DNA of 48,136 nucleotides, from NCBI RefSeq assembly GCF_024372745.1, contig NZ_VOTZ01000020.1, forward strand, positions 1 through 48,136. Reading direction: 5' to 3'. Each line of letters starts with the position of its first letter. Positions within the stretch are counted from its first letter, which is position 1. The notes under the pieces were generated by a model. It was not told the DNA's origin. It saw nothing but the letters and a program-made list of their open reading frames with translations, and made no database searches. This document shows, piece after piece, positions 1 through 48,136 of this stretch. The position numbers and the translations under genes are program-made. The stretch comes from Methanocalculus taiwanensis. GTDB taxonomy: Archaea; Halobacteriota; Methanomicrobia; Methanomicrobiales; Methanocorpusculaceae.

Positions 1-220
1 CACTATTATACCGCCTCTCGATCTCGACCTCCGGCATGAAGACCAGGTTTGCCAGGATCGGTTTCCGCTCCCCATAGAAGGGAAGAGCATACTCATAGTC
101 GCCCTTGCCGAGCATCGAGTCGGCAGACACTCCGGTCAGTCCCTCCATCGCACGGTTCCATGCAATGACGATACCATCCCTGTCGATCACGAGTGTTGCA
201 TCAGGCAGAAAATTGATGAT
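1..220 (-). repeat. Direct repeat copy A (PAS coding), left-truncated
   Basis: This segment matches 421-640 at a period of exactly 420 bases (140 codons). Bases 1-127 are identical to 421-547. Beyond that there are scattered substitutions (for example at 128, 141, 149, 152, 176 and 200), and similarity fades after about 220. The unit is cut by the window edge, so its full length is unknown. Confidence 0.95.
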
Positions 221-679
221 CTCTATAAGGTTCTGGTGGGATCTGGCGATCTCCTCTTCGGCACGCTTCCGATCAGTTATATCCCTGATCGTTTCAATTG
301 CACCGATGATCTCGCCATCCGGAGCATAGAGCGGGCTGGCTTTCGCCCACAGATAGATCCCATCCGCCCCAAATGAAGGGATGAAGATATCAACAACCAG
401 AGTATCACCGATCTTTTCGACACTATTATACCGCCTCTCGATCTCGACCTCCGGCATGAAGACCAGGTTTGCCAGGATCGGTTTCCGCTCCCCATAGAAG
501 GGAAGAGCATACTCATAGTCGCCCTTGCCGAGCATCGAGTCGGCAGATACTCCGGTCAGTTCCTCCATTGCCCGGTTCCATGCAATGACGATACCGTCCC
601 TGTCGATCACGAGTGTTGCGTCAGGCAGAAAACCGATGATGTCTCCATGAATAACCCCATTCTCCACTTTTAAATCCAC
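1..679 (-). CDS. PAS-repeat sensor protein, N-terminal part (runs off left edge)
   Basis: An open minus-strand frame runs from a GTG at 679 off the left edge (226 codons visible). It starts directly in a PAS domain (FLPDATLVIDRDGIVIAWNR), continues through a PAC-like segment ending ETIRDITDRKRAEEEI, and enters a second PAS domain that is almost a copy of the first. PAS domains sense small ligands or redox state, and in methanogens such strings usually lead to a histidine kinase; the output domain is outside the window. The start is uncertain: in-frame TTG at 685 and GTG at 667 are alternatives, no strong ribosome binding site is visible, and a TAA lies about 13 codons above the GTG. It follows the sensor kinase gene on the same strand, 168 bases downstream. 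Confidence 0.7.
   Translation of the reverse strand, partial: MDLKVENGVIHGDIIGFLPDATLVIDRDGIVIAWNRAMEELTGVSADSMLGKGDYEYALPFYGERKPILANLVFMPEVEIERRYNSVEKIGDTLVVDIFIPSFGADGIYLWAKASPLYAPDGEIIGAIETIRDITDRKRAEEEIARSHQNLIEIINFLPDATLVIDRDGIVIAWNRAMEGLTGVSADSMLGKGDYEYALPFYGERKPILANLVFMPEVEIERRYNS
421..640 (-). repeat. Direct repeat copy B (PAS coding)
   Basis: This is the partner of 1-220 and encodes the first PAS domain of the sensor protein. The identical part encodes the second half of the PAS domain (SMLGKGDYEYALPFYGERK onward). The junction-proximal part differs at a few mostly synonymous sites, which looks like a recent duplication or gene conversion within one gene. Confidence 0.95.
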
Positions 680-847
680 TCCCAATCCAGAAATGGATTC
701 ATCACAATATGAAGGTTATCAATCCCAACTATGTGAAATCGTAGAACACGCCTCCCACATCGGGATCAGTACATTACAAGCCTGACCGTATCTGCTGATG
801 AGAACCAGAATGTCAACTATCCTAATATAAAAGGGGGATGGTTGATA

Positions 848-3535
848 CTATGATACACATTGAGAAACTGCGGGAATCCTGAATTCACCTTTTGGAATTC
901 GTATTTCAAACCGGGCACCCTCTCCAAGGAGACCGGTTTCACGGATGGTAATTCCGGTTATTCCCAGAATCTCCTTCGATAGGAAAAGACCAAAGCCGGT
1001 ATTTTTACCATACCCACGATCAAAGATCTTAATCTTCTCATCCTCAGGAACTCCTATTCCATCATCCTCCCAGGTGATGATGAGGGCTTCATCCGACTGT
1101 TTGCAGGAGAGACGAATCAGGGAGACGCGCTCGCCATGGCGGAGCGAATTATCAAGGAGATTGTCAAAAACCCGTGGAATCATCGGATCAGCAAAGAGTG
1201 TAATCTTCCCGGTATCTGATGTAAACGATACCCCATCCGGCACATCGGTGCGTGGCAATATGCGATCCAGATCATGCCATTGCGGCTCATGGACACCAAT
1301 ATCCTGATATACCCGGGTAAACTCTATCTGGCGCTGGATCTTCTCTGATGAACGCCCAATACTCTCCAGTTGACGGATCAGTGATTCATTTCCGGTTGCC
1401 TCCGCTTTTGCAAAGTAAAGGTATCCATCAATAATCATAAGCTGGTTCAGAATATCATGGCGTGTGATGCTTGTCATCAGGTTGAGCTGCCGGTTCGCAT
1501 TCCGGAGTGCATCTTCAGCAAGCTTCTTTTCGGTAATATTACGCGATACAACCAGGATCGATTGGAGGCCTCCGTTATTATCACGGAGGAAACGGGCATT
1601 GTTGTTGACCCAGATTGTTGATCCATCTTTTTTCCGGACTTCAAGATCAAGGGTAATAACCCGGTTCGGATCAGCCGGTTTATCTTTCTCAGATGCAAGC
1701 TCTTCCTCAAAACGGCTAAGAGCAAGCTGCAGAGATTCCGGTGCCAGTATCTCTTCCAATGACTGCTGCATTGCCTCATCAACAGAAAAACCTCGCAGCA
1801 CCGTAATCGATGGCGAAACATAGATCGCTTTTAGGGAGAGATCCAGAACAGTCACTGTTTCGGTCATATTATCCGCGATCATCCGGTATTTCTCCTCGCT
1901 CAGGCGTAACGCCTCTTCAGCCCTCTTGCGATCGGAGATATCACGAACCACACAGAATATAAGCTTCTTTCCTGAGAAGAGAGCAGCATTGGTGCTGATC
2001 TCAACTGAAAGGACAGTGCCGTCCTTTTTCCGGTGAAGGGTCTCGAAATGATCGCCTTTCTCATCAACCGACCTGAGCATCTTACGCAATGTCTCTGGTT
2101 CAAACTGGAAATCCCAGTCCCATACACAGAGATCCCGGATCTCATCCTGCGTATAGCCGAGCATGTCGGCAAACCGCTGGTTTGATTCGAAGACTTTGCC
2201 ATCCTGCTCCAGGGTAACGATACCATCCCGTGACTGATCGATCAGTATGCGGTGACGGATGGCTTCATCAGCCAGCTTTCTATCGGTTAGGTCACGGACA
2301 TTTGACAGATAGAGCTCCCTGCCCTCGAAAACGATCCTTGAGCGGAACACTTCCACGTCAAAGAGTGTGCCATCCTCAGAACGCCTGGCAGTCAGTGCAG
2401 TTAACTCACCGGTTTTAGATAATACCGCTTTCAAGCCGGGATCATATCCATTCCCACCCGTATCGGTGGAAAAAAAATCAGAAATTTGAGATCGCAGAGC
2501 ATCTTCATATGGAATCCCAAACATCTCGAGCATCGTTTGGTTTACATCAATGATTGTGCCATCTGAATCACTGATGATGATTCCGTCATATGAATGATCA
2601 AGAATAATCCTTAGCTGTTGCCTGCTTTCATAGAGTGATGACTGTACTTCAGTCAGTTCATCAAGCTGCTGGCGCAATTCCTCCTCTGCCGCAGTCAATT
2701 GTTCATAAGCCGCATTAATCTCGTCATTTCTTCTTTGAAGTTCAATATCCCGCTCAATGAGATCGGTGATATCTTTTCCGACAGCCTGGTATTCGGAGAG
2801 AGCGCCCCTCTCATCAAAGAGTGCATAGGTACTCCAACGGTGCCAGCGGATCTCGCCATTGCCCATGATGGTGCGTTGATCAATGGTGGCGGACGGATGC
2901 TTAGGGATGAGAGAATCATACAGCAGGGAAACCTTTCGAAGATCATCGGGATGAATCTTCGGCTTGAACCGACTCCCGATAACGCTCTCCCGGCTCACAT
3001 TAAAAGTGCGGCAGTATGCATCATTCACAAAGAGGATCGTACCATCCGGGAGAAAACGGCAGATCAGCTCTGTCTGCACTTCAACAACAGTACGGTACCT
3101 CTCTTCGCTATCAAGAAGTGCCTTTTCGCTCCTCCTCTTTGATACGGCATAACGTACCTTATTTGAGAGCTCGGCAAACTGCGGCTTTGGATCACCGCCT
3201 TTCTGCAGGTAAAAATCTGCTCCATTGTTCAATGCATCTATGACGATATCCTCGCGGCCTTTTCCGGTGAATATGATAAAAGGTGTTTTGTCCCCATTCT
3301 CACGGAGATATTTGAGGAAGCGGATACCATCACACCCTGGCATCTGGTAATCGGAGATGATCGCATCAAAAGATGTTTCCGAAAGGAGCCGGACTGCATC
3401 AAGTGCACTCTCAAGGGTGGTAACGGCAAATTCACCACTCCGTTCCAGATATATTTTTCCAATCTGGAGAAGACCTGCTTCATCATCTACGTAGAGAATT
3501 GAGATTTTGGCCTTAACCGCTCCAGTATCGGGCAT
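848..3535 (-). CDS. REC-PAS(x4)-histidine kinase
   Basis: An 895-residue soluble sensor kinase. A receiver domain comes first (about 11-130; phospho-acceptor Asp62 in SDYQMPG, conserved Lys112). Four PAS domains follow (about 143-262, 305-420, 428-545, 548-670), with a predicted coiled coil near 262-305. The kinase core has a His in ITRHDILNQL (His693), an N-box FDNLLDNSLRHGE (about 790-802) and glycine motifs DDGIGVP and GFGLFLSK. No membrane segment is apparent. A REC domain ahead of the PAS domains suggests it is itself the target of another kinase. No output regulator is adjacent; the next gene downstream is another PAS protein. The ligand cannot be inferred. Confidence 0.93.
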   Translation of the reverse strand: MPDTGAVKAKISILYVDDEAGLLQIGKIYLERSGEFAVTTLESALDAVRLLSETSFDAIISDYQMPGCDGIRFLKYLRENGDKTPFIIFTGKGREDIVIDALNNGADFYLQKGGDPKPQFAELSNKVRYAVSKRRSEKALLDSEERYRTVVEVQTELICRFLPDGTILFVNDAYCRTFNVSRESVIGSRFKPKIHPDDLRKVSLLYDSLIPKHPSATIDQRTIMGNGEIRWHRWSTYALFDERGALSEYQAVGKDITDLIERDIELQRRNDEINAAYEQLTAAEEELRQQLDELTEVQSSLYESRQQLRIILDHSYDGIIISDSDGTIIDVNQTMLEMFGIPYEDALRSQISDFFSTDTGGNGYDPGLKAVLSKTGELTALTARRSEDGTLFDVEVFRSRIVFEGRELYLSNVRDLTDRKLADEAIRHRILIDQSRDGIVTLEQDGKVFESNQRFADMLGYTQDEIRDLCVWDWDFQFEPETLRKMLRSVDEKGDHFETLHRKKDGTVLSVEISTNAALFSGKKLIFCVVRDISDRKRAEEALRLSEEKYRMIADNMTETVTVLDLSLKAIYVSPSITVLRGFSVDEAMQQSLEEILAPESLQLALSRFEEELASEKDKPADPNRVITLDLEVRKKDGSTIWVNNNARFLRDNNGGLQSILVVSRNITEKKLAEDALRNANRQLNLMTSITRHDILNQLMIIDGYLYFAKAEATGNESLIRQLESIGRSSEKIQRQIEFTRVYQDIGVHEPQWHDLDRILPRTDVPDGVSFTSDTGKITLFADPMIPRVFDNLLDNSLRHGERVSLIRLSCKQSDEALIITWEDDGIGVPEDEKIKIFDRGYGKNTGFGLFLSKEILGITGITIRETGLLGEGARFEIRIPKGEFRIPAVSQCVS

Positions 3536-3617
3536 ACAGGAGAATAGGGATTCACATGAATAATACTATTGTTTAAAAGGCTGTGTTAATCGGGTAGAAA
3601 TGTTATCCACGTTTATT

Positions 3618-4994
3618 TTATTCTCCACCCATCCTCATGATCCGGACAGCCGGGCTTGATCGCTCAAAGAATGATGCCAGAAATACCGATAGATCCTCAT
3701 TCCAACAGTCAGCATCGCGCGCAACCTCCCAGCCATGCTCTGCCATCGCCTTTCGGACATGCTTACCAAGAGATCCATCCAGAAGGATTGTGGATGAGAG
3801 AAGGGCAACAGCTTCGGTATAGGAACGGCGTATCTCGACTATATAACGCCCATTCTCAATAAAGGGACCTGATAGGGGATTTTTTTCGACATATTTCCTG
3901 ATGAACCGTCCCGCATTGTCACCATTTGTTACCGGGGGGCCGATATGCCGGACAACAGGGGGAACGGTATCGTTGAAGAGCTCAAATAGAATGACCGATC
4001 GATCCTCTCCCATCCAGCAGTCGTTCCGGTTCACGGAGAAGCCCATGCGTTCCAGAAGTTCTCTAATCGCTTCCATACTCTTCCTGAGCTGGGGTACGAT
4101 GGTATCCGGGACATAAGGGGGTGTTGGAAATGAGATAGTGTACAGGGAGGTCCCACGTTCGGCGAGTGCCAGCCTGACCTGGCTTCTTGTGAAGGAGACG
4201 GGGCTGTGAATTGTGAAGAATGCATCAGATGGTTCACTTTCATAAGCTCGTGCGAGTTCAATAAAAGCGCACATCTGATCAAGTGAGAGGGCAGCGGCGA
4301 CATTCCGGTTCGGATCGGTCGGATCCACCACCACAAGCGGCTCACTGAAGGAGCGTTGCATGTGGTTTTCCAGATCAATCACCATTCCCGGCCGCCAACA
4401 AGCTGCTTTACTGATGAGCTGGTTAAAACCCCCATAGTAGAGTACCAGGAGTTCGCAAAGATATCCTGAAAAACCCTCTGTCATGTGATCTGATCCATAT
4501 ACGCCCCCGGCTTTTGTGAACTGTTTCATCAGGAGGGCATCATCGACAAAACCGGCGATCCGTGGAATGATGTACCGCGTGTGAAACGGCGTCCTGTCCA
4601 CTGCACTCTGGATCTCACGGGCAGATACCACATGATAGCAGGGAACAAGATCGATATCAAGATCAAAAATCCTTGCATTCAGGTATGGATGCTCTGCATA
4701 TTTCTCAACAGCAGTCCCCCCGAAGTAGTCGACGACGGCACGCCCAAGACCAATCCCCTCCCTCGCCAGATCATCCCGGGGGAGATCCGGGGGGAAGAGC
4801 ATGAAGATATCGAGATCGCGATCCCCACGGACGAATGTGCCTCTGGCAACCGATCCGACAACCATGGAAGGACGCCGATGACACTCCATCAGGTACGCAA
4901 TAATCCGATCCGAAATGGTACGGAGATGTTCCACCTCCTCGGGAGTCGGCCTTACCCGGGAAAGGATATCCTCTTCAAAGGGGCTCCTGCTCAT
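3618..4994 (-). CDS. cca: CCA-adding tRNA nucleotidyltransferase, archaeal class I
   Basis: The enzyme adds or repairs the 3' CCA of tRNAs with CTP and ATP, without a nucleic acid template. The 458-residue length fits archaeal class I enzymes. The nucleotidyltransferase signature is clear: GSVARGTF at 47-54, catalytic Asp60 and Asp62 in RDLDIFMLF, and a further acidic strand LDIDLVPCY near 112-120. It overlaps the downstream end of thpR by four bases (ATGA), so both RNA-repair genes are probably translated together. Both tRNA genes in this window lack an encoded CCA, so this activity is needed. Confidence 0.96.
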   Translation of the reverse strand: MSRSPFEEDILSRVRPTPEEVEHLRTISDRIIAYLMECHRRPSMVVGSVARGTFVRGDRDLDIFMLFPPDLPRDDLAREGIGLGRAVVDYFGGTAVEKYAEHPYLNARIFDLDIDLVPCYHVVSAREIQSAVDRTPFHTRYIIPRIAGFVDDALLMKQFTKAGGVYGSDHMTEGFSGYLCELLVLYYGGFNQLISKAACWRPGMVIDLENHMQRSFSEPLVVVDPTDPNRNVAAALSLDQMCAFIELARAYESEPSDAFFTIHSPVSFTRSQVRLALAERGTSLYTISFPTPPYVPDTIVPQLRKSMEAIRELLERMGFSVNRNDCWMGEDRSVILFELFNDTVPPVVRHIGPPVTNGDNAGRFIRKYVEKNPLSGPFIENGRYIVEIRRSYTEAVALLSSTILLDGSLGKHVRKAMAEHGWEVARDADCWNEDLSVFLASFFERSSPAVRIMRMGGE

Positions 4995-5530
4995 AAAGGC
5001 ACCTCTGTTATTGTCTCATATATTGGGCCACGGGGGGTGAGCGTGCTCTTCTTCAGGACAAAACCTGCAACCTCCATCTCTCCACAAACCCAATCTGAGA
5101 GGGAATCGATAGCAACCGGTATATCCGGGTGATACTCCTTCACACGCGCCAGAGTAATATGCGGCCGGAATGGACGTTTTTCACGGGAAAAACCAAGGGG
5201 TTCAAGGGCAGCATCGATTTCATTTGCAAGCGCACCAGTTCTCCCCCCATCCTCCACCACTGCCCAGATGACCCGGGGGCGCTTTGGATTGTTTGAAGAG
5301 ATACCGCAAATTCTGAGGGTGAATGGGGACGATTCTACAGAATGAAGTACTTCACCGACTCCGCGAACCTGATCGGCAGGCACTTCTCCAAGGAATTTCA
5401 GGGTGATGTGAAGGAGCGAGGGGTCAACGATTGCAAGCCTCCCGGAACACGTTTTCAGCGGCTCCTGTACAAGAGAAAAAGCCTCACGAAGGGAGGCTAC
5501 AAGATCGATTGCTACAAACGCCCTCACCAT
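4991..5530 (-). CDS. thpR: RNA 2',3'-cyclic phosphodiesterase (2H family)
   Basis: A 179-residue member of the LigT/ThpR 2H phosphoesterase family, which opens 2',3'-cyclic phosphates on RNA ends. The two hallmark HxTx motifs are present: HITL at 41-44 and HITL at 124-127, at the usual spacing. The start begins MVRAFVAIDL, typical for the family. It is the upstream gene of a two-gene unit with cca (ATGA overlap), a common archaeal pairing. Its start abuts a near-perfect palindrome at 5531-5552. Confidence 0.95.
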   Translation of the reverse strand: MVRAFVAIDLVASLREAFSLVQEPLKTCSGRLAIVDPSLLHITLKFLGEVPADQVRGVGEVLHSVESSPFTLRICGISSNNPKRPRVIWAVVEDGGRTGALANEIDAALEPLGFSREKRPFRPHITLARVKEYHPDIPVAIDSLSDWVCGEMEVAGFVLKKSTLTPRGPIYETITEVPL

Positions 5531-5552
5531 AACGGTTAACCTGTTTACCGTT
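5531..5552. promoter_or_regulatory. Imperfect palindrome next to the thpR start
   Basis: Two 10-base arms, AACGGTTAAC and GTTTACCGTT, are separated by CT and differ from perfect symmetry at one position. The palindrome ends one base before the thpR ATG on the minus strand, in the divergent region with the glutaredoxin gene. It could be an operator or a hairpin in the thpR leader; no regulator is recognised. Confidence 0.45.
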
Positions 5553-5613
5553 TCGTCACAGAAAGGGAAATATCTTCACCCCGGTTATGTCAGGAGAATA
5601 ACAGATATCAGAT

Positions 5614-5650
5614 GATAAATAAGAATAGTGGTAAGGTATAGATCTATACC
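5614..5650 (+). promoter_or_regulatory. Promoter and candidate operator of glutaredoxin-nrdD
   Basis: A TATA-like stretch (GATAAATAAG, near 5614-5623) is followed by a perfect 16-base palindrome GGTATAGATCTATACC at 5635-5650. The palindrome falls where the transcription start would be expected, about 20-30 bases below the TATA element, a usual place for an archaeal repressor site. The glutaredoxin ATG lies 19 bases further on. The palindrome is seen directly; its role is inferred. Confidence 0.5.
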
Positions 5651-5669
5651 AATAACAGGGGTATGCCTC

Positions 5670-5933
5670 ATGTCTGAAGTTCACGATATCATTGTCTATT
5701 CACTTGAAGTCTGTCCGAACTGTGAAATACTCAAACAATACCTTCAGGACAATTCGATCCCCTATATGGAACGAAGCCTTGAGGACCCCGAATCACTAAC
5801 CGATCTCCGGATGAATGGCATATTTGTGATGGAAGCACCTGTGCTCCAGATAGACGAGACATACCTGACTTCACAGGAGATCTTTGAAAAAGGCGCTGTA
5901 TCGGCGTCGATTGCAGGTATGTGCCGACGGTGA
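5670..5933 (+). CDS. Glutaredoxin/NrdH-like redoxin
   Basis: An 87-residue thioredoxin-fold protein with the redox pair CPNC (Cys15, Cys18) after a first beta strand, and a predicted cis-Pro region at EAPVLQID. I chose the ATG at 5670, preceded by a GGGGT element, over an in-frame start at 5628, because it begins right before the fold. It ends seven bases before nrdD, whose ribosome binding site overlaps its end, so translation is likely coupled. Some class III ribonucleotide reductases take electrons from such a redoxin rather than formate, so it is the probable reductant of the next gene product. Confidence 0.88.
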   Translation: MSEVHDIIVYSLEVCPNCEILKQYLQDNSIPYMERSLEDPESLTDLRMNGIFVMEAPVLQIDETYLTSQEIFEKGAVSASIAGMCRR

Positions 5934-5940
5934 AGGCTGC

Positions 5941-8900
5941 ATGAAAGAGACGCGGCAGTCAACACTTGACGGGGCATTTCAGCCCCCGATGCCCAGGGTG
6001 CGGACATCCTTTGGCCATATGATGGAATGGGATCGCCAGAAGATTGTCCAGCAGATCCTCAGTGAAACCCGTCTTGTAGAAACATTCTATGGAAGAGAAG
6101 GCGCAGAGCTGGAACTCGCAGAGCAGATAGCGCAGAGTGTCGAGAACCGGATCAAGAAACTCGGCCTCACATTCCTTTCAGGCCCTCTTATCCGCGAGAT
6201 TATGAACATCACACTCCTTGAAGAAGGGCTTGTCGACTACAGAAACGTCTGTACCCGGGTCGGCACACCAGTCTATGATGCGCATCAGATCGATGTCGGG
6301 CGAGGTTTTGAGGCAAAGGACAACTCGAACCTCCAGGAGAATGCCGAAACCTCGCACAAGAAGAAAGCAGACAAGATCAGCAAAGAGCAGTACCTGCTTC
6401 AGCTCCCACCTGAACTCGCCGATCTCCACCTGACCGGTGATATGCATGTCCATGACCTTGAATATTTCGGGACAAGGCCGTTCTGTATAGACGGAAAAAC
6501 CGTCATCCCCGTGAAAAGCGAAGGGCGAATCAGGAGCACCAGAGTCGATGAAATTCCAATAGACGGGGATGAACACTTCCCCCTTGATATCTCTCTTCTT
6601 ACGCCCAAAGGCTGGAAACGTGTGAATAAGGTGACACGAAGAGTCCCGGATGATGGAGAACTGCTCAGGATAAAGACATCAGGCGGCCGCTCGCTCTCTA
6701 TCACCCATGAGCACAGGATCCCGATACACACAGAAGATGGGATGGTAATCCGGAAGGCAGATGAGATTAGAGAAGGAGATATCCTCTACACAATTACTGC
6801 ATCCGATTCGGTCAGGGGAGAGCCGGTGAATAAGATAAACCTGATCCGTGAACTCACTGATTTCGTGCCGGAAGAGCTTCTTGCCGGAATATATGTGCGG
6901 GGGGCAGCAGATCTCTTCTCTGAAATTGTCAGGACAGGGCAGGCAGGATCCTTCACTGCGATCTCAGGAACCCTTGGGATAAAACACAGGAAGCAGTGGT
7001 ATTCAAGAGGTATTATGCCCGTTCGTCACTTCCGGGCATTGTGTGAACACTATGGAATCGTTGAGATGACAGGTTTGACAGTCGGGGCAACCGGCAGTGA
7101 ACATGCCCTCCCAGCTCTTCTCCCAATCACCCCTGACCTGATGCGGCTGCTTGGATTCTTCGTCTCTGAAGGTAATTACAGTACCTCGCCAAAAGTCGGA
7201 CAGTACAATCTTGCGATCACGGAAAACCATCATTCAGCCTCGATACAGGCATCAGTAAAGGCTACACTCAATACCTATGCAACGATCACCCTCCCAACCC
7301 CGGATACAACACAGATCTACGGGATTGATGTTCAAAGGAATCGAGCACAGCAGGTCTATTTTGGGGGGAAGATTGTCTATCTCCTCTTCCGGCATATCTT
7401 CAGAATACCAGAGGGAAGCACCAGGAAGCGGCTGCCCTGGATAGTCTATCATGCCAATGACGCATTGCTTCGCGACTTCCTTTCAGCACTCTTCACTGGC
7501 GATGGAACGGTGTACTATCGTCCTGAAAAGTCAGATTGTATCATCAACTATACAACAGCATCAGAGTCACTTCGCCAGGAACTTGCACTCCTTCTGACAA
7601 CACTCGGCATAGGTGTGCACATCACCGAGCTGTATAATGATGATACAGAACGGCGGATACTCTATCGCATCCAGTTTCATGGAAGAAAGAATATCGATAT
7701 CTTTTCCAGATACTGTTCGTTCCTCGATGAGAGGCAGGATCATATCGATCGCTTCCTCCAGCAGACGCAGAAGATCGACCGGACAGATAAGCCTGAACGC
7801 GTTCTTGCCATCGAACCCAGGACACCCTCCGGCAGATATGTCTACGATCTCTTCATTGAAGGCGACGGCAGCGAGGAGAGCCATACCTTCTTTGCATCGG
7901 ACGGCCTCCTTATTCACAATTGCCAGGACTGGGATCTCCGCTATTTCTTCTACTATGGCTTAATGCCGGATGGAAACGGAACAAAAGCCAGTGTAGCTGG
8001 TCCAGCAAAACGCGCCGAGGTGGCGGTCCTTCATGCAGTCAAGGCACTTGGATCCGCACAGACAAACTTTGCCGGAGGGCAGGGCTATTACAACTTCCTC
8101 ACCTTCTTAGCACCCTATGTCGAGGGGATGGACAGAACCGAGATAAAACAGCTGATGCAGATGTTTGTCTATGAGATGACCCAGATGATGGTCGCACGAG
8201 GTGGCCAGGTCGTCTTCTCATCAGTGCAGCTCTCGCCGGGGGTGCCAAAGCTCTGGCGTGACAAACCGATTGTCTTCAAGGGCAAGGTCTGGAATGGCAG
8301 GCAGGCTCCGTTCAGAGCATATGGAGAGTTTGAACGTGAAGTCCGGCTTCTCTTTGCAACCCTGATGGAAGTCATGCTTGAGGGAGATAACTGGGGCAAG
8401 CCCTTCAACTTCCCAAAGCCAGAGATCAGCATCGAACCGGACTTCATGGAGGAATATGAGGAGTTCAATACACACCACCCGGATATACCCACCTACCGTG
8501 AGCTCTATCTGATGACATTTGAACTCGCCTCGAAGTTCGGTACTCCATATTATGACAACCAGCTCCCGGCGTACCGTGGTGCCGGGGAGGGGATCTCATG
8601 TTACCAGTGCTGTGCCTACCAGTTCTCGACAACCGCGGCAAATGACACCACATTCGAGGACAAACTCAATTTCACAGACGGTAAACATTTCTCGATGGGA
8701 TCCTGGCAGGTGATCTCGGTGAACTGTCCGCGGGCAGCATACCGTGCCGATCATGATGACCAGAAGCTCTTCTCCGAACTAAAGAAACAGATGGATTCAG
8801 CGGTCTCTATCTTTAAGATAAAACGCCGCTGGATGGAGCTTGTCAGGGCAAACGGGAGGATGCCGTTTGCGATGCAGAGGCCAAAAGATCCAAAGACACA

Positions 8901-9561
8901 GGAACGGGGATCTGTCGCTGTCGATCTCGACGGACTCGTCTATACAATTGGTATTGTGGGCGTTAACGAGATGATACAGCACCATCTCGGATCCCAGCTT
9001 CATGAGACAAAGGAAGCATTCAGGTTAGCAGTCCGGACAATGACCGAGATGGAACAGTATGCTAAGAAACTCTCGATCAAACACGGGATGACGATTGCAC
9101 TTGCACGCACCCCGGCTGAGACGACCGGGCAGCGGTTTGCCGTTGCAGATCTGCTTGACGAGAACTTCCGCCCCCATGCCCTCCGAATCGTCAAAGGTGA
9201 TACAAAGAACCTGCTTGAACGGTCAAAGAAGACGCTCGATCTCCCGGTGTATTATACAAACGGTATCCATGTCACACCATCAGCAGATGTTCCCCTGACA
9301 AAGCGTATGGAGATAGAGCATGTCTTCTTCCCGATCGTCGACGGCGGCAATATCTTCCATATCTGGCTTGGAGAGGGCCGCCCCGACCCACGCGGGCTGA
9401 TGGATATGGCAATGAACCTCTGCAGGACCACCCAGATTGGATACTTCGCCTTCACCCGCGACCTGACGGTATCACTCAAACAGTTCACCGAGTACCGTTC
9501 CGATAAAACACCCGAGGCGAGCGGGAGCATCGTTCAGGCAGACCGGCGTGTGCTGATCTGA
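5941..9561 (+). CDS. nrdD: Anaerobic ribonucleoside-triphosphate reductase, intein-containing precursor
   Basis: This 1206-residue precursor makes deoxyribonucleotides for DNA synthesis. Residues 182-660 are an intein; the joined exteins give 727 residues, near usual NrdD size. The N-terminus has an ATP-cone-like region (about 20-110). Extein landmarks are GDMHVHDLEYFGTRPF, then CQDWDLRYFFYYGL after the intein, and a Cys-rich active-site loop GISCYQCCAYQFS. The start at 5941 (MKETRQSTLDGAF) follows GGTGAAGG. The C-terminus is odd: after IGYFAFTRDLTVSLK, where family members carry four zinc cysteines and an RVxGY-type glycyl-radical motif, only about 29 residues remain, without cysteine or that motif. 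No nrdG activase is adjacent. Confidence 0.9.
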   Translation: MKETRQSTLDGAFQPPMPRVRTSFGHMMEWDRQKIVQQILSETRLVETFYGREGAELELAEQIAQSVENRIKKLGLTFLSGPLIREIMNITLLEEGLVDYRNVCTRVGTPVYDAHQIDVGRGFEAKDNSNLQENAETSHKKKADKISKEQYLLQLPPELADLHLTGDMHVHDLEYFGTRPFCIDGKTVIPVKSEGRIRSTRVDEIPIDGDEHFPLDISLLTPKGWKRVNKVTRRVPDDGELLRIKTSGGRSLSITHEHRIPIHTEDGMVIRKADEIREGDILYTITASDSVRGEPVNKINLIRELTDFVPEELLAGIYVRGAADLFSEIVRTGQAGSFTAISGTLGIKHRKQWYSRGIMPVRHFRALCEHYGIVEMTGLTVGATGSEHALPALLPITPDLMRLLGFFVSEGNYSTSPKVGQYNLAITENHHSASIQASVKATLNTYATITLPTPDTTQIYGIDVQRNRAQQVYFGGKIVYLLFRHIFRIPEGSTRKRLPWIVYHANDALLRDFLSALFTGDGTVYYRPEKSDCIINYTTASESLRQELALLLTTLGIGVHITELYNDDTERRILYRIQFHGRKNIDIFSRYCSFLDERQDHIDRFLQQTQKIDRTDKPERVLAIEPRTPSGRYVYDLFIEGDGSEESHTFFASDGLLIHNCQDWDLRYFFYYGLMPDGNGTKASVAGPAKRAEVAVLHAVKALGSAQTNFAGGQGYYNFLTFLAPYVEGMDRTEIKQLMQMFVYEMTQMMVARGGQVVFSSVQLSPGVPKLWRDKPIVFKGKVWNGRQAPFRAYGEFEREVRLLFATLMEVMLEGDNWGKPFNFPKPEISIEPDFMEEYEEFNTHHPDIPTYRELYLMTFELASKFGTPYYDNQLPAYRGAGEGISCYQCCAYQFSTTAANDTTFEDKLNFTDGKHFSMGSWQVISVNCPRAAYRADHDDQKLFSELKKQMDSAVSIFKIKRRWMELVRANGRMPFAMQRPKDPKTQERGSVAVDLDGLVYTIGIVGVNEMIQHHLGSQLHETKEAFRLAVRTMTEMEQYAKKLSIKHGMTIALARTPAETTGQRFAVADLLDENFRPHALRIVKGDTKNLLERSKKTLDLPVYYTNGIHVTPSADVPLTKRMEIEHVFFPIVDGGNIFHIWLGEGRPDPRGLMDMAMNLCRTTQIGYFAFTRDLTVSLKQFTEYRSDKTPEASGSIVQADRRVLI
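6484..7920 (+). mobile_element. Intein in NrdD with LAGLIDADG homing endonuclease
   Basis: An in-frame protein-splicing element of 479 residues inside nrdD. It starts with Cys1 (CIDGKTVIPV) after extein residue Phe181. The splicing block B ITHEHRIP gives Thr74 and His77, and the end is GLLIHN, with penultimate His and terminal Asn, followed by a +1 Cys of the C-extein. Two dodecapeptide motifs of a homing endonuclease are present: LLGFFVSEG (222-230, Glu229) and LSALFTGDG (333-341, Asp340). All catalytic residues for class 1 splicing look intact, so a functional element is likely. Removing it restores the continuous NrdD motif TRPFCQDWDLRYF. Confidence 0.96.
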
Positions 9562-9611
9562 TTATACCCCACCATATCTTTCATCGCCTCAAAGCACCAA
9601 TAGAGTGAACA

Positions 9612-12242
9612 ATGCGAGAGCCATCTGTCAAAAAGGAACTCTTCTGGTGTGATTCCTGCAATATTCCGCTTATCGGGAGGAGATGCGGATGTGGGAGAGA
9701 GGCACGGGCGATCCCCTTGCTCGAACCATATGACCTGAGGCCCGCCCTTCGTGCAGATTGTGATCTCATTCAGAGACTCATCAATGAGCGATTTGGAGCT
9801 GTGCCCCTCCCTGACATAATCCTCCTGAACAAGACAGGCGGAAGGGACAGATCTGATCTCATCATCATGAATGGCAGCCGCTTCGGGTGGCTTCTCTTCG
9901 ACCCGGTATCCCGGCAGTTCTCACTGGATATTGCAGTTGAATCTCTTTCGTACCTGCTGAACTATGCAGCAGACGGCATCGTGAATCTCGATGATCATTT
10001 CGACGGGGATAAGAAGGTCAGGATCGGCGGGAAGCGCTTCCCCCTGAAGGAATCTGTCCGGGAAGGCACCGTCATTGTCCGGTACAGGAGAAAATATGGA
10101 ACCGGCGTTGTTCGGGACGGGCATATCAGGGTCAAAGAGCTTGTACAGGTGAGCAGGGTAAACCCTCCAAATCCGGACTGGAAGAAGGCAATCCAACAGA
10201 ACGAGTACCATCTCAAACTTATGGAGAGGGATGCCCTGCGGATCATCAAAAAACATAAAAATGACCGGCCGACCGCAAATGCCTCCTTTTCAGGTGGAAA
10301 AGACAGTGCCGCAGTCCTTCATCTAGCCAGGAAAGCCGGGGTGGACTCCGCCTTCTTCATCGATACCGGAATCGAACTCCCTGAGACCATTCAGTATATC
10401 GAATCCCAGGGTGTGCATATCATCAGAAAAGCCGGAGACTTCTTCGCTGCAGCCGAAAAGGCGGGACCACCGGGAAAAGATCACCGCTGGTGCTGCAAAC
10501 TCTTAAAACTCCACCCACTCAGGGCATACCTCTCTGAGATTGGGCCTTCAGTCACATTCCAGGGGAATCGGTGGTATGAATCATGGAACCGCGCTGATCT
10601 TGATGAGACCAGCCAGAACCCGGCAAACCCTCTCCAGCTGAATGTATCGCCGATCCGTAACTGGCGGGCCTTTGAGGTCTTCCTCTATCTCTGGTGGCAG
10701 AATGTACCAATCAACCCACTCTATGATATGGGACTTGAGCGGATCGGCTGTTATCTCTGCCCTGCAATGCTTGAGAGTGAATACGAACAGCTCAGATCAC
10801 TCCACCCCGAACTCACCGACCGGTGGGATCGCTTCCTGATAAGATGGGCAGAGGATCATGGCCTCCCAGATGCATACCACACTATGGGGCTGTGGCGATG
10901 GAAGGCGCTCCCCCCGAAGATGCGTGAGCTCTGCCGCGAATATGAAATCCCGGTCAACAAGGACTTCACCCTCAGGGAGAATCAGGTTCAGAAGAAGGAG
11001 GAAGGGATGCTGACGAGAGAAAAGAGGAATGATGAATCACAGGAGAGGAACACAAGCGCCCATTTTTCCGAAACAATACGGCGGGACTTTCCGATCATTC
11101 ACGACTGCATCTACCTCGACTCAGCGGCAATCAGCCTCTCCCCGGAACCGGTCGTAAATGCTGTTGTTGAATTTGAACACCGGTACCGCTCAAATGTCGG
11201 CAGGGGCATCCACAGGTTCACACAGATCGCATCCCAGCGGTACTGGCATGCCCATGAGAAGGTCGCCCGGTTCATTGGCGGGGAGGAGGGAACCACCGTC
11301 TTCACGAAGAATACCACTGAGTCGATTAATATGGTTGCCCATGGCCTCTCATGGAAACCGGGGGATCGAGTCATAACCACCATCCTCGAACACCATTCGA
11401 ACCTCCTCCCATGGAGAGCGCTTGCAGAGGAGGGAGTCGAACTCTCTGTTATCGGCATCAGACCCGATTATTCACTCGATCTCAAATCCCTTGAAGAGGA
11501 GATCAAAAAAGGCGCACGTCTTGCTGCAATCACCCATGCCTCAAACGCAATCGGGGTGGTAACCCCTGTGAAGGAGATCGCAAAGATATGCAGGAGATAC
11601 AATACCCTGCTCCTCATCGATGCCGCACAATCTATCCCCCACATGCCGGTGAATGTAGGGGATATCGGCTGTGACTTCTGCTGTTTCTCGGGCCATAAGA
11701 TGCTTGCTCCCACCGGAACCGGCGTCCTCTGGATGAGGGAACCTATCATTGAACCGATGATGCTGGGCGGGGGGATGATCGAAGAGGTGCATCGGGATGG
11801 GTTTGTCCCGATTGAGGGATACCAGAAATATGAAGCCGGCACCCCGAATATCTCAGGTGGGATCGGCCTTGGGGTTGCGGTCGATTATCTCAATACAATC
11901 GGAATGGAGCAGGTACGTTGCTATGAGGAAGGGCTCACAACACAGCTGATCAAAAGCCTCTCACAAATCGAGGGAGTCACTGTTTTCGCACCCACTGATT
12001 CCAGCTACCGGATCGGCGTTGTCTCCTTTTCAATCAAAGGACTCCACCCACACGAGGTTGCTGAGCGACTCGATCACGAGTATGACATCCTGGTGAGATC
12101 GGGGCATCACTGCTGCCAGCCGCTGATGGAATCCCTCGGGCTCCCCAATGGAACCGTCAGGGCAAGCCTTGCCCTTTATACCACTGAAACAGAGATCGAT
12201 CTCCTGGCAGCAGCCGTCCAGGAGATCACGAGGAGCCTCTGA
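9612..12242 (+). CDS. Fusion: PP-loop (PAPS reductase-like) protein + cysteine desulfurase
   Basis: An 876-residue two-part protein. The first part has a zinc-ribbon-like N-terminus (Cys13, Cys16, Cys25, Cys27), an unassigned domain to about 185, and an ATP-pyrophosphatase domain with PP-loop SGGKDS (227-232) and cysteines Cys294, Cys295, Cys380 and Cys383 that could hold an Fe-S cluster. The second part (about 488-876) is a SufS-type PLP enzyme: Asp670 in LLIDAAQS, PLP lysine Lys696 in SGHKM, and catalytic Cys834 or Cys835 in RSGHHCCQPLM. It could take sulfur from cysteine and pass it to an adenylated substrate, but the substrate is unknown. An internal start at 11007 may also yield the desulfurase alone. 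Its last 17 bases overlap fdhD, which is convergent. Confidence 0.9.
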   Translation: MREPSVKKELFWCDSCNIPLIGRRCGCGREARAIPLLEPYDLRPALRADCDLIQRLINERFGAVPLPDIILLNKTGGRDRSDLIIMNGSRFGWLLFDPVSRQFSLDIAVESLSYLLNYAADGIVNLDDHFDGDKKVRIGGKRFPLKESVREGTVIVRYRRKYGTGVVRDGHIRVKELVQVSRVNPPNPDWKKAIQQNEYHLKLMERDALRIIKKHKNDRPTANASFSGGKDSAAVLHLARKAGVDSAFFIDTGIELPETIQYIESQGVHIIRKAGDFFAAAEKAGPPGKDHRWCCKLLKLHPLRAYLSEIGPSVTFQGNRWYESWNRADLDETSQNPANPLQLNVSPIRNWRAFEVFLYLWWQNVPINPLYDMGLERIGCYLCPAMLESEYEQLRSLHPELTDRWDRFLIRWAEDHGLPDAYHTMGLWRWKALPPKMRELCREYEIPVNKDFTLRENQVQKKEEGMLTREKRNDESQERNTSAHFSETIRRDFPIIHDCIYLDSAAISLSPEPVVNAVVEFEHRYRSNVGRGIHRFTQIASQRYWHAHEKVARFIGGEEGTTVFTKNTTESINMVAHGLSWKPGDRVITTILEHHSNLLPWRALAEEGVELSVIGIRPDYSLDLKSLEEEIKKGARLAAITHASNAIGVVTPVKEIAKICRRYNTLLLIDAAQSIPHMPVNVGDIGCDFCCFSGHKMLAPTGTGVLWMREPIIEPMMLGGGMIEEVHRDGFVPIEGYQKYEAGTPNISGGIGLGVAVDYLNTIGMEQVRCYEEGLTTQLIKSLSQIEGVTVFAPTDSSYRIGVVSFSIKGLHPHEVAERLDHEYDILVRSGHHCCQPLMESLGLPNGTVRASLALYTTETEIDLLAAAVQEITRSL
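10995..11009 (+). promoter_or_regulatory. Internal ribosome binding site and ATG before the desulfurase half
   Basis: AAGGAGG at 10995-11001 lies five bases before an in-frame ATG at 11007 (residue Met466, MLTREKRN), exactly in the linker between the PP-loop and desulfurase domains. This is stronger than the site at the gene's own start, where I see no clear Shine-Dalgarno sequence. It could direct a separate 411-residue cysteine desulfurase. Confidence 0.6.
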
Positions 12243-12969
12243 TCCTCCCGGGATGGGATAAGCAGGCAATTCTTCCATCTGAGATGCGGGATACGAGGCA
12301 GAGGTTTCTGTCGACAGCTATCCTGACTGCAAGATCTGTTGCCTTGCCTGTTGAGACCAGGATCGGTATCCCGGCAAGGAGGCATCTCCTGATCATCTCT
12401 GAGGTGACCCTGCCGGATATGCAAAGAAATGTTTCGGAAAAGTTCACCTTCTTCATCAGCCCGTGCCCGATCGCCCGATCCACTGCACACCGGCAGTCGA
12501 TATCCCGATACGATACGATTAACCCATTTTGATCTGCAAGTGCCGCCGATTCCATCTCACCAGAGAGTGAAGCAATATGATCCCTGATGGCAGAAAGAGA
12601 AACAAACCTATTCCCAGGTATTTTTGGGAGGGACGATGTGTCGATATACGAGGTACTCCCACCGCATCCGGCAAGGATAGTCTTTCTCCGTCCGGTGATC
12701 CGAAAAGGGTTTGTTGTCAGAACACTGATCCGGTTCTTCTCGATTCTGATCGATTCGATATCATCTGTTGACCTGATGATCTCTTCAGAGAAGAGATACC
12801 CGACCACATACGCCTGAAGACTGCCGGGAGAGAGGATAGTGGTATCTGCATGGCGCCCATTCACAAAGAGCGCAACAACCGTCTCTTCGAGTAGAGACCC
12901 TTCTGTCCCCATGCATTCACTATCATCCAGAAGAACGAAAACAGGAGATGCGGGGTCTAAATGAGTCAT
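12226..12969 (-). CDS. fdhD: Formate dehydrogenase accessory sulfurtransferase
   Basis: A 247-residue FdhD protein, which carries sulfur from a cysteine desulfurase to the molybdenum or tungsten bis-pterin cofactor of formate dehydrogenase. Family features are the cysteine motif AGCGGST, the central SGRVTSEM segment, and GIPILVSTGKATDLAVRIA. I chose the ATG at 12969 (MTHLDPASP), with a GGAG element upstream; a TTG at 13002 would add 11 residues. It overlaps the 3' end of the convergent PP-loop/desulfurase gene by 17 bases. It implies a formate dehydrogenase elsewhere and hence formate use. Confidence 0.93.
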   Translation of the reverse strand: MTHLDPASPVFVLLDDSECMGTEGSLLEETVVALFVNGRHADTTILSPGSLQAYVVGYLFSEEIIRSTDDIESIRIEKNRISVLTTNPFRITGRRKTILAGCGGSTSYIDTSSLPKIPGNRFVSLSAIRDHIASLSGEMESAALADQNGLIVSYRDIDCRCAVDRAIGHGLMKKVNFSETFLCISGRVTSEMIRRCLLAGIPILVSTGKATDLAVRIAVDRNLCLVSRISDGRIACLSHPGRIRGSS

Positions 12970-13018
12970 AATCTGGATCTCTTCTCCAGGTAGGAGAAAC
13001 AAGACGGGCTAAAAAAAA

Positions 13019-13456
13019 TTATTCCTGAATCAGTTCAACATCAGCGATGTCAAACTGTCTCCGGAGAAGCTGCTTGGCTTTTAAGATGTTCTTACCTTCT
13101 TTGCCTATAGCAAGACCGCGATCTTCCTCACGGACTTCAACATGTGCCACCTGGCCATCCTCCTCGCCTTCAAATTCTATCGAGAGAACCTGGGCAGGAA
13201 GGAAACAGTTCCTGATGAACTGGACGAGGTCGTCTGAGTACTCGACTACCTCAACCCGCCTGTCAAGGGCTTCAGATGCCTTCTTGATAGAGGCACCCTT
13301 CTTCCCGATTGCAAGACCCATCTCGCCGGGATTGATGATGAATATGACCCGGTCATGCCGGTCATCGATGACACAGTCGCGTGCACCTGCACCAGTCAGG
13401 CTCTCAAACTGAGAGATCAGCCGCATGCAGTCTTCTGTTAAGGTAATTTCCGACAT
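13019..13456 (-). CDS. nusA: NusA-like KH-domain transcription factor
   Basis: The archaeal short NusA (145 residues) has two KH RNA-binding domains and lacks the N-terminal polymerase-binding domain of bacterial NusA. Two GxxG-type loops are visible: AIGKKGASIKKA near 76-87 and AIGKEGKNILKA near 116-127. It is the last gene of the RNA polymerase operon, one base after rpl30e, its usual archaeal position. The cluster does not go on to rps12 and rps7 here; the next gene is fdhD. Confidence 0.94.
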   Translation of the reverse strand: MSEITLTEDCMRLISQFESLTGAGARDCVIDDRHDRVIFIINPGEMGLAIGKKGASIKKASEALDRRVEVVEYSDDLVQFIRNCFLPAQVLSIEFEGEEDGQVAHVEVREEDRGLAIGKEGKNILKAKQLLRRQFDIADVELIQE

Positions 13457-13457
13457 A

Positions 13458-13747
13458 TCAAGCTCTCTGAATGGTTAAAATGTCGGATTCACCGGCATTA
13501 ATGACTGCAAGTGTGCTGACGATGAAATCCTTTCCACACTCTTTGCCGAGCTGACGGCCTGAGCCATTGTAGTGATATACAGCCACTTTCTCCTGTGCTT
13601 CGACGATCTTCTTAAAGTCTTCGGGGCAGTTCTTTGCCAGGATAACAAGCTTCGCGGTCTCATCCTGTATGCTTGCTTCTGTGCTGTTCCGGCCAAGGAT
13701 GACCGTTCCGGTCTTCATTGCCCTGCGTAAAGATGTATTGAAATCCA

Positions 13748-13748
<1 letters not shown>
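13458..13748 (-). CDS. rpl30e: 50S ribosomal protein L30e
   Basis: A 96-residue L7Ae/L30e-family RNA-binding protein of the large ribosomal subunit. The segment AKLVILAKNCPEDFKKIVEAQ and the downstream VAVYHYNGSGRQLGKECGK match the L30e fold. It lies between rpoA2 (sharing one base, TAATG) and nusA (one-base gap), as in most euryarchaea. This location links ribosome and polymerase synthesis. Confidence 0.95.
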
Positions 13749-17720
<3,972 letters not shown>

Positions 17721-17731
17721 ATCAGATCACC

Positions 17732-19549
17732 TCAGACAATATCCTCAAGCAACAGTCGCGGCGCGATACCCATGCTGATCATCTCATCCAGGAGTAGCTT
17801 GAATGCATAACTCATCTCGACCTCGTAGATGTCAGTCTCGGCTCCACAGGCAAGGCATGAGGTTACCTTGCGTTTTGCGTCATACATGGCAACCATACCG
17901 CACTGTGCACATACCCACTCCTTCACGGCATCGGATTCATCAAGCAGACGTTCCTTCAGTGCCATCGCAGCGCCATGCCCGATCATCACATCACGCTCCA
18001 TCTCACCAAACCGAAGACCTCCTTCACGGGCACGACCTTCGGTTGGCTGGCGTGTCAGCACCTGAACAGGGCCTCTTGAACGGGCATGCATCTTTGTCGA
18101 GACCATGTGGTAGAGCTTCTGGTAGTAGATGACGCCAACGTAGATATCAGCGCCAAACGGCCTGCCGGTGATGCCATCATACATAACTTCTCTTCCCGTG
18201 TGAGAGAAGCCAAGATCCTGAAGCTCTTTTCTCAGGGCAAATTCTTTCTCGCCACGAAATGGTGTGGCGTCGATCCGCCGCCCCTGGAGACTGCCAACCT
18301 TGCCGCCGATCATCTCAATCATATGGCCAATCGTCATACGTGATGGGATGGCATGGGGATTGATGACGAGATCGGGTGAGATCCCCTCGGCGGTAAACGG
18401 CAGATTCTCCTGGGGAGCGATAAGCCCGATTATACCTTTCTGTCCGTGTCTTGATGCGAATTTGTCCCCGATTTCCGGTACCCTGAGATCACGGGTCCGG
18501 ACCTTAACCAGCCGGGAAGAATTCTCACCCTCGGTCAGGATGACGGTATCGACGATGCCATGCTCGTTGCTCCGCATCGTAACAGATGTATCCCTCCGCT
18601 TCTCAACAGCAATCAGTTCAGCAGTCGGCTCCTCAAGGAACCTCGGAGGCGAGGTCTTTCCAATCAGAACAGATTTCTCATTGACGATCGTCTCAGGGCT
18701 GATGATACCATCGGAATCAAGGTTCCTGTATGCGTCCTCGCCATGAGAGCCGGAGACTTCCTCATCGGGGATCTCGATCCTGTCAATCTGTCCGCCGGGA
18801 TACCTCCGTTCCTCACCCTCATATGTCCTGAAAAAGTGGGAGCGTCCGACACCACGGTCGATCGAGGCCTTATTGAAGATGAGCGCATCTTCGATATTAT
18901 AGCCCTCGTAACTGAGGATGGCAACAACAAGGTTATACCCCTGTGGCCGCTCTTCTGATCCGATCAGTTCCGCTGCCTGCGTCTTCACAAGCGGTCGCTG
19001 TCCATAGTGGAGCATATGGCCCCGGGTATCAGGCCTGAGCTTCATATTTGCCTGGGCAAACCCAAGTGCCTGTTTGACCATTCCGGCACCCATAGTTACA
19101 CGCGGTGATGCATTATGTTCGGGGAATGGAACGTGGGCTGATCCAATCCCGAGGATCAGCTGGGGATCAATCTCCATGTGGGTATGGTCAACGGTAATGC
19201 CAGTCTGGTTAACGGCTATGAAGAGATCATCTTCCTCTTCGGCATCCACGTACTCGATCTTACCCTGTGAAACCATATCATCAAAAGTATATTCACCGAG
19301 CCGGATCTTTTCGATATCATCGTCGGTGATGATCGTGGCACCCTGATCGAGGACAATGAGAGGGCGTCTGGCACGGCCGCGATCGGTATTGATCACGATC
19401 TCATTGCTGTATTCCTTAAATGAGACATTTATCTCTGATGAGAGCTCTCCACGCCTTCGGAGCTGGCGGATTCTATTCGCAAGCGCCTGTCCGTCGTCAA
19501 TAACGCCGATGAGTGCCCCATCAACAAAGATTCGTGCTTTTGACATCAT
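17732..19549 (-). CDS. rpoB1: DNA-directed RNA polymerase subunit B'
   Basis: A 605-residue C-terminal part of the second-largest subunit, split from B'' as is usual in methanogens. Recognisable segments are [27 protein letters not shown] and the C-terminal zinc site CAQCGMVA...CLACGAET. The start is [11 protein letters not shown] at 19549, overlapping the rpoB2 stop by four bases (ATGA), so the two halves are probably translationally coupled. Confidence 0.97.
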
Positions 19550-21114
19550 CGTAGTTCACCACCGATTGGTTCAACACCGATGCTGAAGAGCACATTTTTT
19601 ATCTCCTCTTCATCATGTACACCCTTGCTCACCTCAACAAGCTGGGCAAAGTTCTTGACAAGACCACAATTTGGACCTTCCGGAGTTTCTGAAGGACATA
19701 TTCGGCCCCACTGTGTCGGGTGCAGATCACGTGCCTCGAAATGCGGCTGAGATCTTGAGAGCGGAGAGATAACACGGCGTAGATGGGAGATAACCGACAT
19801 GTGATCGACCCTGTCCAGAAGCTGTGAGACACCTGTTCGTCCACCGACCCAGTTTCCTGTTGCAAGAGGATGGAGAAGCCGCTCTGTCAGGACATCTGCC
19901 CTGACCGCCGTCTGAATGGAGAGATCACGGTGTCGCATACTGGCACGTTCGAGCTGGTATTTCACATCACGGGTCAGCCGGTTCAGTGAGATACGGAAGA
20001 GATCCTCCATCAGATCTCCTGCAAGTTTGAGCCGCTTGTTGGAATAGTGATCCTTATCATCGGTCTTTCTCTTTTTCAGGGCAAGATGGAAGCAGGCTTC
20101 TGCCATACGGCCAAGGAAGTGGGCTTTGGCAAGCCTGACATTAATCAGCATCTCTTCATATCCATCGTCACCCTCTTTCACTGATGGCGAGATGAGATAG
20201 TTTAAGTGAGGAAGCAGGTAGTTGTCCAGAACAAATTCAGCACGTTTCTTCTGGTACTCCTTCGTCTGGTTCGGGGCAAGTTTCTTGCCGACATACATGA
20301 CGCCTTCCTCAACGGAACTACATTCTGCTGCCTCCAGATTCTGCATCATATAAGTGAGGATATCCTCATCATGGGAGACTGCCATGACGACATCGGAATC
20401 TGTCTCAAGGCCAAGTGATCGCATTAGATCGGCAAAACGCAGATGTCCTGCAACTGAAGGGAAGGAAACATCCAGGAGATTCTTCTTATTCTTCTCAACG
20501 ACAACAAGAGCCCGATAACCCCGGTACTGCGAAAATACCTTCGATACATGGATTTGCTCATTGTATCGCTCGGTGTACTCCGTCATGATCTTATTGGAAG
20601 CAAGATCTTCAAGAGACATCAGCACACGTTCTGTGCCGTTTACAATGAAGTATCCTCCGGAATCAAGGCGATCCTCACCGCGCTCGACCCGCTCGTCATC
20701 AGAGAGGCCATGCAGGTTACAGGCTTTGGATCCGATCATCACCGGCAGCTGCCCGATTGTCGTCTCAATTGGATCATACCGTTCTTCACCCTGGCAGAGT
20801 GTCATCTCCAGGATCATGGGTGCTGCATAATTGAGGTTCCGAAGCCGCGCCTCGGTCGGGTAGAGTTCGCTCTGGGATCCGTCCGCCTCACGGACGATAG
20901 GTTTTTCAACCCGGATCTTACCGAGTTCAACCCAGACCGCCTCGTTATTTTTGCCCCGGTGTTCGATATCAGTCTCAATCACACGCTGTTCATCGACGAC
21001 TGTCTGAAGGTTATACTCTAAGAAGTTGTTATATGATTCGAACTGGTGGCGTGCAACATGATCTTTGGAAAAATATGCCTGCGATAATACGCTTCTTTCA
21101 ATCAGATGTACCAT
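19546..21114 (-). CDS. rpoB2: DNA-directed RNA polymerase subunit B''
   Basis: A 522-residue N-terminal part of the second-largest subunit. Typical motifs are [38 protein letters not shown] and [20 protein letters not shown], the rifampicin-region equivalent. It starts six bases after rpoH. With B' it makes one side of the active-site cleft. Confidence 0.97.
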
Positions 21115-21120
21115 CTCCGA

Positions 21121-21372
21121 TTATTTCTTGGGTCTTCTCACGACGAGGCGATACGCTTCAGCCTCACCCGCTGTATGGCTCTTCCGGGTGATGCGCACAA
21201 CGTTCCCGGGTACTGCATCAATAGATTTAACAATTGGGTCGTCGTGATATATTTTTAATAATTGCTCCATCGTCAGATGATAATCTGTCAGGAGAGTTTG
21301 TACTTCTTCAATATCCATGATCTGATGCTTTGGCACCATATCATGCATCAGAACATTTAACCTGGTGCCCAT
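21121..21372 (-). CDS. rpoH: DNA-directed RNA polymerase subunit H
   Basis: An 83-residue homologue of the C-terminal domain of eukaryotic Rpb5. The conserved pattern [15 protein letters not shown] at the start and [21 protein letters not shown] with EAYRLVVRR at the end are clear. I chose the ATG at 21372 over a TTG one codon earlier; AAAGGGGC lies upstream. It is the first gene of the polymerase operon, 84 bases below the tRNA-Lys gene on the same strand. Confidence 0.95.
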
Positions 21373-21455
21373 CAATAATTGCCCCTTTAATAGTGTTGGA
21401 TAGGATGATGTTCAGAGATCTCATCGCTTAAAAGCCACAGCTTTGACCGTGGTAA

Positions 21456-21529
21456 CGGGCCCGAGGGGATTTGAACCCCCGGCCACCTGGTTAAAAGCCA
21501 GGCGCTCTACCTAACTGAGCTACGGACCC
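21456..21529 (-). tRNA. tRNA-Lys (anticodon TTT)
   Basis: A 74-base cloverleaf. The acceptor arms GGGTCCG and CGGGCCC pair over seven positions (one G-U), with discriminator G. The D arm is AGCTCAGTTAGGTAGAGC, the anticodon stem is CCTGG/CCAGG around loop CTTTTAA, and the T arm is GGGGGTTCAAATCCCC. The 3' CCA is not encoded, and no intron is visible. Confidence 0.97.
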
Positions 21530-21549
21530 ACCGGTCAACGAAACCTAGC

Positions 21550-21562
21550 ATTATTAAAAAGT
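21550..21562 (-). promoter_or_regulatory. TATA-box-like promoter of tRNA-Lys
   Basis: On the minus strand CTTTTTAATAATG lies about 25-30 bases before the mature tRNA-Lys 5' end at 21529, the usual archaeal TATA distance. It is the only strongly AT-rich element at that spacing. Confidence 0.55.
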
Positions 21563-21739
21563 CAGAATAGCTTAAATAAGTTTTCATTTAGACATCTCAA
21601 TTGTCGGTTATTTTTAGGTCCGCGATACAATAGAGAGATTATCCTCATGAACTACCCAAATCCCTGCGAAATACATCCGCACACCTTATTGCTTCTCAAG
21701 TGATACATAACTTTGGTTTTGAAAACGGAGGAAAGGCAA

Positions 21740-22192
21740 TTGGGACAGAACGATCATCTCAGCCCCATGATGAAGAATGTCATGGAGATTATTACGCGGT
21801 GCACACTTGTGATCTACGCACTCATAGCCATTCTCCTGATAGTCATCGCCTTTCTGACCTTCTTTGACGCCGTTTATCTCATCATTGGACTCTTTTCACA
21901 TCCACACCTTGTTTCAGGCATCCTTGAGGTTCTCCATGTCCTCCTCCTGACAATCATCGTTGTCGAGGTTCTGGAGACAGTCACCGGATATTTCAGGACA
22001 AACCGGATCCTTGTCCGGCCGATCCTGATAGCAGGCTTAACAGCAATGGTAAGGAAAGTGCTGATTCTCAGTGTCGACGATATACAGATTGCCGAAGTAA
22101 TCTGGATCATCGGGATCATTGCAGTTCTTACAGCGGCGATATATGTTGTTGGAAAAAGTGAAAATTATCCAAATCAGGGAGAAATAAGGTGA
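21740..22192 (+). CDS. PsiE-like membrane protein
   Basis: A small integral membrane protein of about 150 residues with four predicted helices (TLVIYALIAILLIVIAFLTF, a second near VLHVLLLTIIVVEVL, a third near the IAGLTAMVRKVLIL stretch, and WIIGIIAVLTAAIYVV). The pattern, including EVLETVTGYFRTNR, resembles the phosphate-starvation-inducible PsiE family, whose biochemical role is unknown. I chose the TTG at 21740 because GGAGG stands eight bases before it; a TTG at 21713 would extend it by nine codons. It converges on the response regulator gene. Confidence 0.78.
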   Translation: MGQNDHLSPMMKNVMEIITRCTLVIYALIAILLIVIAFLTFFDAVYLIIGLFSHPHLVSGILEVLHVLLLTIIVVEVLETVTGYFRTNRILVRPILIAGLTAMVRKVLILSVDDIQIAEVIWIIGIIAVLTAAIYVVGKSENYPNQGEIR

Positions 22193-22226
22193 TTGAAAAA
22201 GGAATAACCATACATTTTCAGGAGAC

Positions 22227-22850
22227 TCAGATACCAATCTGAGCCCGTAATTGTTCGAGTCGGGACTCCTGGATTGATAGTCCTTTCTTCATGCTGTTGA
22301 TCGCATTTTCTATCTTCTCAACGCTCCCGGTGCGGCGATCCTTAAGGGAATATGTATTCTCCAGTATCCTGATAAGCCGCTTATTCACATCCACACTCTT
22401 GATGAGACGCGCATACTCTGAGACCAGAACCGAGTTGACCCCCCGCTCCCCGGCAAGCCGCACTGCATCTTCAATTGCCTGCCTCCTCTTCAGTACATGC
22501 TCGATGGATTCATAGAGTTCCGTATGTGTGATCGGCTTGATGATATAATCCTCTATATACATCCCATATTCCTGTGCCTCATCAGGGGTGAGCTGTTTTG
22601 CAGTCAGCATCATGACAGGTATCTCACGGGTTGCCGGGTTCAGCTTGATATTTTCAAGAGTCTCCCAGCCATCCATCGGCTCCATCATGATATCGAGGAG
22701 GATCAGATCAGGTGAGACTTCCTGGAGGAGGTTTAAACCTTCATCTCCACTTGATGCAGAATATGTCGTGTAGCCGCCACGTTTGAGCATGGTGACAAAT
22801 ACCTCTACAATGCCCGGATTGTCGTCTATCACAAGCACTTTCGCAGTCAT
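22227..22850 (-). CDS. Response regulator with helical C-terminal region
   Basis: A 207-residue protein. The receiver domain spans about 1-120: acidic pair Asp9-Asp10, phospho-acceptor Asp53 in LILLDIMMEP, and the conserved MLTAKQ segment. The remaining 85 residues are predicted helical and charged, with no DNA-binding motif I can recognise, so output may be by protein contact. It follows the roadblock-domain gene with a one-base overlap, so the two are likely co-expressed. No kinase is adjacent; the kinase at 848-3535 is far away. Confidence 0.9.
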   Translation of the reverse strand: MTAKVLVIDDNPGIVEVFVTMLKRGGYTTYSASSGDEGLNLLQEVSPDLILLDIMMEPMDGWETLENIKLNPATREIPVMMLTAKQLTPDEAQEYGMYIEDYIIKPITHTELYESIEHVLKRRQAIEDAVRLAGERGVNSVLVSEYARLIKSVDVNKRLIRILENTYSLKDRRTGSVEKIENAINSMKKGLSIQESRLEQLRAQIGI

Positions 22851-23224
22851 CAGAGGGCTCCTCCAATCCGCGCCCCAATCTCCTGGAGGCGGATACAGAT
22901 CTCCTCCGGGTTGGCCCCCTCATCCGCAATTACAGCGATAAGAAGCCTCTCACCTGCATTCACGAGTATTATTGCTTTCTTTGGGCTTTTCACCACAACC
23001 CATGATGGAGATTCGATATTGACAACAGAGGCAGCAGCCTCGGATGATGCAATCATTGTGGCGCACATCGCCCCGAAAGACTGGGCTGAAAGAGAGTCTT
23101 CAAAACTTTTACCGACGAGAATTCCATCGGTTGAGACGAGGGCACATTCGCTCACACCTGAGACTGATCGGATTTCGTCGATAAACTGACGAATCATCTG
23201 CTTGAGTGGACCTGCTGATGACAT
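22850..23224 (-). CDS. Roadblock/LC7 domain protein
   Basis: A 124-residue single-domain protein with the roadblock pattern: an amphipathic first helix, then GVSECALVSTDGILVG, and later PKKAIILVNAGERLLIAVIADEG. Such proteins form dimers that act as scaffolds or GTPase partners. No MglA-like GTPase is in the window. It is the first gene of a pair with the response regulator, with GGAG about a dozen bases before its ATG. Function in archaea is unclear. Confidence 0.85.
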   Translation of the reverse strand: MSSAGPLKQMIRQFIDEIRSVSGVSECALVSTDGILVGKSFEDSLSAQSFGAMCATMIASSEAAASVVNIESPSWVVVKSPKKAIILVNAGERLLIAVIADEGANPEEICIRLQEIGARIGGAL

Positions 23225-23339
23225 CTGTTGTATTCTCCGGTTAATAATTGTACTAACCCTGGCAATTCATCCGGCAGACTGGAAGAAGGGGTACACCAAT
23301 CATGTGCTTGCCAGAGATAGAGAGCAATAGAAGACAATT

Positions 23340-23360
23340 CAACCCTATACATAAATACCT
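23340..23360 (-). promoter_or_regulatory. Possible promoter of the roadblock/response regulator pair
   Basis: On the minus strand the segment AAAAAGGTATTTATGTATAG resembles a purine-rich BRE followed by a TATA box. It is about 115 bases above the roadblock ATG, which would imply a leader of roughly 90 bases. No gene is seen between 23225 and 23498. Confidence 0.35.
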
Positions 23361-23465
23361 TTTTGCTTTTCTTCATCAGATACACATTTACCCCCCTCAT
23401 TCCTGAAAGCCAGCACTCATATCGTTTAAGGAACTGTGCCAAATTTTCAGTCTTAAAAAGGAAAC

Positions 23466-23478
23466 TACATATGTAATA
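23466..23478 (+). promoter_or_regulatory. TATA-box-like promoter of tRNA-Pro
   Basis: TACATATGTAATA is centred about 27 bases before the tRNA-Pro 5' end at 23499, the usual archaeal TATA distance. Confidence 0.55.
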
Positions 23479-23498
23479 CTTGCAAATAGTGTTAGCAC

Positions 23499-23572
23499 GG
23501 GGCCATAGGGTAGCCTGGCCATCCTAGGAGACTGGGGGTCTTCTGACCTGCGTTCAAATCGCAGTGGCCCCA
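23499..23572 (+). tRNA. tRNA-Pro (anticodon GGG)
   Basis: A 74-base cloverleaf. The acceptor arms GGGGCCA and TGGCCCC pair fully, with discriminator A. The anticodon stem GGAGA/TCTTC (one G-U) surrounds loop CTGGGGG with anticodon GGG. The T arm is CTGCG-TTCAAAT-CGCAG. CCA is not encoded, and no intron is visible. Confidence 0.95.
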
Positions 23573-23621
23573 TTCAACTCTTTCTGAAAAACTGCGAACC
23601 ATATTTCATAGGTCGATCACG

Positions 23622-24476
23622 ATGAGAATCACCGATACATGCCGCGATTGTCTCCTCTCACGTGTCCGCTTTGAAGCGGAACTCTGTACAGAGGATGGGG
23701 CAAAAATCGAAGAAGCAGTCAGTACTTCCAGTGAGCTGCTCAACTCCCTCTTCATGGACAGTGTTCCGGCTCCGGTCATCGCCAGTGCTGTCCACCGCTG
23801 CTGTTACAGGACAGTGGGAGCAGTTGATCCATACCGCACACTCAAATATCAGGATACCAGGATAGCAAGGGATGTTGCCTCAAAGATCAGGCTGCTCATC
23901 AGTGACCTTCCCTCCGCTGTTCGTGCGGCAGTGATCGGAAACGCAATGGATTATGGCGTGATGGGACATTCGATAGCACAGGACTTCACCGGCTATTTCA
24001 AAGGGGAGTTTGAGAAAGGGCTCTATATTGATGATTCAGAAGAAATAGCAAAGAATTCGCGTAGGGTTGTCTATCTCATGGACAATACAGGAGAGATCCT
24101 TTTTGACCGGATACTGATCGAGGAGCTGAAGCATCTCGGCGCCCACGTTACCGTTGCCGTGAAAGAAGCCCCCATCCTAAATGATGCCACCCTTGATGAG
24201 GCACGGGATGCCGGAATTGAAGAGGTCGCCGATCACCTGACCACAACCGGCGGCGGGGCAGAGTTAGGTATCAACCTCGATCTGATCCCAGCCGATCTCA
24301 AAGACGCAATCCGCCAGGCAACCCTGATCATATCAAAAGGGCTCGCCAACTACGAGTCCCTCTCCGATTACACCGGACTTCCCCCGGTTGCATACCTGCT
24401 GGTTGCAAAATGTGACCCGATTGCAGAGAGGCTCGGCGTTCCAAAAGGCGCACTGATCGCCCGTTTCATCAGATAA
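23622..24476 (+). CDS. DUF89/ARMT1-like metal-dependent phosphatase
   Basis: A 284-residue protein of the DUF89 family, whose studied members are metal-dependent phosphatases thought to clear damaged phosphometabolites. Visible marks are the N-terminal CRDCLLSR cysteine pair, the metal-site motif LMDNTGEILFDRILIEEL (about 150-167), and the GLANYESLSD segment near the C-terminus. The start follows the tRNA-Pro gene by about 50 bases. Substrate in archaea is not known to me. Confidence 0.88.
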   Translation: MRITDTCRDCLLSRVRFEAELCTEDGAKIEEAVSTSSELLNSLFMDSVPAPVIASAVHRCCYRTVGAVDPYRTLKYQDTRIARDVASKIRLLISDLPSAVRAAVIGNAMDYGVMGHSIAQDFTGYFKGEFEKGLYIDDSEEIAKNSRRVVYLMDNTGEILFDRILIEELKHLGAHVTVAVKEAPILNDATLDEARDAGIEEVADHLTTTGGGAELGINLDLIPADLKDAIRQATLIISKGLANYESLSDYTGLPPVAYLLVAKCDPIAERLGVPKGALIARFIR

Positions 24477-24523
24477 TTATTCTTTCAGGAAGCATTTATC
24501 CCCACAAACCACCATCTATTGGT

Positions 24524-24973
24524 ATGGTGCTTGAGACTAACCTGTATTTTGCGCTGATCGTAATCGGTGCATTATTGCTTCTCTTCGAAGCGATGAATCC
24601 AGGGTTCTTTGCAGCGGTTCCCGGGACTACGATGATCGTCCTTGGAGTCATGTTCCTCATGGGCATCGATGTCTTCAGCAGTACATGGGGAATTCTGATT
24701 GGTGTTGCATCGGCACTCATTGCAGCAAGCCTCTCTGTTCTGTTGTACCGTCGCCTCTCCCCGGAGCAGCTCCCAACGACGATGAGCAGGGATTCTCTTG
24801 TTGGTAAGCCAGGCAAGGTGATGAAAGAGGTGAGATCTGATGATCTGGGAGGGAAGGTTGTAGTCAACGGTGTCGAGTTGAGCGCACGCTCAACGGGAAA
24901 AAACCTATCCCCGGGAACAAATATCCTCGTTGTCAGCTCCGAGGGAGTACATGTTATTGTAGAGGAGGTATAA
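24524..24973 (+). CDS. NfeD-like membrane protein
   Basis: A 149-residue short NfeD protein with membrane helices near 5-25, 28-47 and 50-75 and a C-terminal OB-fold domain (LVGKPGKVMKEVRSDDLGGKVVVNGVELSAR). Such proteins work with SPFH/stomatin partners at the membrane. The stomatin gene starts four bases downstream, so this is a standard NfeD-stomatin operon. A TATA-like CATTTATC about 30 bases before the ATG suggests a short or absent leader. Confidence 0.9.
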   Translation: MVLETNLYFALIVIGALLLLFEAMNPGFFAAVPGTTMIVLGVMFLMGIDVFSSTWGILIGVASALIAASLSVLLYRRLSPEQLPTTMSRDSLVGKPGKVMKEVRSDDLGGKVVVNGVELSARSTGKNLSPGTNILVVSSEGVHVIVEEV

Positions 24974-24977
24974 GGAA

Positions 24978-26039
24978 ATGGCAATTATTGATAATCTGGT
25001 CACAATCATTCTGATTTTAATTATTGTATTCATATTTGCACGTGGTGTCGTCATCGTACAGCCGTACCAGCAGGGGCTCACAATCCGGCTCGGTACCTAT
25101 ACCGGACGGATGAATCCAGGGTTCCGCTGGGTTGTCCCGTTCATCACTGAGGTCATCAAGCTGGATCTTAGAACACAGGTGATCGATGTCCCATCACAGG
25201 AAGTGATCACAAAAGACAACTCACCGACAAATGTGGATGCAATCATCTATGTCAGGGTGATGGATCCCGAAAAAGCATTTTTCGAGGTTGCCGCCTATAA
25301 ATCCGCAACGGTGGCTCTGGCACAGACGAGTCTGCGAGGCATTATCGGAGATATGGAACTTGATGAGGTGCTCTACAACCGTGACCTGATCAACACAAAG
25401 CTCCGGGATATGCTGGATCGTGAGACCGATCAGTGGGGTGTCAAGGTTGAGCGGGTCGAAATAAAAGAGGTCGATCCGATCGGTGCCGTCAAGCAGGCGA
25501 TGACTGAACAAACCTCAGCCGAGCGTGAACGGCGTGCTGCGATCCTCCGTGCCGATGGAGAGAAGAGGGCAGCAATTCTGAAGGCAGAAGGGCTTCGGCA
25601 GAGTATGATCCTTGAATCTGAAGGTGAACGGCAGAGCAAGATTCTGAGAGCCGAGGGTGAGCGGCAGGGTAAGATCCTCGTAGCCCAGGGTGATGCACAG
25701 GGACTCCGGATTCTTGCACTTGGATCACGCCCCCTTGACAAGCGTGCTATCACAGTCCTCTCACTTGAAGCCCTGAAGAAGATGGCCGAGGGAGATTCAA
25801 CCAAGATTGTGCTGCCATTTGAGCTGACAAGCCTTATCAAACAGAGCGCCAGGTTCCTCGGTGCAACAGAGGATATGCCTGATGAAGACTCAAAAGAGCT
25901 CATGGAACTCTCTGAAGATATTCTCGGCGAGATGCCAGGAAAAGATGTAGTCAGCTCTGCAAAAGAGATCTTAAAGTCGATCGAAGCTGATATTGATACG
26001 TCCGATATCAAGATGATCGGAAAAGACAAGATCGATTAA
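24978..26039 (+). CDS. SPFH/stomatin (band 7) family protein
   Basis: A 353-residue protein with one N-terminal membrane helix (about 6-28), an SPFH domain (about 30-190; RLGTYTGRMNPGFRWVVPF is the family start), and a long charged helical region with repeated RAEGERQ-type units (about 190-245), typical of stomatins. It likely forms oligomers on the inner membrane face together with NfeD. The C-terminal 80 residues are acidic. A hairpin follows its stop codon. Confidence 0.95.
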   Translation: MAIIDNLVTIILILIIVFIFARGVVIVQPYQQGLTIRLGTYTGRMNPGFRWVVPFITEVIKLDLRTQVIDVPSQEVITKDNSPTNVDAIIYVRVMDPEKAFFEVAAYKSATVALAQTSLRGIIGDMELDEVLYNRDLINTKLRDMLDRETDQWGVKVERVEIKEVDPIGAVKQAMTEQTSAERERRAAILRADGEKRAAILKAEGLRQSMILESEGERQSKILRAEGERQGKILVAQGDAQGLRILALGSRPLDKRAITVLSLEALKKMAEGDSTKIVLPFELTSLIKQSARFLGATEDMPDEDSKELMELSEDILGEMPGKDVVSSAKEILKSIEADIDTSDIKMIGKDKID

Positions 26040-26048
26040 GAAGGAGGT

Positions 26049-26066
26049 GGCAGCATTACTGCTGCC
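26049..26066 (+). terminator. Hairpin after the NfeD-stomatin operon
   Basis: A perfect seven-base stem GGCAGCA/TGCTGCC with loop TTAC begins ten bases after the stomatin stop and is followed by the pyrimidine-rich TTCTCTT. It fits a terminator or a 3'-end stabilising structure. The rest of 26067-26219 holds no gene that I see. Confidence 0.55.
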
Positions 26067-26219
26067 TTCTCTTACATAAATAAAATGCATGGGAACACCC
26101 ATCATTTTCATCCTATTTGCCCAGATATAGGATCATAAATGCTGTTTTATCCTCTTTTTAGCTAATCGACAATTCTATCAGCTGATTAATCCAACATTAC
26201 GACTCATGGAGTACTCAAT

Positions 26220-26651
26220 ATGGCAGAGATGATCAGGGAACTCACCAAAGACGAATTTTATCTTGCAGAAAAAATCTGGCAGGAATATCGCGGCCAAAGA
26301 GCCGATTCATCAAAAGAACGTATATTTGGAGTATTTTTAGATAATGACCTGGTTGCTACGTCCCGCTGTACCCGCCATTTGGATGGGCTTGAGATGGATT
26401 GTGTCTTCACGCCCGAGAGGTATCGCGGAGGAGGTTATGGACGGAAGAGTGTGCAGGCACTCCTTGATGCCTGTGGAAATGAGACGATATACATCCATTC
26501 CACCCTTCCCCTGATCGCGTTCTATACCTCCCTTGGATTTGAGAGGATTCCGGAGAGAGGAATGCCACAGACAATTCGTGATCGATTCATCTTCTGTTTT
26601 GGGGAGATGGAAGGGTGTAATGCGATTCCTATGGTGAGGAAAGAAAGATAG
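26220..26651 (+). CDS. GNAT family N-acetyltransferase
   Basis: A 143-residue acetyltransferase that uses acetyl-CoA. Motif A is VFTPERYRGGGYGRKSVQALL (about 61-81), with the R/Q-x-x-G-x-G/A pattern seen as RGGGYG, and the C-terminal IAFYTSLGFERIPE is the usual motif B end. The ATG at 26220 has GGAGT upstream. The target cannot be told from sequence, and neighbours give no hint. Confidence 0.88.
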   Translation: MAEMIRELTKDEFYLAEKIWQEYRGQRADSSKERIFGVFLDNDLVATSRCTRHLDGLEMDCVFTPERYRGGGYGRKSVQALLDACGNETIYIHSTLPLIAFYTSLGFERIPERGMPQTIRDRFIFCFGEMEGCNAIPMVRKER

Positions 26652-26715
26652 ATCAGTTCCTATCAGCTAAAAACTCACAATACCTTATCTCCCTGTAGTG
26701 AGGAAACGATACTCA

Positions 26716-28011
26716 TCACAGGTGGAAGAGGTATGGGAGGAGGATCGGTGCCATTAACATGAAAAGCACCGCCCATGAAACCGAGACGACAATCCGATCT
26801 ACATATCCTCCGAATCCATACTTTTCAAGAACCCTGTTTAACCCTTCCCTGAGAATATGGCCGCCATCGAGCGGGAGCATCGGCAGGGCATTGAAGATCC
26901 CGACCATGATATTGATCCATCCGACCCAGAAGAGGAGGTGGATTAAGGGCCAGAAACCATCAAAGGGCACATGAAGGTAGGTGTTCTCTACAGAGTCATA
27001 GGGTATCACCCTGAGGAAATCTGCTCCGGGAACAATATTTAAGGGGGCAATCAGGAGATAGAGCATCCCTTCAGGAGATGCGAGGTTGTGAAAGACTGAG
27101 ACAACCCGTTCGCTGTCATAGTACATGACCCCCATGAATCCCGATGTCATTTCAGTGCCAAGCTCATCAGGCCATTCCGAAAGGATAAGAGTGCGATCCA
27201 CCAGGGTTCCGTCTTTATCGACGGTAAGTACCAGGGAATCGCCCGGTCTGGTCCCGGAGAGGAGGGCAGTCACCTCCTCACGGCTAGCCACCGGCTCACC
27301 ATTTATCATCGTGATTACGGATGGAAATACGAGATCCGCATCATATGCAGGATAGTCCTGATAGACGCCGGTGATGACCGGTGCAGGAGAGGGGGCAACC
27401 ATCCCAAGGAGGAGAACCAGAGCTATAAAACAGGCAATTCCGATGGTGAGGTTATTGGTAATGCCCGCCCCAAACATCCGCATCTTCGGCATTCCATGTG
27501 TCTTATCAAGATCCTCCTCATCAGGTTCAACAAAAGCACCGATTGGGATAACCGCAAGCAGAACACCGGTGCTCTTTACTGCAATTCCCTCAATCCGGCA
27601 GAGGATCCCATGGCCGAACTCGTGGATTGCAATCGTGAGCACAAGGGCTGTCCAGACCGCAAATGATGAAGGAATAAACTCATTGACGCCAGGGATAAGG
27701 AGGAGGTTCTGAGGCTTCTGAAAATCGGTCGGCTCGGGGCGTGTTAACAACGTGATCTCGGTCGTCTTCACAAGAAGGTACATCATCAGAGCTGAGATGA
27801 AGACTACCATCAGCACCCCGATAGTGCCATATACCCTGAAGAATGCCCTGAATGGAGTGAAACGATCAAAAAAACGGACTTTTTCCGTCCTGATCATCAT
27901 AATAGGCCCATAAAACGAGATATTTTCAGGAAATAACCCGTTTCGCCAGATAACAAATGCAAATATGGCATATACTGCTATGGCAACAACGACAGGAAAA
28001 AGCCAGTCCAT
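26716..28011 (-). CDS. Site-2 protease family (M50) membrane metalloprotease
   Basis: A 431-residue membrane protease. The zinc motif HEFGH (130-134) lies in a membrane helix, and the third ligand region PMLPLDGGHILREG lies near 390-403. A PDZ-like segment (about 205-285, VITMINGEPVASREEVTALL) sits between them. Further helices are at 5-22, 63-82 and the C-terminus (VSWAVLFMLMAPILLPYLF). Members cut transmembrane substrates, often anti-sigma-like regulators in bacteria; the archaeal substrate is unknown. It converges on the GNAT gene. Confidence 0.93.
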   Translation of the reverse strand: MDWLFPVVVAIAVYAIFAFVIWRNGLFPENISFYGPIMMIRTEKVRFFDRFTPFRAFFRVYGTIGVLMVVFISALMMYLLVKTTEITLLTRPEPTDFQKPQNLLLIPGVNEFIPSSFAVWTALVLTIAIHEFGHGILCRIEGIAVKSTGVLLAVIPIGAFVEPDEEDLDKTHGMPKMRMFGAGITNNLTIGIACFIALVLLLGMVAPSPAPVITGVYQDYPAYDADLVFPSVITMINGEPVASREEVTALLSGTRPGDSLVLTVDKDGTLVDRTLILSEWPDELGTEMTSGFMGVMYYDSERVVSVFHNLASPEGMLYLLIAPLNIVPGADFLRVIPYDSVENTYLHVPFDGFWPLIHLLFWVGWINIMVGIFNALPMLPLDGGHILREGLNRVLEKYGFGGYVDRIVVSVSWAVLFMLMAPILLPYLFHL

Positions 28012-28059
28012 GAGTGTACTACTGTTCGCGCCGCACCTTCATAAAACCGTTCACTGTTT

Positions 28060-28698
28060 TTAAAAGTCAGAGAGTGACGTCTGCTTTAGTTCCGATAGGA
28101 GGGTAGATACCGTCTTCCAGCTCTTCCGTGCACATGGCGGCGATATGCCCTGCTCCAATATATACTGCCTGAGAAACCGGATTGTCTTTGTATCAGAGGG
28201 ATAGCCGCTTCCGATATCGCCATACTCTGAAGCAAGATCGGCAATCGCACGATCCCTTTCAACCTTTGCAATGATGCTGGCAGCAGCGACAATCGGGTAG
28301 GTGCTGTCTGCCCGGTGTTCAGCGATTATCTCACAGGGATGTAAAAGGAGGGCCCCAATCGTCCTGGCATACCGGGCGGCATTAACATCACATGCATCAA
28401 GGTAGGCAGTTATTGGATGAAGTGCCTCCACACATGCGGCATGAGCTTGTGCCACGACCATATTCATAGATATGAGGGAAAGAACCGAATCAATCTCTTC
28501 TGGGGAGATATATACCACATGATGGGCGCAGTCTTCGATTAACACGGAGTAGATCTCCTCCCGCTTCCGTGGAGTGAGCTTTTTAGAGTCCCTGACACCG
28601 AGAGAATCGAGCAGACCCGGATCAGTAATACCTGCGGTAGCGACGACCATGGGTCCAAGAACTGCACCTTTCCCTGCTTCATCCACCCCGCAGATCAT
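28060..28698 (-). CDS. rnhB: Ribonuclease HII
   Basis: A 212-residue endonuclease that cuts the RNA strand of RNA-DNA hybrids. The N-terminal signature GVDEAGKGAVLGPMVVA gives catalytic Asp6 and Glu7. Further acidic residues lie in YLDACDVN and in the HRADSTYPIVAAASIIAKVERD region. Length is usual for archaeal RNase HII. It diverges from the TrkA-type gene with a 53-base gap. Confidence 0.96.
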   Translation of the reverse strand: MICGVDEAGKGAVLGPMVVATAGITDPGLLDSLGVRDSKKLTPRKREEIYSVLIEDCAHHVVYISPEEIDSVLSLISMNMVVAQAHAACVEALHPITAYLDACDVNAARYARTIGALLLHPCEIIAEHRADSTYPIVAAASIIAKVERDRAIADLASEYGDIGSGYPSDTKTIRFLRQYILEQGISPPCARKSWKTVSTLLSELKQTSLSDF

Positions 28699-28751
28699 AT
28701 ATAGAGATCACTCCGCAAGGTATTTCAACACGTGCACATGTAAAACCGTAT

Positions 28752-29411
28752 ATGTACATCATCGTGATCGGCCTTGGTGGTATCGGGAGAAGTCTCGCTG
28801 CTACCGCCGCTGAGAATGGCGATAGCGTCGTGATCATCGACAAGGAGGAAGAACGGTGTGCTTCCATGCTTGAATCCTATGATCTCCTTGCAATTACCGG
28901 AAACGCCACCGACAAATCCATCCTTGAAGATGCAGGGATCGATCATGCAGACGCACTTGTTGCAACCACCAGTGATGATGCAGCAAATCTTATGACCTGC
29001 TGGCTAGCCAAAAGGTATTCTGTCCCGAATGTCGTCTCGATTGTAAACCATAAGGAGCATTCCGAGCTTTTTTCAGAGGTAGGAGTCCGTATAAGTGAGA
29101 ATCCCGATGAGATTGTGGCACGTTCGCTCTATACATGGGCAGAAAATCCAAATACCCAGGCGCTTGCCTCGATTCCGGGAGGTGGGATCTTTGAGATCAC
29201 AGTAGAGGCCGATTCCCGTGGTGTCAATAAAAAGATCAGTGAGCTTGAGGTGAAGGATTTTGTGATTGTCGCCATTCACAGGGCAGGAGATCTGATCATC
29301 CCCCGTGGGGATGTTGTGATCAGGCCTGAAGATGTGATTACCGTCTTCTCAAAGAAGAAATCTGAGATAACGAATCTTCGCTACCTAAACCAGCAGTTTA
29401 CAAAAATATAA
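28752..29411 (+). CDS. TrkA/KtrA-type potassium channel regulatory subunit (RCK)
   Basis: A 219-residue cytosolic regulator of a potassium transporter. The RCK-N domain has the dinucleotide-binding motif GLGGIG (7-12) and acidic Asp/Glu residues at the second strand (VVIIDKEEERC). An RCK-C domain spans about 135-210 (GGIFEITVEADSRGVNKKISEL). The membrane subunit is not in this window. It ends at a hairpin shared with the convergent gene. Confidence 0.92.
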   Translation: MYIIVIGLGGIGRSLAATAAENGDSVVIIDKEEERCASMLESYDLLAITGNATDKSILEDAGIDHADALVATTSDDAANLMTCWLAKRYSVPNVVSIVNHKEHSELFSEVGVRISENPDEIVARSLYTWAENPNTQALASIPGGGIFEITVEADSRGVNKKISELEVKDFVIVAIHRAGDLIIPRGDVVIRPEDVITVFSKKKSEITNLRYLNQQFTKI

Positions 29412-29429
29412 TCCCGGTTTATACCGGGA
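29412..29429. terminator. Bidirectional terminator hairpin between trkA-type gene and geranylgeranyl reductase
   Basis: A perfect seven-base stem TCCCGGT/ACCGGGA with loop TTAT sits right after the plus-strand stop. On the minus strand it is flanked by T-rich runs (GATTTTTTC before and TTATATTTTTG after), so it could serve both convergent genes. A second perfect seven-base stem, CCTCAGA/TCTGAGG, follows at 29439-29459 over the end of the reductase gene. Confidence 0.6.
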
Positions 29430-29440
29430 AGAAAAAATCC

Positions 29441-30634
29441 TCAGAGGAATGATCTGAGGTGTTTTAGCTCGAGCAGAAGGGACGGGTTTGCCTTGATCAG
29501 CTCAGTAATCAGTGTCAATGTGCTGAACTCATCAAGATCAATTTTTGCTATCGAATGAACAATTGCATTCAGCTTCTCATCTGATAATTTGACAAAGACC
29601 TCTTTTACGGCATAGTTCCGTTCAAGTGCCTTCCCCATCTTCGAGACACGCCATTCTGCGTCATAGGGCATCAGTGCGGCTTTCGATGTGTCACCCATTT
29701 CAAGTGCAGTGACAGCGGTCTCTGCGGCAAGCCGTCCGGTATACATCGCATTATAAATCCCGCCGCCTGTGATGGGATCAGATAAGCGTGCTGCATCGCC
29801 AACGATCAGCATGTTGTCTGCAACCGTGCAGGAGAGAGGCTTGCAGACCGAAACACCGCCAACGATCAGCTCGATAATCCTGCCTTGAGGGAACTTCCTT
29901 TTGACGAAGCGATCCAGGAAATCCTTTGCCCTGTGTCCTGCACCGCTCTTACCTCCACCAATCCCGATACCAACATTTGCAAGGCCTTCACCTTTTGGGA
30001 AGATCCAGACATATCCGGCAGGTGCAACCTCGTTGCCAAGGAAGAACGAGGTCATCTGTGGATCAATATCAATGCCGGTCATCAGGTACTGGGCACAGGT
30101 CTCGATCTCACGAAGCGGGACGGTAGTGTCGATCCCAGCCCACTTTGAAAACTTCGACTCAATGCCATCAGCGGCGATTGTGACTTTTGCATCCACTTCG
30201 TAGGTCTGTCCATGCTGTTCGATGACTGCACCGGCAACCGCACCATTTTTCATGATTGGTGCAGTTGCACGGGCCTTCACATAGGTCTCAGCACCTGCTT
30301 CGGCAGCCTTCCAGACAAGCTCGCGATCAAAGACCTTCCTGTCAAGGACATAACCCACCTCGCTTCCTGCCATCTTCGGCTCAAGGAGCATCGAGAAGTC
30401 ATCGGGAGCAACAAGCTCCGCCCGTTCAATTTCAGTGGCGATCCACTTCGGATCAGGAGGGAGGAAATCGGTTAAGAGCTCCTTGCCGATACCTTCGGCG
30501 CAACGAACGGGAGTGCCTATTGCTGGCCGCTTCTCGACAAGACAGACAGACAATCCTTTCTCTGCCACAGTCTTTGCCGCTAGCGCTCCTCCCGGACCGC
30601 CTCCGATGACCAGCATATCATACTGCCGCTTCAT
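29441..30634 (-). CDS. Geranylgeranyl reductase family FAD protein
   Basis: A 397-residue flavoprotein that saturates the isoprenoid chains of archaeal ether lipids. The FAD-binding N-terminus is [21 protein letters not shown] with an acidic strand end VEKR. The ADP-ribose region near the middle is [20 protein letters not shown]. Its ATG overlaps the stop of a 57-residue ferredoxin gene (ATGA). A ferredoxin is the known donor for archaeal reductases of this family, so the pair probably works together. Confidence 0.92.
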
Positions 30635-30804
30635 TCCTTGACAACCTCCAGAGCACCGAGCGGACAGACTTTCTCACAGATACCACAATTAATACAGGTG
30701 TGATCTACCGTAAGATATGCGTCGACCAGCTCAAGGGCACCTTCCGGACAAACCGAGACACACGCCCCGCAATAGCCACAGATATCCCGTCGTATATTGA
30801 GCAT
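30631..30804 (-). CDS. 2[4Fe-4S] ferredoxin
   Basis: A 57-residue ferredoxin with two cluster motifs, [12 protein letters not shown] (9-20) and [12 protein letters not shown] (37-48). The second has the standard CxxCxxCxxxCP pattern, and the first reads C-x2-C-x2-C-x3-C as well. It starts at ATG 30804 and its TGA overlaps the start codon of the geranylgeranyl reductase gene, so the two are translationally coupled. It probably feeds low-potential electrons to that reductase. Confidence 0.93.
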
Positions 30805-30859
30805 TGACAATGTAATGGGACGGGGATACGTTTAATTATATTGATTCATCAGGTGTGAA

Positions 30860-31516
30860 TTGAGTAAAGACGAAGCAGACGTTCTGCATTCAATAGAGAT
30901 ACCAATAACTATTAAGATTTCGAGCCAATACTTCAGAACCAACAGGCAGATACCGCTGCCTGATTTCGCGAGATCCATGACGACAAGTGAACTAAAGGGG
31001 GGACCAACCCAGCCCGAAATATGTGCCGTTGCGGTTGACAAGCTCGGAATCCGCCCGGGTGACACAGTTGCCGATATCGGGTGCGGAACCGGAACAGTCA
31101 GTATTGCCATTGCACGGACCGCACAGAGAGTATATGCAATAGACATCCGTCCTGAGGCGATAACGGTTGCTGAAGATACAATTGCCAAATCCGGATTGAC
31201 AAACATCACTCTAATCGAGGACGACGCATGCAGTTTCCTTCAGGAGTCTGAGAGGATTGATCTGGCGTTTGTCGGGGGCTCAAAAGGGCTTCCCCGGATC
31301 CTCCTGCTGTTAGCAGAGAAGAGGGTACGGACGATTGTGGTAAACGCGGTTCTCATCGAGACCGCAACATCTGCGATCAACACCATGCGGGCACTTGGGA
31401 TCTTCGCTGAAGCCATCCATCTTCAGGTCTCGCGATCCCATGATCTCGCCGGAAAAACGATGTTCAAGCCGGAAAATCCGATCTATATCATCGTCGGGAG
31501 GTGTGTATCATACTGA
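30860..31516 (+). CDS. cbiT: Cobalt-precorrin-6B C15-methyltransferase (decarboxylating)
   Basis: A SAM-dependent class I methyltransferase of the anaerobic cobalamin path. It methylates C15 and removes the acetate carboxyl at ring C. The SAM motif is VADIGCGTGTVSIAIA, and the preceding IPLPDFARSMTTSELKGG matches the conserved N-terminal loop of CbiT. The start is unsure: TTG at 30860 gives 218 residues with about 30 extra at the front, while ATG at 30977 would cut into the conserved loop. It opens an eight-gene operon and overlaps cbiL by 16 bases. Confidence 0.85.
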   Translation: MSKDEADVLHSIEIPITIKISSQYFRTNRQIPLPDFARSMTTSELKGGPTQPEICAVAVDKLGIRPGDTVADIGCGTGTVSIAIARTAQRVYAIDIRPEAITVAEDTIAKSGLTNITLIEDDACSFLQESERIDLAFVGGSKGLPRILLLLAEKRVRTIVVNAVLIETATSAINTMRALGIFAEAIHLQVSRSHDLAGKTMFKPENPIYIIVGRCVSY

Positions 31517-32121
31517 TTGCAGTCGGGCTCGGACCTGGAGATCCCGAACTCATCACCCTCAGGGCAGCCCGGCTCCTCAGGGAGGCTGACTCGGTCTTTG
31601 TCCCGGGTGAGATGGCATACAACCTTGTCTCTGCATACCGAAATGATGCTATCACGCTTGATTTCCCAATGACTGCTGATGAGTCCTATATCGAGTCATG
31701 TATGGAAGAGAATGCACAGAAGATCGCGCCACATGCCCTTATGGGGACCGCAGTCTTTGGGATCATCGGGGATCCGAACTTCTTCTCCACCTTTTCCCGG
31801 CTGACGGCTATCCTAAAACGCGATCATCCGGAGATTGAATGCAGCACGGTGCCGGGGATCAGCTCGATCACGGCACTTCCTTCGGTGGCGGGTGTTCCAA
31901 TCCAGAAGAGTTTTTCTGTCTCCGACGGATCTGAACAGGATGTACGGATCACGCTAAAAGTACGGCGGCCCAGACAGACGGCAGACGACCTGAAGAGAGA
32001 GGGCTATTCTGAGTTTATCCTTGTGGAGCGGATGTACATGGATGATATGACGATCTATTCCGGTGATGAATTGCCTGAAAAATCCAATTATTTCAGTATA
32101 CTCTATGCGAGGAGACCATGA
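31501..32121 (+). CDS. cbiL: Cobalt-factor II C20-methyltransferase
   Basis: A 206-residue tetrapyrrole methylase that methylates C20 of cobalt-factor II to make cobalt-factor III. The family motif GLGPGDPELITLRAARLL is at the N-terminus, and a second motif is ECSTVPGISSITALP. The start is a GTG at 31501, inside the end of cbiT, with GGGAG directly before it. It ends with an ATGA overlap with cbiF. Confidence 0.92.
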   Translation: MCIILIAVGLGPGDPELITLRAARLLREADSVFVPGEMAYNLVSAYRNDAITLDFPMTADESYIESCMEENAQKIAPHALMGTAVFGIIGDPNFFSTFSRLTAILKRDHPEIECSTVPGISSITALPSVAGVPIQKSFSVSDGSEQDVRITLKVRRPRQTADDLKREGYSEFILVERMYMDDMTIYSGDELPEKSNYFSILYARRP

Positions 32122-32834
32122 GAGAGTTTTATATTGTCGGTGCTGGATGCGGAGATCCCGGCCTGATCACGGTGAAGGGGATGGATCTCCTGAAGAAAGC
32201 AGATATCCTGATCTATGCAGGATCTCTTGTGAACCCTGAGCTTGTTTCTGCATCGAAAGCAGCCATAAAACTTGATTCGTCAAAGATGAACCTGGAAGAG
32301 ATCTGCGGAGCTGTCAGGGATGGAATCCGGGATAAAAAACTCGTTGTAAGGCTCCATTCAGGAGATCCTGCACTCTATGGAGCCATTGTTGAACAGATTG
32401 CAATCCTGGAGAAGGAGGGGATCAGTGCAGAGATCATACCTGGCGTCTCATCCCTCTTTGGGGCAGCTGCTGCACTTAACACCCAGCTCACTCTGAGGGG
32501 CGTTTCGGAGAGCGTCATCATCACCCGTCCGGCGGGTGAAACGCTCGAAGACGACCGGATCGCGGAATTCTCACGCACCGGCGAGACGCTTGTTATCTTC
32601 CTTGGGACTGAGAAGCTGAGGGATATTATGGCACGGGTGGAATGTCCGCAGGATACCCCTGTTGCCGTTGTATACCATGCCACCTGGGATGATCAGAAGA
32701 TCGTCAAAGGAACAGTCGCCGATATCGCAGACAAGGTAGAAGAAGCCGGTATAACAAAGACTGCTTTGATAGTAATCGGCAGAGCAGTCCTTGGAACCGA
32801 AAGTGGATTTATCCATTCCCATCTCTATTCATGA
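32118..32834 (+). CDS. cbiF: Cobalt-precorrin-4 C11-methyltransferase
   Basis: A 238-residue tetrapyrrole methylase acting at C11. Motifs are YIVGAGCGDPGLITVKGMDL, ADILIYAGSLVNPELV (strongly typical of CbiF/CobM), RLHSGDPALYGA and EIIPGVSSLFGAAAAL. It overlaps both neighbours by four bases (ATGA), the mark of tight translational coupling in this operon. Confidence 0.95.
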   Translation: MREFYIVGAGCGDPGLITVKGMDLLKKADILIYAGSLVNPELVSASKAAIKLDSSKMNLEEICGAVRDGIRDKKLVVRLHSGDPALYGAIVEQIAILEKEGISAEIIPGVSSLFGAAAALNTQLTLRGVSESVIITRPAGETLEDDRIAEFSRTGETLVIFLGTEKLRDIMARVECPQDTPVAVVYHATWDDQKIVKGTVADIADKVEEAGITKTALIVIGRAVLGTESGFIHSHLYS

Positions 32835-33700
32835 AATATTGCATCATCGCCCTGCCACGTTTTTCCCAGCTCGGAGAAAAGATAGCAGAGGCGATTGATG
32901 CCGATATTCTCCCCTATGAGGAGGGAATCTTCAAAACAGCATTTGCGGATTATAAGGGGATCATTGCGGTGATGTCAGCCGGAATTGTTATCCGATCCAT
33001 AGCCCCGCTGCTCACTGACAAATGGCATGATCCGGGGATCGTCGTCGTGACCCCGGATGGGAAGTATGGAATCCCGATCCTCGGCGGCCACCATGGCGCA
33101 AATGATCTCGCCTCCCGCCTTGGAGAGATCGGGATCATTCCGGTTATCTCCACCGCAACTGAGGTGCATGGACGTCCGTCTGTCGAGGGATATGCCCAGG
33201 CTGTTGAGTGCAGGGTGATCAATCGCCCCTCGACCCGGAGAGTGAATGCCGCATTCCTTGATGGCGATGTGCCGGTCTACGAGATACCAAAGCCCGGCAT
33301 CGTGGTGGCGGGGCCGGGGGTCTCGGTCCTGATCCGGTCAAAACCCTATACGATTGGAATAGGAGCACGACTTGGGATTACGCCTGAAGAAGTGGTTGAT
33401 GCGGTCACATCCGCACTCAGGGAAGCCGGAATCCGGGCAGATGAGGTGGGAGCATTTGCAACAACCGAGAAGAAACGCCCAGATCAAGGCCTTGCCGAAG
33501 GGATCAGTCGGCTTGGGGGTGTACTCATTTACCTTGGCGATGATATGATCAACAGTATTGGTACAGCATCTCCATCACGGGCAGGCCTGATCGGTCTTTG
33601 CGGGGTTGCCGAACCTGCCGCCATCGCCTGCTCGGAGAAGGGAGAGCTGATTATGAAGAAGAAGATCTACGGAAGGGTGACCATTGCAATCGGAAGGTAA
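32831..33700 (+). CDS. cbiG: Cobalt-precorrin-5A hydrolase
   Basis: A 289-residue protein that opens the ring-A delta-lactone and releases the C2 unit as acetaldehyde. The CbiG features are FADYKGIIAVMSAGIVIRSI, DGKYGIPILGGHHGANDLA and the C-terminal domain IGIGARLGITPEEVVDAV. It ends within the first 17 bases of cbiH. No fusion to other cobalamin enzymes is present, unlike in some species. Confidence 0.95.
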   Translation: MKYCIIALPRFSQLGEKIAEAIDADILPYEEGIFKTAFADYKGIIAVMSAGIVIRSIAPLLTDKWHDPGIVVVTPDGKYGIPILGGHHGANDLASRLGEIGIIPVISTATEVHGRPSVEGYAQAVECRVINRPSTRRVNAAFLDGDVPVYEIPKPGIVVAGPGVSVLIRSKPYTIGIGARLGITPEEVVDAVTSALREAGIRADEVGAFATTEKKRPDQGLAEGISRLGGVLIYLGDDMINSIGTASPSRAGLIGLCGVAEPAAIACSEKGELIMKKKIYGRVTIAIGR

Positions 33701-34466
33701 ACAAACAGGCCTCCTTTCGATCGTCAGCACAGGCCCCGGGAATATCCAGCAACTTACCCCGGCAGCCTTAAAAGCGATCGCAAAGGCAGAGTATGTCATA
33801 GGGAACAATGTCTATATCGACCTGATCCGGCCACTTATTGAGGGGAAGGAGGTCGTGAAAAGTCCGATGGGCGAAGAGGTGAACCGTGCGCAGCTGGCAC
33901 TCGATCTCGCTGAGAAGCATCGTGTCGCGATGGTATCGGGCGGGGATGCAGGGGTCTACGGGATGGCCGGGATAGTTATCGAAGTTGCAGAGAGGACAGG
34001 CTCCACGGTTGCAATCGAGGTGATCCCGGGAGTTACTGCAGCAACTGCCGCAGCATCATGTATCGGCTCCCCGTTGTCAGGCGATTATGTGACCCTCTCG
34101 CTCTCTGACCTCCTCACACCCTGGGAAGTGATTGGGATGCGGCTTGACCATGCATCCGCAATGGGCGTTCCGCTTGCGATCTACAATCCCCGGAGCAGGG
34201 GGCGGCCGCATAACCTGGATACCGCACTTGCGATCATCTCAAAGCACAGGGAGGATGAGACGCCTGTTGCTGTTGTGAAGAATGCATACCGTCCCGGTGA
34301 AGAGCGGCATATCATGACACTTGATGAGCTGAAGGCTGACACATCAATTGTGGATATGCATTCGATTGTGATCATCGGCGGACTGGAAAGCAGGATATGG
34401 AAGGTGGGAGACGATGTCAGAGGAATTATCACCCCGCGTGGATACCACAGAAAATACGTATATTGA
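33684..34466 (+). CDS. cbiH: Cobalt-precorrin-3 C17-methyltransferase
   Basis: A 260-residue tetrapyrrole methylase that methylates C17 and drives ring contraction. Motifs are LLSIVSTGPGNIQQLTPAAL, VAMVSGGDAGVYGMAGIV, EVIPGVTAATAAASCIGSP and YNPRSRGRPHNL. The start is a TTG at 33684 inside the end of cbiG, with GAAGGGTGA just before it. It overlaps cbiC by 53 bases, the longest same-strand overlap in this operon. Confidence 0.94.
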   Translation: MQSEGKQTGLLSIVSTGPGNIQQLTPAALKAIAKAEYVIGNNVYIDLIRPLIEGKEVVKSPMGEEVNRAQLALDLAEKHRVAMVSGGDAGVYGMAGIVIEVAERTGSTVAIEVIPGVTAATAAASCIGSPLSGDYVTLSLSDLLTPWEVIGMRLDHASAMGVPLAIYNPRSRGRPHNLDTALAIISKHREDETPVAVVKNAYRPGEERHIMTLDELKADTSIVDMHSIVIIGGLESRIWKVGDDVRGIITPRGYHRKYVY

Positions 34467-35067
34467 TCTCGGCGCAGATACCCTTGAGGGGTATGCGATC
34501 GCAAAGACAAGCAGGCAGCTTGCCAGGGAGGCGATCGGTGATAAAACGCCTGAGGATCGGATCCGCCAGCGGTGTTCGGTTGCTGTCGGGGACTTTACAA
34601 TGGCGGATCTAATGCGTTTTGAGCATGATCCGATCACTGCCGGTGTTGCTGCGATCCGGGATGGAGCCCCGATCTATACGGATATCAGGATGGTTCAGGT
34701 CGGCATCCTGAAGAGGGGGCACACGTGCACTGTCGAATGCGCCCTCGATTATGGCGCTGACATTGCAGCAGCTAAAGAGATCACCCGGACATCAGCCGGG
34801 TTTTGTGCACTCGGGGAGACACTATCCGGCTCTATTGTTGTGATCGGAAATGCCCCCTCTGCCCTCCTCTCCATCTGCAAAATGATCGAAGAGGGAATTG
34901 TCCCCGCACTTGTGATTGGAACTCCTGTCGGGTTTGTGAATGCGGCCGAGTCAAAGGAGCTCCTCAGGACAATGCCGGTTCCCTCGGTATCAAATTTCGG
35001 GACACGCGGCGGCACGCCCATTGCGGTTGCGAGCATGAATGAGATCATCACCATCTCGTTAAAGTAG
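34414..35067 (+). CDS. cbiC: Cobalt-precorrin-8 methylmutase
   Basis: A 217-residue isomerase that moves the methyl from C11 to C12 and yields cobyrinate. Characteristic segments are RCSVAVGDFTMADLMRFEHDPI, PIYTDIRMVQVGI and VIGTPVGFVNAAESKELL. The start at ATG 34414 has GGAAGGTGGGAG upstream and lies in the end of cbiH. It ends three bases before cbiD. Confidence 0.95.
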   Translation: MSEELSPRVDTTENTYIDLGADTLEGYAIAKTSRQLAREAIGDKTPEDRIRQRCSVAVGDFTMADLMRFEHDPITAGVAAIRDGAPIYTDIRMVQVGILKRGHTCTVECALDYGADIAAAKEITRTSAGFCALGETLSGSIVVIGNAPSALLSICKMIEEGIVPALVIGTPVGFVNAAESKELLRTMPVPSVSNFGTRGGTPIAVASMNEIITISLK

Positions 35068-35070
35068 ATT

Positions 35071-36066
35071 ATGATCGATCCGGTAACCGGGTTCTCCTAT
35101 CCAGACGAGTGGATAAGGCGTGCCAGTGAGAAAGGGGATATCACCTCTGTTGAAGAGGGTAGAGCTGTCCTGACAGCCTCCGGTGCGATACTCCGGCGGG
35201 GGATCACCACCGGGGCAACGGCGGCAGCGGCAGCAAAGGCAGCTGTTCTTTCGCTAAGGCATCCGGTATCCGGGGTGGAACTCCTTCTCCCCTGTGGAAT
35301 ACGGGTGATGGTTGATGCTACCGGTGAGAGTGGAGGGGGATCTGCGGTGAAGGATCCTGGCGACTACCCGGATGACCGGACAGCAGGGCTCCTCTTCCTT
35401 GCCGTTGCCGTTCCTGATGAGGGGATTTATGTCTGCGCAGGCGAGGGGATCGGGAGGTTTGCCCGTGACACCCCCCGCTATCTCGAGGGCGAGCCTGCGA
35501 TCTCCCCCCCGGCACGCGAATGTATCCACAATGCAATCACTGAAGCAATCCGGGAGATCGGACTCTCCGGTGCGCACATCACCCTCAGCGTCGTTGGCGG
35601 CAGGGAGGCAGGGGCAGATACCTTAAATCCGAAGGTCGGGGTTGTTGGCGGGATCTCCCTCCTCGGCACAACCGGCTTTGTCGAGCCATGGGACGATCAT
35701 CTCGAATCAACGATGGAAGAGCGGGTGCGTGCCGCCGATCGTCTGGTGATCACAACCGGCAGGATCGGCCTGCGGATATCCCGCCTGCTATTCCCCGAAC
35801 ATGAGGTGGTACTCGCCGGATCAAAAATTGGGCAGGCGCTTGCAGCTTCACATGATGATGTGATCCTTTGCGGCCTTCCAGGTCTTGTCCTGAAGTTTCT
35901 CAGGCCCGATATCCTTGACGGAACCGGGTACCAGACGGTGGAGGAGTATATCGCCACACCAGAAGGTATCACGTCGATGAAAGAGATACTGGAAGAGAGT
36001 GTTCCCAAGGGTGTAAGGGTTGTGATTGTAAGCCGGGATGGGGAGATCATGGGTGATTCCGCATGA
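35071..36066 (+). CDS. cbiD: Cobalt-precorrin-5B C1-methyltransferase
   Basis: A 331-residue enzyme that methylates C1 in the anaerobic path. The typical N-terminal ILRRGITTGATAAAAAKAA is present (about 45-63), as are GEGIGRFARDTPRY and the GGISLLGTTGFVEPW segment. It overlaps cbiE by four bases (ATGA). No ribosome binding site is evident before the ATG, which fits translational coupling to cbiC. Confidence 0.95.
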   Translation: MIDPVTGFSYPDEWIRRASEKGDITSVEEGRAVLTASGAILRRGITTGATAAAAAKAAVLSLRHPVSGVELLLPCGIRVMVDATGESGGGSAVKDPGDYPDDRTAGLLFLAVAVPDEGIYVCAGEGIGRFARDTPRYLEGEPAISPPARECIHNAITEAIREIGLSGAHITLSVVGGREAGADTLNPKVGVVGGISLLGTTGFVEPWDDHLESTMEERVRAADRLVITTGRIGLRISRLLFPEHEVVLAGSKIGQALAASHDDVILCGLPGLVLKFLRPDILDGTGYQTVEEYIATPEGITSMKEILEESVPKGVRVVIVSRDGEIMGDSA

Positions 36067-36647
36067 AGGTAGTGGGTGTTGGATGCGGAGACGGGATGCT
36101 GACCGAAGAGGCAATCTCTGCAATCAGTGAAGCACGATTGATCTACGGCTCCAACCGTGCAATCGAGCGGGTACGGCGATACATCAATACCGGTTGCACC
36201 GTCAATGTGATCACCGATTACAAAGCCCTCAGGGGATTACCCGATCATGCCGTGATCCTCTCGACAGGCGATCCCCTCCTGGCCGGACTCGGGACCCTTG
36301 GCGGTGAGATCATCTGCGGGATATCAAGCCTTCAGGCGGCATTCGCTGCTCTGGGCATCCCATGGAGCAATGTGTCGGTGATCGATGCCCATGGAAAAGA
36401 TCATGAAGGGGCGATCACTGATGCTGCCATCGATTGTAGAAGGAGCCGCCCCGTATTCATCATCGCCGATCCAAAATTCCCGGTTCGCAAACTAGCAGAT
36501 GCGCTGCATGGAATGGATCTGTTGATCCATATATGCCAGAACCTTGGGGAGCCGGGTGAGCGGATCATCACCGGTACACCGGATAATCCGCCGGTTCCGG
36601 ATTCAACACTCTTCTGCTGTATCGTTTTGCCCAACCGGACGGAGTGA
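36063..36647 (+). CDS. cbiE: Cobalt-precorrin-7 C5-methyltransferase
   Basis: A 194-residue tetrapyrrole methylase acting at C5; CbiT, the C15 partner, is the first gene of the same operon. Motifs are VVGVGCGDGMLTEEAISAI, YGSNRAIERV and VILSTGDPLLAGLG. The last 45 bases overlap the convergent cobalt transporter ATPase gene. The early and late genes cbiJ, cbiP, cbiB and cobS are not in the window. Confidence 0.93.
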   Translation: MKVVGVGCGDGMLTEEAISAISEARLIYGSNRAIERVRRYINTGCTVNVITDYKALRGLPDHAVILSTGDPLLAGLGTLGGEIICGISSLQAAFAALGIPWSNVSVIDAHGKDHEGAITDAAIDCRRSRPVFIIADPKFPVRKLADALHGMDLLIHICQNLGEPGERIITGTPDNPPVPDSTLFCCIVLPNRTE

Positions 36648-37787
36648 GAGAGGGATTCTGCTCTCTTCACAAAATTCCGCTATCCTTTTCCTGACACGAT
36701 CGATCATCCCTCCGCTGGTCACGATTACAACCGTCTCCTGCCTGAGTGCATGGAGGATCGAGGCATCGATGACGCCATAGGTGAAATCTGCTACAATCCC
36801 CGCTTCCGCGAGCTGCCGTTTAGCAGTTGTCCCCATCACTCCGATCCGAAGCGAAGAGACCGTCTCCATGAGCAGGCGGAGGGTACCATCCAACCCGGAT
36901 GCGCAATCAATCAGGTAAATCGGTGCCGGTGGATGGTGTGTGGCTGTGGTGGCTGCCATCTCCTCGATCCGCTGTGCCATCTCAAGGAGCCCGGCCGGGG
37001 GATCGCGATCCTTCATGATGCCACGGCAGGCAAGGTGGTGGTGGAGCGAGAGAACAGCGGGCTGTGTCAGGTGTGCCCGCCGCATCAGGTCCGCATCGCA
37101 GAAGACCGAGCAGGGTTTTGCATGAGTGAGGATCTCACCCCCTTCAATCAGCACCACATCATCTGCCCAGGAATAGGCGAGCTCCACATCATGGGTCGAG
37201 AGGAGGATCGTCACCCCCTGCTGGTTGATCTCTTCGAGGAGATCCATTATTTCCGCAGCACCCGCCGGATCAAGCGAGCTTGTAGGCTCGTCAAAGATCA
37301 GGATCTCGGGTTTCATCGCAAGCACTCCGGCGATTGCGGCCCGCTTCTTCTCGCCGCCGGAGAGATGATGCGGGGGCCGTCGTTCATATCCGGTGAGCCC
37401 GACTGCAAAGAGGGCATCCGAGACCGCCTGCCGGATCTCATCCTCACCCCAACCCAGGTTCAGGGGCCCAAAAGCCACATCCTGGTACAGGGTCGGGGCA
37501 AAGAGCTGAGAGTCTGAATTCTGGAAGACCATGCCCACCTTTCGGCGTACCTCGCGAAGCTGCCGTGATGCATATTTAATCGGCTCTCCGCCGACAAGCA
37601 CTTCGCCAGATGTCGGCCTGAGGGTGCCGTTGCACATCAGGAGGAGGGTGGTTTTCCCGGCACCATTCGGGCCGACAAGTGCAGTCCGGCTCCCTTTCTT
37701 CAGGGAAAAGCTGACTGCTTTCAGTGAGTCCGGGTGGCCTGTATAGGCGAAGTTGAGATCCTTGAATTCGATTGCGGGTACTGGCAT
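36603..37787 (-). CDS. cbiO: Cobalt ECF transporter ATPase with C-terminal extension
   Basis: A 394-residue ABC ATPase that powers cobalt uptake with CbiMNQ. The Walker A is LVGPNGAGKTTLLLM, the signature motif HLSGGEKKRAAIAGVLA, and the Walker B ILIFDEPTSSLDP. The ATPase ends near residue 275. The remaining 120 residues form a Rossmann-like extra region (IYLIDCASGLDGTLRLLMET, IGVMGTTAKRQLAEAGIVAD, VVIVTSGGMIDRVRKRIAEF) that ordinary CbiO proteins of about 280 residues lack. It may sense metal or a ligand; I do not recognise it. Its end overlaps cbiE. Confidence 0.92.
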   Translation of the reverse strand: MPVPAIEFKDLNFAYTGHPDSLKAVSFSLKKGSRTALVGPNGAGKTTLLLMCNGTLRPTSGEVLVGGEPIKYASRQLREVRRKVGMVFQNSDSQLFAPTLYQDVAFGPLNLGWGEDEIRQAVSDALFAVGLTGYERRPPHHLSGGEKKRAAIAGVLAMKPEILIFDEPTSSLDPAGAAEIMDLLEEINQQGVTILLSTHDVELAYSWADDVVLIEGGEILTHAKPCSVFCDADLMRRAHLTQPAVLSLHHHLACRGIMKDRDPPAGLLEMAQRIEEMAATTATHHPPAPIYLIDCASGLDGTLRLLMETVSSLRIGVMGTTAKRQLAEAGIVADFTYGVIDASILHALRQETVVIVTSGGMIDRVRKRIAEFCEESRIPLSLRPVGQNDTAEEC

Positions 37788-37796
37788 GGTATCATC

Positions 37797-38591
37797 TCAT
37801 AACGGGGGGAACGGCAGGGGGAGGAAAGCGAGGATTCCTGCTATTGAAAGGAAGAGAAGAACCGGGAAAAACTGGTAGATAGTCGGGGCGGTTGTGGGTT
37901 CGAGTATCTCAAACTTTCCATCATAACAGCGGAGATCCATTGCAGTCATCAGCTCCTCACCCCGATCCCATGCCCTGATGAAGAGAGAGGAGGCAAGCAT
38001 TGAGATCGCGATGATCCCTTTCCTGAAAGAGGAATACCCGTTTCTCATCACCTGTGCGTTATAGATGGCAACAGCCTCCCCGATGATGACAAAGATCGAA
38101 CGATAGAGGAGCATTGCGAGATCAATGAACTCATCAGGAAGCCTGAGGGATCGGAGTATGCTGAAGAGCTCGATCACCGGCGTTGTCAATGCAATGAAAA
38201 GAAGCCCGCAAGTGCCGCCGATTGCACGTGAAAGAATGAGAAGGGCATGGAGTGCTGCTGCATCGGTTGCGGTCAGGGTAAGCCAGGGGAGCGGTATGGT
38301 GACTATGGGAACGCCGCCGCCTGTTACAAAGAGGATCACAACCACACTCATCAGGGCAAATGATGCCGGGATGAACAGAAGTGCGAGATAGAGGCGTGCC
38401 GGTATCTGTGCGATAAAGACGGTGACTATTGAGAGAATAATTGCAATAAAAAGAGGGGCATAGGGCGTATCTGCTGATATCGCAATCAGGATGCCCCCGA
38501 GCCCGAGAATGAGCTTGATCCGGGTATCAATACCCCGGAGTGCATTCCTGCAGGCATAATCATCCAGGAAATGGTGATCGATTGACTGCAC
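37797..38591 (-). CDS. cbiQ: Cobalt ECF transporter transmembrane subunit
   Basis: A 264-residue membrane protein linking the substrate subunits to the ATPase. Several hydrophobic helices are visible (about 25-60, 65-90, 105-130, 240-260). The coupling region with the conserved Ala-Arg-Gly motif of the family reads RAWDRGEELMTAMDLRCYDG. It lies nine bases upstream of cbiO and follows cbiN on the minus strand. Confidence 0.92.
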   Translation of the reverse strand: MQSIDHHFLDDYACRNALRGIDTRIKLILGLGGILIAISADTPYAPLFIAIILSIVTVFIAQIPARLYLALLFIPASFALMSVVVILFVTGGGVPIVTIPLPWLTLTATDAAALHALLILSRAIGGTCGLLFIALTTPVIELFSILRSLRLPDEFIDLAMLLYRSIFVIIGEAVAIYNAQVMRNGYSSFRKGIIAISMLASSLFIRAWDRGEELMTAMDLRCYDGKFEILEPTTAPTIYQFFPVLLFLSIAGILAFLPLPFPPL

Positions 38592-38627
38592 TGTTCTCTC
38601 TTATTCCTTGATTTATGGTTGTATTAA

Positions 38628-38936
38628 CTACGAGGATGTGTTCTTTGCTCCACGCCAGAGTCCGAAGACATACCCGATGACAAATGCTCCTATGGCTGCC
38701 TGAAGGGCAAAGAGGAGCGATTCGATCTCACCGCTTGGCGGCTCCCAGACCGGATTTGACCAGGGTTCGTATCCCTGCTCTTCGATTAAGTCGGCAGCTG
38801 ACCCATCTGCACCACCCCATGCCTCTTCATCGTCCCCGAGCTCTGCCTGGATGGCAGCGTTCTGGACAAGGAAGATTGCAGCAAAGGCGATTATAACAAC
38901 AGCCACAATTATCTCGAGTGTATACTTCATGCCCAT
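38628..38936 (-). CDS. cbiN: Cobalt ECF transporter accessory subunit
   Basis: A 102-residue protein with two membrane helices ([19 protein letters not shown] and [17 protein letters not shown]) around an acidic external loop ([19 protein letters not shown]). This topology and the gene position between cbiM and cbiQ identify CbiN, which helps load cobalt onto CbiM. It overlaps cbiM by ten bases. Confidence 0.92.
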
Positions 38937-39622
38937 CCCTCCCTGAGGCGCTCGGCACGTTCCTGCGTAATGACCCCAATCTTGATCAGGATCTCAGGCT
39001 TCAGCTGCACAATGTACTTGAAGACGAGGGCAATGACAAGACCCTCAATGATCGCAAGAGGAATCTGCGTGATCGCAAATATTGCACCAAAGGCAACAAA
39101 AGATGCCATGATACCACCCACTTCAGCGGGGAATGCCAGTGCAAGCTGGAGCGAGGTGACGACATAGGTGATGATATTGGCAAATGCCGCCGCAAAGAAG
39201 ATGGTTACGATCTCATTGATGCCCGCCTTCTTTCCTGCAACAAAGATCGCATATGCCACAACAGGCCCTGCGATGCCCATTGAGAAGAGGTTTGCACCGA
39301 GTGTCGAGAACCCGCCATGGGCGAGAAAGAGCGCCTGGTATACAAGGACGATCAATGCCAGTACCGATGTGATAAAAGGTCCAAAGAGCACCGATCCAAG
39401 GCCGGTACCGGTCGGATGCGAACAGCTCCCGGTGACTGAGGGGAGCTTCAAAGAAGAGAGGACAAAGACGAATGCCCCGGCAACCGCAAGGAGCGGCAGG
39501 GCTTCCCTGTTCTCATGCACCATTCTCCTGAGTGCATAGAACCCCATAATGACAAAGGGGGCAGAGAGGATAAACCAGATCTGCCACCATGGGCTTGGTA
39601 AGAAACCTTCCATGATATGCAT
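38927..39622 (-). CDS. cbiM: Cobalt ECF transporter substrate-binding subunit
   Basis: A 231-residue membrane S-component. The N-terminus [17 protein letters not shown] is the invariant CbiM/NikM metal-binding start, in which His2 takes part in the metal site after Met1. A further conserved segment is [18 protein letters not shown]. Cobalt is preferred over nickel as substrate because the neighbours are all cobalamin genes; sequence alone does not settle it. It is the first gene of cbiMNQO. Confidence 0.94.
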
Positions 39623-39659
39623 AATTACACCAATTTTGTTTTATCTAAATAAGTTTTAC

Positions 39660-39705
39660 TTGTTATAAAAATATACTCTTTTCAATCGCTGACCAGAGTA
39701 TATTT
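39660..39705. promoter_or_regulatory. Divergent cbiM/cbiA promoter region with 11-base inverted repeat
   Basis: AAATATACTCT (39669-39679) and AGAGTATATTT (39695-39705) form a perfect 11-base inverted repeat with a 15-base spacer between the divergent genes cbiM and cbiA. The AT-rich segment TTATAAAAATATAC at the left arm could be a TATA element for either strand. The arrangement suits a dimeric regulator that controls both units, for instance by cobalt, nickel or corrinoid. No cobalamin riboswitch is seen in this short gap. Confidence 0.55.
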
Positions 39706-39736
39706 CTGTTCCCGCACCAAACGCCCTGAACAAGGA

Positions 39737-41092
39737 GTGAATCGTTCATTGCCAGAAAAAATGAGACAGATCCCACGAATTATCATCGCTGGCACCCATA
39801 GCGGATGCGGGAAGACGACGATAGCCACCGGGCTGATGGGGGCTCTTGCCGCACGGGGTCTTGTTGTCCAGCCCTTCAAGGTCGGGCCCGACTTCATCGA
39901 TCCGACCCACCATACCGGGATCTGCGGGAGAAGTTCACGGAACCTCGACCCCTTCATGATGGGAAAGGATGAGGTGCTGCGGACCTTCATCTCTGCTTCA
40001 GAGGGTGCAGATATCGCCATCATCGAAGGGGTTATGGGGCTCCATGACGGTGTCGAGGGAACCGCCGAGTCAAGCACTGCCGATGTCGCCAGGATCCTCT
40101 CCTGCCCGGTGATCCTCACCTGTGATGTGAAGGGGATGAGCCGGAGTGTCCATGCGATGATCCTCGGGTACACAACCTATGATCCCAAAGTCTCCTTTGC
40201 GGGCGTTATCTACAACCGCGGGGGATCAGATCACCACCGGGAGATGATCGGAACTGACAGAAATCTGCAATCACTTGGATGGATTCCACGCCGGGACGAA
40301 CTCCAGGTAAAAAGCCGACACCTCGGCCTGATGATGGCCGGTGAAGGAGAGGGGATGCAGGAGAGCAGGAAAATCGTTGAAGAGTGCTGTGATATTGGTA
40401 GGATCATAGAAGCGGCATCCGCTGCCCCCCCGCTCCGTACCATATTCGATGATGAGTGTGAATGCAAACCGCATCTTCGGATCGGCGTTGCGATGGATGC
40501 GGCATTCTGCTTCTATTATACCGAAAACTTCACAAAGCTGAGGAGAGCAGGAGCAGACCTCACATTCTTCTCACCTATCACAGATCCGCTCCCGGATGTG
40601 GATGCACTCTACCTTGGCGGAGGGTATCCCGAACTCCATGCGGCAGCCCTTGAAAAAAGCCCTTGCAGAAACGATATTCGAAAAGCCGCCGATAATGGCC
40701 TTCCGATCTTCGGGGAGTGCGGGGGGCTTATCTATCTCTCCCGCTCGCTGAAGACAGCAGAGGGGAAGTATGCCGGTGTGGGGGCCATCCCGGGAGATAC
40801 TGAGATGATGAACCGTTTCCAGGCACTCGGATACGTGGATGGAATCGTCACAGGAGACTCTTCCCTTCTTCCCGCTAATCTCGGGTTCCGTGGCCATGAG
40901 TTCCATTACTCAGCCCTCTACCCCGATAGCGGGTGCCGGTATGCATTCACCCTCACAAGAGGAAAAGGGATCATGGACGGAAAGGATGGGATCGTCGAGG
41001 GAAATATAACCGCCGGATACACCCATATCTACTTCACGCGGAGATTTGCCGAGGCTTTTATTGCGATGGCAACGAGAAGACAATCAGAATGA
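39737..41092 (+). CDS. cbiA: Cobyrinate a,c-diamide synthase
   Basis: A 451-residue glutamine-dependent amidase that amidates side chains a and c of cobyrinate. The N-terminal ATPase motif is IIAGTHSGCGKTTIATGLMG, followed by KVGPDFIDPTHH. The C-terminal glutaminase has its nucleophile in FGECGGLIYL and the RGHEFHYS-type histidine (GFRGHEFHYSAL). The start is a GTG at 39737, with TTG 39749 or ATG 39761 also possible. A paralogue, CfbB, does the same chemistry in coenzyme F430 synthesis; cobalamin neighbours favour CbiA. Its last nine bases overlap the endoQ gene. Confidence 0.92.
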   Translation: MNRSLPEKMRQIPRIIIAGTHSGCGKTTIATGLMGALAARGLVVQPFKVGPDFIDPTHHTGICGRSSRNLDPFMMGKDEVLRTFISASEGADIAIIEGVMGLHDGVEGTAESSTADVARILSCPVILTCDVKGMSRSVHAMILGYTTYDPKVSFAGVIYNRGGSDHHREMIGTDRNLQSLGWIPRRDELQVKSRHLGLMMAGEGEGMQESRKIVEECCDIGRIIEAASAAPPLRTIFDDECECKPHLRIGVAMDAAFCFYYTENFTKLRRAGADLTFFSPITDPLPDVDALYLGGGYPELHAAALEKSPCRNDIRKAADNGLPIFGECGGLIYLSRSLKTAEGKYAGVGAIPGDTEMMNRFQALGYVDGIVTGDSSLLPANLGFRGHEFHYSALYPDSGCRYAFTLTRGKGIMDGKDGIVEGNITAGYTHIYFTRRFAEAFIAMATRRQSE

Positions 41093-42199
41093 GAACGTCC
41101 CGTACTGCCCGCCGCCGCCCGGATGCAGGGTCACCCTCCCCTCACGGAAGGCGGCGATGGCATCGGCAACGCCCGGATGAACCGATCGGATCTCATCTGT
41201 GGGAAGATGGAGCAGAATAGAGAGCTCATCACCGAACGTTTCGATCAGCTCATCATAGAGGAGAGTGCATTTCTTCGTCCGTGGAGAGCAGGTGCCGAGC
41301 CGGTTTGCGATGATCTCGGCAAGAGGGAGGATATGGATATAGGGAGGGCGTTTTGTAACATTTTTCCCGGAGAGTTCGCGGGCGCGATCCGAGACGCCTT
41401 TCTTGATTCTCCCCTTATCATCCGGACAGCGCCATTTGAGATCAACTGCCTCCTCAAGCGTATACTGGTGGAAGCAGCGGGTGCAGGCGGTCCGGTTGTA
41501 CTTGCCTTCTTCGGGGAAGAACCCGATATTCATCAGGATCCGGCCCTCCCGTATCGCCGATAGGAGGGAAGATACATCCATTCTCTGCAGATCAAGGATG
41601 GTGCATTCACGGCCGAGCTTCTCCGGGACGGGGCTGTGGGCATCCGAGTTGGTGAGGAACGGGATTTTCGCAAGCTCTTCAATCCCGGCACCATCACGGC
41701 TGTCTGCCGAGAGGCCGAGCTCAAGAAAAGAGACCTCTTCGTCACCATAGCAGTCAGCAAGCGAAGAAAATGCGGCATAGATCGATCGCCACGGCGTGAA
41801 GGCATGGGCAGGTCCGATAAACCCACCTGCCTCATGGACAATTTTCGCAATCGCCTCTCCCTTCAGCCGGATATGCGGCCGACCCGCTGTTTCAAGGTGG
41901 GAACAAAACGGAGTGAATGACTCCTGCATTACTGCAAATGAGTCAGGAGTCTCTGCTGCAATCAGGTGGTGGACCCGGTTCTCATCCTCTACCTCGGTTG
42001 TGGGGAGGATGATGATACCAGAGTCATTTGAAACATCCTCCCACATCTGCCGCCATGTTGGGTGAAGTGCATCCCCGGTCCCGATTGCAGCAATCCCTTT
42101 CGTTTGACATCCCTTGAGGATACGTTCAGGAACCATATCCTTCGACGTTGCCATCGAAAAACAGGAGTGGATATGGATATCGGCTGCAATCCCTGCCAT
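41084..42199 (-). CDS. Endonuclease Q family PHP-domain DNA repair nuclease
   Basis: A 371-residue protein of the EndoQ family, which nicks DNA next to deaminated bases such as uracil and hypoxanthine. The PHP metal-binding start is ADIHIHSCFSMATSKDMVPE, followed by the GTGDALHP motif. Other metal-site segments are TEVEDENRVHHL and FLTNSDAHSPV. A zinc-finger-like segment CTRCFHQYTLEEAVDLKWRC is present near 240-260. It is the last gene of the replication and translation cluster, two bases after the PAC2 gene. Confidence 0.88.
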   Translation of the reverse strand: MAGIAADIHIHSCFSMATSKDMVPERILKGCQTKGIAAIGTGDALHPTWRQMWEDVSNDSGIIILPTTEVEDENRVHHLIAAETPDSFAVMQESFTPFCSHLETAGRPHIRLKGEAIAKIVHEAGGFIGPAHAFTPWRSIYAAFSSLADCYGDEEVSFLELGLSADSRDGAGIEELAKIPFLTNSDAHSPVPEKLGRECTILDLQRMDVSSLLSAIREGRILMNIGFFPEEGKYNRTACTRCFHQYTLEEAVDLKWRCPDDKGRIKKGVSDRARELSGKNVTKRPPYIHILPLAEIIANRLGTCSPRTKKCTLLYDELIETFGDELSILLHLPTDEIRSVHPGVADAIAAFREGRVTLHPGGGGQYGTFSF

Positions 42200-42201
42200 A
42201 T

Positions 42202-42951
42202 CTATCCGATATAGGAGAGATCTTCCTGCTCGCGATCCTGCTCGGACTCTTTCAGCTTTTCCAGCGCTCCTTCAAGTTCCGCTGCGGTCTCCTGAAGGCG
42301 TGAGGGATCGATATCGATGCCGATCATCTGTGAGAGGACCGAGAGGACAGAACCGGCACTAATCGGATCGACCAGATATCCTGACGTCTCACCAAGGAGC
42401 GCAACACCCTCCATACCACGAATTGCTCCAAGGCCGATAAGAAGGCCGGCAGCCCCGATGATCCCACCGGGGGGCTCTTCCTGTGCAAATACCGCACCGG
42501 CATTTACCGCATCCTCGATCAACTCCGGCCGATCAGCTGCACAGAGGACCCGGGGTTCATCGACAAGCCGCCCGACACCATATCCGCCAAGAGTATAGAT
42601 CCGTGTGACCCCAAACAGTTCAGCGAGATTGAGATATTCTTCAGTGAGGATATAGTGCCCCTCTGGGGAGGTGCTCTGGCAGTCGCCTGTCAGAAGAAGT
42701 AGCGGGGGTTCTGTCTTCACCAGGTAGAGCTCGTTTTTTGGGAGATTGACCACACCCTCCTTATTAATAAATACCTGCGGGGGAAAGTGGTGCGAGATGA
42801 TCCTGGCAAGGAGGACGCCATCCAGCTCATCAACAATATGGTCGGCTACAAGCTTGCCGACGTGGCCGACACCGGGTAGGCCCTCGATCAAAATCGAAGC
42901 CCTGTAATCATCTGTCTTTTCAACAGCATAGGAGATTGTTACCGGATCCAT
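42202..42951 (-). CDS. PAC2 family (proteasome assembly chaperone-like) protein
   Basis: A 249-residue protein of the PAC2 family. Archaeal members are thought to act as proteasome assembly factors. Typical segments are ILIEGLPGVGHVGKLVADHIV, LLLTGDCQSTSPEGHYIL and RGMEGVALLGETSGYLVDP. I set the start at ATG 42951 (MDPVTISYAVEK): a longer reading from 43044 only reads the nop10 gene in the wrong frame. It overlaps nop10 by 13 bases. A coiled-coil-like tail rich in Glu ends the protein. Confidence 0.9.
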   Translation of the reverse strand: MDPVTISYAVEKTDDYRASILIEGLPGVGHVGKLVADHIVDELDGVLLARIISHHFPPQVFINKEGVVNLPKNELYLVKTEPPLLLLTGDCQSTSPEGHYILTEEYLNLAELFGVTRIYTLGGYGVGRLVDEPRVLCAADRPELIEDAVNAGAVFAQEEPPGGIIGAAGLLIGLGAIRGMEGVALLGETSGYLVDPISAGSVLSVLSQMIGIDIDPSRLQETAAELEGALEKLKESEQDREQEDLSYIG

Positions 42952-43100
42952 CTTCGCATCTGCCTCCTGTACTTTCCATATCGATCCTGCGGAGAGAAAC
43001 GTGGCGGGTGAACCGGCTTTGTCGGTCTTCCGCAGACCTTGCATTGTTGAGAAAGAGTATAGGTGCCATCTTCAGTGCACCGTCTCATCCGGCCTCTCAT
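42939..43100 (-). CDS. nop10: H/ACA ribonucleoprotein protein Nop10
   Basis: A 53-residue H/ACA RNP component for pseudouridine formation in rRNA. The sequence reads MRGRMRRCTEDGTYTLSQQC, then KVCGRPTKPVHPPRFSPQDR, then YGKYRRQMRRWIR. The family ends PPRFSPxDRYGKYRR are exact. The usual zinc site has four cysteines; only Cys8, Cys20 and Cys23 are seen, as in archaeal forms with a reduced site. It lies between aIF2-alpha and PAC2, its usual archaeal position. Confidence 0.95.
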   Translation of the reverse strand: MRGRMRRCTEDGTYTLSQQCKVCGRPTKPVHPPRFSPQDRYGKYRRQMRRWIR

Positions 43101-43110
43101 AGTAACCGGA

Positions 43111-43884
43111 TTATTTCTGTTTTCGGATCAGTTTTCCGGATCCGCCAGCCCGCTCGACGACACCAATCGTATTCGCCGCGACCTTTTCGATGGCTTTCTC
43201 TGCCGATTTGTAGTCCGGGGCGGTTACTTTGATCTGGTACTGGGGAGCTCCAAGATAGGTGATCTCAACTTCAACTCCCGGGATCTTTGCCTCGGCACTT
43301 CTGAGTGCCCTCCTGATTACATTGACTCCATCAGGCTTATCAGACATCATATCAATGATTCCGGAGATTGTCACCTTCTGAACCTTGACATTATCTGTTG
43401 CAACGACCATCAGCGCCTTGTTAACCTCATCGGAAAAGTCAAATCGGGTAAGTACTTCCTCACCTACAACGACAAGATCTTCAAAGAACGGATATATCAT
43501 CGTATATTCGGAACGGAGCGCTTCGATGATCCTTGCGGGATCGATTGCAGCAACTTCAGCCGCAAATCCTATCCATTTATACGCCTTCTGTTCGTTCTTC
43601 CATTCCTGGATCTTCTCACGCCGCTGATGATCGTTGACATCCTTTAAGGAGAGGTCAATATGCCCGCGTGAGGTGTCGACATGAAGGACTTTGCAAACAA
43701 CCTTCTGCCCTTCACGAATATAGTCTCGAATATATTTGATCCACCCACGCGCGATCTCGGAGATCGGAATGAGACCCTGGCGTCCTTCATATTCATCCAG
43801 TGTAACAAACGCTGCAAAGTCCTTTACATCAACGACGGTGCAGACGACCAGTTCTCCATCTTCGGGCCAGTACCTCTCGCTCAT
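43111..43884 (-). CDS. eif2a: Translation initiation factor aIF2 alpha subunit
   Basis: A 257-residue alpha subunit of the aIF2 trimer that brings initiator tRNA to the small ribosomal subunit. The N-terminal S1 domain reads GELVVCTVVDVKDFAAFVTL and GLIPISEIARGWIKYIRDYI. A helical domain and a C-terminal alpha-beta domain (EVEITYLGAPQYQIKVTAPD) follow. I chose ATG 43884 (MSERYWPEDG), with GAGTGA upstream; a TTG at 43899 would overlap rps27e. Confidence 0.95.
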   Translation of the reverse strand: MSERYWPEDGELVVCTVVDVKDFAAFVTLDEYEGRQGLIPISEIARGWIKYIRDYIREGQKVVCKVLHVDTSRGHIDLSLKDVNDHQRREKIQEWKNEQKAYKWIGFAAEVAAIDPARIIEALRSEYTMIYPFFEDLVVVGEEVLTRFDFSDEVNKALMVVATDNVKVQKVTISGIIDMMSDKPDGVNVIRRALRSAEAKIPGVEVEITYLGAPQYQIKVTAPDYKSAEKAIEKVAANTIGVVERAGGSGKLIRKQK

Positions 43885-43891
43885 CAGATAA

Positions 43892-44080
43892 TCACTCAAA
43901 CTGTGATACGATCTCAGCCTTTATCAGTGCTTTGCCGCCGGTTGTCTCTGCCAGTACCGTCCCACAGACGATGCAGTCGACGACGGTGCTTGCCTTCTCA
44001 AAGATGATCTGTTCATTTTCGCAGTCAGGGCACTTTACTTTGACAAAACTGCTTCTGTTCTCACGATTTAACACTACCAT
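43892..44080 (-). CDS. rps27e: 30S ribosomal protein S27e
   Basis: A 62-residue small-subunit protein with a C4 zinc finger: CPDC (17-20) and CIVC (36-39). The sequence FVKVKCPDCENEQIIFEKAS is typical. It sits between rpl44e and aIF2-alpha, the conserved archaeal order, with gaps of six and seven bases. Confidence 0.96.
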   Translation of the reverse strand: MVVLNRENRSSFVKVKCPDCENEQIIFEKASTVVDCIVCGTVLAETTGGKALIKAEIVSQFE

Positions 44081-44086
44081 TAATAC

Positions 44087-44365
44087 TCACTCCGTCAGCT
44101 CGAATTTTGCAATTCTGTACCCTTTCCTGAGATGGGCTTTTTTGCAGGTTTTGCAGCGGTATCGGACATTAATCTTCTTTGTTGGTTTATCGCCACCCGG
44201 AACCTTGCTGAACTTGCCCATATTTCCAACACGGGATCTCCGTGCCTTTTCGCGGTCGATCCAGTGAAGACCTGTGGTTTTTCCTTTCTTCACTTTCTCG
44301 ATCTCATGTTCCGTGTGTGTCCGGCAGAACGGACAATATGTGTTGAATTTTGCTGGTCTTTTCAT
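44087..44365 (-). CDS. rpl44e: 50S ribosomal protein L44e
   Basis: A 92-residue large-subunit protein with a zinc finger: CPFC (11-14) and CKTC (71-74). Typical segments are FNTYCPFCRTHTEHEIEKVKKGK and the basic C-terminus CRTCKKAHLRKG-like, here CKTCKKAHLRKGYRIAKFE. Located 37 bases below the GINS gene on the same strand. Confidence 0.96.
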   Translation of the reverse strand: MKRPAKFNTYCPFCRTHTEHEIEKVKKGKTTGLHWIDREKARRSRVGNMGKFSKVPGGDKPTKKINVRYRCKTCKKAHLRKGYRIAKFELTE

Positions 44366-44402
44366 GAAAAATACCTCTGTTTCAGGAACCCGAATACCAT
44401 AT

Positions 44403-45020
44403 TTATTTGCGAATTCTTATATTTAAGGCTATGTTGCGGTCACAGAGGACAGTCGCATTCGGCGAGGGGAGATATATGACATCCTCGTTCTGAAGCGCAT
44501 AGGTCCTGCCGTCAATCCCCATGAATGGCTCAATCGGGGCTATAAGCCGGATCAGGCTCAGGCCCCGTGGGGCAACATCATCCTCAGCCTCTTCCTCATG
44601 CTCCGGGATCTCGGTCTCAACGATAAGCGTGGGTTTTCTGGAGCGGGGATCGATCAGCTCTGCCCGTGCATGCTGGACAGCTTTTGCAACGCTGTCAAAG
44701 AGCGCCTGCTCCTCGGCAATCATCATCCGGCGCACCTCACGATCGATGGTATCGCCGTTCCCTTTTGCAAGTGCCAGTTCGATGATCCTGCCGGTCCGGA
44801 TCGAAAAGATCTCCTGGATATATGATTTAAAACTCTCAACCTGGCGGATCATATCCTGCGAACGATCAGAGAGCGGATCGCCTGAGTCATAGAGTTCCTT
44901 ATACATCAGTTCGATCTCCTCATGCACCTTTACATAGAGATCCGGGGGTATCTCGGTCAGGACACCGCTAGCACGTTCGTCAAAGAGGATGGACCTGACA
45001 CGGTCAAACGAGATGGTCAT
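44403..45020 (-). CDS. Archaeal GINS complex subunit
   Basis: A 205-residue subunit of the replicative helicase cofactor GINS, in the Gins51-like (Sld5/Psf1) arrangement: an N-terminal helical domain (about 1-120), an acidic linker (EHEEEAEDDVAP), and a small C-terminal beta domain (VLCDRNIALNIRIRK at the end, with YALQNEDVIYLPSPNA before it). It overlaps priS by four bases (ATGA), an archaeal pairing that links primase and helicase at the fork. Confidence 0.88.
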   Translation of the reverse strand: MTISFDRVRSILFDERASGVLTEIPPDLYVKVHEEIELMYKELYDSGDPLSDRSQDMIRQVESFKSYIQEIFSIRTGRIIELALAKGNGDTIDREVRRMMIAEEQALFDSVAKAVQHARAELIDPRSRKPTLIVETEIPEHEEEAEDDVAPRGLSLIRLIAPIEPFMGIDGRTYALQNEDVIYLPSPNATVLCDRNIALNIRIRK

Positions 45021-46174
45021 CCAAAACCTCCTTCAAAATCAGCTATTCCACGTGCACAGAGGAAAACCCCCAGCGCCTCGGGGACGGTATTGACCCCTTT
45101 TGAGATGGTGTACGTATTCCCGAGGATCGGCATCGTCGTCTCAAATGACGAGTTGATCCGGACCGGCCGCTCTGAAAAGACGACAGCATCGATCAATGGG
45201 TCGAAGCTGTCGAGATCGCGGAGATCAAGGGGAGTGACAAGGAAACCGCTTCCCCCATGGAGAGACGAAGGGTGGCGGATCAGCCGCTTGATATCCGTTG
45301 TCACCGGTTCGTCGGCCAGAACTGCCCGGTTACGGATATGTTTTGTCAGGAGACTGTCTGTATCCTCAAACATCGCCTGGATCACACGATCATGGAGAGA
45401 GGGCCGGTAATCGCCAGCCTCAACAGATCGTATCATCCGATCAAGCCTTTTCTGGAATTCGACAGCACCAGATGCTGAAACCCCTTTGACAGAAGAGAGA
45501 GCTTTAACCTGATCATCGGCTGGGAGAACCCGGATTTCCGCAAGCGTTGCCTTGATCGCATCCTTCAGCCTAAGCCTCCAGCCACGGTCGGAGCGATCCG
45601 GATCAGCGAGATGTACAGATGGCGATAGCCCGGTTCCGCAGACATAATTGACAAGCTCGCGCCGCTCGCCGCTCTTCCATGATCGCATTGCGAGCGAATG
45701 CAGGTGGATATGATATCCCCGTCCTCCTGAGAAGACGATGGAGAGATCTTTTGCAGGATCGACCCCACATTCACTGGTGAGCATATCGATCAGTTTGAAG
45801 AGCTCTTCTTTCACACGGGAGAGCATCCGATCATAGGGGCCGCGCATAATATGATCGGCATCGAGATCGAAGATAACATCAGCTCCGCTCCACCCCTTAT
45901 CATCCATCGTCGGGGCTGCAGGGTGCTCGTAATAGGCAGTTGAGTAGTAGACATGGGCAGGAGTCATCGACCCGAGGTACGAAAAGAGTTCGTCTTTTGA
46001 TGGAAAGGAGAGATGCCGCCGCATACCAGGAGTATTTCGTGTACCAAAGAACATGAACCCCCACTCCCGTGAATCGAGCGCCTCCGGTACCCGCAGGGGA
46101 GCGGTCATCTTCAGTGAACCGGAATAATAGTCAGAGAACCGGTTTCTGAGGAACTCAACAGTTGCAGGTTTCAT
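45017..46174 (-). CDS. priS: DNA primase small (catalytic) subunit
   Basis: A 385-residue catalytic subunit of archaeal-eukaryotic primase. The metal-binding pair is in VIFDLDADH (Asp103, Asp105), and the SGGRGYHIH motif (149-157) is intact. The N-terminal YYSGSL and RREWGF-like segment (here SREWGFMFFG) are typical. It overlaps elp3 by four bases upstream and the GINS gene by four bases downstream. The large subunit is not in the window. Confidence 0.96.
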   Translation of the reverse strand: MKPATVEFLRNRFSDYYSGSLKMTAPLRVPEALDSREWGFMFFGTRNTPGMRRHLSFPSKDELFSYLGSMTPAHVYYSTAYYEHPAAPTMDDKGWSGADVIFDLDADHIMRGPYDRMLSRVKEELFKLIDMLTSECGVDPAKDLSIVFSGGRGYHIHLHSLAMRSWKSGERRELVNYVCGTGLSPSVHLADPDRSDRGWRLRLKDAIKATLAEIRVLPADDQVKALSSVKGVSASGAVEFQKRLDRMIRSVEAGDYRPSLHDRVIQAMFEDTDSLLTKHIRNRAVLADEPVTTDIKRLIRHPSSLHGGSGFLVTPLDLRDLDSFDPLIDAVVFSERPVRINSSFETTMPILGNTYTISKGVNTVPEALGVFLCARGIADFEGGFG

Positions 46175-47739
46175 GACAGCCTCTTCAGCATATATGGTCC
46201 TTTTCGTACATAGCCCTGTTTACCATAATAGGGGCGAACGCCGATGCCGCTCATCACCGCAACAGTTGAATAACCTCCATATCGGGCCGTCTCCTCTGCC
46301 TCCTCAAGGAGAAGTTTACCATATGAGCTGTGCTGCCGCTCACTGCCTGTTGGATCACGTGATATCGGGACGATACTCCCGTACACATGTAGTTCGCGGA
46401 TGAGGGCAGCACCCTCAAGTTCAGGTGAGAAGACAGAACCTGGGAATCTGAGCCTTACAAATCCGATAAGGGAGTCTCCCGCCTCTGCCTGGATGAAGAA
46501 CTCGCGACCCCCGCAGCAGTCATACCCAATCGTTCTAACGCTGCCTGTATCCAGGCTTGGGCTCCGCCCGATCTCCCGGCACCGGATACATCGGCATCGC
46601 TTACCAGCGGCTTCAAGATACTTCTGTGCGAGCTGACGGAAGTTACCATGGCGTGAACCGGCGACGATCAGCTTTGCCGGGATATCACGCTGGATCCGCT
46701 GGAGCCTCGTATACTCAGGAAGCTGCTCCTTGCCATATGCCACAAGTGCAATCAGCTCCTCCTCATCATAAGGGAGATATTCTCCGCGATTGTAGAGCTC
46801 CTCGATCTCTGATCCCGGAGTAACAAGCGTCGGATAGATCTTCAGAAAATCCGGCCGGAAGCTGGGATCGGAGTAGAGCCTGCAAAACATTTCCCGGTCC
46901 TTTGCGATATCGCTTCCAGGGAGGTTCGGCATCACATGGAACCCGACCTTCAGCCCTGCATCCCGGAGGAGGCGGTTGGCTTCGATTGAATCTTCGACAG
47001 TGTGGCCACGCCGGTTATATAACAGGATCTCATCAAGGAGGTGCTGGACACCGATCTCCACTTTCGTCACCCCGAGGGAGAGCATCTTTTCAATATGCTC
47101 GCGCCTGCACCAGTCCGGCCGGGTCTCAAATGTAATTGCGATGCACCGTACCGCCGCGGACTCGTTAGCGAGTGCAGCCTCTTCATACCCGTAGTCTACC
47201 GAAGATCGATCCGGAAAGTCATTCATCGCCCTGAGACATTGGGTGATAACATATTCCTGGTATGCCGGATCCCGGGCTGTGATCGTCCCGCCCATCACGA
47301 TCAGCTCCGCCTTGTCGACATGATGGCCAAGGAGGCGAAACTGGGAGAGACGGGCATGTACCTGTTCATACGGGTCATACCCGTGTTCACGGCCCCGGAG
47401 GGCCGCTGGCTCCTCTCCCGTATAGCTCTGGGGGGACTGGAAGAGATGCTCAGGCCCTCCTGGGCAGGGGAGGCAGATACCATGGGGGCAGGGATGCGGC
47501 GATGTCATCACCGCTATCGGAGCGACCCCGGAGAGGGTCCGGGTTGGCTTTACCTGAAGAATACGCCGAAGGTGCTCCCGTTCATGCGGCTCTGCTGCAA
47601 GGAGGATGGCAGAGTTTTTTGGAAATGCAGATAGCTGGAATTCCCGGCAGACAGAGAGCTTGATCCTCTGGATATCATCAGGAGTATCTGAAGAAGAAAG
47701 CCGGGAGATGATCTCCCGGAAAGCGGTATAATCATCCAT
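46171..47739 (-). CDS. elp3: tRNA uridine(34) acetyltransferase Elp3
   Basis: A 522-residue radical SAM and acetyltransferase enzyme that makes carboxymethyl-type modifications on wobble uridine of tRNA. The cluster cysteines are in PCPHGICLPCPGG (Cys84, Cys89, Cys92). The radical SAM core includes FETRPDWC and EIGVQHLLDEIL. The C-terminal GNAT domain (about 410-522) has SSYGKLLLEEAEETARYGG and ends with YYGKQGYVRKGPYMLK. It overlaps priS by four bases and lies seven bases after the UPF0058 gene. Confidence 0.96.
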   Translation of the reverse strand: MDDYTAFREIISRLSSSDTPDDIQRIKLSVCREFQLSAFPKNSAILLAAEPHEREHLRRILQVKPTRTLSGVAPIAVMTSPHPCPHGICLPCPGGPEHLFQSPQSYTGEEPAALRGREHGYDPYEQVHARLSQFRLLGHHVDKAELIVMGGTITARDPAYQEYVITQCLRAMNDFPDRSSVDYGYEEAALANESAAVRCIAITFETRPDWCRREHIEKMLSLGVTKVEIGVQHLLDEILLYNRRGHTVEDSIEANRLLRDAGLKVGFHVMPNLPGSDIAKDREMFCRLYSDPSFRPDFLKIYPTLVTPGSEIEELYNRGEYLPYDEEELIALVAYGKEQLPEYTRLQRIQRDIPAKLIVAGSRHGNFRQLAQKYLEAAGKRCRCIRCREIGRSPSLDTGSVRTIGYDCCGGREFFIQAEAGDSLIGFVRLRFPGSVFSPELEGAALIRELHVYGSIVPISRDPTGSERQHSSYGKLLLEEAEETARYGGYSTVAVMSGIGVRPYYGKQGYVRKGPYMLKRLS

Positions 47740-47746
47740 GATAGGA

Positions 47747-48022
47747 TCAGTTTTTAATCAGGACAGAAGTAGCAGATTTTGTATGGTATTCCGGCCGGAT
47801 GGAGCCGGGATGCTCATGAATCCGCTCGACTATCTCTTCAGCAAGCGTCAGGAGCGCTTCTTTATGTGAATTTTTATTCTTGTGAATATGAACAGGGGAG
47901 ATAAGAAGAGAGTCGTACTTTTGAGTCGATACAGCGTCGCCGGTCATGGTTTCATAGTACTTCTTTACGGTAACCATGAGCATGTGTAAATGAATGAGTT
48001 CTTCTTTCTGGTAACGTAACAA
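47747..48022 (-). CDS. UPF0058 family protein
   Basis: A small archaeal protein of unknown function, about 91 residues and mostly helical (KEELIHLHMLMVTVKKYYE at the start, KEALLTLAEEIVERIHEH near the end). I chose the TTG at 48022 (LLRYQKEEL), since family members start just before the KEELI segment. A longer reading to 48103 would run into the ribosome binding site of the divergent gene. It leads the elp3-priS-GINS unit. Confidence 0.82.
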   Translation of the reverse strand: MLRYQKEELIHLHMLMVTVKKYYETMTGDAVSTQKYDSLLISPVHIHKNKNSHKEALLTLAEEIVERIHEHPGSIRPEYHTKSATSVLIKN

Positions 48023-48087
48023 ATCTTCTGTAAAAATTAAATTGGCCCTGCAGCCTACCATTGTTTGCAGAAAGGAGACACAGGGCC

Positions 48088-48136
48088 ATGGATACCTATG
48101 CATTTATCGAAGATTATCTTTCCGATAATCAGAATG
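48088..48136 (+). CDS. Start of a gene running off the right edge (unidentified)
   Basis: An open frame starts at ATG 48088 with AAAGGAG about ten bases upstream and reads MDTYAFIEDYLSDNQN to the window end. It diverges from the UPF0058 gene with 65 bases between the starts. Only 16 residues are visible, too few to identify it. Confidence 0.55.
   Translation, partial: MDTYAFIEDYLSDNQN

Follow-up and report, generated by a model that had tools for sequence, protein, structure and literature searches.

A PP-loop protein fused to a SufS-type cysteine desulfurase in Methanomicrobiales, a candidate sulfur donor for FdhD

Archaea of the order Methanomicrobiales encode, in one gene, a PP-loop enzyme joined to a SufS-type cysteine desulfurase. 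Here we report, on the basis of trees and gene neighbourhoods, that the desulfurase half is a branch of a SufS lineage tied to fdhD. We propose that the SufS half sulfurates the Mo/W cofactor via FdhD, that the PP-loop half acts as an ATP-dependent thiolase and that the protein is not an APS/PAPS reductase, a reading to which we give an even chance. The fusion itself has already been published (PMC6286981, 2018; PMC11237513, 2024) and is interpreted, in the available text of both papers, as an APS/PAPS reductase of sulfate assimilation. By description, the Methanomicrobiales fusion treated there (PMC11237513 cluster 536; PMC6286981 Figure 3) is the same kind of protein and likewise restricted to the order; its filing under sulfate assimilation is opposed here by residues and genome content, and a link to FdhD is absent from the available text of these papers. 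A gene link between FdhD and SufS was not found in the available text of the literature searched, nor was a link between FdhD and LarE found in the literature searched.

Results

Architecture of the fused protein

The window, i.e., the whole stretch of 48,136 nucleotides that was analyzed, derives from a Methanocalculus taiwanensis genome (2.34 Mb, 99.86% complete) whose nearest named relatives, labelled Methanocalculus sp. and Methanocorpusculaceae archaeon, belong to Methanomicrobiales. The fused gene (Table 1) is a single uninterrupted ORF of 876 codons that starts with ATG and has no internal stop. The joining of a PP-loop enzyme to a cysteine desulfurase in one gene, first noted in a sequence-only reading, recurs in ~80 full-length orthologues (52-84% identity) spread across Methanomicrobiales. 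Chance or an assembly artefact is excluded as the source of the fusion, because the orthologues occur across the order and their catalytic residues show little or no variation among 45 distinct sequences.

The domain make-up was directly observed. Residues 223-385 match Pfam PAPS_reduct (6e-36) and residues 7-450 match NCBIfam PRK13795 (NF010366; 1.7e-115), the latter with 386.6 bits, below the cut-off of 745, which marks a relative and not a member. Over these residues 7-450, the zinc ribbon, N-terminal domain and PP-loop domain are common to the fused protein and the archaeal PRK13795 proteins, whereas the Methanosarcinales members of that family have C-terminal ferredoxin domains where the fused protein has SufS. 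Residues 488-874 match TIGR01979 (SufS; 4.9e-122) with 407.6 bits, short of the 475.1 cut-off, so that the half is a close relative for which strict subfamily membership is not claimed; its best PDB match is 5b7s (E=1.4e-102). With SufS/CsdA the fused protein shares the complete domain, including the PLP lysine, the active-site histidine and the catalytic cysteine; it differs from them in having a PP-loop protein at its N-terminus and in belonging to a lineage that is fdhD-linked in the loci examined. Homology of the PP-loop half to DndC was rejected on a marginal model match (E=0.006). Structure predictions from 4-sequence alignments (the window plus L006-L008) had mean pLDDT values of 52 and 42, too poor for use.

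Table 1. Coordinates of the fused gene, the adjoining fdhD and their main features in the window
Feature	Position	Strand	Basis or remark
Fused gene, 876 aa	9612..12242	+	Zinc ribbon, N-terminal domain, PP-loop/Fe-S-type domain, linker, SufS desulfurase
Zinc-ribbon cysteines C13, C16, C25, C27 (C-x2-C...C-x-C, aa 13-27)	9648..9692	+	Sequence, conservation
Segment aa 119-190, position of the paralogues' PUA domain	9966..10181	+	Not recognisable as PUA (Pfam, profile comparison)
PP-loop SGGKDS, aa 227-232	10290..10307	+	Orthologue alignment
C294-C295, first half of CC...CxxC cluster motif	10491..10496	+	Conserved
C380-x2-C383, second half of CC...CxxC cluster motif	10749..10760	+	Conserved
C441 in LPPKMRE(L/V)C	10932..10934	+	Falls close to the catalytic cysteine tail of APS reductases in the alignment
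SufS-type cysteine desulfurase domain, aa 488-874	11073..12233	+	TIGR01979, PDB 5b7s
PLP lysine K696 (SGHK)	11697..11699	+	Conservation
Catalytic cysteine C834 (RSGHHC)	12111..12113	+	Conservation
fdhD, formate dehydrogenase accessory sulfurtransferase	12226..13002	-	Pfam FdhD-NarQ 6e-40
FdhD loop cysteine, aa 113 in AGCGG, equivalent to E. coli Cys121	12664..12666	-	Alignment with 4pde

Residue conservation

Across 45 distinct fused sequences the SGGKDS motif is invariant and the four cysteines C294/C295 and C380/C383 are conserved, as the sequence-only reading had described them; the zinc-ribbon cysteines are kept in 44, the exception being one truncated sequence. The earlier view of an adenylating-type PP-loop domain with an Fe-S-type cysteine set is thus borne out at the level of motifs, and the domain has the SGGxDS motif and sulfur-transfer cysteines of ATP-dependent thiolases. 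The cysteine set resembles that of APS reductases and would hold a [4Fe-4S] cluster on the PP-loop half. PLP lysine K696 and catalytic C834 (RxGHHC) are present in every distinct sequence but L066, and by these conserved residues the SufS half is an active-looking cysteine desulfurase, in agreement with the earlier suggestion. L066 (genome G002, 4046-6685) has lost the active-site histidine H594, K696 and C834 in the SufS half and retains intact PP-loop motifs, and the same genome also has a free sufS-fdhD pair (L109). Outside this single genome, a loss of catalytic residues in orthologues, which had been named as the outcome that would speak against the reading, was not seen. A fifth conserved cysteine, C441, had been overlooked. 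Proteins of the fused clade, split ones included, retain it except at the genus-g2 loci L063 and L064, where it is replaced; clade B, the PUA paralogues and the relatives fused to ferredoxin do not have it. It may be an acceptor of sulfur within the chain.

The zinc ribbon is homologous to that of a PUA-containing paralogue (hhalign 99.5%), and the ribbon plus ~125 N-terminal residues are common to the fused protein and the PUA-bearing paralogues. Pfam detects a PUA domain in paralogue L002 and none in the fused protein, for which profile comparison was also negative. Of the earlier hint of RNA or protein binding, the ribbon itself is confirmed, and the case for RNA binding is weak, the PUA segment being unrecognisable in the fused clade. 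These results bear on the possibility of a self-contained RNA (tRNA) thiolase, in which the PP-loop half would adenylate a base and the fused SufS would give the persulfide. Such an enzyme would be analogous to IscS with ThiI or to a desulfurase with Ncs6, and is consistent with SGGKDS and the Fe-S-type cysteines, with the N-terminal region shared with paralogues that have a real PUA domain, and with the NcsA-like genes found close to free sufS-fdhD pairs. It is opposed by the missing PUA signature, by the ThiI and NcsA-like proteins already encoded in the genome and by the neighbour linkage, which indicates FdhD. The fused protein has in common with IscS-ThiI and DndA-DndC the logic of a desulfurase plus a PP-loop enzyme but, unlike IscS-ThiI, is without ThiI-type domains. 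A tRNA target for the fused protein is possible but unsupported, and we place an RNA thiolase on the unlikely side.

Near-absence of sulfate activation

In the published and database reading, the protein is an assimilatory APS/PAPS reductase to which a desulfurase is attached. This reading draws on the PAPS_reduct match and on the CC...CxxC cysteines, which are those of APS/PAPS reductases and whose cluster is predicted, and PMC6286981, in its available text, puts proteins of this kind in one group with M. jannaschii enzymes for which APS or PAPS reduction has been reported; the activity of MJ_0973 has been termed low (PMC3448663). On the other hand, the fused protein has SGGKDS where true archaeal APS reductases have SGAED, and the APS reductase catalytic tail (KKECG/ECGLH) is absent from it, the corresponding tail being LPPKMRELC... 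True APS reductases with the motifs SGAED and KKECG do occur in Methanosarcinales, where they adjoin CysD. Within Methanomicrobiales, ATP sulfurylase (Sat) was found in none of 150 genomes, CysD exceeded the cut-off in 2 of 110, and a convincing APS kinase was present in ~4 of 150, the remaining matches being short P-loop matches. The window genome (G000) has no Sat and no CysD, has no more than weak P-loop hits with the APS kinase model, and encodes just two PAPS_reduct proteins, i.e., the fusion and one paralogue. Since the substrate pathway is nearly absent from the order, this is a strong argument against an APS/PAPS reductase; together with the motif and the missing tail it led us to reject that identity. 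Judged by its residues, the fused protein is not an APS/PAPS reductase, and we regard the sulfate-assimilation reading as very improbable. The sequence-only reading, which would have suffered had the orthologues worked in sulfate reduction only, gains from the scarcity of sulfate activation genes in these genomes.

Distribution and origin of the fusion

Among the matches listed for 246 sampled genomes from the phylum, full-length fused matches were confined to Methanomicrobiales and those outside the order spanned one half each. In the SufS tree, the fused and split forms make up one clade (bootstrap 98, SH-aLRT 96) that nests among free SufS, most of them in sufS-fdhD pairs; the fusion thus arose once, from the FdhD-linked SufS lineage. 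In the PP-loop tree, several unfused members branch within the fused ones. Given the single SufS clade and these nested unfused members, one fusion event followed by several splits is the simplest reading. The genome survey that had been advised at the outset recovered both fused and split forms, with fdhD as a frequent neighbour of the fused gene.

Linkage to fdhD

In the window, fdhD is convergent with the fused gene and overlaps its 3' end by 17 nt, a feature also missed earlier. Of 19 loci chosen for diversity without regard to fdhD, and non-independent through shared ancestry, 11 have fdhD next to the fused gene; these come from 9 of 13 genera. These 11 loci show convergent, divergent and tandem-downstream orders, and fdhD lies tandem-upstream in further loci, which gives four arrangements over all fused loci examined; such changes argue that the fdhD link was kept or re-made. 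Several genera (g2, g4, g10, and g13) are without the adjacency. Many genomes have two or three fdhD copies, and we estimate chance adjacency at ~0.2% per locus. Most adjacent pairs are convergent, so co-transcription is not expected for most of them; this, like the genera without the adjacency, weighs against the FdhD model.

Among free-SufS loci, fdhD was directly downstream in 16 of 20 (9 of 13 among those not known beforehand), and several of these pairs touch or overlap. In the loci examined, PP-loop genes of unfused clade A, of clade B and of the PUA paralogues had no adjoining fdhD. The association therefore tracks the desulfurase half, because free SufS pairs with fdhD and PP-loop genes without SufS do not. 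The earlier picture of a self-contained machine is not supported, as FdhD, a partner encoded separately, is linked to the desulfurase lineage. L058 and L070 each have an fdhA-fdhB-fdhD set, with a Cys-type fdhD in third place, that runs convergently toward the fused gene, and a third genome has a Cys-type fdhD after fdhAB; the FdhA model match was demonstrated for the L144 copy. The gene neighbours of the fusion suggest that it supplies sulfur for formate dehydrogenase activation. Against this model, the copy linked to fdhAB in the window genome is another FdhD that lacks the cysteine (L129).

Free sufS-fdhD pairs have further neighbours. LarE is directly upstream in L109, L111, L113, L122, L126, and L141, often with a small helix-turn-helix-like protein, and NcsA-like, NadA, and MoeB/ThiF-like genes lie nearby, in what is possibly a conserved sulfur-transfer cluster. 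ThiM- and/or ThiE-like genes are close to the fused gene in L068, L073, L074, and L077 (two genera); ThiM-ThiE and LarE occur near the fused gene in few loci and are left out of the main claim. In several genera, the clade-B unfused PP-loop paralogue (L046-L055) is flanked by a dnaK/dnaJ/grpE cluster on one side and a purH-like gene on the other. Elsewhere in the window's genome (L005), a SepCysS gene is convergent with a ThiI-like gene and overlaps its end. The anaerobic ribonucleotide reductase NrdD (window 5884-9561, + strand) contains an inserted intein that includes a LAGLIDADG endonuclease domain, and its orthologues in L008, L075, and L076 (~745-756 aa) have no such insert as judged by length.

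The relay cysteine of FdhD

In E. coli, FdhD passes sulfur from IscS to the molybdenum cofactor via Cys121, and M. maripaludis has no desulfurase and an FdhD without loop cysteines (PMC10609526). The FdhD next to the fused gene has this relay cysteine, and the Cys121 equivalent is present in all 17 fusion-linked and all 17 free-SufS-linked copies. Three more lone copies with the relay cysteine fall in the same clade as the linked ones. A second clade has Ser, Ala or Thr in place of the cysteine and includes the IscS-linked copies (4/4). Two archaeal FdhD kinds are thereby set apart, a relay-cysteine type tied to SufS and a cysteine-less type. Cysteine-less FdhD lies one or two genes from iscS in L130, L131, and L142; in L130 a CutA-like protein (4899-5225, by eye) is encoded between the two.

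Discussion

In the mechanism that we propose, the SufS domain would take sulfur from cysteine as a persulfide on C834 and deliver it in trans to the Cys-bearing FdhD encoded next door. FdhD would then sulfurate the Mo/W-bisPGD cofactor of formate dehydrogenase and possibly also of formylmethanofuran dehydrogenase. As in the E. coli IscS-FdhD relay, a desulfurase would act with a relay-cysteine FdhD and formate dehydrogenase would be the likely target; unlike there, the desulfurase is SufS-type and bears an ATP pyrophosphatase domain. In cis, the N-terminal domain probably takes the same persulfide via C441 and/or the Fe-S cluster, and the PP-loop half, presumably through adenylation, would carry out ATP-dependent thiolation of a second substrate or take part in the FdhD step itself. 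Two further points count against the FdhD model: FdhD does not account for what the PP-loop half does, and C441 is missing in genus g2. So does the presence of LarE, NcsA-like and NadA neighbours at free sufS-fdhD pairs, since a SufS of this kind might act as a hub that supplies sulfur more generally.

A different division of labour would have the PP-loop half activate sulfur or relay it to FdhD or the pterin, making the whole chain a cofactor-sulfuration enzyme. The single fusion with an FdhD-linked SufS, the frequent position of LarE, another PP-loop sulfurtransferase, upstream of free sufS-fdhD, and the conservation of C441 in the fused clade are in keeping with this. It is nevertheless unlikely in our view, as clade-B and PUA-paralogue PP-loop genes occur without SufS or FdhD nearby and G002 keeps its PP-loop half intact despite a dead SufS half. 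To our knowledge, moreover, bacterial FdhD requires no PP-loop partner in the IscS-FdhD relay. That an ATP pyrophosphatase with an Fe-S cluster on the desulfurase makes FdhD-dependent cofactor sulfuration ATP-driven or cluster-relayed is an idea that we hold to be quite doubtful; if true, formate or formylmethanofuran dehydrogenase would be activated by a new chemistry.

Our preferred reading remains SufS-to-FdhD transfer with a thiolase attached. Several methanogens have no desulfurases at all, and the finding bears on the sulfur source of methanogen Mo/W enzymes and thiolated molecules. If the FdhD model is right, a mis-annotated 'PAPS reductase' found order-wide would become a testable sulfur donor for formate dehydrogenase.
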